Below, piece after piece: positions 1 through 55,869 of a stretch of 55,869 nucleotides of DNA. The DNA comes from Parcubacteria group bacterium M6-OD1-4 (GTDB lineage: Bacteria; Patescibacteriota; Patescibacteriia; Patescibacteriales; UBA12465). The stretch is taken from the NCBI GenBank assembly GCA_003056205.1, contig LSNS01000004.1:1-55869 (forward strand), in the 5' to 3' direction. A program made the translations under genes and the position numbers. A model generated the notes under the pieces. That model was not told the origin of the DNA, searched no databases, and was given only the letters and a program-made list of their open reading frames with translations. Numbering within the stretch: the stretch's first letter is position 1; each line of letters starts with the position of its first letter.

Positions 1-85
1 AAGATGGCTCCAGTACAATACCGAAATCATCTTTTATCTCTAACCTAGCTTTTTTACTTGTGTCCACTTTATGGGGTACGGTTCA
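1..85 (+). mobile_element. 3' end of an IS3-family insertion sequence (partial)
   Basis: The first 48 bases read in frame 1 as the last 15 residues of a transposase, KMAPVQYRNHLLSLT, and then a TAG stop. This matches the usual ending of IS3-family OrfB integrases, where a (M/L)SPVxYR motif sits a few residues before the stop. About a dozen bases later, near 60-85, lies GTGTCCACTTTATGGGGTAC followed by GGTTCA. This resembles the terminal inverted repeat of IS3-group elements with a GTGGACA core. The rest of the element lies outside the window, so it cannot be judged intact or not. The element ends about 50 bases beyond the rpmA stop codon. Confidence 0.7.
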
Positions 86-135
86 AAGAAGCTTGTTTTT
101 TTATAATCTATTTTTCTGGTTTGTTTTTCTGAATT

Positions 136-618
136 TTAGCCTTTGCTTTCCGTTGCGGATTTATCAGCAGTTTTCTTCGTTTTTTTATTTAATAAACGTT
201 GTTGACGATTAGCTATCTTTTGTTGACGAATTAAATTTTTCTTTGCTGTTGTGCGGTAAGCAGAAGATTTAATAGTTCCTCCTTTTTTTGGTGGTGTTTT
301 TCGACGAAGAGTCTTTTCATCAGGAGCGGGGTTAGTCTTAGTCGGTGGAAAAACACTAACCACCTTAGTAGTTTTTAAACTACTATTAAATTTTTTCAGT
401 TTCTTAGTAGAGAATTTAACAAAACCATTAATTAAAGAAAACAAGGTGTCATCACGACCCTTCTTAACATTTAAACCTGGATAATATTTAGTTCCACGTT
501 GTCTGACGATAATTGAACCAATTTTTGCCCACTGACCATCAGTTAACTTTAAACCGAGACGTCTTCCAGCTGAATCTCGCCCTAAGGAGGTTGATCCGCC
601 GGCTTTCTTATGTGCCAT
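136..618 (-). CDS. rpmA: 50S ribosomal protein L27 with long basic C-terminal extension
   Basis: L27 lies at the base of the 50S central protuberance, with its N-terminus reaching toward the peptidyl-transferase centre. The protein begins [10 protein letters not shown] at 618. An in-frame ATG at 657 would add 13 residues but is not plausible, because MAHKKAGG is the conserved L27 start and no Firmicutes-type cleaved leader is seen. [15 protein letters not shown] and the GRDDTLF motif follow. The L27 fold ends near residue 67. Usual L27 is about 85 residues, but this one is 160. The rest is a Lys/Arg/Thr-rich, probably disordered tail. rplU, the usual neighbour, is absent, and the gene has its own promoter at 700-728. 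Confidence 0.95.
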
Positions 619-699
619 ACAGATTTTAATAACACCAAACACATCAAACACTAACAATGATGTGCCAGGTTTATACTAATTATTTATTTTACTGGTCTA

Positions 700-728
700 A
701 ATATAACAAAAGGGTCTTTAATTGTCAA
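700..728 (-). promoter_or_regulatory. Predicted sigma70-type promoter for rpmA
   Basis: On the minus strand there is a consensus -35 TTGACA (723-728), a 17-base spacer and a -10 TATATT (700-705). It gives rpmA a leader of about 75 bases. The leader shows no Shine-Dalgarno sequence before the ATG at 618. Confidence 0.7.
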
Positions 729-787
729 ATTTTTAATTTCTAAAATATTTTCCCTAAAAAAATAGTTTTAATTTTTAAAAAATATGT

Positions 788-793
788 TATAAT
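788..793 (+). promoter_or_regulatory. Predicted -10 box for the ferredoxin/ATPase operon
   Basis: A consensus TATAAT lies about 85 bases before the ferredoxin start and diverges from the rpmA promoter. No good -35 is present at the expected distance (TTTTAA-like bases near 766), so the promoter is weaker or activator-dependent. Confidence 0.45.
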
Positions 794-876
794 AAGCGTA
801 GTAAATATTTAAATAAAGTAGTTAATAAAAACGTTAATTTATTATTGTTAAGAAGATAAATTACGTGATAAATAAT

Positions 877-1053
877 ATGATTAAAATAGATGAGAATAAG
901 TGTGTTGGTTGCGGTTTATGTGCCGGGCAACACCCCGAAAGTTTCCAAATGAATCTTGATGGAAAAGCTGAGGTTATTAATGATCAAGAAACTCCTGGTA
1001 CTCAAAAAGCTATTAGTGATTGTCCAGCGGGGGCAATTAGCTCTGTTAAATAA
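877..1053 (+). CDS. Small [4Fe-4S] ferredoxin
   Basis: This is a single-cluster ferredoxin, a soluble one-electron carrier. Counting from the GTG at 865, the cluster ligands are C13, C16 and C19 in CVGCGLC, with C53 in the DCPAGAI motif near the C-terminus. The fifth Cys that often follows the first motif (CxxxCP) is replaced by His (GQHPE), as in ferredoxins without the structural disulfide. The ATG at 877 is preferred over the GTG at 865 because it gives the usual eight residues (MIKIDENK) before the first Cys. It is the first gene of a run with the hypothetical gene at 1063 and the ATPase at 1550. No redox partner is encoded nearby. Confidence 0.88.
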   Translation: MIKIDENKCVGCGLCAGQHPESFQMNLDGKAEVINDQETPGTQKAISDCPAGAISSVK

Positions 1054-1062
1054 ATAAAATTT

Positions 1063-1542
1063 ATGGCTGTTGAAAAAAAGGTCGCTAGACCACATTTTGA
1101 AAAAAAAGAAACAGTTTCTTCACGAGTTGAACAAAACAATAAACCCGAAAAATCGCTTGAGAAAAAACCTTTAACATCGGAAAAACCTTTGGATGGTTTA
1201 GAGTCCTCACCAGTAGTTAACGCAGTATTGCCGAACAGTTCGCAGCTGGCAGTAAATTTCCAACAACGACGTGCAGCGGCGATTGATCAGATTTTAGCAG
1301 AGGGTTTAAATGATGTTTTTTTAAGTTTAGATAGTAATGAGCAAAAAATCTTTAAGAAAAAAGGAGAAGAGACCGTTCTGAAAATTAATGAATTATTGGT
1401 TAAAGGAAAAGTTAAGATAAATAAGATAATTGATTTAATTCGAAAATGGCTTAGTTTGGTTCCCGGTTTAAATAAATTCTTTTTAGAACAAGAAATAAAG
1501 ATTAAAGCCGATAAAATATTAAAAATTAAAGATAAACTTTAA
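1063..1542 (+). CDS. Hypothetical protein upstream of TraG/VirD4-like ATPase
   Basis: I do not recognise a family. The first 60 residues are highly charged and Lys/Glu/Ser-rich, probably disordered. Residues 65-159 are predicted helical and end in a Lys/Ile-rich segment (KINKIIDLIRKWLSLVPG, then KIKADKILKIKDKL) that looks amphipathic and could lie on a membrane. There is no signal peptide or clear transmembrane segment. It starts 9 bases after the ferredoxin stop and ends 7 bases before the ATPase start, so it is almost certainly co-transcribed and may assist that ATPase. Confidence 0.6.
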   Translation: MAVEKKVARPHFEKKETVSSRVEQNNKPEKSLEKKPLTSEKPLDGLESSPVVNAVLPNSSQLAVNFQQRRAAAIDQILAEGLNDVFLSLDSNEQKIFKKKGEETVLKINELLVKGKVKINKIIDLIRKWLSLVPGLNKFFLEQEIKIKADKILKIKDKL

Positions 1543-1549
1543 ATAATCT

Positions 1550-4018
1550 ATGGGAGGAATAACTATTAATTTAGGGGAACCAGTTTTGATTTCGTTGATT
1601 GGCATTGCGATCATCTTTTTAATTTTGGTTATTTTACGTCTAATTCGCTTTTTAATATCTCGAGCTCATTATTTTCCTCATCAAGTATTTTTAGTTCGTT
1701 TGCCAAAAGAGAAACCAGAAGATAATAAAAAAGAGGATAGCGATCAACAACTGAAAGAAGAAATTTCAAAAGGCGAGACTGTTTTTTCGGCAATCGGTGG
1801 TTTAAAAGCTCAACGGGGATTCAGAACTTGGTTTTTAGGACGAAATGATCAATTTTCCTTTGAAATTGTCGCTAGCCATAATCAAATATCCTTTTATGTT
1901 GTTGCCCCTCAAGGGGAGTTTCGTTATTTAGAACAGCAAATTCAAGCTTATTATCCAGAAGCCGTTATTGAAGAAGTTGAAGACTATAATCCTTTTAGTT
2001 CGCAAGGAATAGTCGTAGCAGCTTATCTACGAACTTTAAAAAGTTTTATTTTTCCGATTAAAACTTATCAGAAAATGGATGTTGATCCCCTCAATTCTCT
2101 AATTAACGTTCTATCTAAATTATCTAAAGACGAGAGTATTGTTATTCAATATACCGTCCGTAGTGCTCGGAGTTCTTGGCATACTCGTTCGCGACGGGTG
2201 GTTGCTAAAATTAACCAAAAGAATTCTGTTAAGAAAGGATTACGAGCCGCCAGTCTTCTTGGCAAAATAGAGTCCATCTTGGGCGGATTTGTCAGTTCTT
2301 CCAAAAACAAGAATGAAGATACTTTAGCCCCTAAAAAATTATCAGCGGTGGAAGAAGAAATGTTAAAATCTATCGAAGAAAAAAACCTAAAAGCCGGTTT
2401 AAATGTTAATATTCGAATTATTAGTTGTGCCCAAACTCGTGAGCAAGCTAATATTTATCTGGAAAATGTGGGTAGTGCTTTTATGGAATATAATAATTTT
2501 AGCTATGGAAATGTTTTTTCTCGTTTACAACGAGGACGAACCAAGAGAATTATTAATGATTTTATTTATCGACGTTTTCATGAGAAAATTAGTTTTTTAT
2601 TAAATAGCGAAGAATTGGCTAGTATTTTTCATTTTCCTTTAAAAACAATTGAAACTCCTAATATTAATTGGTTAACTGCTAAAATTGCTCCAGCCCCAGG
2701 AACAGTCTCTAGCGAGGGAATTAGCCTCGGCGAGAACGTTTATCGGGGGATTAGTAAGGAAATTCGCATTAAGCGTAGTGATCGACGTCGTCATACTTAT
2801 ATTGTTGGTAAATCTGGTACTGGTAAATCAGTTTTATTAGCTAATATGGCTGTCCAAGATATTCAAAATGGGGAAGGGGTTTGTGTTCTTGATCCCCATG
2901 GTGATTTAATCACCGATATTTTGGATCGTATTCCTCCAGAGCGGGTTGAAGATGTAATTGTTTTTTCTCCAGCGGATCTTGAACGTCCTTTAGCTTTAAA
3001 TCTATTAGATTATGATGAACGTTATCCTGAACAAAAAAGTTTTGTCATCAATGAAATGATTGGTATTTTTGATAAATTATATGATTTAAAAGCAACTGGT
3101 GGACCAATGTTTGAGCAATATATGCGTAATGCGATGTTGTTGATTATGGATGATCCGGCCAGTGGTTCAACTCTCATGGAAATTCCGAAAGTTCTTGCTG
3201 ATGAAAAATTTAGACGTTTAAAACTAGAGCGTTGTCAGAATAAAACAGTCGTTGATTTCTGGAAAAAAGAAGCAGAAAAGGCTGGCGGTGAAGCGGCTTT
3301 GGCTAATATTGTTCCTTATATTACTTCTAAATTAACCTCTTTCATTTCTAATGATATGATGCGACCAATTATTGGTCAACAGAAAAGTGCTTTTAGTCTC
3401 CGTGAAGTAATGGATCAACAAAAGATTTTATTAATTGATTTACCCAAAGGTTTAGTTGGCGAGATGAATGCTTATTTATTGGGAATGATTTTGGTTGGTA
3501 AAATTTTAATTGCTGCTCTATCTCGGAGTGATATGGCTGCCTCTGAACGAAAAGATTTTTATTTATATATTGATGAATTCCAAAATTTTACTACTAACTC
3601 TATTTGTCAAATTTTATCAGAAGCTCGAAAATATGCTTTAGATTTAATTATTGCTCACCAGTATATTGGACAATTAAGCAAAAACAATGATACGGAAATT
3701 AAAGATGCCGTCTTTGGTAATGTGGGAACTTTGATTAGTTTTAAAGTTGGCTCCGAAGATGCGGAATTTTTAGTTAAAGAATTTTCTCCAGTTTTTAATG
3801 AATATGATTTAATTAATATTGATAAAGGAACGGCCTATATTAAATTATTGGTTGATAATAGTGCTGTTCGTCCTTTTTCCTTAAAAACTATCTGGCCTCC
3901 AATCGGTGTTAAACAAGAGGGAATGGCTGATCGTGTTCGTGCTCTTAGTCGTTTAAAATATGGTCAAAATGTTCGTTTAGTAGAAGCGGAAATAAGTAAA
4001 CGTTCGGAGCTAAGTTAA
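1550..4018 (+). CDS. Membrane-anchored TraG/VirD4-VirB4-type ATPase
   Basis: This is a hexameric DNA- or protein-pumping ATPase of the conjugation coupling-protein superfamily. One transmembrane segment lies at about residues 11-36. A large N-terminal domain of unclear fold fills 60-370. The RecA-like ATPase follows, with Walker A GKSGTGKS at 420-427, the VLDPHGDL motif shortly after, and Walker B ending in LYIDEFQNF (acidic pair D675-E676). At 822 residues it is longer than a minimal coupling protein. No relaxase, pilin or other type IV secretion gene is in the window, so it acts alone or with distant genes. Lone copies of this type are common in CPR genomes. Export of DNA or protein across the envelope is inferred. 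Confidence 0.85.
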   Translation: MGGITINLGEPVLISLIGIAIIFLILVILRLIRFLISRAHYFPHQVFLVRLPKEKPEDNKKEDSDQQLKEEISKGETVFSAIGGLKAQRGFRTWFLGRNDQFSFEIVASHNQISFYVVAPQGEFRYLEQQIQAYYPEAVIEEVEDYNPFSSQGIVVAAYLRTLKSFIFPIKTYQKMDVDPLNSLINVLSKLSKDESIVIQYTVRSARSSWHTRSRRVVAKINQKNSVKKGLRAASLLGKIESILGGFVSSSKNKNEDTLAPKKLSAVEEEMLKSIEEKNLKAGLNVNIRIISCAQTREQANIYLENVGSAFMEYNNFSYGNVFSRLQRGRTKRIINDFIYRRFHEKISFLLNSEELASIFHFPLKTIETPNINWLTAKIAPAPGTVSSEGISLGENVYRGISKEIRIKRSDRRRHTYIVGKSGTGKSVLLANMAVQDIQNGEGVCVLDPHGDLITDILDRIPPERVEDVIVFSPADLERPLALNLLDYDERYPEQKSFVINEMIGIFDKLYDLKATGGPMFEQYMRNAMLLIMDDPASGSTLMEIPKVLADEKFRRLKLERCQNKTVVDFWKKEAEKAGGEAALANIVPYITSKLTSFISNDMMRPIIGQQKSAFSLREVMDQQKILLIDLPKGLVGEMNAYLLGMILVGKILIAALSRSDMAASERKDFYLYIDEFQNFTTNSICQILSEARKYALDLIIAHQYIGQLSKNNDTEIKDAVFGNVGTLISFKVGSEDAEFLVKEFSPVFNEYDLINIDKGTAYIKLLVDNSAVRPFSLKTIWPPIGVKQEGMADRVRALSRLKYGQNVRLVEAEISKRSELS

Positions 4019-4054
4019 TTTAAATAATTTATTTTTCTTTGTTTTTAAAATTTT

Positions 4055-5812
4055 ATGTCTACCTTATATCGTGACTATCGTCCGCAAAAATTTTCTGAAG
4101 TTCTTGGGCAAAATCATGTTAAAATTGCTTTACAACATGAAATTGAGGCTTCTAAAACGGCAAGTGCCTATCTGTTTTGTGGTCCACGAGCGGTTGGAAA
4201 GACAACGGTGGCCCGTATTTTAGCTAAGGCGGTTAATTGTGAACAACGTCCTCAGAAACAGTATGAGCCCTGTAATACTTGTCCAGCTTGTCAAAGTATT
4301 ACCGCTGGAAAAAATTTGGATGTCGTGGAGATTGATGCGGCGAGTAATACTGGTGTAGATAATGTTCGAGAAAATATTATTGCTTTCTCTCGCTTAGCTC
4401 CTCTTAATGCTAAATTTAAAGTTTTTATTATTGATGAAGTACACATGCTTTCTTTGTCGGCTTTCAATGCTTTGTTAAAAATAATTGAAGAGCCGCCTCT
4501 GAATACTATGTTTATTTTATGTACCACTGAAGTTCAGAAAGTTCCAGGAACCGTTATTTCCCGTTGTGAGCGCTATGATTTTCAGCATATTAGTGTTAAA
4601 GATATTGTGAAGAAATTATCATATATTGCTCAAAACGAAAAAGTAAAAGTTGATTCAGAGGTTCTCGAGGCTGTCGCTCGTCATTCGGGGGGATATTTAA
4701 GAGATGCTGAGAGTTTATTAGGAAAGATTTTTTCTTTAAGTGATCAAGAAATTACTCGTGAACAAGCGGAATTAGTTATTCCTCACTATAACAGTAATGA
4801 GGCGGTTGATTTATTAGACCACCTAATTCACAAAGATGCGGTGAAAGCTATCAGTTTAATTAATAGTTTAGTGGATAGTGGTATTAATGTTAAAGTTTTC
4901 ACTGGTGAAATTATTGAGCTTTTACGGAAAATAATGCTTGGTAAATTGAGTCCGGAATTAGTGGATAATTTAGGGCTTGATCTTGGAGAAAATTTAGAAA
5001 AAAGATTAAGTCAATTAACTGTTAATTTAGACTGGCAACAACTTTTCTCTTTCACGCGACGTTTTTTAAAAGTTTTTAATGATTATAAAAACCTTTCCAT
5101 ACCGCAATTACCTTTAGAGTTAGCGGTAACTGAACTGTCGCTAGGTCTCGTTGAAGATGTAAATTTCCAAGGAATAAATTCTGATTCAAAGTTCAAGTCT
5201 CCGTCTGCTAGTCCTCGAACTATAAATTCGGCAACAAAAGCTAAGACTAATTTCTCGTCAAACGATTCTCAGTTAACAACTTCATCATCACCACCAGAGC
5301 CTTCTAAACCTTCATCATCAATCTCATCATCTTTAGCAACTAAAGAGAATTTTAATTTAACAAAATCAAAAATTATTGAGAAATGGCCAGAATTTTTGAT
5401 AAAAATAAAAAAATATAATCATTCTTTGTCTTTCGTTCTACAAAATTGCGATCCCCGAGAAATAAAAAACTCTAATTTATTTTTAGTTTTTAAATATAAA
5501 TTTCATCAAAACCGCATTAATGATGCTGCGATTAGAAACATTGTTGAAAAAACTTTAGCTGAAGTCTTTAAAGCTAATCTTAGTTTCAGTTCCGAAGTAG
5601 ACGAAAAACTCCAAATTAAACATTCCCAGAATTTTACTGCTCAAGCAGATTCTAGTGAACATAATTTAACTCCTAATTCCAAGATTAATAATTCCTCGGC
5701 CGATTCTACTCTTCAACAACAAAAGCCTAATTCCGTAGCACCCCCCTCCCAAAGTTCCTCAGGTTTATTAGGAGATTTATTGAATACTTTTGGCGGAGAA
5801 GTGATTAGTTAA
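4055..5812 (+). CDS. dnaX: DNA polymerase III subunit gamma/tau
   Basis: This is the clamp-loader ATPase subunit of the replicase. Walker A GPRAVGKTT is at residues 43-51. A zinc module is formed by C62, C73, C76 and C79. The Walker B DEVH box is at 127-130 and an SRC sensor-1 motif follows at about 170. The collar domain ends near 370. A Ser/Pro/Thr-rich linker runs from about 372 to 432, then a small C-terminal domain resembling the tau end. The total of 585 residues is near the usual full-length tau. recR, a common neighbour, is absent. An A7 run at 5407-5413 sits in the phase needed for -1 slippage and would give a 454-residue gamma-like product. Confidence 0.96.
   Translation: MSTLYRDYRPQKFSEVLGQNHVKIALQHEIEASKTASAYLFCGPRAVGKTTVARILAKAVNCEQRPQKQYEPCNTCPACQSITAGKNLDVVEIDAASNTGVDNVRENIIAFSRLAPLNAKFKVFIIDEVHMLSLSAFNALLKIIEEPPLNTMFILCTTEVQKVPGTVISRCERYDFQHISVKDIVKKLSYIAQNEKVKVDSEVLEAVARHSGGYLRDAESLLGKIFSLSDQEITREQAELVIPHYNSNEAVDLLDHLIHKDAVKAISLINSLVDSGINVKVFTGEIIELLRKIMLGKLSPELVDNLGLDLGENLEKRLSQLTVNLDWQQLFSFTRRFLKVFNDYKNLSIPQLPLELAVTELSLGLVEDVNFQGINSDSKFKSPSASPRTINSATKAKTNFSSNDSQLTTSSSPPEPSKPSSSISSSLATKENFNLTKSKIIEKWPEFLIKIKKYNHSLSFVLQNCDPREIKNSNLFLVFKYKFHQNRINDAAIRNIVEKTLAEVFKANLSFSSEVDEKLQIKHSQNFTAQADSSEHNLTPNSKINNSSADSTLQQQKPNSVAPPSQSSSGLLGDLLNTFGGEVIS
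5407..5418 (+). other. Candidate -1 frameshift site in dnaX
   Basis: The reading frame here is ATA AAA AAA TAT AAT. The heptamer A AAA AAA is therefore in the X XXY YYZ phase. After a -1 slip the next codons are ATA (5413-5415) and TAA (5416-5418), so one residue is added and translation ends. This copies the arrangement in Escherichia coli dnaX, where slippage makes gamma. No clear downstream stem-loop or upstream Shine-Dalgarno stimulator is visible, and A7 runs are frequent in such AT-rich DNA. Confidence 0.4.
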
Positions 5813-5840
5813 AATTAAAATATTATTTACACTTAAATTT

Positions 5841-7091
5841 ATGCTAGATTTAAAATTAATTAAAGAGAAAACTAAAGAAGTTCGAGAAGGATTATTAAAA
5901 AGAATGGCTCCCGAAAAACTGGATTTAGAGAGAATTATTAATCTTGATGAAAAACGTTTAAAATTACTCCAAGATTTAGAAGTTTTACAAGCAAAACGTA
6001 ATCAGAATTCCAAGAGTAAGCCGAGCCCTGAGATAATTAGCGAAATGAAAACTCTCGGTGGAAAAATTAAAGTTTTAAATGAAAAACTTTCAGAGGTTAG
6101 TGATCAGCTTCACACTTATTTATCAGAATTACCAAATATTCCTGCCACCGATGTCATTGCTGGCGGCAAAGAGAATAATGAAGTTATTTTTACTTCTGGT
6201 AGTAAACCAAAATTTGATTTTCAAGCTAAAGATCACATGGAATTAGCAGAGTCTTTAGATATCATTGATTATCAACGAGCGGTTAAAATGTCCGGAAATG
6301 GTTTTTGGATTTATAAAGGCGCTGGAGCATTATTGGAGTGGGCTTTGTTATCTTATTTTATTGATTGGCATTATCAACACGCTTATCAATTTTTAATTCC
6401 TCCATTCTTGTTAACGGAAAAGTCAGCTTATACCTCTGGTCATCTACCCAAATTTAGAGATGATTTATTTTGGACCACCGATAAGCTTTGTTTAAATGCG
6501 ACTAGCGAAATGATGCTTGGTAATTATTACCGTGATGAAATTTTAGCTGGCGATGAATTGCCCTTAAAATATTATGCTTATTCCGCTTGTTTTCGGCGAG
6601 AAGCTGGTAGTTATCGATCTGAAGAGCGGGGAATGATTCGAGGACATCAATTTAATAAAGTGGAAATGTTTATTTTTTCTAAACCTGAGGAATCTTGGTC
6701 AATGTTCACGGAATTGGTTAACAATGTTCAAGAATTAGTGGCTAGTTTAGGTTTACATTTTCAAGTTTCTAAGTTAGCCGCCGAGGATTGTAGTGCGGCG
6801 ATGGCGAAAACTTATGATGTGGAAGTTTATATTCCGAGTATGGGAATTTATAAAGAAGTGAGTAGTATTTCTAATGCTTTGGATTATCAAGCTCGTCGTG
6901 GTCAAATTCGTTATCGTAATTCTGTAACTGGTAAAAATGAATATGTCCACACTTTGAATGCTTCGGGCGTGGCGACTAGCCGTCTCTTACCAGCTATTTT
7001 AGAACAGAATCAACAAGCCGATGGTTCAGTATTAATTCCTAAGGTACTTTATAAATATTTACCTAGTGATTTGAAAGTAATTAAAAAATAA
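5841..7091 (+). CDS. serS: Seryl-tRNA synthetase
   Basis: This enzyme charges tRNA-Ser and is a class II synthetase. Residues 1-105 form the long tRNA-binding coiled coil. The catalytic core carries motif 2 near 249-272 (CFRREAGSYR then EERGMIRGHQF) and motif 3 near the C-terminus (TLNASGVATSRLLPAILE), with the DYQARRGQIRYRN segment between them. The total of 416 residues is normal for bacteria. It starts 28 bases after dnaX with no terminator between, so read-through is likely. No Shine-Dalgarno sequence precedes the ATG. Confidence 0.96.
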   Translation: MLDLKLIKEKTKEVREGLLKRMAPEKLDLERIINLDEKRLKLLQDLEVLQAKRNQNSKSKPSPEIISEMKTLGGKIKVLNEKLSEVSDQLHTYLSELPNIPATDVIAGGKENNEVIFTSGSKPKFDFQAKDHMELAESLDIIDYQRAVKMSGNGFWIYKGAGALLEWALLSYFIDWHYQHAYQFLIPPFLLTEKSAYTSGHLPKFRDDLFWTTDKLCLNATSEMMLGNYYRDEILAGDELPLKYYAYSACFRREAGSYRSEERGMIRGHQFNKVEMFIFSKPEESWSMFTELVNNVQELVASLGLHFQVSKLAAEDCSAAMAKTYDVEVYIPSMGIYKEVSSISNALDYQARRGQIRYRNSVTGKNEYVHTLNASGVATSRLLPAILEQNQQADGSVLIPKVLYKYLPSDLKVIKK

Positions 7092-7135
7092 AGTAATTAA
7101 AAAGTCAGAATTTATTATTTTAATTGTTTAGATTG

Positions 7136-7410
7136 ATGAAAAAGTTATTTTATCTAATTTTAGTATTTGCTTTTCTGTGGCCAATAAGTTCTCGGGCGGC
7201 AATTTTAAAGAAAACCCATCCACACTTAGCTAATTATTTTTTACAATGTTGATAATTATAATAATGTTTATTTACGACAAGATTTTGCTCAGGGGATATT
7301 TAAGGGTTGGTGGTTAAGGGATAGCCAGGGGCAAAGAATTTCCAATTAGCCCACACCTTGATGCTTAATATTTCTAATGGTGCTTTAGTTAATAAAGGCC
7401 AGAGATAAGT
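7136..7410 (+). pseudogene. Decayed GHL15-type glycoside hydrolase gene
   Basis: An ATG at 7136 opens a signal peptide (MKKLFYLILVFAFLWPISS) followed by KKTHPHLANYFLQ and a TGA. This is the start of the GHL15-like hydrolases (HPxLANYFLRW). After a frame change, YLRQDFAQGIFKGWWLRDSQ continues to GQRISN. After another frame change and a TAG where the family has Trp, HTLMLNISNGALVNKGQR follows and stops. The order of blocks matches the family, but about 50 or more residues are missing inside, and the catalytic half is gone. At least two frameshifts and one large deletion are needed, so it is not functional. It fills most of the serS-alr gap. Confidence 0.65.
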
Positions 7411-7435
7411 CATTTCGCAGTAATTTTTATTTATT

Positions 7436-8563
7436 ATGTTTGATGCTCTTAAAAAAATAATAAAACCGAAATATCCAACTTTAAATAGGATTGAGCTGAG
7501 TGCTAGGCAAATTATTGCCAATTATAATTATTTGCAGAGTCTTCAGACTGATGCTGCTATCTTTCCAGTTTTAAAATCTAATGCTTATGGTCATGGATTA
7601 AAAGAGGTGGCGACAATTCTTAATCGAAGTTCGGCGGTTTTAGTGGCCGTTGATTCTTTTCCCGAAGCCCAGGTCCTTTATCATTATTTTAAACGCGGAG
7701 TTTTAATTTTAGGAGAAATGCCTTATTTAGCTTATCGTTATTTGAATTTAGCACGAACAGAAGTAGTGGTCTATAATGCTAGCACTTTAAAATACCTTAC
7801 TCGTTTTGGTAAAAAAATTAAAATCCATTTATTTATTAATTCTGGAATGAATCGTGAGGGAATTAAAGATCTTCGTTCCTTCTTAATTAAAAATAAGAAA
7901 TATTTAGATCAAGTTACTATCACCGGAATTTGTTCACATTTAGCTTCAGCTGATCAAGATTCAGCTTTAACAAAGATTCAAGAATCTCAATTTAGAAAAG
8001 CGGTGGAAATTTTACATTCTTTTTCTTATTTTCCTCGTTGGATTCATCTCGGTAATTCAGCGGCTGTTTTTAAAATTCATGATAAATTATTAACTGCTTA
8101 TCGTCCGGGTTTAGCTTTATATGGTTATCATCCTTTTGCAAAGAATGATAATTCTTTACAGCCTGCTCTAGAGGTTTTTTCAACTATTGTTTCTCTTCAA
8201 TCAGTAAAAGCTGGTGAAACAGTTTCCTATCAAGAAACTTATCAAGTCTCTCAGGCGGGACAGATTGCCGTTTTGCCGTTTGGTTATTTTGAAGGTCTCG
8301 ATCGTCGTTTTTCTAATCGAGCTCAATTTTTAGTTCAATCCTCAACAGAAAATTTTTTTGCTCGAATTGCTGGTCAAGTTTGTATGAATCTCAGTTGCTT
8401 AGACGTTGGGCAACATCCTCTTGCTTTGGGGGATTCAGTAAAAATAATTTCTAAAAAGAACGCTGATCCGAATTCCATCATCAATCTCTCGTCATTGATT
8501 GACACTATCCCCTATGAAGTTTTAGTTAAATTACAAAGTAATATCCACCGAAAAATAGTTTGA
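7436..8563 (+). CDS. alr: Alanine racemase
   Basis: A PLP enzyme that makes D-alanine for peptidoglycan. The PLP lysine is K47 in VLKSNAYGHG. The second catalytic base is Y265 in ETVSYQETY, which falls on the same number as in well-studied homologues. A GQVCMN motif replaces the usual CMD near the active site. The total of 375 residues is full length for the family. The start ATG lies just after the hydrolase remnant and no Shine-Dalgarno sequence is present. It ends with TGA, which supports the standard code. The following ftsQ-like gene fits a wall/division theme. Confidence 0.95.
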   Translation: MFDALKKIIKPKYPTLNRIELSARQIIANYNYLQSLQTDAAIFPVLKSNAYGHGLKEVATILNRSSAVLVAVDSFPEAQVLYHYFKRGVLILGEMPYLAYRYLNLARTEVVVYNASTLKYLTRFGKKIKIHLFINSGMNREGIKDLRSFLIKNKKYLDQVTITGICSHLASADQDSALTKIQESQFRKAVEILHSFSYFPRWIHLGNSAAVFKIHDKLLTAYRPGLALYGYHPFAKNDNSLQPALEVFSTIVSLQSVKAGETVSYQETYQVSQAGQIAVLPFGYFEGLDRRFSNRAQFLVQSSTENFFARIAGQVCMNLSCLDVGQHPLALGDSVKIISKKNADPNSIINLSSLIDTIPYEVLVKLQSNIHRKIV

Positions 8564-8603
8564 GTTATTATTTTTAGCTTATATTAGATAAAATATCTAA
8601 AAA

Positions 8604-9446
8604 ATGAACAAAAGAGTAAAAAAAGATTATCATTCCAAGAACCTGTCAAACCCCTTCTTCCATCATTCAAGTCCTAAACACCAGTATCATCTACAAAGTA
8701 AGTGGCGTTGGCTATTAATTTTTATTATCAGCAGTTTTTTAATTTGGTTTTTTTTAATTGCTTCATTTTGGAAAATACAAAAGATTCAACTTATTGGTTT
8801 ACAGCGTCTGCAAAAAAGGGAAGTGCTCAATATCGTTCAGCAACAAAGTTTGCAAAAACGTTGGTTATTTTTTAAACAAAATAACATTTTCTTATTCAAT
8901 AGCGGTCAAGTTAGTCAAAAAATTATTAGTGATTACGATGTTTCTAGTATTCGTATTGAAAAACATTTTCCCCATGCTTTAACAATCAAGTTAACTGAAC
9001 GTCCAATTAGTTTTATTTTTAAGGAGGGAAGTCAACTATTTTATGCTTCTGCCGATGCCCATTTAATTCGACGACCAGCAGTTAATGCTCAGGGTGAAAA
9101 GAAATATTTTTTATTAGAGAATAAGCGATCAGATTCTTTAATTAATGATAACAAGATTAATATTAAAACTAATTACTTAAAATTTATTCTTCATCTCCAT
9201 CAGGTTTTAAGTACCCATCCAAGTTTGCCAGTAACCAAGTTTATTATTGATTCGGAATTTGATACAGTTGAAGTTAAATTTACTAATGGTCCGCTAGTTT
9301 ATTTCAACACCACAGATAAAGTTAATAGTCAAGTCAATATTTTATCACTTGTTAAAAAACAAAAAATAAAGGATAATTTTAAGAGAACTGAATATATTGA
9401 TTTGCGTTATGGGAATAAAGTCTTTATTTATCCTAATTTTAATTAA
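8604..9446 (+). CDS. ftsQ: FtsQ/DivIB-type cell division protein
   Basis: A bitopic divisome protein that links FtsB/FtsL to septal wall synthesis. Residues 1-32 are basic and cytoplasmic, with one transmembrane segment at about 33-57. A POTRA domain follows (IQKIQLIGLQRLQKREVLNIV), then an FtsQ-type beta domain with the conserved ERP motif (KLTERPISFIF). The total of 280 residues is typical. It is 40 bases after alr. The usual mur-ddl-ftsAZ partners are not in the window. Confidence 0.82.
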   Translation: MNKRVKKDYHSKNLSNPFFHHSSPKHQYHLQSKWRWLLIFIISSFLIWFFLIASFWKIQKIQLIGLQRLQKREVLNIVQQQSLQKRWLFFKQNNIFLFNSGQVSQKIISDYDVSSIRIEKHFPHALTIKLTERPISFIFKEGSQLFYASADAHLIRRPAVNAQGEKKYFLLENKRSDSLINDNKINIKTNYLKFILHLHQVLSTHPSLPVTKFIIDSEFDTVEVKFTNGPLVYFNTTDKVNSQVNILSLVKKQKIKDNFKRTEYIDLRYGNKVFIYPNFN

Positions 9447-9457
9447 TTCAAAAATAT

Positions 9458-9598
9458 ATGGAAAAAACTTTTAAATTTTTATTTTTCTTAGCAGTCATCG
9501 TAGCGATTATTACAGTTATTGGACTCTTCCTAGTAACTGTTAAAATAATTCTTTTATTTCAACCTCAAGTGAATCTAATGGGTATTATGTTAAGTTAA
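9458..9598 (+). CDS. 46-residue single-pass membrane peptide
   Basis: An ATG 11 bases after the ftsQ stop opens a 47-codon frame including the TAA. The product is one hydrophobic helix with a basic start (MEKTFKFLFFLAVIVAIITV, continuing to FLVTVKIILLFQPQ) and a short tail. Its position and spacing suggest it is co-transcribed with ftsQ. I recognise no family. Short hydrophobic frames can arise by chance in AT-rich DNA, so conservation decides. Confidence 0.45.
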   Translation: MEKTFKFLFFLAVIVAIITVIGLFLVTVKIILLFQPQVNLMGIMLS

Positions 9599-9666
9599 AG
9601 TAGTATTATGTTTGATTAGAATGGGTGTTTTAGTATAAAAAACCTTAATCTTGATATTTATTAGCC

Positions 9667-9694
9667 TTGACTTCCTTTTGTCTTATGCTATAAT
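9667..9694 (+). promoter_or_regulatory. Strong predicted promoter with leader for xer
   Basis: -35 TTGACT (9667-9672), a 16-base spacer and -10 TATAAT (9689-9694), with TATG just upstream (extended -10). Transcription would begin near 9701 and leave a leader of about 118 bases before the recombinase ATG. The leader has one credible hairpin (GTTAGAA, loop CCTTAA, TTCTGGC, with G-U pairs). I see no recognisable riboswitch. Confidence 0.7.
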
Positions 9695-9818
9695 TGAGTG
9701 TAAGGGATATTATACTCAGTTATGTCTGTGAGATTGTTGAAGTGTTAGAACCTTAATTCTGGCTAAAAACTCGGTATAAGCTTCTTCCCCCTCTTTAACT
9801 AATATAAATAGTTTTAAT

Positions 9819-10760
9819 ATGCTTGCTAGTTTACCTTTATTAGAAGATTTCCTTTTAAATTTAAAAGTTAATAATTATTCTCCAGAAACGATTTATAACT
9901 ATGAACGAGATTTAAAGGTTTTTGAAGATTTTTTGATAAAAAATAAAATAACTTTTTCTAAATTAAATAAAAAAGACATTTTAAATTATAAGGCTTTTTT
10001 AAGTTCTGTTGATCGCCAAACAGCTCAAGAGCATCTTGGTCAAAAAATGTTAAATGCCTACTCTATCAATCGAATGCTTTCTGTGGTCCGGAGTTATTTC
10101 AAATATTTAATAGAAATGGATTATAATATCCCTGTTCCTCCCGAGGCGATTAAAATGATTAAAACTATTAGAAAGAAATCTCAAGTAGCTGAATTAGAAG
10201 AATTAGTAAAATTGATTGAGTTCCCTTCCCAAATTGAAAAAAATAAAAAGATTGCTTTACGAAATCGCACCATGTTGGAAATATTATTTTCTACTGGGAT
10301 GAGGATTTCCGAATTAATTAACTTAAAAATAAATCAAGTTGATAAACAGGGACGAATTTTTGTATTAGGAAAAGGTAAAAAGGAGCGTTTTGTTTATCTA
10401 ACTCCACGAGCATTCAAATTTTTAAAAGCATATTTGAATGTTAGACGTGATAGTTCAGTTTTTGTCTTTATTCCCTACCGGGGGCTCAATTCTTCAAAAA
10501 TCAAAAATAAAAAAATTTCTACCAATTACTTACAAGCGAAGATTAAACAATATCGTGAACTTTTAGGAATTAATGTGCCAGTTTCGGCGCACTCTTTGCG
10601 CCATGGTTTTGCCACCTATTTAGCGGAGGCTGGAGCTAGTCCGGCTGCCATTCAGGTTTTGTTGGGTCATGAATCATTGGATACTACCACGAGATATGTT
10701 CATGCTTCTGATTTATATGCTCAAAAAACACAACAGAAATTTCATCCTCTTCAAGATTAA
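9819..10760 (+). CDS. Tyrosine recombinase XerC/XerD type
   Basis: A site-specific recombinase, probably the chromosome-dimer resolvase acting at dif. Residues 1-115 form the SAM-like core-binding domain. The catalytic set is complete: R162 (STGMRISELINL), K185 (LGKGKKERF), H258 and R261 (HSLRHGFATYL), H284 (LLGHES) and nucleophile Y293 (TTRYVH). The total of 313 residues is typical of XerC/D. No phage or integron genes lie beside it, so a housekeeping Xer is more likely than an element integrase. XerC and XerD cannot be told apart from this sequence alone. Confidence 0.92.
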   Translation: MLASLPLLEDFLLNLKVNNYSPETIYNYERDLKVFEDFLIKNKITFSKLNKKDILNYKAFLSSVDRQTAQEHLGQKMLNAYSINRMLSVVRSYFKYLIEMDYNIPVPPEAIKMIKTIRKKSQVAELEELVKLIEFPSQIEKNKKIALRNRTMLEILFSTGMRISELINLKINQVDKQGRIFVLGKGKKERFVYLTPRAFKFLKAYLNVRRDSSVFVFIPYRGLNSSKIKNKKISTNYLQAKIKQYRELLGINVPVSAHSLRHGFATYLAEAGASPAAIQVLLGHESLDTTTRYVHASDLYAQKTQQKFHPLQD

Positions 10761-10793
10761 TTCTATATTATAAGAAAAAGATTTTTATGATAA

Positions 10794-10817
10794 AAAATAG
10801 CTAATATTAGCTATTTT
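10794..10817. terminator. Bidirectional terminator between xer and the M23 gene
   Basis: A perfect 24-base palindrome whose arms are AAAATAGCTAAT and ATTAGCTATTTT. The A-rich outer left arm and T-rich outer right arm give a U-tract in either direction. It lies between two convergent genes. Confidence 0.75.
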
Positions 10818-10851
10818 ATTATACTTTAATTTATTTTTGTTTTCTTTTGAG

Positions 10852-12081
10852 CTATGGTAAGTAATTCATTGGATTAACTGGAATACCATTCAATCGCACT
10901 TCAAAATGTAAATGTGGACCAGTGGTAAAGGGCCCTGAGCCCGGAGTCCCTGGGGTTCCGCCACTACGGCCGATAGCTTCTCCTTGACTAACATATTGGT
11001 CGGCAGTCACAAAAATAGCGGAAACATGCCCATATACCGTTGATAAACCGTGCCCATGAATTAACATAATATAAGCATAGTTGTTGCTACCATTAAATTT
11101 AGCTCGAGCAACATAACCATCTGCCGCTGCTCTAATTATCGTCCCCTGGGGAACGCGAATATCAATTCCAGAATGTTGACCAATTAATTTTTTAAAAGGA
11201 TAGTTGGGATCATGAAAAGTGGCATCAATAATACGCGAATTTACTGGCCAAGCAATGCTATTTTGATTACTATTCAAAAGAGTTTGATCCTTTTTGGACA
11301 TCTTTTGCCAGACCAAGCGTTCGGCGGAAGAAATATCGGCTTCCGCTTGTTGTTGCTGACGGAGACCTTTTTGTAATAAGGCTTGATAATATTGTTCAGA
11401 AGACTGTGTTGTTGCTAATAAGTTATTTTTATTATTTTGGTCATACTCTAAGTCACCCTTTTTATTAAGTAATTGTTTTTTGAAATTTAATAAATTATCA
11501 TTTTTTTGCTTTAAAACCAACAAATTTTGTTTTAATTTTTGTTGTTGAATTTTTAAACTATCAACACTCTCACTCAAACCTTGATTCATGTTAGTTAAGT
11601 ATTGAGCCTGATTAATAAAATCAGTTAAGGAGTGATTTAATAATAAATTCTGTAAAGTAGAGATTTGGTCGTGTTGATATAGAGCTTGGAGAAGATAGCC
11701 AAGGTGTTGTTTTTGAGTCTCAATTTTTGTATTAAGAAGCTGATTATCTAATTTTATTTTTTCAGTTTCTAAAGTGTTTTTACTAATTTCTAGATTGACT
11801 TGTTTAATTGCTAAATTAGCTTCGGAAATACGATCGTTTAAGATAGCTACTTGGTTGTTAAGCGTTACTTGGTTGTTAACTTGAGAACGAATTTTATTCT
11901 GATATTCTTGTTGTTGAGCTTGAATTTTATTCAAAGCTTCTTTTTGATTTTGGATTTTAAGATTTAAAGCTTGTAGTTCGGGACTATTATTATTGGAAAT
12001 AGCTTGTGATTGTTGCCAAAAACCAACAATTACTAAAGGAATTATTATTAAAATTAGAATCTTAAATTTACTGTTAAACAT
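10852..12081 (-). CDS. Coiled-coil M23 peptidoglycan hydrolase (EnvC/NlpD-like)
   Basis: A secreted murein endopeptidase or amidase activator. A signal peptide or anchor is at 7-27, followed by a long Gln/Asn-rich coiled coil at about 33-265. The LytM/M23 domain is at 275-409. Zinc ligands are present: H303 and D307 (QHSGIDI) and H392 in GPHLHFEV, with H390 as the catalytic His and a GHV motif at 351-353. It therefore looks enzymatically active, unlike EnvC activators that have lost these residues. It is the last gene of a likely three-gene unit with gltX and the glycosyltransferase-NUDIX gene. Confidence 0.9.
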   Translation of the reverse strand: MFNSKFKILILIIIPLVIVGFWQQSQAISNNNSPELQALNLKIQNQKEALNKIQAQQQEYQNKIRSQVNNQVTLNNQVAILNDRISEANLAIKQVNLEISKNTLETEKIKLDNQLLNTKIETQKQHLGYLLQALYQHDQISTLQNLLLNHSLTDFINQAQYLTNMNQGLSESVDSLKIQQQKLKQNLLVLKQKNDNLLNFKKQLLNKKGDLEYDQNNKNNLLATTQSSEQYYQALLQKGLRQQQQAEADISSAERLVWQKMSKKDQTLLNSNQNSIAWPVNSRIIDATFHDPNYPFKKLIGQHSGIDIRVPQGTIIRAAADGYVARAKFNGSNNYAYIMLIHGHGLSTVYGHVSAIFVTADQYVSQGEAIGRSGGTPGTPGSGPFTTGPHLHFEVRLNGIPVNPMNYLP

Positions 12082-12101
12082 AAGATTATTTTAACATTTT
12101 T

Positions 12102-13586
12102 TTAACTCTTCGTAAATTTTACTTGTTGAAGACGTTGTAAAGTTTCTGCTTTTCCAAGGGCCCAAGCCAGGTCAAAGGGACTGGGACTATTTTTTTGACC
12201 GCTTAAAGCTACTCGCAGAGGCCAAAGATAATCACCATTTTGATAGCCATTAGTTTTTAACCAATCAAGAATATTAGTTTGTAAATATTCTCTAGTCCAG
12301 TTCTCTTCTGTGATTTCTTTTAATTTTTCTTCTATGCGCTGAAGATTATCAATTGTTTCGTCTGGGGTGAGTTTTTTCCAGAGTAATAATTCTAATGGGT
12401 AAGAGGGTAATTCAAAGAGAAAACTAGTTGCTTCTACAATATCGCTTAATTTTTTCAAACGGTCTTGAGCTAAAGTAATAAACTTTTCTATTTTTACTTC
12501 ATCTTGAATCTTTCGCCCCGCTTTTTCTAAATAGGGCTGACAAAGCTGAACTAACTCTGGTAGTGGTTTTTGGCGCAGATAATAAGCATTAAAATAATCT
12601 AGTTTATCCGTATCAAAAATTGCCGGACTGGTTCCTAAGCCAGTAATTGAAAACTTTGTTTCTAATTCTGCTAAGGACCAGAGTTCTTGATCGTCTTTGG
12701 GGTGCCAACCTAAGAGGACGCTGAAATTAATTAACGCTTCTGGTAAATAACCCTGATGAAGATAATCTTCAACAAAGACATCACCCTGTCGTTTACTCAA
12801 TTTTCCTCCACCAACTTTATTTAAGATTAGTGGAAAATGAATAAATTTTGGTGGTGTCCAGTTGAAAGCTTGATAAAGTAAAATATTTTTAGGATATGAT
12901 GGCAACCATTCATCACCACGGGTGACATGCGAAATTTTCATTAGATGATCATCAATAACATTAGCAAATTGATAAGTTGGTAAGCCATTAGATTTTATCA
13001 ATACTTGGTCATCTAAATCCGCTAATTGAAAACTAATTGCTCCTCGTAATTCATCATTAACGGTAATTTTTCCTTTTTGAGACATTTTTTGTCGCAAAAC
13101 AAACTTTTCTCCTGCTTGAGCTCGTTGTTCTGCTTGAGCACTATCTAATTGGCGACAGAGACCGTCATAACGTGGTGCTTGATGTTTTGCCTCTTGGGCA
13201 CTTCGCATCTCTTGAAGACGCTCTGAAGAGCAAAAACAACGATAAGCTTGTCCACTTTCTAGTAGCTGTTGAGCATATTGTTGATAGATTTCTTGACGTT
13301 GAGATTGAATATAGGGACCATAATCACCACCTAGATGAGGTCCTTCATCAAATTCTAAGCCCATTATTTTTAAAATTTCAATTAGTTTTTCACTAGCCCC
13401 GGGAACAATTCTTTTTTGATCAGTATCTTCAATTCGCAGAATAAATTTACCTCCCCATTTTTTGCTCAAGAGATAAGTAAAGAGGGCGGTTCGTAAGTTT
13501 CCAATATGTAGAAAACCAGTTGGTGAAGGAGCGAGTCGTAAACGAATATCTTTTTGTTTATTGTTTTCTTTGTTTAAAGTTGACAT
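12102..13586 (-). CDS. gltX: Glutamyl-tRNA synthetase
   Basis: A class I synthetase that charges tRNA-Glu. The HIGH motif appears as HIGN at residues 27-30 (APSPTGFLHIGN) and the KMSKS motif as KLSKR at 262-266. The central SHVTRGDEW motif is also present. The C-terminal helical anticodon-binding part runs to 494. Whether it is discriminating or also charges tRNA-Gln is not visible here. It starts one base after the stop of the upstream glycosyltransferase-NUDIX gene, so the two are probably translationally coupled. Confidence 0.96.
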   Translation of the reverse strand: MSTLNKENNKQKDIRLRLAPSPTGFLHIGNLRTALFTYLLSKKWGGKFILRIEDTDQKRIVPGASEKLIEILKIMGLEFDEGPHLGGDYGPYIQSQRQEIYQQYAQQLLESGQAYRCFCSSERLQEMRSAQEAKHQAPRYDGLCRQLDSAQAEQRAQAGEKFVLRQKMSQKGKITVNDELRGAISFQLADLDDQVLIKSNGLPTYQFANVIDDHLMKISHVTRGDEWLPSYPKNILLYQAFNWTPPKFIHFPLILNKVGGGKLSKRQGDVFVEDYLHQGYLPEALINFSVLLGWHPKDDQELWSLAELETKFSITGLGTSPAIFDTDKLDYFNAYYLRQKPLPELVQLCQPYLEKAGRKIQDEVKIEKFITLAQDRLKKLSDIVEATSFLFELPSYPLELLLWKKLTPDETIDNLQRIEEKLKEITEENWTREYLQTNILDWLKTNGYQNGDYLWPLRVALSGQKNSPSPFDLAWALGKAETLQRLQQVKFTKS

Positions 13587-13587
13587 A

Positions 13588-14823
13588 TTACATTTTTTTT
13601 AAACTTTTAAATTTTTCTAAAAATATTTTAGTTGCTAGGCGTCTAATTGGTTCTATTTCTTCTATTATTTCCTCAACTAAAATCCATTTCCAGGCGATAT
13701 GATCCCAAAAGTTAAGTTTAATTTCTTCATCACTGCCTTGGAACTCCGCAATATACAAACCTTGTTTTTGTCCTCGATAGCCTTGATGACGGTCAGGATG
13801 AGTATTCTGCCCTTTTTTCTTTTTGTTCTCATCCTTATCTTTTTTAAAGGAAGGAACTTGAAAACGATAATGATAAAGGTTTTTAAAACTGGCCTTAGTT
13901 AATAAATTTTTTTCTGTAATATTTAATTCTTCTATTAATTCTCGTCGCCCCGCTTTTTCAATATTTTCACCATCGGTTCCTCCTTGAGGTAATTGCCATT
14001 GACCATTATCCTCTCTTTTAACTATTAAAATCTTTTTCCCTTGCGAAGTATTTCTATAAAGTAAAGTAACAACATTAGGACGATAACGCCAAGAGTTTAT
14101 TAATTTATTGACTAAAAATTTTTCCATAAAAACAACCGTGGCCCGATAAATTCTTTTAATTCTGGTGGGTTGTTGTATTAAACGCCAAAACCATTCTAAT
14201 CCAAAATAACGCATTATTTTTGGAGCTCGTTGTATTTTTCCACTTAAAAAATCAAAAGTACCTCCAACGCCTAAAGCTAATTTCACGCTGGGTAATTTTT
14301 TAAGATTATGATAAATTAATTTTTCTTGATCTGGAAAGCCAAGAGTAACGAACATTAAAATTGGAGAGAAATTTTTTATTTCTTGAATAATTTCTCTTGC
14401 TAGAAATTTATTACGACTAATATTAATAACCTTAAAATTTAAGTTTGTAAATCTTTTAATTAGTGAATTTTCTAAATCAGATTTTGTAGATAAACCATTT
14501 TCCCAATTAAGAATTAAAGTTTTTAATTGATTGTGCTCGGCAATTTTTAATAATTCTTTAGTTAAATCGGCCCCTGGGAAGCGTGGTAAACAATGACCAG
14601 TTAAATAGGCGGCGAGCTTTAAGCCAAAACCATCGGCAGGAGCTAAATCTGCTTGATTAAGGATATAAAAAAATTCTTCGTCATTTCCTGCTTGAAGAAT
14701 TATTTCCGGATTTGGAGTAACTAAATAATGTTGTTCCGAAGAATTATTTAAAAAATAACTCAATTTTTTTAGCAATTCTTTCTTCTGTAATTGACTTAAA
14801 TTTATTCCCAAAATATTGACCAT
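13588..14823 (-). CDS. TagA/WecG glycosyltransferase fused to a NUDIX hydrolase
   Basis: Residues 1-240 match the WecG/TagA/CpsF family (GT26), which adds N-acetylmannosamine-type sugars to lipid-linked GlcNAc in teichoic acid or polymer synthesis. T36 (VTPNPE), D64 (APADGFG) and Q166 (GFPDQEK) sit where TagA active-site residues sit, and the GVGGTFDFLSG block is intact. Residues 250-400 are a NUDIX domain. Its box is RELIEELNI (R294, E295, E298, E299) preceded by LPQGGTDGEN, one residue shorter than the consensus, with Gly replaced by Asn near the end. A Lys-rich insert lies at 327-345. The reading frame is open throughout, so this is a real fusion unless the sequence has an error. The NUDIX substrate is unknown. 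Confidence 0.88.
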   Translation of the reverse strand: MVNILGINLSQLQKKELLKKLSYFLNNSSEQHYLVTPNPEIILQAGNDEEFFYILNQADLAPADGFGLKLAAYLTGHCLPRFPGADLTKELLKIAEHNQLKTLILNWENGLSTKSDLENSLIKRFTNLNFKVINISRNKFLAREIIQEIKNFSPILMFVTLGFPDQEKLIYHNLKKLPSVKLALGVGGTFDFLSGKIQRAPKIMRYFGLEWFWRLIQQPTRIKRIYRATVVFMEKFLVNKLINSWRYRPNVVTLLYRNTSQGKKILIVKREDNGQWQLPQGGTDGENIEKAGRRELIEELNITEKNLLTKASFKNLYHYRFQVPSFKKDKDENKKKKGQNTHPDRHQGYRGQKQGLYIAEFQGSDEEIKLNFWDHIAWKWILVEEIIEEIEPIRRLATKIFLEKFKSLKKM

Positions 14824-14891
14824 ATGTTATAATATTATTATCTTAATATTATTATAAAAATTGACTTTCGTCAAAATTAATTTTCTTTTTT

Positions 14892-15854
14892 ATGACTCGT
14901 TATCGAAGAATCAATAATCATATTGAAAGTTTAAAAATAAATAATCCGCGAGTGAGTTCTTTTTTAGAATGGCTAAACATCACTAACACTAGTAAAAACG
15001 ATATTGAGTATTTGCGCCATAATTATCATTTTGATTTAGTTCATTTGAAAGTTGCTTCAGCTTCGGTTTCTTTTCAACGTCCGATGATTTTTCGAGGTAA
15101 AGATTATTTATGTTTGGTCCTTCATTTCCCCACTTTTAAAAATGAACGGATTGTTTCTACTGAAGTTGATTTTTATATTGGCCATGGGTTTTTAATTTCT
15201 GTTAATAATGATGATTTAAAATCGTTGACTAAATTTTTTCAACTCGGAAAAAAGAGCCCCGATTCCCTATTGGCTTATTCTCTAGAATCTTCAGCTATTT
15301 TACTTTATGAAATTCTTGGGCATCTGATTGATGGTATTTATCCCTTGTTAGATCAAAATAGTTTAAAAATTAATGAAATTGAGGATTTAATTTTTTCTGA
15401 CAAACAAAAAGAATCAGTCGAAAAGATTTTATTACTACGTCGGAATATTGTTAATATTCGTAAAATTATTCAGAATCATAAAAATATTTTACAAAAATTA
15501 TTAGAGATGGAAAGCAGTTTAGTGGAAAAATCAGCAATTAAGAAATACTATGCTGGTCTGGTAGAACATTCTAAGCGAATTTGGGAAACTCTTGATAATC
15601 AAAAAGAAATGGTGGAAGTTTTAAATAATACTAATGAGTCATTACTAAATGGTCGCATGACTGATATTATTCGAACCTTAACGATATTTTCAGTAATTAT
15701 CTTCCCTTTGACATTATTAGCGGCTATTTTTGCAATGCGGACTAAAGGAACACCAATTATTGATCACCCCGGAAGTTTTTGGATTATTATTAGCATTATG
15801 TTTGTAATATCCCTTGGAATGCTTAGTCTTTTTAAACATAAAAAATGGTTATAA
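14892..15854 (+). CDS. CorA-like divalent cation channel with altered GMN motif
   Basis: A homologue of CorA/MIT Mg2+ channels. An N-terminal alpha/beta domain (1-150) leads into the long helix (about 150-262), then two C-terminal transmembrane segments (263-280, 296-313) and the conserved basic end KHKKWL. The signature GMN, which forms the selectivity filter after TM1, is A281-M282-R283 here (AAIFAMRTKG). ZntB-type relatives keep GxN, so loss of both Gly and Asn is unusual. Metal selectivity therefore cannot be assumed. It stands alone, with a terminator downstream. Confidence 0.85.
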   Translation: MTRYRRINNHIESLKINNPRVSSFLEWLNITNTSKNDIEYLRHNYHFDLVHLKVASASVSFQRPMIFRGKDYLCLVLHFPTFKNERIVSTEVDFYIGHGFLISVNNDDLKSLTKFFQLGKKSPDSLLAYSLESSAILLYEILGHLIDGIYPLLDQNSLKINEIEDLIFSDKQKESVEKILLLRRNIVNIRKIIQNHKNILQKLLEMESSLVEKSAIKKYYAGLVEHSKRIWETLDNQKEMVEVLNNTNESLLNGRMTDIIRTLTIFSVIIFPLTLLAAIFAMRTKGTPIIDHPGSFWIIISIMFVISLGMLSLFKHKKWL

Positions 15855-15891
15855 GCTCCTACTAAATTAAAAAAATATCAGAATTAATTTT

Positions 15892-15922
15892 AAAAAGACT
15901 CTTAATTACTAGAGTCTTTTTT
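15892..15922. terminator. Bidirectional terminator between corA-like and DUF4012 genes
   Basis: The arms AAAAAGACTCT (15892-15902) and AGAGTCTTTTT (15911-15921) pair perfectly over an 8-base loop, with U-tracts in both directions. It lies between convergent genes. Confidence 0.85.
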
Positions 15923-15966
15923 GAAAAAAATAAATTATATCAAAAGTGTTGCACTTACTTATTGAA

Positions 15967-17874
15967 CTAGGGACTAGCATTTAGTTTAAATACTTGATTT
16001 TTATTTAAAGTAGTAGACCAATGTTGATTCTCTTGAGGTTCAAATTGTAAGTTGACAATTAGGCTATTAACCCTCCTTCCGGCTTGTTTCTCCACTAACA
16101 ATTGATAATCCTTATCTTGAATTTCTTGTTTAATAATTTTTGGTAAAGAATATTTAATGATTATTTGTCGTGAATTACCAGGTTCAACGGTAAAGAAAAA
16201 ACCAAACACTGTTTTTCCTAAAGTTAAATTATTTTCTGTACTAATATTGGCTATATTTGTCTGAAGACCAGTAATAGACAATAAGTGGCTACCGAGGGGA
16301 ACATAAATTCTTGTATAACTACGATAACGAGTAGTTCGCCAGTTAAATTTTCCTTGATGCTGATAGTTTAATTGGAGATTAGCCTGAATTTTCCCATTCT
16401 TATTAAGTACAGTATAAGTCATGTCTTTTTTCATGACTGCATCACTTTTAAAGGCCGCTAAATTAGCATCAACGACCATTAGAAAATCGTGATTAGTCTT
16501 GATTATTTCTCCTGTAGCTTGTAGTTTTTGTGCTAAATTTTCCCAATTTGGGTTAAAAAAATAAATTTGAATATTTTTTTCAACAATATTTTTTTCAACA
16601 ATGTTTAGTAAGTTTCCCCAATTTTTAAGAGGAACCTGATAAAGACGAAGTTTAAGTTCGTTCATTAAATTATTAACGACTTCTTTTCTATCCCAGGAGG
16701 AAATATGTTGTTTTTTGTATGCTACTTCTACATTATATTGAAGGAGTTGTTGAAAATCATTAGCTTGATAAGTTGTTCCTTGCACTTGAAGTGGACCAAC
16801 AAACTTAATTAAATCGGCAATTAAATTAGGGGTGATGGCGATAATTCCAGTGAAATAGCTTGTTGATTTATTCAGAGCCTTACTTTCACCATTATAAATT
16901 TCGACAACTTTTCGAGCTGATTGTGGCCAATCTGGAGACCAATTAGCATCTCGTAAATACCACTTTTTAACTCCTAAATATTTTTCTAAAATTATTGGTG
17001 GTTTTAAATTCCATTTAGGACTTTGAGAAGCGGGCATATCTAGATGATAACTGTCGTCAGTTTTTAAAGAGATAATGGCACCATTTTTGATTTCTAAAAT
17101 AGCATCAACGCCAATAAAACCTCCGCTCGGTCGCAACTCATCATTATTCTGTAGAATTATTAAAAATCGACTAGTTTCTGGAGTCCCACTGAAGGCAGGT
17201 AAGAGTTTAATTAAAGGAGAAAAGTTAGTAATTAACTGTGAACTAGCTGTTAATTTAGTCCTAATATCCTGAATTTGTTGATACAGAGGCCAAAGAATGC
17301 CAAAATGATGAATAGTAGCTAATTGAGAATTAGCTAAATCTAAACTAATTTTTAAATTTTTTAATTCCGGTCCTAAGCTAGAAATAGTTTTTAAAAAATT
17401 ATCTTTATTAGCTGTTGATAAATCTTGAAAATTATCTTGATTGCTTAAGGAACGGATTTGATCCAAATTTTGGGCTAAAGGAATTAAAGCTCTGAGAGAA
17501 TGACTGAGTATTTCTCCACTACTAAATAAACTATCAAGATCTTTAACTTGAGAATTAATTATTTTAAGGTGTTTAACTGTAAAATTAGAACGTGATTTCT
17601 GAAGAGTTTTTTCTGCTTGGGAAAAGTCAATTTCCGCTTCTTGAGCTTTCTGGGCAGCTTGTGACCAATTCTGAGTTTTAGTAGCGCTCAGAGCGCTAAT
17701 TAAGGCTGTTTTAGCATTTAAACCATCCCGTGTAGCGCTTTTAAAATCCTGGTAACTACTACCCAATAATAGTAATAATACTATGGAACTTAAAATTCCT
17801 ATCAAAAAAAGATATTTTAAAAATATCCAAATATAATGTCGACTATTATTAAAATTTCTATTTCTATTCTTCAT
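15967..17874 (-). CDS. DUF4012 membrane-anchored protein
   Basis: A large extracytoplasmic protein with one N-terminal transmembrane helix (about 14-35) and a helical region to about 220. The DUF4012 core follows, with ILQNNDELRPSGGFIG and the region around DANWSPDWPQSA, both typical of the family. Two beta-rich stretches fill the rest to 635. Function is not known. Family members occur in CPR bacteria and Gram-positive actinobacteria, often near polysaccharide genes, and may act in envelope polymer handling (inference). The winged-helix gene lies 31 bases upstream in the same direction. Confidence 0.85.
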   Translation of the reverse strand: MKNRNRNFNNSRHYIWIFLKYLFLIGILSSIVLLLLLGSSYQDFKSATRDGLNAKTALISALSATKTQNWSQAAQKAQEAEIDFSQAEKTLQKSRSNFTVKHLKIINSQVKDLDSLFSSGEILSHSLRALIPLAQNLDQIRSLSNQDNFQDLSTANKDNFLKTISSLGPELKNLKISLDLANSQLATIHHFGILWPLYQQIQDIRTKLTASSQLITNFSPLIKLLPAFSGTPETSRFLIILQNNDELRPSGGFIGVDAILEIKNGAIISLKTDDSYHLDMPASQSPKWNLKPPIILEKYLGVKKWYLRDANWSPDWPQSARKVVEIYNGESKALNKSTSYFTGIIAITPNLIADLIKFVGPLQVQGTTYQANDFQQLLQYNVEVAYKKQHISSWDRKEVVNNLMNELKLRLYQVPLKNWGNLLNIVEKNIVEKNIQIYFFNPNWENLAQKLQATGEIIKTNHDFLMVVDANLAAFKSDAVMKKDMTYTVLNKNGKIQANLQLNYQHQGKFNWRTTRYRSYTRIYVPLGSHLLSITGLQTNIANISTENNLTLGKTVFGFFFTVEPGNSRQIIIKYSLPKIIKQEIQDKDYQLLVEKQAGRRVNSLIVNLQFEPQENQHWSTTLNKNQVFKLNASP

Positions 17875-17905
17875 TAAATTAAGGCTTCACTTTAAAAATT
17901 ATTAA

Positions 17906-18523
17906 TTAAGAAGACTGATGAATATTATCAATTAAAATTAAAGACTTCCCTTCTAAAATATTATAGAGAAAAATATCCATAATATCTTCACGATATTTAA
18001 ATTCTTTTAAGCTCAGAATGGTAAAATTTATTTCTCGTCCTAATTCTTTTTCTAGCTCTGCTAATAACTTTAAAAAAGCGGGGCGGCGAACGCTTGCTAC
18101 TAAGAGAATATCAGTCGGAGATTCTGGATAATTGGTAAATACTCCTGTTAAAGCTAAAAATTTTACTTGGCAAATTCTTTGTAAATTATCAATAAATTTT
18201 TGGCTAAACAGAATCTGGGCTTTAGTGAACAGGGCTTTAATTTCTGAATAGAGTAAAAATTTTGTATTAGCACTATAAAATTTTTCTTCTTTTAAAACTG
18301 ATTTGGTTTTCTTTGTAATTAGAGCATCTTCTTGTTCTACTTTTACTTTTTCTTCTTTTAATATCCCAAAACTTACTAGATTTTTAAGTTCTTTTCGTAC
18401 CATTGATGACGATAAGTTTAAATCTAGAAGTAAATTTTGTACTTGATATTTTTTTTCGGGTGATAATAAGAGAAGATTCAATATTTTTACCCGAGAAATT
18501 GAACCAAAAATAGCATTCAACAT
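17906..18523 (-). CDS. Winged-helix regulator with nucleotidyltransferase-like C-terminus
   Basis: Residues 1-80 form an ArsR/MarR-type winged helix (SRVKILNLLLLSPEKKYQV, then SSSMVRKELKNLVSFGILK). Residues 110-205 resemble the MNT/Polbeta nucleotidyltransferase fold (LTGVFTNYPESPTDILLVAS). However, the catalytic G-S-x-x-R and paired Asp pattern is not kept: GVFTN stands where GSxAR is expected and only one Asp remains. It is therefore probably a DNA-binding protein with an inactive or ligand-sensing second domain. It directly precedes the DUF4012 gene and diverges from the gene at 18610, so it could regulate either. Confidence 0.7.
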   Translation of the reverse strand: MLNAIFGSISRVKILNLLLLSPEKKYQVQNLLLDLNLSSSMVRKELKNLVSFGILKEEKVKVEQEDALITKKTKSVLKEEKFYSANTKFLLYSEIKALFTKAQILFSQKFIDNLQRICQVKFLALTGVFTNYPESPTDILLVASVRRPAFLKLLAELEKELGREINFTILSLKEFKYREDIMDIFLYNILEGKSLILIDNIHQSS

Positions 18524-18547
18524 ATTTCTTTATTTATAAATTTATAG

Positions 18548-18553
18548 TATAAT
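18548..18553 (+). promoter_or_regulatory. Predicted -10 box for the 765-residue membrane protein gene
   Basis: TATAAT in the 86-base gap between divergent genes, about 57 bases upstream of the ATG at 18610. No good -35 is at the right spacing (TTTCTT), so the promoter may need an activator. Confidence 0.4.
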
Positions 18554-18609
18554 ATAGGACAAGAACAGTCAAACATAAATAATGTTTATAAATTTGATAT
18601 TTTAGGTCT

Positions 18610-20907
18610 ATGTATAATAAAATAGCTTCAATTATTCTCAACTCTGCCAAGACCAACAGTTTGAGTGACGTTTTTGTTGCTCAACCTGATTCCTTAAAAG
18701 AAAGTTTGGCAGGCAAAATTTTTGTGTTAGCGGAAATTGGTGGACGAAAAGCTAGTGGAAAGAAAATTTTTAATTTTTTAATTGAAGCTTTGAATACTAA
18801 TTATTATAATGATGAGAAAATCCTATTCCGAGATAAAATAGAGGGATTAAAAATTGAAAATATCTTTGAAGCAGCAATCACTAAAACTAATCAAGATTTA
18901 GTTAATTTTTTGACAAAAGAAAAAATTATTTTGGATCCAACAGTAAATAGTATCACTCTTGGAGTTATTTATGAAAATAAGTTACATTTTTCTATTTTTG
19001 GTAATAATCGCGCTTTACTTCTCTATAATCACCATGATCAGTATGAGATTATCAATGTGGAAAGTAATATTCGTGAAGAAGATACGGTAACGGAAAAAAC
19101 TAACACAGATCCCTTAGATAATTTTCCCAAATTATTTTCCTCAGTCATTAGCGGTGAAATACCGCTAAATTCCTATTTTATTTTTACCAATGAAGCTCTT
19201 CTAGAATATTTATCTAATCAAGATATTGTTAAAATTATTACTAAATTACCGCCCCTAACTGCCGTGGAACAGATTAAAAATATTTTGCTCAAAATTAATA
19301 CCTATGTCCCCTTCTTAGGAATTATTGTTAAAAATACTACTGGTTTAAATCAGCCAGAATCTTCAGATAATCTTGAAGAAGCTTTATCGGCTCATGGTTC
19401 TATATCTTCTCTAAATTATACTGAAGCTAAAACTGAAGAGATGCTGACCCCCGCTGGAATTATTAGTTTTTCTCGTGTTTTTAACTGGTTAAAGAATTTA
19501 GTTAAGAATTATCAGCTTTTTCTCACTAAGCTTCGGAAAGCTCGTGTTCAACAGGCCGATCAAGATAAATCAACTAGTCCAAACCGTAAAGTTACCGCCC
19601 ATCCTTCCGAAAAAGAATCTGAATCTGATTTAAATTTAGGCCCTGTGCAAAGTCTTAGTTCTCGTCGTCCAGATTCTTTTTTAATTAAAGATAAAATATT
19701 TTTTAAAAAAAAATCAGGTTTGGTCACTGTTATTTGGAGTAAATTATTACTCAGTTTAAAAATTATTTTTGATCCGCGAGCTTGGCTGAATCTCGTTAAA
19801 CAAACAAAATCTTGGATCCATGATTTAGATACTAAAAATCGTCGTTTATTCATTTTATTAGCTTCCATTATTATTGTTTTCGTTGCTAGCTTGTTATTAA
19901 CTAATTGGAATCATCAGCGACAATTAGCACAAACTAATTTTAATAATTTGGTAACCAATATTAAAGATCAGGAAAATTCTATTGATACCCATCTGCTCTA
20001 TCATGATCAATCCGGGGCTAAACAAATCTTTATTCAGACACAGGCTTTGTTAAATTCTTTACCACAACAGACTAAGGCACAACAACTTATTTATAATAAT
20101 TTAGCACTCAATTTACGGTCTAAAGAAAATAAGATTGAGAAAATTATTGTTGTTAAATCAGCTAAACAAGTTGCTAATTTACAAAATTTAGGAGTACAAA
20201 GCTTAATTTATGCTAAAGGGCAAATTTATGCTGCAAGTAAATCAACTATTTATGATTTAAAACCCGGAAATTCAACTTATACTAAAATTCATATTTTTGG
20301 TGCTAATAATCTTAGTAACCCAGTATTTTATAGTCCCGACCTACTCTATTATTGGGATAATAAGCAAATTGCGAGTTACAATATTAAAACTGGACATAGT
20401 AATTTATCTTCAGAAATCAATCTCAACTCTAGCGATCAAGCAGTAAGTTTTAAGATGTTTTATGGAAATTTATATCTATTGGTGCCAAATCAAAACCAGA
20501 TTTATAAATATTCTGCACGTAGTAGATTCCAAAATAAAACTAATTGGTTCCCAGAAAAAGTTAATTTAAGTCAAGCTAGCGATTTATATATTGATGGTAA
20601 TATTTATATTCTTTTGAAAAATGGTGAAGTCCAAAAGTATTTCAAAGGAACTCTGGCTTATTCTTCAGCACCACTTAATCCGATTATGACCGATGCTAGT
20701 AAGTTAATTATTGGTGAACGCAATATTTATATTTTTGAAGCTAGCTCCAAACGTTTAGTAGTTTTAGCTAAGTCTGATGGACATCTTTTAAACCAGTATC
20801 AATTTAATTTCTTGAGTTCCCCGCAAGATTTTACAGTTGATGAAAATGCGAAATTAGCTTATATCTTAAATAATGGGGGAGTTTATAAGATCTCTCTTCA
20901 ACAATAA
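18610..20907 (+). CDS. Membrane protein with degenerate PP2C-like N-terminus and propeller-like C-terminus
   Basis: I recognise no named family. Residues 1-240 have the pattern of a PPM/PP2C phosphatase: FVLAEIGGRKASGKK, then LGVIYENKLHFSIFGNNRAL, then a segment like the family's status-of-response strand and helix. The metal-binding Asp-Gly is missing. Residues 300-410 are basic and low-complexity, with one transmembrane helix at about 412-433 (LFILLASIIIVFVASLLL). A short coiled coil is outside, and residues 510-765 are beta strands in repeats rich in Tyr and Ile (IYAAS, LYLLVP, IYILL, IYIFEA), consistent with a six- or seven-bladed propeller. The layout suggests a transmembrane sensor. Confidence 0.6.
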   Translation: MYNKIASIILNSAKTNSLSDVFVAQPDSLKESLAGKIFVLAEIGGRKASGKKIFNFLIEALNTNYYNDEKILFRDKIEGLKIENIFEAAITKTNQDLVNFLTKEKIILDPTVNSITLGVIYENKLHFSIFGNNRALLLYNHHDQYEIINVESNIREEDTVTEKTNTDPLDNFPKLFSSVISGEIPLNSYFIFTNEALLEYLSNQDIVKIITKLPPLTAVEQIKNILLKINTYVPFLGIIVKNTTGLNQPESSDNLEEALSAHGSISSLNYTEAKTEEMLTPAGIISFSRVFNWLKNLVKNYQLFLTKLRKARVQQADQDKSTSPNRKVTAHPSEKESESDLNLGPVQSLSSRRPDSFLIKDKIFFKKKSGLVTVIWSKLLLSLKIIFDPRAWLNLVKQTKSWIHDLDTKNRRLFILLASIIIVFVASLLLTNWNHQRQLAQTNFNNLVTNIKDQENSIDTHLLYHDQSGAKQIFIQTQALLNSLPQQTKAQQLIYNNLALNLRSKENKIEKIIVVKSAKQVANLQNLGVQSLIYAKGQIYAASKSTIYDLKPGNSTYTKIHIFGANNLSNPVFYSPDLLYYWDNKQIASYNIKTGHSNLSSEINLNSSDQAVSFKMFYGNLYLLVPNQNQIYKYSARSRFQNKTNWFPEKVNLSQASDLYIDGNIYILLKNGEVQKYFKGTLAYSSAPLNPIMTDASKLIIGERNIYIFEASSKRLVVLAKSDGHLLNQYQFNFLSSPQDFTVDENAKLAYILNNGGVYKISLQQ

Positions 20908-20967
20908 GAGGACTAGAATCGATTATAATTATTAATTTTTTCCGATATAATTTTTTGTTAATTTTCT

Positions 20968-20997
20968 AAAAAACCAGAGATAAAATCCCTGGTTTTT
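20968..20997. terminator. Bidirectional terminator before rplL
   Basis: The arms AAAAACCAG and CTGGTTTTT pair around a short AT-rich loop with one mismatch at its base, and there are U-tracts on both sides. It lies between the convergent gene ends at 20907 and 21056. Confidence 0.8.
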
Positions 20998-21055
20998 CTT
21001 ATGAAGAATTGTTCTTTAAAATAAATTTCTAATTAGTAAAAATTACTAATCAATT

Positions 21056-21460
21056 TTATTTTAGAGTTACCTTTGCTCCTGCTTCCTCTAATTGTTTTTT
21101 AATTTTTTCGGCTTCTTCTTTTTTAACACCCTCCTTTAGAACTTTAGGAGCAGCATCTACTAAATCTTTAGCATCTTTTAAGCCCATTTCTGTTAAAGCG
21201 CGAACAGCTTTAATAACATTGATTTTGCTAGCACCGGCTTCAGTGATTTCAATATCAAAGCTATCCTTTTCTTCTACTGGAGCACCACCGGCAGCACCAG
21301 CTGGAGCAGCCATCATAGCTGGAGCAGCAGCCGATACGCCAAATTTGTCTTCTAAGATTTTTACTAACTCCGCTAAATCTAAGACACTCATTTTCTCAAT
21401 CTCGCCAACTAATTTTTCAAATTTAGCTGGAACAACAACATCTTTTTTTTCTTCGGCCAT
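21056..21460 (-). CDS. rplL: 50S ribosomal protein L7/L12
   Basis: This is the stalk protein that recruits translation GTPases. An N-terminal dimerisation domain is followed by an Ala/Gly/Pro-rich hinge ([17 protein letters not shown]), then the conserved C-terminal domain with the [20 protein letters not shown] motif and the ending [10 protein letters not shown]. The total of 134 residues is slightly long, due to the N-terminus and hinge. It follows rplJ by about 91 bases and shares its promoter. Confidence 0.97.
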
Positions 21461-21551
21461 AATTTTCTGTTGTGTTTAAACGATTTCAAGCAATCAATTA
21501 AACAGCATTAATTTATATTTATTTTTTAATTATTCTATTAATTTTTTATTA

Positions 21552-22079
21552 TTATTTTTTCTCTTCAATAGCTTTGAGAACAGTTACTAAACCACGTAAA
21601 TTGCCTGCTAAAACATTAACAAATCCAGAAATTGGGGCATTAATTGACCCTACCAGTTTAGCATATAATTCTGATTTACTTGGTAATTTAGAAAGAGCTT
21701 CAACCTCTTCTTTGGATAATAATTTACCATCTAAAATTCCCCCAAGGAAAAATATTTTTTTACCTTGTTCCTTGTTTTGACGAAAAGTTCCAATAATTTT
21801 AGCTGGGGCCACTTCATCTTCATAAGAAAAGATGATAGCAACTTTTCCTTCAAAATCACGAACATTAATATCAATTTTATTATCTTCTAAAGCAAGATTA
21901 ATTAAGGTTTTCTTGGCAACATAATATTCGCCATTTTCAGTACGTAGTTTTGTTCTTAATTCTTCATTATCTTTGACACCTAGAGCATTGAATCCCACAA
22001 AAATTACTGATTTGGATTTCTTAATTTTTTCGGTTAAACTACGAAAAATCTCTTGTTTTTGGAGCTTACTTTTAGGCAT
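21552..22079 (-). CDS. rplJ: 50S ribosomal protein L10
   Basis: L10 anchors L7/L12 dimers to the large subunit. The family pattern VIFVGFNALGVKDNEELR, then YYVAKKTLINLAL, and the C-terminal helix that binds L12 dimers are all present. The total of 175 residues is normal. The preceding 160 bases hold a matching L10 leader and terminator, so its expression is probably autoregulated. Confidence 0.95.
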   Translation of the reverse strand: MPKSKLQKQEIFRSLTEKIKKSKSVIFVGFNALGVKDNEELRTKLRTENGEYYVAKKTLINLALEDNKIDINVRDFEGKVAIIFSYEDEVAPAKIIGTFRQNKEQGKKIFFLGGILDGKLLSKEEVEALSKLPSKSELYAKLVGSINAPISGFVNVLAGNLRGLVTVLKAIEEKK

Positions 22080-22093
22080 ATAATTGAATGGTT

Positions 22094-22118
22094 AAAAAAA
22101 TCTGTGTTTAAACACAGA
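22094..22118 (-). terminator. Attenuator-type terminator in the rplJ leader
   Basis: On the minus strand a perfect hairpin (TCTGTGTTT paired with AAACACAGA, 22101-22118) is followed at once by seven U residues (22094-22100). It sits only 15 bases before the rplJ start and after the L10-binding leader. It therefore fits premature termination controlled by L10 or the L10-L12 complex. Confidence 0.75.
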
Positions 22119-22144
22119 CAATGAGATACTAAATAGTATTTTAT

Positions 22145-22200
22145 TACCTCGGCCAGACTTATAAATCTTCATAGATTAAGCTGACGGTCTGCGGTGTTAT
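22145..22200 (-). promoter_or_regulatory. Ribosomal protein L10 leader
   Basis: The minus-strand RNA carries the conserved features of the L10 leader (Rfam family of that name): AACACCGCAGAC at the 5' side and CTGGCCGAGGT at the 3' side, with a variable stem between. It lies between a strong promoter and rplJ, where such leaders are known to bind L10(L12)4. Confidence 0.8.
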
Positions 22201-22214
22201 TTATTGATGTCCTT

Positions 22215-22242
22215 ATCATAGCAGATTAGGATAATCTGTCAA
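22215..22242 (-). promoter_or_regulatory. Strong predicted promoter for rplJ-rplL
   Basis: On the minus strand there is a -35 TTGACA (22237-22242), a 16-base spacer and a -10 TATGAT (22215-22220). Transcription would begin near 22207, just before the L10 leader. Confidence 0.8.
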
Positions 22243-22294
22243 GGTTGATTAATAATACTTGGTTATTTTTTTAAATGTTGTGTATTTAGATAAT

Positions 22295-22343
22295 AAAAAA
22301 CGCTTTAGTTATTTTATAAATATTTATATAAAATAACTAAAGC
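22295..22343 (-). terminator. Terminator after the small secreted protein gene
   Basis: A perfect 17-base-pair stem (GCTTTAGTTATTTTATA and its complement, 22302-22318 with 22327-22343) with an 8-base loop. On the minus strand it is followed by a run of U residues. It lies 20 bases after the stop of the gene at 22364. Confidence 0.85.
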
Positions 22344-22363
22344 ATTGTTTCCTAGAAAAGTTT

Positions 22364-22768
22364 TTACCTAACAACTATCCATCTTTTGGCTGCTCCAGGA
22401 ATTAATTTTCCGTTTTTAAACAAAAATCGGTTTTTGACAATATTTCGGACAAAACGTTGGTTTTGCCGGGGAGTACCAATATACCGATAACAATGTTTAA
22501 AAATTGGTTTTAAAATTTTTTCCCCACTACTAGACCAGTAGGGCTTCAATTTTCCGTCAAAAATAATTACTCCTTGCTTACAAAGTGGTAAAATAATATT
22601 TTCATAACGTGAACGATATTGTGTTGGTATTTTTAGAACTTTTAAAATTTGAATAACATTCATTTTTAGAAGTTCTTGGTTGGTGTAAGTCTTCATTTTT
22701 TGAGCAAAACTTGTGCTCGGAATGACAAACAGAAATACCAATAAAAATAAAATTACAATTTTTTTCAT
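22364..22768 (-). CDS. Small secreted basic protein, family unknown
   Basis: A 134-residue protein with a clear Sec signal peptide (residues 1-22, cleavage near SFAQ). The mature part is strongly basic and contains QYRSRYENIILPLCKQGV, two Cys in the mature chain, and a basic tail (VKNRFLFKNGKLIPGAAKRW). I recognise no family. It could be an envelope-binding or extracellular protein. The gene is monocistronic, with its own promoter (22897-22925), a leader of about 120 bases with a long inverted repeat, and a strong terminator. Confidence 0.75.
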   Translation of the reverse strand: MKKIVILFLLVFLFVIPSTSFAQKMKTYTNQELLKMNVIQILKVLKIPTQYRSRYENIILPLCKQGVIIFDGKLKPYWSSSGEKILKPIFKHCYRYIGTPRQNQRFVRNIVKNRFLFKNGKLIPGAAKRWIVVR

Positions 22769-22799
22769 GATCTGAAGTTTTTAATGAATAACTTGATAA

Positions 22800-22854
22800 T
22801 TTATTGAATTATCTCGGCTTCCCTCTATTAGAAAAAACAGAATAATTCAATAAA
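22800..22854 (-). promoter_or_regulatory. Inverted-repeat leader structure before the small secreted protein
   Basis: Perfect 13-base arms, TTTATTGAATTAT (22800-22812) and ATAATTCAATAAA (22842-22854), enclose a 29-base loop that is GC-richer than the surroundings (GAGGGAAGCCGAG on the minus strand). It lies inside the predicted 5' leader. It could be a structured regulatory RNA or an operator. No known riboswitch family was recognised. Confidence 0.45.
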
Positions 22855-22896
22855 TATTTTAAATCATTATTTTTTAAAGATCTGTCTTAGATTTAG

Positions 22897-22925
22897 AGAT
22901 TATCATTCTTAGTAGCTTTTGTCAA
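22897..22925 (-). promoter_or_regulatory. Predicted promoter for the small secreted protein gene
   Basis: On the minus strand there is a -35 TTGACA (22920-22925), a 17-base spacer and a -10 TAATCT (22897-22902). Confidence 0.65.
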
Positions 22926-22933
22926 TTTATTTA

Positions 22934-22967
22934 AAATAAAAAGGATTAATCACAACGATTAATCCTT
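22934..22967 (-). terminator. Terminator after the HAM1-like gene
   Basis: The arms AAGGATTAATC and GATTAATCCTT (22941-22951 with 22957-22967) pair over a 5-base loop, followed by a U-rich tract on the minus strand. It lies 24 bases beyond the stop at 22991. Confidence 0.85.
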
Positions 22968-22990
22968 AGTTCAAATTTAACAATTATATT

Positions 22991-23629
22991 TTAATAATAT
23001 TCTAATTTATTGATGTTTTTATTAAATTGATTTTTAATTCTTATCCAGGTGAGATCTTGGCTATTTCTTTCTTCCTCACTTAAATCAAGATAGGTTTTAT
23101 TAAATCTCGGAGAAAACCATAGACTAGCCATCCAGAAACCAGGTAATATAAACTCCGCATTATATTTTTTTAATAGATAACATTTTTCACCACTTTTTAA
23201 AAAAGAAAAAATTACTTGCCCTTGGTAGGAGACAGCTAAAGCTTCATTCCAGAAGGCTGCTCTATCTTCGCCTTGAAATGGCTCCATTATTTTTAATATT
23301 GCCTTCAAACGATCAATATCTGTTGCTTTAGCACCAGCAAAACGGTGAGTCAATAATCCATTCCAGTGCTTTCCTAATACTGGTATTGTTACTCCACCAT
23401 CAGATGACATCGCTAATCCGTTATAGGCCAATGAATAAGCGTTTGCTTTTAAAATTGCATTATTTTCAAAACTCTCACCATTTTCTTCAATAGTAAGATT
23501 TAAATTTATATCTTCAAGATAAATTGCTTTACAAGAGTCTAAATCTTCAAGAAGCCAAGTTAATCTATCTCTCTTTAGGGGGTTAGTTGTTCCTAGTAAT
23601 ACTTTTTTTACTTTAATCTTATTTCTCAT
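22991..23629 (-). CDS. HAM1/RdgB-like non-canonical purine NTP pyrophosphatase
   Basis: This family hydrolyses XTP/dITP to keep damaged purines out of nucleic acid. The N-terminal TTNPLKRDRL block (T14, T15, N16, K19), EENGESFENNAILKANAYS (E49, N50) and the SSDGGV motif (residues 75-80; usual form SDSGL) are present, and an RFAGA block follows. The C-terminal third diverges from RdgB, lacking the usual GHRxRA motif near the end. Substrate choice is therefore uncertain. A GNAT gene lies 34 bases upstream. Confidence 0.7.
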   Translation of the reverse strand: MRNKIKVKKVLLGTTNPLKRDRLTWLLEDLDSCKAIYLEDINLNLTIEENGESFENNAILKANAYSLAYNGLAMSSDGGVTIPVLGKHWNGLLTHRFAGAKATDIDRLKAILKIMEPFQGEDRAAFWNEALAVSYQGQVIFSFLKSGEKCYLLKKYNAEFILPGFWMASLWFSPRFNKTYLDLSEEERNSQDLTWIRIKNQFNKNINKLEYY

Positions 23630-23663
23630 TCGTTTTGATATTTTTTCAATTTAAACTATAATT

Positions 23664-24152
23664 CTAGAATTTAACTGGCAATTTATGTTCATAAAAATTA
23701 GTTATTCGCCCCTCAGTATATAAACCACTTTCTATAAATTTCCATCCTGACTTTTCGTAATAATTTTTTAAATCAGTCATTAAATAAACCTTGTTGAACT
23801 TTGCTTTCTGAGCAGTTTCTAATAGGGCTTTTTGTAAAGCTTGTCCAATTCTTTTTCCTCTATATTTTGGTAGAACAAACATAAAACTTAACCAAGGTCC
23901 TAAATCTTGACGATAAGGATGGTCGGTTTTTAAAAGAGAAACAGTTCCAGCGGGATGATTATTATAAAAAGCAATTAAGACTTGCGGACATTTTTTTCCT
24001 GAAAAATATTCAGTACGATAAATTATTTCTTTTAAAGTTTGATGATGACGTTTTGCCCATTGTTTCCAAAGCCACTTAGAAACTAGTGGAATATATTCTC
24101 GACAAGAGTTAAGGTTTTTAATAGTAATTTTGGCTTGTTTTTTTGCTTTCAT
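23664..24152 (-). CDS. GNAT-family N-acetyltransferase
   Basis: A 162-residue single-domain acetyltransferase. The acetyl-CoA-binding motif A is FVLPKYRGKRIGQALQKALL (R/Q-x-x-G-x-G/A type), preceded by the AGTVSL strand. The C-terminal YEKSGWKFIE motif is the usual beta-alpha element. The acceptor is not known. It probably shares a transcript with the HAM1-like gene. Confidence 0.85.
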   Translation of the reverse strand: MKAKKQAKITIKNLNSCREYIPLVSKWLWKQWAKRHHQTLKEIIYRTEYFSGKKCPQVLIAFYNNHPAGTVSLLKTDHPYRQDLGPWLSFMFVLPKYRGKRIGQALQKALLETAQKAKFNKVYLMTDLKNYYEKSGWKFIESGLYTEGRITNFYEHKLPVKF

Positions 24153-24245
24153 TTTTATATTATCTTTAAAAAATAATTACCCAGAAAAACTGCAACCTTA
24201 GATTCTGGAAACCGAGAATGTTAATTAATTCTTTAAAAGTTTTAT

Positions 24246-26759
24246 TTATCTACTTGCTCCACTATAGGCAATAGCGCGAACAATATTCCAAGCTAAAGAA
24301 TTAACCGGAGCATGTTCATAGACGCTTTTAAAAGTTCTAATAGCTTGTTCCTCGCTGTGTAAATTACGTTTTAAGGGTCGTAAACCATAAGCAATCAAAG
24401 TGATAGCATTAGCATCATGGCTATTATTCATATCTGCGGGACGATTATAAACCTTAATAAATTCTGATTTAGCTTCACTAATTGCCTGAGGGCTAGTAGC
24501 CCCTGGCCAACGACCATTAGCAATCTTTAAAACATCTGACCAATTAGCAGTGGTGGTTGGTAAATGACCATAAGCTTCTAAATAAGAACCGATTACACCA
24601 GCACGTTCTCCCGCCCCTAATTTTAAAGCATCTTTAGTGCCATAAGTGATAAAATAAGTTAAATTATCTTTATCAGTATTTGTTAAATTAGTATTTTTTA
24701 AATATTTTGCTAAGTATTTTTGATCGGTCAATTGCTCCTGGGCGGAACTTCTCGGGGTCTGAACAGCGCTTAAAATTGAATTAAGGTTACTACTAGAAAT
24801 TAATTGAGATTGATGAGCAATAGCGACTAACATCGCTTGTGCTTGATTCTTAACTGACTGCTGAGAATTGCTGGAAGATTTTGTTGCTGATTGATTACTA
24901 GAGCTATTAATTTTCACCGCCAAAGAAGCACAACTATTAGTTGCCGAACAAATTGTCAAAACCGCAGAACCTGTTGTTTTGCCAGACAAACTAAGTTGCG
25001 AACTGCTGACTTGGGCTTTAACAATTGTCGGATTAGAATTTGCGGATAAATAATAATTACTACTTAAACCTCCGGATAAAGTAATACTTAGATTCTGTCC
25101 AACAGAAATAATCGGATTATTTTGACTGAAACTTAAAGGTTGATTAGAGCTATTGTTAGCGCTTACTGTTAAATAGAGAGTTTGACATTGACCGCCACTT
25201 TGACAAATTAGAGCATTGGCTGTTCCCGCTTTTTGAGCCGAAATATCTAATTTTGCTCCCGTTAATTTAATGCTGGCTACATCCTGACCATTGCTACTAG
25301 AAAGATAATAACCACCATTACCATAAATACTAACTTGAGCACTACTGCCAACTTTTAATTTTAAATTATTATTACTAAAAGATAATTGCTTGTTAGAACT
25401 AAGGCCATTAACTAAAACAGCTAACTGGGTACAAGCTCCGCCAGCAGAACAGACATCAATTGTTCCTGAACCAGCCTTAATACCATTTATAGTTAAAATA
25501 TTATTCTGTAAATTAGTTTGGAAAATAGTTTGTGCTTTCGTACTAGCGTTGGAAAGACTATAGGGTCGTGAACCACCAGAAACGGTAATACTAATCGCTT
25601 GACCAGCTCGTAACCAAAGATTATTTTGGCTAAGAGTAATTGGTCCACTAGTCGCATAACTAACGGTCGCTGTTAATGATCCGCAATTCCCATTACTAGC
25701 ACAAACAGTAATAGTTGCTGAACCAGTTCCCTGACCAACTAACGTTAATTGATTACTATTAGTAATACTTGCTTGAACCACTGCCGAATTAGAATTGGTA
25801 GAAACATTATAGCTACTACCACCATTGAGAGAGATATTAACACTTTGACCAATCAGGAAATTCGGATTTGTTTGACTAAAAGTCAAGGCCGTTGAACTAA
25901 TATTACCAACCTGAGCGTTGATAATACCACAAGAGCTAAGATCTGCTGAACAAACTGTTAAGGACGCTGAACCATTATTAGCTAGTGCTTTTAAATCAAT
26001 AACTGTTCCCTGAAGACTGGCAGAAATAACACGAGGATTAGAATTATTTAAAATTGAATAGTTTGCGGTACTCTGAGCATTAAGAATGGAAACTAAAGAA
26101 TGTTGTCCAGCAGCAACTGTTAAATTGCTCTGGCTAAAAGTCAAAACTTGAGCACCAGAATTTTGAATAGTAATATAAGTACTTGCACAATTAGAAGTAG
26201 TTCCTAAAGTACAAACTGTGGCTACGGTTTGACCAAAAGAATTAGCCAAAACAGTAATTTGTTGACCAAGTATATTAATATTAGCAATTTGCGGATTAGA
26301 ATTATTTAGTAAATAAAGAATTTTATTACCAGTATTAGAAACTGTTAAGTTAGTAGATTGTCCAACTTTTAACACAACACTTGTCGGACTGAGAGCAATT
26401 GCGCCATTACTGGAAGTGCTAATTGGCCAAGTTACTGAATTAGAAGATTGCTTATTAATAATCACATGGACTGAATCACTAGGAGTAATATTATACTCCC
26501 CAGCTTTAATAATTACTGTATAAGCACCAGCGGAATCAGTTTTTCCAAGATATTGTAAATGAGAACTACCATCAGTTTGGTGATAATATAATAAAACATT
26601 ATTATTAGCTAAGGCACCGCTAACTACTAGCTGAACATTACCGCTCGTACTCGTTGTACTGAGTTTTAAGTTGGGAGCACTCGCTTGACTAACGCTAGTA
26701 AAAATTAAAAAAGCTGAAACAATTGCTATTGGGACAGTAAGAAATAGTAGCTTTTTCAT
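24246..26759 (-). CDS. Secreted Ig-like (BIG2-type) repeat protein with novel C-terminal domain
   Basis: An 837-residue exported protein. The signal peptide is at 1-27. A beta domain lies at about 28-115. Six Ig-like repeats of about 85 residues follow, each starting with a variant of LSFSQNNLxLxVGQxxxI and ending with a Cys pair (VCxxxxxxC), which suggests a conserved disulfide loop in every repeat. A Ser/Asn/Gln-rich linker (about 620-660) leads to a helical C-terminal domain of about 170 residues with Trp, Tyr and His (ANWSDVLKIANGRWPG, then RPADMNNSHDANAITLIAYG). I do not recognise this last domain. There is no LPXTG or membrane anchor. An adhesin or surface-layer role is inferred. Confidence 0.75.
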   Translation of the reverse strand: MKKLLFLTVPIAIVSAFLIFTSVSQASAPNLKLSTTSTSGNVQLVVSGALANNNVLLYYHQTDGSSHLQYLGKTDSAGAYTVIIKAGEYNITPSDSVHVIINKQSSNSVTWPISTSSNGAIALSPTSVVLKVGQSTNLTVSNTGNKILYLLNNSNPQIANINILGQQITVLANSFGQTVATVCTLGTTSNCASTYITIQNSGAQVLTFSQSNLTVAAGQHSLVSILNAQSTANYSILNNSNPRVISASLQGTVIDLKALANNGSASLTVCSADLSSCGIINAQVGNISSTALTFSQTNPNFLIGQSVNISLNGGSSYNVSTNSNSAVVQASITNSNQLTLVGQGTGSATITVCASNGNCGSLTATVSYATSGPITLSQNNLWLRAGQAISITVSGGSRPYSLSNASTKAQTIFQTNLQNNILTINGIKAGSGTIDVCSAGGACTQLAVLVNGLSSNKQLSFSNNNLKLKVGSSAQVSIYGNGGYYLSSSNGQDVASIKLTGAKLDISAQKAGTANALICQSGGQCQTLYLTVSANNSSNQPLSFSQNNPIISVGQNLSITLSGGLSSNYYLSANSNPTIVKAQVSSSQLSLSGKTTGSAVLTICSATNSCASLAVKINSSSNQSATKSSSNSQQSVKNQAQAMLVAIAHQSQLISSSNLNSILSAVQTPRSSAQEQLTDQKYLAKYLKNTNLTNTDKDNLTYFITYGTKDALKLGAGERAGVIGSYLEAYGHLPTTTANWSDVLKIANGRWPGATSPQAISEAKSEFIKVYNRPADMNNSHDANAITLIAYGLRPLKRNLHSEEQAIRTFKSVYEHAPVNSLAWNIVRAIAYSGASR

Positions 26760-26816
26760 AATTTTAAAATTAATTTTTCAACTAAGTATTCCAATTTTAT
26801 TCTTTTTTTATATATT

Positions 26817-27311
26817 TTATTGAATTTTATTTGCCAAAGCAGTCGCTAAAGCCTCTACTCGAGCCTGATCGGGACCAATAACTACTACATAGTGATCTCC
26901 TTTAATAAAATTAATCGCTGTTCGTCCATCAGTAATTGTCGCTATTTTTCCAGCTCCACTGGAAATTTGGAAGGCTCGGCTATTGGCACCGTATTTAAAT
27001 AAAGCACCAGCTGCTGGTTGATAAGGTAATAATAAATTATCAATCATCACAATATGAGCGGTACTTGATTTGACGACTTGGCCTAAGTCGCTAACTGAGA
27101 AATAAAGATTTGGTCCGTCGTAACGACCACTAGTCTCAGGTAATATTTTTTGGACATTACTGAAACCCGCCTGACTTAAATCTTGAACACTAACTGTGAG
27201 AATTCGGTTGGCGGCTTGGGTGCTAGCAGATTTAAAAATCAATATTCCGAAAAAACTTACCAATCCAAAAACACTAATAATGGCGATAGATTTTAATAAT
27301 TTTTTAAACAT
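26817..27311 (-). CDS. Secreted or anchored protein, family unknown
   Basis: Residues 1-33 carry a basic start and a hydrophobic segment ending in TQAAN, a signal peptide or single anchor. The mature 130 residues are an alpha/beta domain with GPNLYFSVSDLGQVV and DHYVVVIGPDQARVEALATAL. I recognise no family. It lies between the large repeat protein and a small anchored protein, all in one direction, and is probably exported with them. Confidence 0.65.
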   Translation of the reverse strand: MFKKLLKSIAIISVFGLVSFFGILIFKSASTQAANRILTVSVQDLSQAGFSNVQKILPETSGRYDGPNLYFSVSDLGQVVKSSTAHIVMIDNLLLPYQPAAGALFKYGANSRAFQISSGAGKIATITDGRTAINFIKGDHYVVVIGPDQARVEALATALANKIQ

Positions 27312-27405
27312 AAATTAAATAATAATTAGATAAAATAACACTTCTATTTTAGCATATTTTTATAAAAAATTCCAAGAATTTCTAAAATTAGTAATTTTTA
27401 TTCAC

Positions 27406-27789
27406 TTAAGGATTTAATTTAATAGTTTTCTGAATCTGATAATTTTGTAAAAATTTAGGGGTTAGAATATAGTGACCGCTAGCTCGATAAGCACTGCCTG
27501 TATTCAATTTAATAGGATTTAACAACTTTCCTTGATTAGTTAATAAACCATAATCAACTCCTTGGGCATCTTCTAAACCAATTATACAGTTATTATTTAC
27601 GGTTTTAGGTTTCAAACAACGCACCCAACCTTTGATGGTTATTGAACCACCAAGATCTTGAAGAGAGATTGTCGCTTGAGAAGAATTAGCTTTTAAATTT
27701 GTTTGGGGAGAATTCTTTGCCAATAACAGAAAAACTAAGAGCACTAAAATTGCGAGTAAGATGCCAATGATAAAAATTTTTTTATTCAT
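27406..27789 (-). CDS. Small membrane-anchored beta-domain protein
   Basis: 127 residues. One N-terminal transmembrane helix (about 5-24) is followed by a Ser/Gln/Asn linker and a compact beta domain (ITIKGWVRCL, then CIIGLEDAQGVDYGLL, then YRASGHYILT) that has the look of an OB fold. Two Cys (about 68 and 77) could form a disulfide. Function unknown. It follows the ABC export genes by about 110 bases. Confidence 0.6.
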   Translation of the reverse strand: MNKKIFIIGILLAILVLLVFLLLAKNSPQTNLKANSSQATISLQDLGGSITIKGWVRCLKPKTVNNNCIIGLEDAQGVDYGLLTNQGKLLNPIKLNTGSAYRASGHYILTPKFLQNYQIQKTIKLNP

Positions 27790-27900
27790 AAAATTATCTT
27801 TTTAATTTTAACTATTCCTTCAAAATATTTTTTTTCAATATTCTTTAAGATATTATTATTTTAACATTATTTTTAAAATAATTCTATTTTAATTAAATAT

Positions 27901-28572
27901 TTAATAATCTTTTTTAATAATTCCATCTTTTAACCAAATAACACGATCGACATATTGTTCATCATCTGGTTCATGGGTAACCATAATAATAGTTTGACCA
28001 ATTTCTTTGTTTAATTCTCTAAATAATTTTATCACAGTTAATGAAGCTTCACTGTCTAGATTAGCGGTTGGTTCATCAGCAAATAAAATTAAAGGGTCAT
28101 TAACTAAAGCTCTAGCAATGGCTACTCTTTGTTGTTCACCTCCTGATAATTCTTGGGGTAAATGATTTAATTTTTTGCCTAAGCCAACTTTTTTTAGCAT
28201 CTTTGCTGCTTTTTTAAGATATTCCTTTTTAGGAATATTATCTAACATTAATGGTAAAAAAACTGACTCTAAGGCTGTTAATTCTGGTAAAAGAGCATAA
28301 GATTGAAAAACATAACCTAACTTTTTTAATCTAAATTGAGATTTTTGTTTTTCAGAGAGAGACATTAAATCAATGCCATCAATAATAATTTTCCCAGAAC
28401 TTGGAGTATCTAAAAGACCAAGCTGATGTAAAAGAGTTGATTTTCCCGAACCACTTCTGCCCATTAAAGCTAAAAATTCTCCTTTTTTAACTTCAAAATT
28501 AATATTCTTTAAAACTTTAACCGGCACTAAAGCTTCATAAGTTTTTTTTAAATTTTTAACTTCAATAATCAT
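27901..28572 (-). CDS. ABC transporter ATPase, LolD/MacB type
   Basis: The ATPase of a mechanotransmission-type ABC exporter. Walker A GRSGSGKST is at 38-46. The Q-loop (YVFQSYALLPEL), signature LSGGEQQRV and Walker B LILFADEPTANLD are present, followed by the D-loop and the switch His in MVTHEPDDE. The total of 223 residues is standard. Its partner is the FtsX-like permease that ends 20 bases upstream. Confidence 0.93.
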   Translation of the reverse strand: MIIEVKNLKKTYEALVPVKVLKNINFEVKKGEFLALMGRSGSGKSTLLHQLGLLDTPSSGKIIIDGIDLMSLSEKQKSQFRLKKLGYVFQSYALLPELTALESVFLPLMLDNIPKKEYLKKAAKMLKKVGLGKKLNHLPQELSGGEQQRVAIARALVNDPLILFADEPTANLDSEASLTVIKLFRELNKEIGQTIIMVTHEPDDEQYVDRVIWLKDGIIKKDY

Positions 28573-28591
28573 AAAATAAATTTTAAATCAA

Positions 28592-29803
28592 TTAACCCCA
28601 AATAGAATTTAGAATACTTCTTTTAGCCCCCTTATAAGCTGGGAAAAATCCTCCAATTAAAGCAGCACTTAAAAGACTTATGTTACTAATTTTAATTATA
28701 TTAAAAGTAATTTTCAAAGACACCCAACCAACTGGAAAATCTAATGGATTAGAAATAAAAAGAGGACGAACAACAAAAAGAATTAAAGATATTCCAAGTA
28801 AAACTCCAACTAAACCATAAAAAAGAGCTTGAATTACAAAATAAGCAACAATGGTCCCCTCTCTCATACCAATTGCTTTTAAAATACCAATTTGTTTTCT
28901 TTTATTAACTACACTGACAAAAATAATAATAAAAATAGTAATTCCAGCAACAATAGTTCCAATTGCTCCTAAAATAATGCTAATCATGTCAAAACTTTTA
29001 CTAGCACCTGAAGTAAAGCCCATCAGAGCACTCCACTTTTTAATATCTTCAGTTTTAAACCCTGATCTTCTAATTTCTCTAATAACCATACCTTCGCTGC
29101 TAATATTTTTAGTCTTTACCAATATTTCTGATGACCGATTATAAACACGAAGAACTGATTCCATTTCCCCTTTAGTAATAAAAGCACTTTGATTAACTTG
29201 AGTGTTTTTAGTTTTAAAAATTCCTTTAACCGTATAGGTTCTCTTAACACCATTACTAAAATAAACATCAACTTGATCACCAACTTTAACACCTAAACTT
29301 AAATATTCTAAATCAGAGCCATAAGCTCCAGAAATATCTCTACCGAGTATAATTTGGTTACGATCAGTCGCTTTTAAATAAGAACCAGCAACCATTGATT
29401 TATAAATATCTGTTACTTTTTCTTCTTGCTTAGGATTAATGGATTTTATAGTCCAACGTCCTTTTTGGATATCATTACCATCTCTATTCTTATCATATTT
29501 TATAATTGCTTGGTTAACATAGTGAGTAGCGACAGCTTGAACGCCAGGCAATGAAGAAAGCCGTTGTTCAGCATGATTCTTTTTAATATAAATATTATTA
29601 ACGGCAGGCGTAATAACAATATTACTATATTGATTGTTAATAGCCTCATTATTAATTGCTTGAACTATACCTCCAAAAATAGAAGAGACAAAAACCAAAT
29701 TAACATAAGCCAGGGTCATAATTAGAATAGTCATGAATAAAGTTCCCTTGTTCCCTCTTTTAATAGAATGGAAAGCTAAAAATAATGATGTTTTTAAATT
29801 CAT
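28592..29803 (-). CDS. FtsX/MacB-like ABC permease
   Basis: One N-terminal transmembrane helix (about 20-45) is followed by a periplasmic-type MacB core domain (about 50-260), then three C-terminal helices with the FtsX signature (VVNKRKQIGILKAIGMREG). The total of 403 residues is usual. It couples to the LolD-like ATPase downstream and follows the MarR gene by 21 bases. Confidence 0.88.
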   Translation of the reverse strand: MNLKTSLFLAFHSIKRGNKGTLFMTILIMTLAYVNLVFVSSIFGGIVQAINNEAINNQYSNIVITPAVNNIYIKKNHAEQRLSSLPGVQAVATHYVNQAIIKYDKNRDGNDIQKGRWTIKSINPKQEEKVTDIYKSMVAGSYLKATDRNQIILGRDISGAYGSDLEYLSLGVKVGDQVDVYFSNGVKRTYTVKGIFKTKNTQVNQSAFITKGEMESVLRVYNRSSEILVKTKNISSEGMVIREIRRSGFKTEDIKKWSALMGFTSGASKSFDMISIILGAIGTIVAGITIFIIIFVSVVNKRKQIGILKAIGMREGTIVAYFVIQALFYGLVGVLLGISLILFVVRPLFISNPLDFPVGWVSLKITFNIIKISNISLLSAALIGGFFPAYKGAKRSILNSIWG

Positions 29804-29824
29804 ATTATAACATTTAATATTTAT

Positions 29825-30253
29825 TTAAATTTTAATTTTTCTAATTAGTTTGGTAAAATTTTCTAATTCTTCAATTTTAAAATCTTTGAAACCAGCACTA
29901 AAAACGTTAAAATAGTTAGATTTAAATTTTTTAAATCTCGCTTTAGCGCTCGAACTTAAAATAATATGAACTGAACGTCGATCTTGAATATCTTGGTAAC
30001 GACAAACTAATTTATAATCCACTAAGACGTTGATAAGTTGAGTAATAGCTCCAGGGGTAACTTTAAAAAATTGAGCTAAATCTTTAACGCTTTTTCCCTG
30101 CTTGGTTTCAGCTATCAAAAATAAAATCATCACTTGCCGACGATTAAGTTTTAAATCGCCAAAAGGAAATTTTTGTTTTTTATGTAGATTTTTAATAACT
30201 TCTATTGATTTGATAGCTAATTCTTGAAGTAATTTTTGTTTATTTTTAGTCAT
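29825..30253 (-). CDS. MarR-family transcriptional regulator
   Basis: A dimeric winged-helix regulator of 142 residues. Residues about 35-105 carry the wHTH (GKSVKDLAQFFKVTPGAITQ, then LVDYKLVCRYQDIQDRRSV). The wing motif DRRSVHIILS is typical of the family. N- and C-terminal helices form the dimer interface. It sits between the two ABC gene sets in one co-directional run, so it probably controls the whole run through the palindrome at the start of the adaptor gene (35404-35426). Its ligand is unknown. Confidence 0.9.
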   Translation of the reverse strand: MTKNKQKLLQELAIKSIEVIKNLHKKQKFPFGDLKLNRRQVMILFLIAETKQGKSVKDLAQFFKVTPGAITQLINVLVDYKLVCRYQDIQDRRSVHIILSSSAKARFKKFKSNYFNVFSAGFKDFKIEELENFTKLIRKIKI

Positions 30254-30288
30254 ATATTTTTACGCTTAGTTTCCTTTCATTTTTAAGA

Positions 30289-31545
30289 TTACTCATGACT
30301 TAGAGCTTCTACTGGATCTAGTTTAGCGGCGCTATAGGCAGGAAAAATACCGAAACCAATTCCAATAACAGCCGAGACGCCAAAAGCTAAGGCCATGGCA
30401 TAAAATGGTACCGAAAAGATCCACACTAAATTATTATATCTGGCAATTATCGCTACCAAATAGCCTAATAGGCTACCAAAAATAATACCTATTACTCCCC
30501 CGAGAATAGTAATAATGACTGATTCTACTAAAAACTCAGTTAAAATATCTGAATTTTTTGCTCCCAGAGCTTTTTTTAGACCAATCTCTGCTGTTCGTTC
30601 AGTCACTACTACGTACATAATATTCATAATGCCAATACCACCAACAATTAAAGAAATAGCCGCAATTGCAATGAGTAAAATGGTAATGCCATCAAAAATG
30701 GTATTAAAGGTACCCATGGCTTGCGCTTGCGTCTCTACTAAAAAATCATCTTTAGCGGGATTATTAATGCGATGATTTTGTCTGAGAAGAAGGCGAATAT
30801 TATGAGCCGTAAAAGCTCCTTGATTAGCATTTTTAAGTTGAACAATAGCCATCAACAAGTAGTTAATGCCCAAAATCTTTTTCTGGGCAGTTTTGAGGGG
30901 AATATAAAGCATATCATCGCTTCCACCTCCTAAAACTCCAACCGGATTATAAACACCAATCACTTTAAAATTTAAATTACCTAAACGAACTATTTTCCCC
31001 ACCGGATTAAAGCCATTACCGAAGAGGTCTTTTGCTAAAGTACTTCCTAAAATAGCAACTTGTGCTTCGCCAGCATCTTCAGTACTACTAAAAAATCGTC
31101 CATATTTTAAAGTACTTTTATCAATTTGAAAACGGGCGGCTGAAGTTCCATAAAATAAGGTGTTTTTGCTGACATCACGATAACTAATAACTTTCTGACC
31201 AACAACCATTCCATAAGCATTAACGACATTAGGAATTTGTTTAATATCTTGTAAATCACGGTTTTTGAAAGTGGTAATAGCGACCGATGAAATAGCCCGC
31301 CCCATATCAGCACTCATTGCTCCAGCATTACGGTTTTTAGTAGTTGGCGGAACACGAGTTTCAATAAATAAAGTATTGGTACCGTAAACTTGTAATTGAG
31401 AATTAATTAAACTTCGAAAACCAGCACCAGCGGATAAAACTAAAACTACCGTCGCAATACCAATCATAATTCCCAAGGTTGTTAAAATCGTTCGCATCGG
31501 GTTAGCAAGTAATACTTTCAGCGCTTGTTTTAATATTTGATACAT
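30289..31545 (-). CDS. MacB-like ABC permease (second of a pair)
   Basis: 418 residues with an N-terminal transmembrane helix, a MacB periplasmic core domain and three C-terminal helices with the FtsX motif (TERTAEIGLKKALGAKNSD) and the ending LDPVEALSHE. It is paralogous to the gene at 31555 and only 9 bases downstream of it, which suggests a heterodimeric exporter driven by the ATPase at 32847. Confidence 0.92.
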   Translation of the reverse strand: MYQILKQALKVLLANPMRTILTTLGIMIGIATVVLVLSAGAGFRSLINSQLQVYGTNTLFIETRVPPTTKNRNAGAMSADMGRAISSVAITTFKNRDLQDIKQIPNVVNAYGMVVGQKVISYRDVSKNTLFYGTSAARFQIDKSTLKYGRFFSSTEDAGEAQVAILGSTLAKDLFGNGFNPVGKIVRLGNLNFKVIGVYNPVGVLGGGSDDMLYIPLKTAQKKILGINYLLMAIVQLKNANQGAFTAHNIRLLLRQNHRINNPAKDDFLVETQAQAMGTFNTIFDGITILLIAIAAISLIVGGIGIMNIMYVVVTERTAEIGLKKALGAKNSDILTEFLVESVIITILGGVIGIIFGSLLGYLVAIIARYNNLVWIFSVPFYAMALAFGVSAVIGIGFGIFPAYSAAKLDPVEALSHE

Positions 31546-31554
31546 AATAGTTCT

Positions 31555-32826
31555 TTATTCATAACGCAAAGCTTCAATAGGGTCTAAACGAGCGGCTTTT
31601 AGAGCAGGATATAACCCAAATAATACCCCACTCAAGATTGAGACTCCAATTGCTAAAATAATAGAAAGTGGGGAGATAACAAAGGCCCAATCATAACCAA
31701 GATGAATCATTAATAAAAATAAACCATAGGAAACTAGGGCGCCGACAATAATACCAATTAAACCTCCGAGAGTTGTGAGAATGACCGCTTCTAAAAGAAA
31801 TTGTTTTAAAATAGTATGATTAGTAGCTCCGAGAGCTTTTCGTAAACCAACCTCTCGAGTTCGTTCACCAATAGTAGCCATCATAATATTCATAATTCCA
31901 ATTCCACCGACTAATAATGAAATAGCAGCCATTGCCGTTAGAAATAAGCTTAAGGCATTCGTGATGGTTGATAATAGTGCCACCGCACTAGCCATATTAC
32001 GAATAGTATAATCAATTTCTGAGGCAGTTTGGATATGATGACGTCGATTAAGAACATTTTTAATATCTTGAATAGTTTGCTGAATATTAGCACTTGAGTC
32101 TACTTTGATATTAATTGTTCGTAAATAATGAATACCCAATAGTTGTTGTTGCCCAATCTTTAAGGGAATAATTATTTGATCATCCTGATCCTGGAAAAAA
32201 GCCGTTCCCCGAGAGACAACGGTACCAATTACTCGTAAAGGAACACCACCGGCAATATTACTATTAGCACTTTTTACTCTAATAACCTGTCCAATCGGAT
32301 TAACAGCACTATGAGAAAAGAGTTCTTTAACTACCGTGGAACCTAAAACTGCGACATTAGCAGCGCTTTTATTCTCTTGGGCATTAAAAAATCGTCCCGC
32401 TGACATTTCCACATGAACTACTTTTGGATAATAAGCATCAGTAGCAGTGAAATTAGTATCAATACTCTTATTTCTCCAAGTCACTGTGGTCTTCCCTAAA
32501 ACATTAGCATTAACTGCTGAAGCATGAGGAACTTGATTAGTGCTCCGTAAAGCTTGAGCATCACTATTAACTAAAGTTGTCACGACAATACCAAACATCT
32601 GGGCTGGTGGTCCTTTTTCATTACTTTTTCCGGGTTGCACACTTAATAAATTAGAACCTAATTTAGTCACTTGGCCCAGGACAAGAGCTTTTGCCCCTGC
32701 CCCCAGAGCAATAATAATAATGACTCCCGCAACACCAATCATAATACCCAGGATAGTTAAAAAAGAACGTCCTTTTTTAGCAAAAAGAATTTTAAGTACA
32801 AATTTAATGCTCACAAATAAATTCAC
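31555..32826 (-). CDS. MacB-like ABC permease (first of a pair)
   Basis: 423 residues, same architecture as its neighbour at 30289: N-terminal helix with LTILGIMIGVAGVIIIIALG, periplasmic core domain, three C-terminal helices with GERTREVGLRKALGATN and the ending LDPIEALRYE. The two differ enough in the periplasmic domain to serve different contacts. Works with the ATPase at 32847 and the adaptor at 33611. Confidence 0.93.
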   Translation of the reverse strand: MNLFVSIKFVLKILFAKKGRSFLTILGIMIGVAGVIIIIALGAGAKALVLGQVTKLGSNLLSVQPGKSNEKGPPAQMFGIVVTTLVNSDAQALRSTNQVPHASAVNANVLGKTTVTWRNKSIDTNFTATDAYYPKVVHVEMSAGRFFNAQENKSAANVAVLGSTVVKELFSHSAVNPIGQVIRVKSANSNIAGGVPLRVIGTVVSRGTAFFQDQDDQIIIPLKIGQQQLLGIHYLRTINIKVDSSANIQQTIQDIKNVLNRRHHIQTASEIDYTIRNMASAVALLSTITNALSLFLTAMAAISLLVGGIGIMNIMMATIGERTREVGLRKALGATNHTILKQFLLEAVILTTLGGLIGIIVGALVSYGLFLLMIHLGYDWAFVISPLSIILAIGVSILSGVLFGLYPALKAARLDPIEALRYE

Positions 32827-32846
32827 AATTTTATCTAATTATAATT

Positions 32847-33563
32847 TTATTTAATTAATTCTGTATTGGCAGTAGCAAAAACACGCTTATGTACGGCTTG
32901 ATCAGAGATAATTGCACCATCTTTAATCTTAATAATTCGTTTGGCGTGATTAGCCGTCTCTGCTTCGTGAGTTACTAAAATAATCGTCCGCCCCTGTTTA
33001 TTAAGTTGTTGCAAAAGATATAAAACTGTATTACCCGATTTAGAATCTAAATTACCAGTTGGCTCATCGGCAAAAATAACTGCTGGATTGGTTACTAAAG
33101 CCCGAGCAATAGCGACTCGCTGTTTTTCACCACCAGAAATTTGGTTAGTATAATAATTTAAACGTGATCCTAAACCAACAGACTCTAAGGCTTTCCGAGC
33201 TAAGAGATCATGATTTTTTTTCTTGCTATATAACAAAGGTAATTTAACATTATCCAAAACTGTTGTCCGTGGTAAGAGATTGAAGGCTTGAAAAACAAAG
33301 CCCACTTCTTCATTTCTTAATTTCGCTAGATAATTATCATCAAAATTTTCAACATTTTTTCCTTTAAATTTATAATCTCCAGTACTTTGACGTTCTAAAA
33401 AACCTAAAATATGCATCAATGTCGTTTTACCACTTCCCGATGGCCCCATAATCGTCACAAATTCTTGTTCATTAATTTCAAAACTAACCTGGTGTAAAAC
33501 CGGGGTACTTAAACCATTGCTTTGATAGGTTTTTGAGAGATTGGAAATTTTTATTAAACTCAT
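32847..33563 (-). CDS. ABC transporter ATPase, MacB/LolD type
   Basis: Energises the paired permeases. Walker [11 protein letters not shown]-loop ([10 protein letters not shown]), signature ISGGEKQRV, Walker [13 protein letters not shown] and the switch His (LVTHEAET) are all present. A start at 33563 ([13 protein letters not shown]) is preferred over an ATG at 33602, because it matches the normal beginning of this family. The upstream ATG would add 13 untypical residues. It is just downstream of the adaptor gene. Confidence 0.93.
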
Positions 33564-33610
33564 ACCATTAAAATTAAATAAATTACAATTTGGTATTTGC
33601 AAACTTTAAT

Positions 33611-35368
33611 CTAAGACTTCAGGTAAGTCACAATCTCTTGTCCAACTTGTAAGCCAGACCGCACTTCCACTAAACCATTATCAGCTTGTAAGCCAATTTG
33701 AATTGGTATCTGACGGTAGGTTTTGGATTGAGGATTCGTTACTAAACGCACAAAGGCTTTAGTTCCCTGGTAGATAATAGCGCTACTAGGAATGGCTAAA
33801 ACTTGGTTTTTACTAGCAACTTGAATAGTCATATTAGCAGTCATTCCTGGTTTAATTTCAGGAATATTCGGTAGAGTAGCTTTAATTAAATAGTCAACAA
33901 CCCCCGAGATGATAGTTGAAGCGGGATTGATGTCATATATTTTTCCTTGAAAATGACGATCAGGACCGAGAGCGTCAAAAGTATAATCTACTGTTTGCCC
34001 AATTTTTAAGGAAGCAATATTAGCTTCACTGACATTCGCCTCGGTATGTAGCGCCTGAACATTTTGCAGGACAACAACTTCTTGAAGAGCATTAACTTGC
34101 TGACCGATTTTAGTATCTACGGCAGTGATAGTACCCTTTTGAGGAGCAATAAGTAAAGCATTCTTTAAGCGTACTTGAGCAGCATCAACATTGCCCTGAG
34201 CCGCTAAAATTTGGGCTTGAGCCACGGCTAAATCGCTAGCACGAGCTGGAGCCGTTTCTTGTTCCAAGGTAGCTTGAGCTTGCTCTAAAGCAGCTTGGGT
34301 ACTATTAACTTGATTCTGAGCAGAAATTATTTTTTGTTCAGTATTAAGCTTGGTATTCGTTAAAGCGTTCTGAGCATTGGTCAGGGCATTACTTAAAATT
34401 TGATAAGAAGAGTTAATAACATTAATACCAGAATTCTCAGCACTGATGGCTTGCTGAATACTAGATTGATAAGCATTAAGTTGGCTTTGATTAAATTTAG
34501 AACTGGTGATTGAATCTTGCAAAGCGGAATAACAATAATTTAAAGAAATAATATTTTCCCTTAAAGCTTGTAAACTATCAGAAATAGCTTGTTGAAGATT
34601 AGTATCACTTTTATAGTTTTTTGCCTTCTTTAAACTTAAATTTGCCTCATCTAATAGCGCTTGAATTTTGGGATAAGTACTTTTAAATTGATTTAAATTA
34701 GAAATATTAGAAACTCCAAAAGTATCTTTTAGATCATTATCGTCTAAAATTTGTTTCTCCTGATTAAGATCAGCTTTCAGAACAGTCAACTGCTGAGCGA
34801 TATTTGTGACAATAGTAGAACGTTTATCATCAGCGTTAGTAGTTGGTGATTGCAAATCTTGAAGAGTTTTTTCTGCTTGTTGAATATTAACTGCGCTTGA
34901 TTTTTTAACAATTGCTAATTGTACTTGAGCATTGTTATTCGCAACCTGGGCACTATTAATTGCTTTCTGAGTAACGTTAATCTGTTCTTTGCTAGCACCG
35001 AGACGGATTTTATTATAATTAGCTTGAGCTTGAGCTAAAGAACCTTGAGCACTAACCAAGGCAGCTTGAGCACTCGCTTGATTTAAATTCCCAAGAATAT
35101 CACCCTTCTGAACTTGATCACCAACTTTAATCCGCAGATTCTGAACAATTCCAGAACTCTGAAAACTGAGATTAAGATTAATTTTACTAATAATCTGTCC
35201 AGTTGTTAACACGGTAGATTTAATATCTTGGCGTTGAACGTGCATAGTTTGGATCTGAGAATTAGTATTCTGAGGGCGTTGAAAAAAATACACCCCTCCC
35301 CCAATAAGCACTAAAATAATAATAGTCCAAGTAATCTTTTTCTTGGTAAAAATTTTTAATTTCTTCAT
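33611..35368 (-). CDS. HlyD/MacA-type membrane-fusion (adaptor) protein
   Basis: One N-terminal transmembrane helix (about 13-28). The first lipoyl half-motif is near 68-97 (VGDQVQKGDILGNL), then a long coiled-coil hairpin of about 300 residues (98-400) rich in Ala/Gln/Asn, then the second lipoyl half (APQKGTITAVDTKIGQQV, about 409). A beta-barrel and membrane-proximal domain complete it to 585. The usual MacA is about 370-400 residues, so the hairpin here is unusually long. It would form the periplasmic-type tube with the MacB pair. No TolC partner is in the window. It is the first gene of the operon. Confidence 0.92.
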   Translation of the reverse strand: MKKLKIFTKKKITWTIIILVLIGGGVYFFQRPQNTNSQIQTMHVQRQDIKSTVLTTGQIISKINLNLSFQSSGIVQNLRIKVGDQVQKGDILGNLNQASAQAALVSAQGSLAQAQANYNKIRLGASKEQINVTQKAINSAQVANNNAQVQLAIVKKSSAVNIQQAEKTLQDLQSPTTNADDKRSTIVTNIAQQLTVLKADLNQEKQILDDNDLKDTFGVSNISNLNQFKSTYPKIQALLDEANLSLKKAKNYKSDTNLQQAISDSLQALRENIISLNYCYSALQDSITSSKFNQSQLNAYQSSIQQAISAENSGINVINSSYQILSNALTNAQNALTNTKLNTEQKIISAQNQVNSTQAALEQAQATLEQETAPARASDLAVAQAQILAAQGNVDAAQVRLKNALLIAPQKGTITAVDTKIGQQVNALQEVVVLQNVQALHTEANVSEANIASLKIGQTVDYTFDALGPDRHFQGKIYDINPASTIISGVVDYLIKATLPNIPEIKPGMTANMTIQVASKNQVLAIPSSAIIYQGTKAFVRLVTNPQSKTYRQIPIQIGLQADNGLVEVRSGLQVGQEIVTYLKS

Positions 35369-35380
35369 AAAATAAAAATA

Positions 35381-35435
35381 AAAAGTAATTAAGTTTAATT
35401 ACTTTTAGTTTAGTTGCTAAACTAAATTTAGTCAA
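35381..35435 (-). promoter_or_regulatory. Promoter of the export operon with two overlapping palindromes (MarR operator candidates)
   Basis: On the minus strand there is a -35 TTGACT (35430-35435), a 17-base spacer and a -10 TAAACT (35407-35412). The -10 lies inside a perfect palindrome (arms TTTAGTTTAG and CTAAACTAAA, 3-base centre, 35404-35426). A second near-continuous palindrome (arms AAAAGTAATTAA and TTAATTACTTTT, 2-base centre, 35381-35406) covers the expected start of transcription. A MarR gene is encoded in the same run, so repression by MarR is the simplest reading. Confidence 0.7.
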
Positions 35436-35455
35436 GGGTAAAAAAATAAAATTAA

Positions 35456-36058
35456 CTATTTATATTTTTGGAGAACTCTTTCTAATTTTAAATAGTCTTG
35501 CGGAGTTCCCTGGAAAGACCAATCTACCGTTTCTGAGAGTCGACAACAGAGACTGTTAAATTGCGGTTTATTGAGAATTTTTAGTTGAAGTTCTTTGGCG
35601 AGTTTTTCAAGTTGAATATTATTTTTTGCTAAATCTGATTGACTAGACATTTTTTCTAATTCAACATAATTAATTGATCCGGCCGAAACTAAAGAGACAA
35701 TAATTTTATCTGCTAATTCATAGTTGAAACTCTTCCTTTCGCCGACTTTAGTTTCAAAACCAAGTTGAGAGCAAACCCGGACAAAACCAATAAATTGTTG
35801 AAAATTAATTTTTTGAGAGATTTCTATCCGGTCTTTAGAACTAAAGGGACCAGATTTAATAACTACTTCACTTTTCTGATTAGTAATTCGTACTCTAACA
35901 TCCAATTCTTTCCCCAGTTTCTCATTAAAGTGCATCACTGATAAACGTTTTGTTTGAGAACGTAATTTGCCAAGTTTTTTAAGTTTTCTTTTTAGTTCGG
36001 TTAATTTTGAGTTTGATATTCTCGCTCTTAATTCAAGTTCAATTATCTTATTATTCAT
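35456..36058 (-). CDS. CYTH-domain protein
   Basis: CYTH proteins act on triphosphate groups (thiamine triphosphatase, polyphosphatase or class IV adenylate cyclase). The signature ExExR is E7, E9, R11 (IELELRARI). RVRITNQKSEVVIKSG follows as one of the tunnel strands with basic residues, and VELEKM lies near the C-terminal side. The total of 200 residues fits. Substrate unknown. It follows the P-type ATPase gene by 19 bases and is probably co-transcribed. Confidence 0.75.
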   Translation of the reverse strand: MNNKIIELELRARISNSKLTELKRKLKKLGKLRSQTKRLSVMHFNEKLGKELDVRVRITNQKSEVVIKSGPFSSKDRIEISQKINFQQFIGFVRVCSQLGFETKVGERKSFNYELADKIIVSLVSAGSINYVELEKMSSQSDLAKNNIQLEKLAKELQLKILNKPQFNSLCCRLSETVDWSFQGTPQDYLKLERVLQKYK

Positions 36059-36077
36059 AAGTGAAGTGAAAGTTAAT

Positions 36078-38525
<2,448 letters not shown>

Positions 38526-38611
38526 ATTTTTGTCAAAACTATTAACGTTTTAGAATTATTTATTATTATAACTCTAATTACTTATTAAATCTAATTAAAG
38601 TTATTACATAA

Positions 38612-39079
38612 TTAAAATTTAACAAAACTCTCAATAATTAAAATAATTCCCGCCGCCAATAAACAACCAGCCATCTTACCAATTGCCGATTTTAAAATAG
38701 TTCTTTCTTCGGGAATCAACATTGATCTTAATTGTTCGGCCATTCCTCCTTCAAAAATGCCAGCAATACCATCCGTGACGGCATTACCGACTACCCCACC
38801 AATAATTGCTCCCGAGACTCCACCAAAATGACCACCAAAAATAGCGAGAATTGCTAAAATACCATTATCAATAATACCAAAAAAGATATCGGGTAAGGTC
38901 GATTTGATTTTTATTTTAAAAGGAATAAGTGAGACCAACGCTAAACCAGCGAGAATTATTAAGACTGGTCCAATCCAACGTGAGTTATCAATAAAATAAA
39001 TACTCACGGCAATAATCACAATACTCAAAGTCAAGACGTTGAGGATGGAAAAAATAAAATTTTGATGTCTGAATTTCAT
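38612..39079 (-). CDS. Four-helix membrane protein, family unknown
   Basis: 155 residues with four predicted transmembrane segments (about 10-30, 34-52, 66-100 with Gly-rich turns, 130-152). The striking feature is a Gly/Ala/Asp-rich stretch, GGVVGNAVTDGIAGIFEGG (about 94-112), with acidic residues within the membrane zone. I recognise no family. It is encoded between two P-type ATPases in the same direction, which suggests a link to ion handling (inference). Confidence 0.6.
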   Translation of the reverse strand: MKFRHQNFIFSILNVLTLSIVIIAVSIYFIDNSRWIGPVLIILAGLALVSLIPFKIKIKSTLPDIFFGIIDNGILAILAIFGGHFGGVSGAIIGGVVGNAVTDGIAGIFEGGMAEQLRSMLIPEERTILKSAIGKMAGCLLAAGIILIIESFVKF

Positions 39080-39115
39080 AATTGTTTAATTAATTTTTAA
39101 TATTTTTATTCTTTA

Positions 39116-41806
39116 TTATAATTTCTTAGTCAAAAGTGACTTTTTCCTAAAAGAGTATTTGATAACTTCAATACTAATGATATTTATTAAGGAAATAGCA
39201 AAAATTAACAACCAACCGTTTAGACTTAAAGCTACCGTACCAACAATTTTTTGCAAAGGCCCCCAATAAATTGCCAGGATTAATAATAATAAACTGATTA
39301 AAAAAGCACCAAAGAGATAAGGATTTTGCCAATGTTTAATTTTATGAATTGGAATTTTTAAACTTCGCAAACTAAAGATTCCGGAAATTGATTTAAAACC
39401 TAAAAGAGCAAAGAATAAAGTTCGGAGGTAATTTAAATCCCAACCCCAGAGAGCTTGGTGTTTATAAAGATAAATAAACAATAACAAAATACCAAAATCT
39501 CGAATTAAACCTAAATAGAAAATAATAATTTTCATTTCACGATTAATTATTGGTTCAGTCTTGGGCAGAGGGGGTTGATCCATTATCCCTTGATCACTAC
39601 GTTCAAAGGCTAAAGAAAAATTTGGCAGTCCATCATTAATAATATTAACCCATAAAATTTGGGCGGGTAAAATTGCTAAGGGTAAATTAAAAAATATTGA
39701 CCCAATTATTAAAAACATTTCCGAAAAAGAATCAGAAATTAAATAAGTAATTGATTTACGAATATTATTAAAAATAATTCGTCCTTCATGAATAGCTTTA
39801 ACAATTACTTTAAAATTATTATCTAATAATACTAAATCAGCTGTCGCCCGAGCAACATCGGTCCCTGATCCTAAACAAACTCCGATATCAGCAGTTTTTA
39901 AAGCAGGTGAATCATTAAGACCATCACCAGTCATCGCGACTACTTCCCCATTCGCTTGTAAAGCTTGAACAATCCTTAATTTATCCTCGGGACTGACTCG
40001 CGCATAGATATCATGTTTTTGAACTATTATTTTCAATTCCTCAGCACTGGTTTTCATGAGTCGTTGACCATCAATTACGGCTGTTAACTGACTTTTAAAA
40101 TCAAGCTGACGAGCAATAGCCCAGGCAGTTTGTGGATGATCTCCGGTAATGATTATTGGGCGAATTCCCGCCCGTCGACATAAAGAAATAGTTTGGCGAG
40201 CATCAGGACGAAGGGGGTCTTGAAGAGTAACTAAACCAAGAAGAACTAAATTACGATCTAGTTTTTCCCAGTCCCTTTTTTCATTCTGACTTTCCGAAAA
40301 CTGTGTTAGTTTTTTAGAAGCAATAGCAATCAAACGTAAACCTTGACTACTTAAATCGGCGACTTTCTTTAATAATTTTTCCTTATCATCTTCAGTTAAC
40401 TTCTGCGGACCATGAGCAGTAAGGAATTCAGTAGCTTTAGCAATTATTTTTTCTGGAGCTCCCTTCTCATATAAAGTATAATCATTATCTAAAGAACGAT
40501 GAATACTAATCATGAATTTCCGCTTGCTATTAAAAGATAATTCAGAAATTTTTACTTCCTGAGCTAATAACTGTTGACGGTCAATTCCCGCTTTTAAACC
40601 TAAATCTAGAAGAGCACTTTCCACTGGAGAGCCAATCGTCTTTTCTGGGTGTGAATCATTAGCTTTTTCTAATATCGCATTATTACATAATAACCCCGCT
40701 TTAATAAGCTTTAAGAAAGGAGTGATTTTATTTTGATTGGAAGAATTTAGCAACTCTTGAAGATTTAATTCCTGCTGGTCAATAATAAGACTCGCCACCT
40801 GCATTTGTCCAGTAGTCAGAGTTCCCGTCTTATCCGTACAAATTGTAGTAATTGATCCTAAAGTTTCCACGGCGAGTAGTTTTCTGGTAAGGGCTTTTTG
40901 TCGTAAAATCTGTTTCATCCCTAAAGTAAGAATAACAGTTACTGCCACCACTAAACCCTCAGGAACAGCAGCGACAGCGACGGCAACGGCAGTTAAAAAA
41001 ATATTAAAAAAATCACGTCCCTGAATTAAACCCAGGACAACTATTAAAACACTAATAACAATGGCCACTAAGCTAATTAAACGAGATAATTGTTTTAAAC
41101 GGTGTTGAAGAGGCGTTTGACGATCTTTAGTTTTTAATACTAAATGAGAAATCTTTCCTAATTCTGTTTGTGATCCTTGAGCAGTAACGAGCACTTCCGC
41201 ATGACCACCGCTAACCACTGTCCCCGAATAAACCATATTTCGTCGATCCGCTAAACCAGTGGTCGTCGGCAAAATTTTAGTAGTTTTATAAACAGAATTA
41301 GATTCTCCTGTTAAATTAGCCTCATTAACTTGTAAATCAATACTCTTGATAATTCGTCCGTCAATTGTGATTTGTTCACCGGCACTTAATAGAACAAGAT
41401 CACCAACGACCAATTCCGAACTATCCAATTCTAATTCTTGCCCATCACGACGAACAATTACTCGGGACTTAATCATTTCTTTCAACTGATTTAGAGCGTT
41501 ATTAGCTTTATTCTCTTGAAAAAAGCCAATGATAACATTGACTAAAATGGCTCCAAAAACTATTTCAGCATCCAAATGTTTGCCAATTACTAAAGAAATT
41601 ATCCCCGCAACTAATAAGAGTAGAATAAGGGGATTTTGAAATTGGCTAAATAAAATTGAAAATGCTGTTGAAGATTTAGTACTGGGTAGACTATTTTTTC
41701 CATTTTGTTGAAGACGAATTTGAGCTTCTTGTTGACTTAAACCCGAAGAAGAACTTTTTAATTTAGAAAAACAGGTTTCAATAGATAAATTATAGAATAA
41801 AATCAT
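39116..41806 (-). CDS. P-type ATPase, cation-transporting (type IIA/PMR-like)
   Basis: Ca2+- or other cation-pumping ATPase. The N-terminal cation ATPase domain is followed by LTGESNSVYK, the phosphorylated D325 in TDKTGTLTTGQ, MTGDGLNDSPALKTA and the C-terminal cation ATPase domain (VNIINDGLPNFSLAFERSD). The total of 896 residues is normal for SERCA-like bacterial pumps. Ca2+ is the usual ion, but membrane ligands such as VPEGL are shared with several ions. It has a -10-like TATAAT upstream (41837-41842). Confidence 0.92.
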   Translation of the reverse strand: MILFYNLSIETCFSKLKSSSSGLSQQEAQIRLQQNGKNSLPSTKSSTAFSILFSQFQNPLILLLLVAGIISLVIGKHLDAEIVFGAILVNVIIGFFQENKANNALNQLKEMIKSRVIVRRDGQELELDSSELVVGDLVLLSAGEQITIDGRIIKSIDLQVNEANLTGESNSVYKTTKILPTTTGLADRRNMVYSGTVVSGGHAEVLVTAQGSQTELGKISHLVLKTKDRQTPLQHRLKQLSRLISLVAIVISVLIVVLGLIQGRDFFNIFLTAVAVAVAAVPEGLVVAVTVILTLGMKQILRQKALTRKLLAVETLGSITTICTDKTGTLTTGQMQVASLIIDQQELNLQELLNSSNQNKITPFLKLIKAGLLCNNAILEKANDSHPEKTIGSPVESALLDLGLKAGIDRQQLLAQEVKISELSFNSKRKFMISIHRSLDNDYTLYEKGAPEKIIAKATEFLTAHGPQKLTEDDKEKLLKKVADLSSQGLRLIAIASKKLTQFSESQNEKRDWEKLDRNLVLLGLVTLQDPLRPDARQTISLCRRAGIRPIIITGDHPQTAWAIARQLDFKSQLTAVIDGQRLMKTSAEELKIIVQKHDIYARVSPEDKLRIVQALQANGEVVAMTGDGLNDSPALKTADIGVCLGSGTDVARATADLVLLDNNFKVIVKAIHEGRIIFNNIRKSITYLISDSFSEMFLIIGSIFFNLPLAILPAQILWVNIINDGLPNFSLAFERSDQGIMDQPPLPKTEPIINREMKIIIFYLGLIRDFGILLLFIYLYKHQALWGWDLNYLRTLFFALLGFKSISGIFSLRSLKIPIHKIKHWQNPYLFGAFLISLLLLILAIYWGPLQKIVGTVALSLNGWLLIFAISLINIISIEVIKYSFRKKSLLTKKL

Positions 41807-41880
41807 AGAATAAATTATTAATTAAAGCCTGCAGCTATTATATCATAGCTTATCGAAATCTAAAAAATTAAAATAAAGAT

Positions 41881-42483
41881 TTATTTCTCTATTTTTTTAG
41901 TTACTCTGGCCATAATTTTTAGATAAGCAAAATAGATGATACTAATAACAACCAATAGTCCGATAATGATATAGGGGCCATTGTGAATAATCCGATTTAA
42001 TCTTTGATAAGATTCACCAAAATAATAACCTAGAAAAACTAAAAAGAAGGATTTTGGTAAAGAAATTTCCAAGGATGACCAAAAAAATTTTTTAAATTTG
42101 AGACGAGTAATACCAATACTAACTAAACCAATTGGACCAATTAGTGGTGATAGCTTTACTAATAATAAAGCATAATAAGTATGTTGATGTAACAAGTGTT
42201 TTATTTTTTCTACCTTTTCTTCAGTTAAACCAAAATATCTAAAGAGTCTGGAATGAATTAAATGGTGACCACGATAACCAATACTATAATAGACTAAATC
42301 AGCACCTAAATCAGCCACCACGGCTAATAACAAGACAATAAAAATATTAAAATAACCCAAGGAAGCTATTATTCCACCAGCAATTGTACTTAAGGGACCC
42401 TCAATCGTTGCTAAAATTAAAAAAATCAGATAACCGTGAGAAATTATCCAAGGTACTAAATTAATTAAATTATAGAAATTCAT
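41881..42483 (-). CDS. DedA-family membrane protein
   Basis: A 200-residue SNARE-associated/DedA protein. This family includes flippases for undecaprenyl phosphate and phospholipid and supports membrane homeostasis. It has the family pattern: an N-terminal hydrophobic half with EGPLSTIAGGIIASLGYFN, an acidic residue before a D-rich turn (VADLGADLVYYSIGY), and LSPLIGPIGLVSIG. The start overlaps the stop of the deacetylase gene by 4 bases (ATGA), so the two are translationally coupled. Confidence 0.88.
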   Translation of the reverse strand: MNFYNLINLVPWIISHGYLIFLILATIEGPLSTIAGGIIASLGYFNIFIVLLLAVVADLGADLVYYSIGYRGHHLIHSRLFRYFGLTEEKVEKIKHLLHQHTYYALLLVKLSPLIGPIGLVSIGITRLKFKKFFWSSLEISLPKSFFLVFLGYYFGESYQRLNRIIHNGPYIIIGLLVVISIIYFAYLKIMARVTKKIEK

Positions 42484-43265
42484 GTTTTTTGATAGGCGGG
42501 GACACCTAATAATTTATCAACAGTTAAGAAGCGATAGCCCTGTTTCTTTAATTCGGGAATAATTAAATCTACTGCATGGATTGATCCGGCCCGCTGCCCG
42601 CCCTTGGTATCAAAACCATCATGGAAGATAATTATTCGACCAGGAGCGACAACTTTTAAAGCATCTTGAGCAATAACTTCAGCAGGAGCTTTCCAAATTT
42701 CCCAATTTGAAGAAAACCATCCTGAAACCGGGGTCAAGCCTTGAGCTTTTAAAGTTTTTAATAAAAAAGGTTGTTTAAAAAGCCAGGGCGGACGATAGAG
42801 CGCTGGACGACGACCAATAATATTTTCAATAACTTTTTGAGATTTAATAATTTCTTTTCGAAAAGAAAAATTTATGAAATTATAAATAAACTGATGATAA
42901 TAAGAATGGTTAGCAATTATATGCCCTTCCGCTATAATTCTTTTTGCTAATTCTGGAAATTTTTCTAAATTTTTAGCGGGAGTAAAAAAGGTAACTAAAA
43001 CTTGATGTTTTTTAAGAATTTCTAATAAGCGCTCAGTATCAGGAGGATTAGGACCATCATCAAAAGTTAAGGCAATTACTTTTTCCTGAGTTTTAACAGA
43101 ATCTGGGAAATAACCAAAAATTTGCGTTCGGGACCAAATACAGAAGTAATAAATAAACGCTAAAATGATTAAAAATAAAAGAGGGAGATAAAGATAAGCT
43201 ATAAAAAAATAATAAACTATCGCTAAGATAATAAATAAAATTAGTGGTAGATAAAAATATAACAT
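42480..43265 (-). CDS. Polysaccharide deacetylase (NodB domain)
   Basis: Removes N-acetyl groups from peptidoglycan or another polymer. Two N-terminal hydrophobic helices (about 3-45) anchor it. The NodB core follows: motif 1 TFDDGP (D69, D70), motif 2 H120-SYY-H124 (NHSYYH), motif 3 RPPWLF and the C-terminal FHDG motif. The metal triad Asp-His-His is complete, so activity is expected. 261 residues is a normal size. Translationally coupled to the downstream DedA gene. Confidence 0.9.
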   Translation of the reverse strand: MLYFYLPLILFIILAIVYYFFIAYLYLPLLFLIILAFIYYFCIWSRTQIFGYFPDSVKTQEKVIALTFDDGPNPPDTERLLEILKKHQVLVTFFTPAKNLEKFPELAKRIIAEGHIIANHSYYHQFIYNFINFSFRKEIIKSQKVIENIIGRRPALYRPPWLFKQPFLLKTLKAQGLTPVSGWFSSNWEIWKAPAEVIAQDALKVVAPGRIIIFHDGFDTKGGQRAGSIHAVDLIIPELKKQGYRFLTVDKLLGVPAYQKT

Positions 43266-43355
43266 AGAGTATCTCTAAAAATTTTGGTACTAAATTAAAC
43301 CTTTTTTGTATTTTTTATCAAGTAAAGCTCTCTTTTGTTTTAAAATTTGTATATT

Positions 43356-44111
43356 TTATGAAATTTTCTCAGCACTTTCGTCTTTTTCTCTTATTTTAGG
43401 AAAAGCGGTCGCAATGCTTTTACCAGTTAAGCGTCGAAAACTATAATCAAAAATATAATAAAAGATGAGAATCACAAAAATGTTATACAAGAGTCCCTTC
43501 TTTAAACGACGAGCAGAGGTTAAAACTGCATTGCGTCGCAGAAAAATAATCTTTCCTTCTTTTTTTAATTCTTTTAAGAGCGCTACTTCATCGCCACCCT
43601 GATCAAGTTTGAGATTATAGCCATGCCAAGCCTTTTTCTTAAAAGCGGTATTACTTCCCGGAATATAAACCATTCGACCACTTATTTTATGGATTAAACT
43701 TGTCGCTCCAAAAAGTAAAGCAGTAAAAGGTTTCCCCCACCAGGGTCCATCAAAAAATTTAAAGGAACCAATGACAGCGACCGCTTCGGGATTTTTATCA
43801 AAAGCCTCCATAATCTTAGATAACCAATCTGGCGGGAAAGTCGTGTCACCGTCGGTTTGGACAATTATTTCTCCTTGAGCTGCTCTGGTTCCCGCCTCCC
43901 GAGCATAAATTACTCCTATTTGAGACTCAAAAACAACCCTTGCTCCTTCTTGTCGAGCTAAATTAGCCGTTTGATCAGTACTATTATTATTAGCGACAAT
44001 AACTTCTTTAGGACCGAGGTAATTTTGATTATTAATAGACTGTAAACAGGCAACAATATTCTTTTCTTCATTATAAGCAGGAATAACAATAGAAACTAAT
44101 GGTTTACTCAT
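43356..44111 (-). CDS. Family 2 glycosyltransferase
   Basis: A GT-A fold transferase: VSIVIPAYNEEKNI at the N-terminus, a DGD motif (QTDGDTTFPPDW) for metal and nucleotide sugar, and a C-terminal hydrophobic helix (about 217-233) that anchors the enzyme in the membrane. The total of 251 residues is near the size of a single-domain GT2. The acceptor is unknown. Possibly co-transcribed with the deacetylase, which is 90 bases downstream. Confidence 0.88.
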   Translation of the reverse strand: MSKPLVSIVIPAYNEEKNIVACLQSINNQNYLGPKEVIVANNNSTDQTANLARQEGARVVFESQIGVIYAREAGTRAAQGEIIVQTDGDTTFPPDWLSKIMEAFDKNPEAVAVIGSFKFFDGPWWGKPFTALLFGATSLIHKISGRMVYIPGSNTAFKKKAWHGYNLKLDQGGDEVALLKELKKEGKIIFLRRNAVLTSARRLKKGLLYNIFVILIFYYIFDYSFRRLTGKSIATAFPKIREKDESAEKIS

Positions 44112-44324
44112 AGAATTTATTCTAAAATTTATAATAATTCAATAAATTAATTATACAATACTAAGGCGAATTTTACCAGATTAAAAATAATTTTACTAAT
44201 TTCAATTAATATTTTTATAATTTATACTAAAATTATACTATACAGAAAAATCTAAATTTGTTAAACTAAAGTTTGTAGAACTGAAAATAGATTAATAAAC
44301 AATAATAAAAAATTTCCTTAACTT

Positions 44325-44798
44325 ATGAATTTTCTAATTGTTATTACCGCCAAATACTTAATTTTTTTATTAATATTATTAGGAGCAGTCTTCTTCTTTA
44401 AACAAAATAAATCTCAACAAAAGCAACTTCTTATTTTCGGGGGACTTAGCTTACCCTTAAGTTATTTAACGGCGAAATTATCGGCCTTGTTTTATTTTAA
44501 TCCTCGTCCTTTCGTGGTAGAGCATTTCATCCCTTTATTGCAACATAGCGCTGATAATGGCTTCCCTTCCGACCATGTTTTGTTAGCAAGTGCAATTGCC
44601 ATGGTTATTTTTTATTATAATCGTAAAGTTGGTATATTTTTTTTACTGCTATCTATTTTAATTGGCATCGCTCGGGTCTTAAGCGGTGTTCATCATGCCG
44701 TTGATATTTTAGGAAGTATAGTTATTTCATTTTTTATAACTTCTTTGGTTTATTATTTAATAATAATCTTTAAGAAAAAATACTCTCCTAAGCATTAA
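44325..44798 (+). CDS. PAP2-family membrane phosphatase
   Basis: An integral lipid phosphatase such as an undecaprenyl-pyrophosphate phosphatase (PgpB/BacA2-like). The three phosphatase motifs are present: NPRPF (R61, P62), PSDH (81-84) and RVLSGVHHAVD (R117, H123, D127). Five to six helices are predicted. The total of 157 residues is small for the family. A DedA gene follows by 40 bases, so the two may form a lipid-carrier recycling unit (inference). Confidence 0.9.
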   Translation: MNFLIVITAKYLIFLLILLGAVFFFKQNKSQQKQLLIFGGLSLPLSYLTAKLSALFYFNPRPFVVEHFIPLLQHSADNGFPSDHVLLASAIAMVIFYYNRKVGIFFLLLSILIGIARVLSGVHHAVDILGSIVISFFITSLVYYLIIIFKKKYSPKH

Positions 44799-44838
44799 TC
44801 TTCAACTTGATTAAAAGTGCAGAATAAAAAGAAGTTTT

Positions 44839-45666
44839 ATGCCCGATATTAATTATCTTCTTCATCTCTTAAGCAAATTTTCTTGGCTAGGAAACTGGTT
44901 ATTTTTTATTTTAGCTTTTATTGAATCTGCACCAATTATTGGCGTTCTAATTCCTGGAGCAACTCTGATTTCTATTGGCGGTTTTATCGCTTATCAAGGG
45001 TATTTAAATGTGACGGATATTATAATTTTTTCAGCACTCGGAGCAATTGTCGGTGATTTTTTTAGCTATTCTCTAGGACGTTGGGGTGGGCAATGGATTA
45101 AAGATAAGAAAATAATCAACCAGAGAATTATTAGACAAGGAGAAAAATTCTTTCAACATTATGGAAATAAAAGTGTTTTTTGGGGAAGATTCTTTGGACC
45201 GATTAGAGCGATTATTCCTTTTATTGCTGGTTTAGCAAAGATGAAACAAAAATCCTTTATCTCCTGGAATATTCTTAGTGGAATTCTCTGGGCAATCCTC
45301 AATGTTTCCTTGGGTTATTTTTCTGGCAATTTGATTATTACCATTTTAAAGAAATGGTCTAACAAACTAAATCTAGTTTTGGGAATAATTATTATTCTAA
45401 TTCTCTTTTTATGGTTGATAAAAAAACATCAACGTTCCTTAATAAGTTATTTTCGTTTTAGTAGCCAACGTTTCCTAGAACTGTTGAAAAGTTATCATTT
45501 TTTCCAAAAATTAACTGCTCGTTATTCTGTAATTAATGACTTTTTAAAAGAAAAGCCAACGCTGATTGAAAAACTATTCGGAAGTATTCTTATCCTTCTA
45601 TCTTTCACCTTTGTTTACTCATTAATAATGGTTTTAGATGGCTTGAGTTATTGGTTCCATTTTTAA
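44839..45666 (+). CDS. DedA-family membrane protein with C-terminal extension
   Basis: The DedA core (residues 1-200) has ESAPIIGVLIPGATLISIGG, GAIVGDFFSYSLGRWGG and GRFFGPIRAIIPFIAGLAKM, all typical of the family. A further 75 residues with basic stretches and one C-terminal transmembrane helix (about 247-270) are added. At 275 residues it is longer than the DedA protein at 41881. It is encoded next to a PAP2 phosphatase in the same direction. Confidence 0.9.
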   Translation: MPDINYLLHLLSKFSWLGNWLFFILAFIESAPIIGVLIPGATLISIGGFIAYQGYLNVTDIIIFSALGAIVGDFFSYSLGRWGGQWIKDKKIINQRIIRQGEKFFQHYGNKSVFWGRFFGPIRAIIPFIAGLAKMKQKSFISWNILSGILWAILNVSLGYFSGNLIITILKKWSNKLNLVLGIIIILILFLWLIKKHQRSLISYFRFSSQRFLELLKSYHFFQKLTARYSVINDFLKEKPTLIEKLFGSILILLSFTFVYSLIMVLDGLSYWFHF

Positions 45667-45677
45667 ATAATTATTTC

Positions 45678-45713
45678 AAAAAACTGACCTACAGTTCATT
45701 GTGGCCAGTTTTT
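45678..45713. terminator. Terminator after the DedA gene
   Basis: The arms AAAAACTG (with ACC) and (GGC) CAGTTTTT pair around a short loop with one mismatch, followed by U residues. It lies between convergent genes ending at 45666 and 45747, so it may serve both. Confidence 0.75.
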
Positions 45714-45746
45714 ATATTAATAAAAATAAAAGCTATCGTCTAAACA

Positions 45747-46475
45747 CTAAGAAGTCAGAAAACGAGCAACTTCGATTTCTTTATTAACTCGTGCTTCTTT
45801 ACCTTCTTCTTTGGCTTTATAAAATAATGTCCAGCTAATTTTCTGAACCTCGGAGTCTGGAGATTTCCGAGCCCGAAGTAAATGCCCAAATCTTTTTGCC
45901 AATTTCTCTGAGGGAATACTTAACAAGAGTTTTTCGGAAGAATTTCTTATTTCTTGATCGGCGGAGGCATAGCAAAAAAGAAGATAATCAATTTTTTCTG
46001 CTAGTTGTTCAGTTGACCAATTTTTCATTACCTTTAAAGCTAAGCGAAAAGAAAGATCACGAATACTAGAAATTTCAGATTGTTGGCAATTCAGTAAATA
46101 ATCAAATTCTTTTGCTAACTTTTCAGTAGTCCAATCAGCCATGGAATTCAATTTGTTTTTCAATATTTCCCACTCTTCAAGTTGAATTATCCTTTTTTGA
46201 TAATTTCCTTGTTCATCTTGAACTATTTCATAACGACGATCAATTGGAAACATAGAAAGTATTTCCCGAGCAAGCTCTTGAACTTTTTTATCTTCGGAAT
46301 TCTGTAATTCTTTTAAATATCCATATTTCTTGATTAAAACTTCTTGCGAAATACTTTCCAAAGCGGTGCCAATTTCAATACTTGAATAATCACCATGAAT
46401 AATTCTTTTTAGAGCAGTTTCTAATTTTTGATATTCTTTCTCTTCTTCAGGTTTATTTTCTAATATTTCTTTCAT
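45747..46475 (-). CDS. HEAT-like repeat protein
   Basis: A 242-residue soluble helical protein without signal peptide. Four related blocks can be aligned: one at about 44-75 (VLIKKYGYLKELQNSEDKKV), then blocks starting near residue 112 (WTTEKLAKEFDYLLNC), near 152 (WSTEQLAEKIDYLLFC) and near 188 (PSEKLAKRFGHLLRAR). Each has an S/D-E/D-I/V-R step before the second helix. This is the pattern of HEAT-type repeats. No enzyme motif is seen. A protein-binding scaffold is the best guess. It follows the methyltransferase gene by 34 bases. Confidence 0.6.
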   Translation of the reverse strand: MKEILENKPEEEKEYQKLETALKRIIHGDYSSIEIGTALESISQEVLIKKYGYLKELQNSEDKKVQELAREILSMFPIDRRYEIVQDEQGNYQKRIIQLEEWEILKNKLNSMADWTTEKLAKEFDYLLNCQQSEISSIRDLSFRLALKVMKNWSTEQLAEKIDYLLFCYASADQEIRNSSEKLLLSIPSEKLAKRFGHLLRARKSPDSEVQKISWTLFYKAKEEGKEARVNKEIEVARFLTS

Positions 46476-46509
46476 AAATTTAATATTTATATTTATAAAA
46501 TTTTAATGA

Positions 46510-47103
46510 TTAAAAAGATTTTTTTTTAAAAAGCATCAAATTATCAACTAACCACCAAATAACATTGTTCGCTTTTAATTCTTTTCTCATTTTTTTGCTT
46601 CGATCGAGAAGATAGGAAAATCCCTGATCTTGAAATTTTTTAATCCAATACTGATGGGCTTGTTCATTAAGGTGACCAATACTTCGAGGTCCTTGCCCAG
46701 GAGTCGCGGCGGTAAAAATAATTTCATCAGCAGATTTAGTAATGGTCTTAATAAGGGTGCCAGCGTTTTGTGCTGGTAAATGTTCAGCAACTTCTAAGCA
46801 AAGGGCTAAATCATATTTTTTGCTAAATTGATATTCTTGACTTAAATCAAAAATTACTATTTTATTTTTTGCTAATAAGAATTCAGTTTGTGCTGCGGGA
46901 GCACCATCAATACCTAAAAAATCAGTAATTCCTTGATTAGCAAATTCTCGCAGATACAAACCTGTTCCACAACCAATATCAACAATACTTTGTGGTTGAT
47001 AATACTTTAGAACTATTTTCACAAATTGAACAGCTGAAGCGGCTTCCAATTTAATTGTATTTTTAAAAAATCTACTATTATAAATCCAAGTTTCTACTGA
47101 CAT
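46510..47103 (-). CDS. SAM-dependent methyltransferase
   Basis: A class I (Rossmann) methyltransferase of 197 residues. The SAM motif VDIGCGTGLYLREF sits at about 40-53, then DFLGIDG (acidic residue binding ribose), then LALCLEVAEHLP as motif 4. The C-terminal part is variable, as in small-molecule or rRNA methyltransferases. The substrate is not predictable. Confidence 0.85.
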   Translation of the reverse strand: MSVETWIYNSRFFKNTIKLEAASAVQFVKIVLKYYQPQSIVDIGCGTGLYLREFANQGITDFLGIDGAPAAQTEFLLAKNKIVIFDLSQEYQFSKKYDLALCLEVAEHLPAQNAGTLIKTITKSADEIIFTAATPGQGPRSIGHLNEQAHQYWIKKFQDQGFSYLLDRSKKMRKELKANNVIWWLVDNLMLFKKKSF

Positions 47104-47184
47104 TTAAAAAATAAAGAAAATAAATTACCCCTTTATTATAAACCATCCAATACTTTGACGCAATCAAAGATTGAGTTCTGAAAC

Positions 47185-47213
47185 TTTACTTTTAAATAGC
47201 AAAAAGGCATAAT
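47185..47213 (+). promoter_or_regulatory. Predicted promoter for the IMPDH/GMPR gene
   Basis: -35 TTTACT (47185-47190), 17-base spacer, -10 CATAAT (47208-47213), about 35 bases before the ATG at 47249. Confidence 0.5.
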
Positions 47214-47248
47214 AAAAGAGGTTTTATTAATGACTTAATAATAAATTT

Positions 47249-48289
47249 ATGGCCAGAATAATTGGGCAGGGTTACTCTTTTGACGACGTATTAATTGTTC
47301 CGAAATATAATAAGATAATTTCTCGTCGTGATGTTAGCTTTAAAACTAAGGTTACTAAAAATTATGAATTAGATATCCCAATTATCGCAGCAAATATGGA
47401 TACCATTTGTGAACACCGATTAGCAATTACTCTTGGTAAATTAGGAGGTTTGGGAGTCATCCATCGTTTTTTAAGTATTGAACAACAAGTTCAAGAGGTT
47501 GAAAAGGTTAAAAAACATCATTTAATCACCGCCGTTGCTGTGGGTGTCAAGGATTATGAAAAACGAGTTCCCGCTTTAGCTAAAGTTGGTGTTAATATTA
47601 TTGTCTTAGATGTCGCTCATGGTCATTCTAAAAGAACTGGTAAAACTTTAGATTATATTAAAGCCCATTATCCACAAATTGATGTTATGGTTGGTAATAT
47701 TGCTACTAAAGATGCCGCTGAATATTTTATTCATAAAAAAGCCGATGCAATTAAAATCGGTATTGGGCCGGGATCGGTTTGTATTACGAGAATTATGTCA
47801 GGAGTTGGTGTTCCACAATTAACAGCAATTATGGATGCTTACGAAGCTAGTCAAGGACAAGTACCAATTTGCGCTGATGGTGGTTTAAAGAACTCAGGAG
47901 ATATTGTGAAAGCGATTGGCGCCGGTGCTGATACTATTATGTCTGGTTCATTTTTTTCAGGGACAACAGAAACTCCTGGGAAAATTATTACTATTAAAAA
48001 TAAAAAATATAAAGAATATCGAGGAATGGCTAGTTACTTAGCAACAATTAAGAAAATGGCGCTTGATGGTTCAAAAATTAAAGAAGTGGTTCATGTGGAA
48101 GGTGAAATGACTAAAATTAGTTATAAAGGTTCTTTAAAGCCAATTATTCATAAATTATTAGGTGGTTTATCATCAGGAATGACTTATGTCGGAGCCAAAA
48201 ATATTGAATCTTTAAAGGGTAAAGCTGATTTTATTAAAATTAGTAGCGCGGGCTATGATGAGAGTAAAGCTCATGCTTTAAAAAAATAG
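47249..48289 (+). CDS. IMP dehydrogenase/GMP reductase family enzyme, no CBS domains
   Basis: A purine nucleotide oxidoreductase. The catalytic Cys is C178 in [11 protein letters not shown], with T180 two residues later. [20 protein letters not shown] and YRGMASY bind the phosphate and base. The total of 346 residues and the lack of a CBS insert resemble GMP reductase, and so does [12 protein letters not shown]. On the other hand KEYRGM, the flap region ([12 protein letters not shown]) and [14 protein letters not shown] near the end look like IMPDH. Direction of the reaction (XMP or IMP formation) is therefore uncertain. Confidence 0.85.
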
Positions 48290-48311
48290 AATTTTAAAAC
48301 TTAAATAATAC

Positions 48312-48365
48312 TTGACAGCTTTTAGTTTTGGGTATATACTCATAATGTTAATTAATAACATTATG
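48312..48365 (+). promoter_or_regulatory. Promoter with palindromic operator before DUF5320-DUF134
   Basis: -35 TTGACA (48312-48317), 17-base spacer, -10 TATACT (48335-48340). Directly after the -10, at 48341-48365, lies a perfect inverted repeat with 10-base arms CATAATGTTA and TAACATTATG and a 5-base centre ATTAA. It covers the expected start of transcription, where a dimeric repressor would block initiation. Confidence 0.75.
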
Positions 48366-48415
48366 AATAGTATCTATTATAAATTAATATAATTTTACTA
48401 TTTATAATCCAAAAT

Positions 48416-48592
48416 ATGCCTAACATGAATGGCACTGGTCCACGAGGACAAGGTTCTCGGACCGGAAGAGGCTTGGGTAAATGCGCTAACGGATCAAACC
48501 ATGAAGTTTCTCAAAATTATGGTTTGGGACGTGGTCCTGGGCGAGGTTTCGGCTTTCAACGAAATGCTGATAACAATGAAAATAAAGCTTAA
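48416..48592 (+). CDS. DUF5320-like small Gly/Arg-rich protein
   Basis: A 58-residue protein too short for most gene finders. It starts MPNMNGTGPRGQGSRTGRGL and contains a single Cys (GKCANG) and GLGRGPGRGFGF. This is the DUF5320 pattern (MP-x-x-DGTGPxGxGPxTGRGxGxC). Function unknown. Such proteins often occur next to DUF134 and NifX-like FeMo-cofactor-binding domain genes. Here only DUF134 is adjacent. It shares the palindrome-controlled promoter, and a hairpin follows. Confidence 0.75.
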   Translation: MPNMNGTGPRGQGSRTGRGLGKCANGSNHEVSQNYGLGRGPGRGFGFQRNADNNENKA

Positions 48593-48600
48593 GCTGATTT

Positions 48601-48640
48601 GCTGAGATGCTAGTCATCTTAGCTTTGTTTTTATTTATTT
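48601..48640 (+). terminator. Hairpin between DUF5320 and DUF134 (terminator or attenuator)
   Basis: The arms GCTGAGATG and CATCTTAGC pair with one G-U step over a 5-base loop, followed by TTTGTTTTTATTT. If it terminates partially, it lowers expression of the DUF134 gene that starts eight bases after it. Confidence 0.6.
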
Positions 48641-48647
48641 TATAATT

Positions 48648-48953
48648 ATGAATAACTTAAAAAAACAAGGAAAGGGTTGTGGAGGACGACCGAGAAGATG
48701 TCGACAAATTCAATTCCAACATCAAAGTAATTTTTATAAACCCCAGGGTGTTCCTCTCCGAAATTTAGAAACTATTACTTTATCACTTGAAGAATTGGAA
48801 GCTTTAAGATTAAAAAATATTGAAAATAAGAATCAGAATGAATGTGCAAAAATAATGAAAACTTCTCAAAGCACCTTTCAACGTATTTTGTCAGAAGCCT
48901 ACCAAAAAATTAGTATTGCCTTAGTAGAAGGAAAGGCAATCCAAATTACATAA
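48648..48953 (+). CDS. DUF134 helix-turn-helix protein
   Basis: 101 residues. The GGRPRRCRQIQF opening, FYKPQGVPLRNLETITLSLEELEALRL block and a sigma-like HTH (QNECAKIMKTSQSTFQRIL) define DUF134. Such proteins are putative DNA-binding proteins. It follows the DUF5320 gene behind a hairpin, and the promoter carries a palindrome, so self-regulation is possible (inference). Confidence 0.85.
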   Translation: MNNLKKQGKGCGGRPRRCRQIQFQHQSNFYKPQGVPLRNLETITLSLEELEALRLKNIENKNQNECAKIMKTSQSTFQRILSEAYQKISIALVEGKAIQIT

Positions 48954-48982
48954 TAACTTAGATTATTTCATTTTAGAAAAAC

Positions 48983-50101
48983 TTAATGCTGAGATCGATA
49001 ACCACCAAGAACTCCCGATTTAGACAAAACTATCTGCCAGAGTTGGTTTTTTCGAGCACGGAAAGAAGCGGCGGATGATAAAATATAATATTTCCATAAA
49101 CGATAGAAACGCTGACTATACTTGGTTTTTAATTCTGGCCAATGTTTATCAAAATTAGCGAACCAAGCCATGAGTGTTGGATCATAATCAGCGCTAAAGT
49201 TTTGCCAATCCTCCATTACGAACAATCCTTCAAAAGCTTGTCCTAATTGTTTAATAGACGGCAACATAGAATTAGGAAAAATATATTTTTCAATCCAAGG
49301 ATCAGTGACTTTTACTGATTTATTACCACCAATAGTATGTAGAAGAAAAAGCCCTTTATCTTTTAAATGCTGAGCGGCAATTTCGAGATAAGTCCGATAA
49401 TTCTTATAACCGACATGCTCAATCATTCCTAAAGAAACTAAATGATCAAATTTTCCACTGATGTCTCGATAATCTTGGAGAATAAACTCAATTGGCAGAC
49501 CAGCGCACAATTTTTTACCAAGATCCACTTGTTGTTTGGAAACGGTAATAACCGTCACTTGAACACCATATTTTTCAGCAGCAAACTTCGCAAAACTACC
49601 CCAACCACCACCAATATCTAAAATACTTTGCCCCGCTTGAAGATTTAATTTTCGACAAACTAAATCTAATTTTGCTTCTTGGGCTTCAAGCAGATTCCTT
49701 GCTTGACGCCAATAGCCACAAGTATAAGTCAGACGGGGATCCAACATTGCCTGATATAAGTCATTACCTAAATCGTAATGTTTTTGTCCAATAATAAATG
49801 CTCGTTTTTTACTTTGACGATTAAATAGAATATTAGATAACAAGAAAAGCGAAGTGGACCAATTATCTTTGACCTTCTGCTCTAAATTAGCACTTAAGAC
49901 CCGAAAAAAGAATTCATCAAGTTGTTGAACATCCCACCAACCATCAAGGTAAGCTTCCCCGAGACCCAAAGAACCTTCTTGTATTAAACGTTGATAAAGT
50001 TTTTCATTATGGACTTGAATATCCCAAGGACGATTACCATTAACCTTAATATCGGCTAAAGCCAATAAATCTCGAACGAAAGATATTGTTTTTTGAGCCA
50101 T
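48983..50101 (-). CDS. cfa: Cyclopropane-fatty-acyl-phospholipid synthase
   Basis: Adds a methylene bridge across unsaturated acyl chains of phospholipids using SAM. A helical N-terminal domain is followed by the SAM methyltransferase fold with LDIGGGWGSFAKFAAEKYG, and the bicarbonate/substrate-site motifs around YTCGYW and SLGMIEHVGYKNY. The total of 372 residues is close to Cfa of E. coli. Full CPR lipid synthesis is usually missing, so the enzyme probably acts on scavenged host lipids (inference). Confidence 0.92.
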   Translation of the reverse strand: MAQKTISFVRDLLALADIKVNGNRPWDIQVHNEKLYQRLIQEGSLGLGEAYLDGWWDVQQLDEFFFRVLSANLEQKVKDNWSTSLFLLSNILFNRQSKKRAFIIGQKHYDLGNDLYQAMLDPRLTYTCGYWRQARNLLEAQEAKLDLVCRKLNLQAGQSILDIGGGWGSFAKFAAEKYGVQVTVITVSKQQVDLGKKLCAGLPIEFILQDYRDISGKFDHLVSLGMIEHVGYKNYRTYLEIAAQHLKDKGLFLLHTIGGNKSVKVTDPWIEKYIFPNSMLPSIKQLGQAFEGLFVMEDWQNFSADYDPTLMAWFANFDKHWPELKTKYSQRFYRLWKYYILSSAASFRARKNQLWQIVLSKSGVLGGYRSQH

Positions 50102-50152
50102 AATTTTTAAATTATTTTATTAAAATGTTTTAAAATTAAAGAAAATTCGTTC

Positions 50153-50464
50153 TTAACCCTTAATCATTATTAATAACATTTTAAACCTTTTTTCCGCTTT
50201 TAAAGAATGAGGCTGATTAGCTGGAAGAATAATCATTTGTCCAGCACTTACTAAATGCGAAGTGCCTGCAATATTAATTAGACCTTCGCCATCAATGATA
50301 TTCACTAAAGCATTGAAGGGGGCTGTATGCTCGCTTAGACCCTGTCCAGTGTCAAAGGCAAAGAGTGTTATTGTTCCAGAATCTGTTTTAAGAACTTCTT
50401 TACTAACTACCGCGCCTTCCTGATATTTAATAGTATCTTCAGGAATGATGATATCTTGCTTCAT
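50153..50464 (-). CDS. Single-domain cupin
   Basis: 103 residues folding as one cupin barrel. The metal-binding pattern appears as LSEHTAPFNALVNIIDGEG (motif 1, with His and an unusual lack of the second His) and PANQPHSLKA (motif 2, with one His). Function is not predictable. It lies downstream of the HAD gene and upstream of cfa, all on the same strand. Confidence 0.8.
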   Translation of the reverse strand: MKQDIIIPEDTIKYQEGAVVSKEVLKTDSGTITLFAFDTGQGLSEHTAPFNALVNIIDGEGLINIAGTSHLVSAGQMIILPANQPHSLKAEKRFKMLLIMIKG

Positions 50465-50624
50465 ATTATTATAATTATTATTGTAATTAAATTCTTCTCA
50501 TAGCTTGCTGTTTTAAATATTTTTTAATTTTAGCACACTAGAGAACATCTTAGAAGTTAAAATTTTATTAAGTTTCTTATAAATAAAAACAAGAGATAAA
50601 AATTAGAGCTGAGATATTCTTTAA

Positions 50625-51254
50625 TTATTGGTTTATGAAGTTTAAAATCTCGGCAGGATGATGGGCAATATGACTCTGACCAATTCGGTTCTCATCTAAA
50701 CCCCAACCATAAGTAACTAAAATAACATGATTATCGTCTAAACCTAAACTTCGAGCAACATCATAATCAACCGCCCGATCTCCGACAGAAATTACTTCAT
50801 TAACGGCATAATTGTTAGCTATTAAAATATTCTTAATTATCATTTTTTTTCTAATATTTTGATCACCACCACAATATATTTCTTGAAATAAATAGTGAAG
50901 ATGATGTTTTTTTAATCGCGGTATGATTTCTTGACTAAAAGAAGCTGAAACAAGATAAAGCTGATAGTCCTTATTTAACTTTTGAAGGACCTTAGTAATT
51001 CCTGGAAATAGATCATGTTTTATCTGGGATATTTCGTTTTTATAAATTTCACTGATTTCTCTAAAACTCTTTTCATGAATACCTAAATTATTTAAACATT
51101 CCCGATAATCATAACCATATATTTTTCTGAAATCATCTAAGGTCGGCGGACAAGCAACCTGAAAACGTTGACAGATTTTTTGATAAGTCGCAAATACTCC
51201 TTGAAAAGAATCTATAATAACCCCATCATAATCAAATATAATAGCTTTAATCAT
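50625..51254 (-). CDS. HAD-superfamily phosphatase (phosphoglycolate phosphatase-like)
   Basis: A 209-residue haloacid-dehalogenase hydrolase. Motif I is FDYDGVIIDS (D8 nucleophile, D10 acid/base), with a helical cap of subclass I next. Motif II Ser lies in VSAS, and motif IV is GDRAVDYDVA. The set is complete, so activity is expected. The substrate is unknown. It has its own extended -10 promoter. Confidence 0.88.
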   Translation of the reverse strand: MIKAIIFDYDGVIIDSFQGVFATYQKICQRFQVACPPTLDDFRKIYGYDYRECLNNLGIHEKSFREISEIYKNEISQIKHDLFPGITKVLQKLNKDYQLYLVSASFSQEIIPRLKKHHLHYLFQEIYCGGDQNIRKKMIIKNILIANNYAVNEVISVGDRAVDYDVARSLGLDDNHVILVTYGWGLDENRIGQSHIAHHPAEILNFINQ

Positions 51255-51282
51255 CTTTTAATAGTTTATTTATAATATAGGA

Positions 51283-51293
51283 ATTATAGCATA
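51283..51293 (-). promoter_or_regulatory. Extended -10 promoter for the HAD gene
   Basis: The minus strand reads TATGC followed by TATAAT (51283-51288), an extended -10 (TGn). The surrounding bases closely match those at 55129-55139 before the S51 peptidase gene. The -35 is poor. Confidence 0.5.
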
Positions 51294-51302
51294 TTTAATA
51301 AA

Positions 51303-51335
51303 TAAAAAAGGGATATGCTATTATCAATATCCCTA
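51303..51335 (-). terminator. Terminator after the CYTH-like gene
   Basis: The arms AGGGATAT (51309-51316) and ATATCCCT (51327-51334) pair over a 10-base loop, followed by six U residues on the minus strand. Its start overlaps the stop codon of the gene at 51333. Confidence 0.85.
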
Positions 51336-51917
51336 TTTTGACCAAATTCTTTTTAGCTTAGATTTAAATTGGCCATAGCCAGAAAGACCTAAGCTTTTTT
51401 TAATGGTCCGTAATTCACGAGCAGAGACCTGTTTCCAAGTACGAAATTCTACTTGATAATTAAACTGACAATTACCAATAGTTTCATCAAGAACTAAAAC
51501 TCCATCGTGAAAAACTCTTTTACTACGAGTTGTGAATGCTGTTTTAATAAACACCACATTTTGTAGTAACTTAAATTCCCTTAACTTGTCTCTAACTATT
51601 CCTTGAGGAATTATCCCTTGAAATAATAAATTAAGTTCATCAAAGGTAATAATCTGAATAAACTCACATTTATGAGAACAAGTACATTCGAATTTCTTAC
51701 ACTTCAATTCTAAAGAGTATTCTCCACCCTTTAGCCTAACTCGTAAACGAATTCGCGAGTTGAAAAATATTGCCTGATCGCTTTTTGAATTGACATCAAA
51801 ATATAAATAAATCATCTTTTTTATATCAGCTTCCTGATAATATTTAAAAAATGATTGATATTTTTTAGATGATATGTCAATTTTAAATAGATAAGGCGGT
51901 TTTCCAAATCTAGCCAT
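51333..51917 (-). CDS. Divergent CYTH-like protein
   Basis: The start at 51917 (MARFGKPPYLFKID) is preferred. An ATG at 51956 would add 13 residues with four Cys/Pro-rich positions (MVVCFCCPLK) that look unlike a coding start, and no Shine-Dalgarno supports either. Strand pairs RIRLRVRLKGGEYSLELKCK, then VLVLDETIG and YQVEFR resemble CYTH tunnel strands with alternating basic and acidic residues. The N-terminal ExExK is not kept. Two Cys in KFECTCSHKCEF may bind a metal. It is the last gene of the cluster with the gamma-glutamyl enzymes. Confidence 0.55.
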   Translation of the reverse strand: MARFGKPPYLFKIDISSKKYQSFFKYYQEADIKKMIYLYFDVNSKSDQAIFFNSRIRLRVRLKGGEYSLELKCKKFECTCSHKCEFIQIITFDELNLLFQGIIPQGIVRDKLREFKLLQNVVFIKTAFTTRSKRVFHDGVLVLDETIGNCQFNYQVEFRTWKQVSARELRTIKKSLGLSGYGQFKSKLKRIWSK

Positions 51918-51971
51918 AATTTCTATTTTTAATGGACAACAAAAACATACTACCACATAATTTTATCTATC

Positions 51972-52604
51972 TCAATTAAAATGGTGTTTTTTCAGTTGAG
52001 GTAATCTTATTAATTTTAGATATTCATCAATAGCGATTTGTAAAACTCCAGTAAAAGCTAGTAAAACTTTATTATTCTTTTTCATCGTACTTCTTAATCC
52101 TTCGCTAATTTCAAGTTGAAGACCAGCTTTTAATTTTCCTTGATTACAAATATTAGTTGAACGAGTGCCTTTTAACTTCTGAGGAATCGATTCTTCTAAT
52201 TTAAAGCCCAAGGACTTTAATTTGTTAACAACTAAGGTGCGAAGTTTTTTATTTTTACCGCCAACTATTATTAATTCTTGTGTCTCTCGATAACCATGAA
52301 TAGTAATCACTAACTCAGAATTATCAATCATTTTTAATGCTTGTGGTTCTTGATAATTATTACTGGAAATATGTAGTAAAAAATTATCTTTATTTTTAAT
52401 ACCTTGGAAGGAATAAAAGGAATACTTATCATGAGCTAATAATTTAGCAATTTCTGTCGTTTCGAGTTCAATTCTTCCGCCGTGGGGAGCCATAATCAAT
52501 ATTGGGCTATTGCGAATAATTTTAGTAATAACAAAATCTCGTCCTGCTATTTCCTGCTTACTCAATTCTTTAAAATTTTTATAAATAACACTTGATAAAT
52601 TCAT
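51972..52604 (-). CDS. Poly-gamma-glutamate hydrolase-like protein
   Basis: Matches the phage-derived poly-gamma-glutamate hydrolase family (PF05908, zinc peptidase fold). Metal ligands H41 and E46 are in MAPHGGRIE, H103 is in TIHGY, and a further acidic residue is in LQLEIS near the C-terminus. FYSFQG and LHISSNNYQEPQAL are also typical. 210 residues fits. It may cut gamma-linked glutamate chains, possibly those made by the CofE-like ligase whose gene ends two bases upstream. Confidence 0.8.
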   Translation of the reverse strand: MNLSSVIYKNFKELSKQEIAGRDFVITKIIRNSPILIMAPHGGRIELETTEIAKLLAHDKYSFYSFQGIKNKDNFLLHISSNNYQEPQALKMIDNSELVITIHGYRETQELIIVGGKNKKLRTLVVNKLKSLGFKLEESIPQKLKGTRSTNICNQGKLKAGLQLEISEGLRSTMKKNNKVLLAFTGVLQIAIDEYLKLIRLPQLKKHHFN

Positions 52605-52606
52605 GC

Positions 52607-53326
52607 TTATTTATTTTTTAATTTAATATTTTTAATTTTCTCAAATAGCGGACGATAAATATCTTCTTTAATATTAATTACTAATTCATGGCGCGAAATG
52701 CGATTTCGAAATTCAATCGGAGCATTAGTAACAACTGCTAATGGTTGTTGTTCCGCCCCCTCCCCCATTAACAAGACGGCAGCTGTTGCTAAACTATCCG
52801 CAACGTCGGTTCGAGATAATTTTAAAATTCGGCCAAAAATGTCTGCCTTTCCTTGATATTTTCGTACTCCGGAAAAACCGGCATAACCTAAAGCCACTCC
52901 CACAATCCCCGCCCGTAAAGGTAATAAACGACTATCAGTTATTAAAACCCCTAAATTTTGAAGCTGGTAAATCTTTTTTAGTTTATTTCGAATAATATTA
53001 GCACTCCGAAAACTATCCTGAGGAAGAAGAATAATTTTTCCGTCAGCATTAGATTCATCAATGCCTGCTGAAGACATGGGCATTCCATCCCTAATAGTTA
53101 ACCAAGTATATTTTGTTTTCAAGGTCCACTGACTTTCCGCTTTAATTAGTTGTTCGCGAGTTTTTTTATTTTTAATAATTTCCACCCGTCCTTCGGATAA
53201 AGAAACAATTTTGGAAGTAATCACTAAAACACTTTTTTCCTGCAAGGCTGGAAGATAAGTTTGAATAAAATCTATTAGAGATTCGTCTTTTTTAAAGATA
53301 GAGGTGTTAATAGCAGCAATCTTCAT
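52607..53326 (-). CDS. CofE-like gamma-glutamyl ligase
   Basis: Belongs to the F420-0:gamma-glutamyl ligase family (PF01996). VLVITSKIVSLSEGRV, then LPLRAGIVGVALGYAGFSGV, then GKADIFGRILKLSRTDVADSLATAA are the usual nucleotide- and metal-binding segments, and LMGEGAEQQPLAVV follows. The total of 239 residues fits the CofE core alone. No other F420 gene is in the window. The product could add glutamate by gamma-linkage to another acceptor. It starts the tight gene pair with the hydrolase. Confidence 0.85.
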   Translation of the reverse strand: MKIAAINTSIFKKDESLIDFIQTYLPALQEKSVLVITSKIVSLSEGRVEIIKNKKTREQLIKAESQWTLKTKYTWLTIRDGMPMSSAGIDESNADGKIILLPQDSFRSANIIRNKLKKIYQLQNLGVLITDSRLLPLRAGIVGVALGYAGFSGVRKYQGKADIFGRILKLSRTDVADSLATAAVLLMGEGAEQQPLAVVTNAPIEFRNRISRHELVINIKEDIYRPLFEKIKNIKLKNK

Positions 53327-53363
53327 AAATAATAAAAAATAAATTATAACTCTGAAACAAACT

Positions 53364-54344
53364 TTATTGTCTAATTTCCTTTTCTAGCCAGGGAATCTTT
53401 TCTGTTCTTCTCCGCCAAAATAAATCTTCCCAAACATAGTGAACGGCCAATTGTTTATATTTCCCAAATCTTTCTAAATATTTTAACAATTTAGAAACTG
53501 CAATGGGATTTTCAGGATCTCGATTAAAAAACAATTTAGAATAGATTTTCTGTTCCCAAGGAGAAATATGATCAAAATAATCCAGGTGATGAAAAACATC
53601 AAAGAGAATATACCAAACTGTCGCTGGTCCCACTCCATAAAGTTTCAACAACTCACTCATTTGGGTTTCACGATTCTGACTTCTAAGATCTAATTCATTA
53701 ATTTGTCCCGTAACAAATTGTTCATCTATTTTTTTAATTGTTTTAGCTCGATAGCCCACTTTTAAAAGTCGAAGTTCATCTTCGCTAATATTTTTCAATC
53801 CTCCTGGTTTCCAAAAACACCACAATTGTTTACCAGCAAAATCCAACAGCGTTCCATAATTTTGTAACAAAGCTTGAAACATTTGAGCTGACCTCCGCAC
53901 AGAAGCATTTTGAAGAACAATCCCAATAATTAAATACTCATATAATGAACTAGGATGTCCTGGTCGTAAGCCACGCCATTTTTTAATAATTTTTCCTAAA
54001 ATTTTATCGTTTTTAAAATTTTGATAAAAATCTTTTAAGTTTAAATTAAAATTATAAGAATATTTAATTTCTTCTAGTAAAGAATGAAGACTATTTAGAG
54101 AAATTTTATAATTAGCATAGATCTTAATTTCTACTACTGGTTGACTAACCGAACCTCTATTTAGAAATTTTATTCCTAAGGGTCTTCCCTGCCAATTCCA
54201 AGTTTGCCAACGAATATCAGTCTGCCAGAAATTATCTCCAGTGGTAAAATGATCGGGTTTATAAAAAGTAGAATTAAAATCAAAAGGAAAACTGGGCTTA
54301 ATTTTTACTGCTTTAACTAATTTTAATTTAAGCGTTCTTTTCAT
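53364..54344 (-). CDS. HhH-GPD DNA glycosylase (AlkA/OGG1-like)
   Basis: A base-excision repair glycosylase. An N-terminal OGG/AlkA-like beta domain is followed by the helical core. The HhH hairpin is LYGVGPATVWYILF (residues 235-248), and D258 in FDHISPWEQK is the likely catalytic Asp. No FeS cluster Cys set is present at the C-terminus, unlike MutY/Nth. 326 residues is longer than AlkA (282). The damaged base is not known. It starts the gene cluster that continues with CofE. Confidence 0.82.
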   Translation of the reverse strand: MKRTLKLKLVKAVKIKPSFPFDFNSTFYKPDHFTTGDNFWQTDIRWQTWNWQGRPLGIKFLNRGSVSQPVVEIKIYANYKISLNSLHSLLEEIKYSYNFNLNLKDFYQNFKNDKILGKIIKKWRGLRPGHPSSLYEYLIIGIVLQNASVRRSAQMFQALLQNYGTLLDFAGKQLWCFWKPGGLKNISEDELRLLKVGYRAKTIKKIDEQFVTGQINELDLRSQNRETQMSELLKLYGVGPATVWYILFDVFHHLDYFDHISPWEQKIYSKLFFNRDPENPIAVSKLLKYLERFGKYKQLAVHYVWEDLFWRRRTEKIPWLEKEIRQ

Positions 54345-54504
54345 GTATTTATTTAATATTAAAGTAAATTTTTCTCTTAATCATCTAAATAATCTCTAAT
54401 TATTAAATCTACTGCTAATCAGCAAGATTCATATTGATAAATTAATTATAAGAAAAAATATTTGATAATTTACAACACCTCTCTTTTTTTTAAAATCATT
54501 TATT

Positions 54505-55110
54505 TTAATCAATAATTTCTACTTTATTATCAACTACTAATATTGCTTGGTCATCAGTTATTCTCTTTACCTCTATCCTTAATCTATCTTCCATTTTTTT
54601 AACAATTATTTCTTCTTTATCAGTATAATGAGGTACTATGGTAAAATCTATTAAATTCAAACCATTTAGATCTTTTAAATTTCTATCATTGTAATCCCAT
54701 GGTCTAGCTATCTCAATAGTAGGAGAGGCTAAAATACTGCCAGCACTTGCCCCAATGTAAAATACATTATTATTAACCATTTTAATTATATCTTTATCTA
54801 AACCACTTGTTCGCAATTCTTCTAGTAAATGGAAAGTATTCCCTCCACAAACATATATTAGATTAATTTTGTCTAATATGTTTTTACTGGGCTTATCTCC
54901 AATATGATAAGTGGTAAAGTTGTTTTTTTTAATTCCTATCTTTAATAATTCTTCTCTGCTCTGATTGACATACCATTGTTGTTTTGGGGTCTCGGAGGCT
55001 GAGACAATAAATAAAACTTTAGTATTAGAAAAAGCTTTTTTAAATAATAAGAGAAATTTTTTCTTCACATTTTTACTAGATAGCCCAGTTGAAGTTAATA
55101 GTAGTTTCAT
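54505..55110 (-). CDS. Peptidase S51 (dipeptidase E-like)
   Basis: A cytosolic serine peptidase that hydrolyses Asp-X or related dipeptides. The nucleophile is S122 in GASAGSILA, and the preceding VCGGNTFHLL (residues 87-96) is the substrate-binding loop. H161 in PHYTD is a candidate for the triad. 201 residues is slightly short (PepE is about 229). It may recycle peptides; acidic dipeptides fit the gamma-glutamyl theme nearby but this is only an association. Confidence 0.85.
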   Translation of the reverse strand: MKLLLTSTGLSSKNVKKKFLLLFKKAFSNTKVLFIVSASETPKQQWYVNQSREELLKIGIKKNNFTTYHIGDKPSKNILDKINLIYVCGGNTFHLLEELRTSGLDKDIIKMVNNNVFYIGASAGSILASPTIEIARPWDYNDRNLKDLNGLNLIDFTIVPHYTDKEEIIVKKMEDRLRIEVKRITDDQAILVVDNKVEIID

Positions 55111-55128
55111 ATATTTTATTATATAAGA

Positions 55129-55139
55129 ATTATACCATA
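55129..55139 (-). promoter_or_regulatory. Extended -10 promoter for the S51 peptidase gene
   Basis: The minus strand reads TATGG followed by TATAAT (55129-55134), 19 bases before the ATG at 55110. The surrounding bases match those at the HAD gene promoter (51283-51293). Confidence 0.5.
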
Positions 55140-55154
55140 TTTAAGTGATTTGCT

Positions 55155-55276
55155 ATTAATATTTTTTTCTCTAAAATCGGATACAGGAAAAACCGAATTA
55201 CAAAAATATTGGTGTTTTACGTCATAATAGCGTCACAAACAAGGATTGGACGGTTACAAATCCTGTTCATCGGAAC
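55155..55276 (+). other. Open stretch without a start codon (possible gene remnant)
   Basis: In this 275-base gap I see no RNA gene. One forward frame is open for about 39 codons (ending NPVHRNIEINL and TAA near 55276) but lacks a start. Its base use is GC-richer than the flanks. It may be the tail of a lost gene or chance. The remaining bases to 55385 include the leader region of the downstream-facing toxin-antitoxin gene ends and nothing I recognise. Confidence 0.25.
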
Positions 55277-55385
55277 ATCGAAATCAATCTATAAATAAAC
55301 GAAGAAACGAGCTTTTATACTCCTCTTTTATATGTTCATATATAGGAATAGCTTCCGAACTTTTATATAGAGTGAGTATTCTAAA

Positions 55386-55622
55386 TTATAAATTTTTATA
55401 AGTATTATCATTTCGTAATCTAACACTATCAATAATAATTTCCCTACCTTCTTTATGAAAAATAATTCTAAATTGTTTAAATCTTACTCTAAAAAAATCA
55501 GTATTTTTTATTTTTACTGCTTTTAAACCGCTATCTTTATTAATAATAGCAACTAAAATATTCAAAAGATTTTTCTGATCTTTTTTAGAGATTTTAAGAA
55601 ATAGCTTTTCTATTCTATTCAT
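55386..55622 (-). CDS. RelE/ParE-family toxin
   Basis: 78 residues with the compact RelE/ParE fold: an N-terminal helix pair (IEKLFLKISKKDQKNLLNIL) and the strand block DFFRVRFKQFRIIFH-(K) then IIIDSVRLRND. The basic R-x-R pattern in the strands is kept, and the RLRNDxxYKNL ending is typical of active RelE-like RNases. It is encoded just after its probable antitoxin, 9 bases downstream. Confidence 0.8.
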   Translation of the reverse strand: MNRIEKLFLKISKKDQKNLLNILVAIINKDSGLKAVKIKNTDFFRVRFKQFRIIFHKEGREIIIDSVRLRNDNTYKNL

Positions 55623-55631
55623 AGTATCAAG

Positions 55632-55868
55632 CTATTTTTTTAAAATTTTAATTAAGTCTTTCGCTTTTATCCCTTTTCCTTGATTATCACGAATAGCATC
55701 AAAAACTGTAAACTCTTTTACTTCTTTGTTTTTATTTATAATTAAAGGCTCAATTTCTAATTTATTTTCTTTCAGTGTCGCTATAAACTGATTAGTGTTA
55801 AATTTTCTTCTCCATTCTATTGGTATTGTGATTTGTCCTTTACTTGTAGTTTTTAATATAGTAGTCAT
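55632..55868 (-). CDS. AbrB/MazE-type antitoxin
   Basis: 78 residues with an N-terminal SpoVT-AbrB DNA-binding domain (TSKGQITIPIEWRRKF, the swapped-hairpin motif) and a C-terminal tail (FDAIRDNQGKGIKAKDLI) that would bind the toxin. The start codon is the second-last codon of the window, and the gene reads complete. It precedes the toxin by 9 bases, as in usual type II pairs. Confidence 0.8.
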   Translation of the reverse strand: MTTILKTTSKGQITIPIEWRRKFNTNQFIATLKENKLEIEPLIINKNKEVKEFTVFDAIRDNQGKGIKAKDLIKILKK

Positions 55869-55869
55869 A

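Follow-up and report, generated by a model that had tools for sequence, protein, structure and literature searches.

MepR of Staphylococcus aureus controls a MATE pump, and its gene is the first of its operon, mepRAB. This repressor of the MarR family is encoded together with the export gene and is self-repressive, with sites that overlap the mepA -35 and -10 (PMC3617543); the sites are pseudo-palindromic and carry a GTTAG motif (PMC3617543, PMC8044140). In Streptococcus agalactiae, another MarR-family repressor, the heme-responsive PefR, controls the heme efflux operon pefRCD through an AT-rich pseudo-palindrome, TAGTT...AACTA (PMC8044140). YknWXYZ of Bacillus and Spr0693-0695 of Streptococcus pneumoniae are MacAB-like exporters of bacteria without an outer membrane, each with an adaptor, a separate ATPase and a MacB-type permease encoded in one operon (PMC5985334, PMC5768738). 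Adaptor-bearing exporters of the MacB family, which give protection from peptides and antibiotics, are found in bacteria that lack an outer membrane (PMC5985334).

The window, that is, the whole stretch of 55,869 nucleotides that was analysed, lies on contig C10 of a 785-kb genome; its G+C content is 32%. Its named relatives are for the most part Candidatus Falkowbacteria (Patescibacteria), which are tiny and mostly uncultured bacteria, and to our knowledge the control of transcription in Patescibacteria has scarcely been studied by experiment, literature searches having surfaced nothing on it. Seven co-directional genes, separated by gaps of 8-35 bp, lie downstream of the promoter (Table 1). 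The original prediction described all seven as ABC-export genes; the run itself was correctly read, but six of its genes are of the ABC-export kind and the remaining one is the MarR gene. That the gene MARR encodes a MarR protein, as had been proposed, is borne out by winged-helix matches above the Pfam cut-offs (PF12802, 3.4e-10, 40.4 bits against 27; PF01047, 5.9e-09, 36.1 bits against 24.6), by invariant winged-helix residues including DRR, and by a family profile that matches MarR structures, those of MepR among them. No named MarR subfamily (FabT, AdcR, SlyA and others) scored over its NCBIfam curated cut-off, the best reaching 30 bits against 62-240. The combination in one operon of MacB_PCD and FtsX permeases, an ABC ATPase and a MacA/HlyD-type adaptor places the exporter in the MacB family, and the MacAB-like structures 5xu1 and 5xu0 match PERM1 and ADAPT. 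It is not MacB proper, the fused ATPase-permease of the NCBIfam PRK10535 equivalog (cut-off 966 bits): the genes are split and score 205-240 bits each. The outer tunnel, which the original prediction had listed among the unknowns, is probably absent and is not to be expected, since neither a TolC-type OEP (PF02321) nor LpxC was matched in the present genome or in the 15 others of the genus that were searched, the positive-control genomes being detected.

Table 1. Promoter elements, palindromes and genes of the export operon (positions in the window)
Feature	Coordinates	Strand	Remarks
-35 hexamer TTGACT	35430..35435	-	TTGAC invariant at same place in 9 genomes
P1, predicted MarR operator, TTTAGTTTAG-CAA-CTAAACTAAA	35404..35426	-	perfect palindrome; kept in 9/9 MarR-bearing operons, missing from MarR-less ones
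-10 hexamer TAAACT	35407..35412	-	inside P1 right arm; TAAAAT in six relatives
P2, AAAAGTAATTAA-AC-TTAATTACTTTT, genome-specific 26-bp palindrome over predicted start, then T-rich stretch	35381..35406	-	possible AT-rich terminator of read-through RNA
ADAPT, MacA/HlyD-type adaptor, 585 aa	33611..35368	-	PF16576/PF13437; TIGR01730 149.9 bits, over cut-off; MacA structures
ATP1, MacB-type ATPase	32847..33602	-	PF00005; best NCBIfam match MacB
PERM1, MacB-type permease (MacB_PCD + FtsX)	31555..32826	-	domain matches; MacAB-like structure match
PERM2, MacB-type permease (MacB_PCD + FtsX)	30289..31545	-	domain and NCBIfam matches
MARR, MarR-family regulator, final gene of ancestral operon	29825..30253	-	Pfam PF12802, PF01047
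PERM3, LolC/E-like FtsX permease, separate module; behind MARR in present genome only	28592..29803	-	
ATP2, LolD-like ATPase, partner of PERM3	27901..28572	-	

The two promoter hexamers are 17 nt apart and, as had been predicted, the -10 box lies within one perfect palindrome and the expected start site within another. P1 comprises 10-bp arms about a 3-nt centre, 23 bp in all, and spans the spacer and the -10 box; P2 has 12-bp arms about a 2-nt centre, overlaps P1 by three bases and contains the expected start at about 35400. Two such palindromes were held by 15 of 20,000 first-order Markov sequences of the same composition as the 87-bp intergenic region, a statistic computed on the window only. 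Even with up to three mismatches allowed, neither palindrome recurs in the 785-kb genome. Alignment upstream of the adaptor orthologues separates the two: P1 is kept in all nine MarR-bearing genomes of the family, and P2 is perfect in the present genome only. Of the two, P1 therefore withstands the check on related genomes that the original prediction had set itself, and P2 does not. The nine MarR-bearing operons share the consensus TTGACa-4 nt-TTAnTTTAG-nnn-CTAAAmTAA upstream of ADAPT. In each of them the -10 box, TAAACT or TAAAAT, is supplied by the right arm of P1, always with a 17-nt spacing. Where full length, the ADAPT orthologues are only about 55-58% identical to that of the window, so that unconstrained DNA should be well diverged. 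Nevertheless, 16 of the 18 half-site positions are invariant among the nine genomes, and pairwise comparison gives 95% identity for the half-sites against 46% for the 3-nt centre and 50% for the downstream sequence. Such fixed arms about a variable centre are, on comparative grounds, the signature of a DNA site bound by a dimeric repressor.

The presence of P1 follows that of the MarR gene. Among 117 genomes the exact P1 pattern occurs at the adaptor promoter in 9/9 of those that bear the MarR gene, the pattern having been derived from these same nine promoters and the genomes being related to each other. Two close orthologous operons without MarR (G015 and G002) keep a promoter-like TAAAAT box, which in G002 reads TTGACA-17-TAAAAT, and lack the palindrome. 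In G015 a P-type ATPase gene follows PERM2 in place of MarR; in G002 the contig ends inside PERM2, and a search of the whole genome found no such MarR. G015 is nested within the MarR-bearing clade (supports 98/97 and 95/92), which points to joint loss, the MarR gene and the P1 site having probably disappeared together. Across the adaptor loci of named genomes the site is present in 7/7 with a 3' MarR gene and in 0/64 others (Fisher 7.5e-10), the seven positives being species already present in the first set; what this test adds is controls, not independent positives. The exact pattern was also found in five places elsewhere, inside reading frames in G004, G009, G013 and G024 and in a gap in G041, a genome of another family without such a MarR. 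A wider regulon built on these matches was rejected as chance-level, the reversed-pattern control giving four matches in the same 117 genomes. No other intergenic exact copy was seen in the MarR-bearing genomes, and given this single intergenic site per genome the regulon appears to consist of its own operon alone, with a regulator that looks local and self-repressing.

It is suggested, with a probability of roughly 0.88, that P1 serves as operator for the MarR repressor encoded in the operon itself and that the export operon is under negative autoregulation, the assignment of P1 as an operator being strong by comparison. A MarR dimer on the conserved element would cover the spacer and the -10 box and would thus block RNA polymerase from the promoter of the MacAB/YknXYZ-like export operon. 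Because MARR is within the operon, bound MarR would shut off its own gene too. A ligand, probably a small molecule or a peptide tied to the exported substrate, would free MarR from P1, and in the present genome PERM3 and ATP2, encoded behind MARR, would come under the same control. Conservation and co-occurrence lend the self-repressed operon of the original prediction good support for P1 and the operon's MarR, and not for P2, which would lie outside the MarR switch.

P2 calls for a different reading. In eight relatives the same place holds no perfect palindrome, G011 alone being borderline and imperfect (p 0.05). RNA read through from upstream would form an 11-bp stem over P2 (-7.0 kcal/mol) and then runs into a T-rich stretch with 12 T in the last 14 nt; the stem has a single G-C pair and the terminator consensus scan made no call. 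RNA begun at about 35400, in contrast, is without the P2 5' arm and has no fold. Five MarR-bearing relatives have a GC-rich hairpin and a T-run just upstream of the -35, whereas in the present genome the CYTH-like gene stops only 20 bp short of the -35, with no strong hairpin in between. Elsewhere in the window, AT-rich perfect palindromes at 10794-10817 and 15892-15921 lie between convergent genes and are likely bidirectional terminators, and a similar AT-rich palindrome stands at a gene 3' end (22941-22967). A perfect palindrome with 17-bp arms (22302-22343) follows just downstream of the minus-strand gene 22364-22768 and is itself followed by a T-run on the same strand (-20 kcal/mol).

The folding contrast, the kindred 3'-end palindromes and the upstream hairpins in relatives favour, tentatively, a read-through filter, that is, an AT-rich terminator that straddles the start site. 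Only read-through RNA from the upstream gene would carry both arms of P2 and terminate, and transcripts begun at the regulated promoter would lack the 5' arm and escape; P2 would then do the job of the normal terminator found upstream of the -35 in several relatives. The original prediction had raised the possibility of two repressors; on this reading MarR would bind P1, and P2 would be the operator of an unlinked regulator. The 12-bp arms of P2 are indeed perfect, differ in sequence from P1 and lie over the predicted start, and none of 400 shuffles equalled the palindrome. However, this is improbable for three reasons: first, P2 is not a significant palindrome at the same place in most relatives; second, an unlinked regulator would find no further copy of P2 in the genome; and third, P2 resembles the other AT-rich palindromes of the window at gene 3' ends. 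A second repressor is thus without support, and P2, if neither terminator nor operator, would be incidental or some other feature. P2 was also considered as a second MarR site and rejected, there being no TTAG half-site.

Given that the binding of MarR to P1 is itself a prediction, another regulator might bind P1 while MarR acts elsewhere. This is very unlikely: the presence and absence of P1 track the MarR gene, P1 has no exact counterpart in any other intergenic region of the MarR-bearing genomes, and no other regulator is known to co-occur with it. Least tenable is the proposal that P1 and P2 act as RNA hairpins in the adaptor mRNA leader, through attenuation or translational control. Although a transcript spanning both folds (-12.6 kcal/mol, z -3.4), P1 holds the -10 and precedes the start, which rules it out as an RNA element of the operon's own transcript, and the RNA from about 35400 onward is unfolded (0 kcal/mol). 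Moreover, the pairing of P1 positions 14 and 28 is broken in five of the nine genomes with the -10 retained, which puts the constraint on DNA rather than on an RNA stem.

The order ADAPT-ATP1-PERM1-PERM2-MARR, with MARR last, recurs in eight other genomes (G001, G003, G004, G008, G011, G012, G018 and G033; in G018 the set is split over two contigs). MarR midway in the run is therefore true of the present genome only, where PERM3-ATP2 is arranged behind MARR, and is not the design of what is elsewhere a five-gene operon. PERM3 is present in 8/117 genomes, the present one counted, and outside it PERM3-ATP2 occurs as an adaptor-less pair, accompanied by an adaptor of its own or, in G008, following a distinct MarR gene; by this distribution it is a separate, patchily distributed module. 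In G011, MARR is directly followed by an orthologue of the window gene 24246-26759; in the present genome, PERM3-ATP2 and two small genes lie between, and these were either gained here or lost in G011. The product of the gene 24246-26759 is a large secreted protein with repeats, in which PF13629 (8.3e-10) marks a pilus-formation N-terminal-like domain; it could be linked to the exporter in view of the orthologue directly behind MARR in G011.

Other MarR genes beside MacB-like operons in Patescibacteria have promoter palindromes of their own. Upstream of MarR genes of a Doudnabacteria type, which precede the adaptor, lie perfect palindromes with 12-bp arms (L157:6038-6063, L160:5074-5100) whose half-sites, ATGTTAG...CTAACAT, are related to the GTTAG motif of MepR. 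A second MarR group has TTAGAnnnTCTAA just downstream of the -10 (L070:6500-6536; L066, L067 and L068 upstream of MarR), its MarR gene preceding PERM3-ATP2 in G008 and the adaptor in G019, G027 and G032. MarR may have come to be combined with a MacB-like operon on more than one occasion, its gene being either first or last. In G005, of the same genus, a MarR gene is followed by two full-length ABC transporter genes, an exporter of a different type (L069:1189-5250). The present locus, with one clearly conserved operator and natural controls that lack both MarR and operator, offers a clean test case, and the inducing ligand would hint at the cargo of a widespread exporter.

In summary, the locus is genuine and well conserved and belongs to a well-known kind, and the sequence comparisons support an ordinary self-regulated export operon. 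The half-site of P1 shares TTAG with the MepR motif; here, unlike mepRAB, the exporter is a MacB-type ABC exporter, the MarR gene is last and there is one site. Compared with YknWXYZ and Spr0693-0695, there are two different MacB-type permeases, a longer adaptor (585 aa) and a linked MarR. The site sequence, the exporter type and the likely ligand differ from those of PefR-pefRCD, and heme sensing is not indicated. Self-regulated MarR export operons are thus already known, and what is new is a putative case in Falkowbacteria with comparative support.
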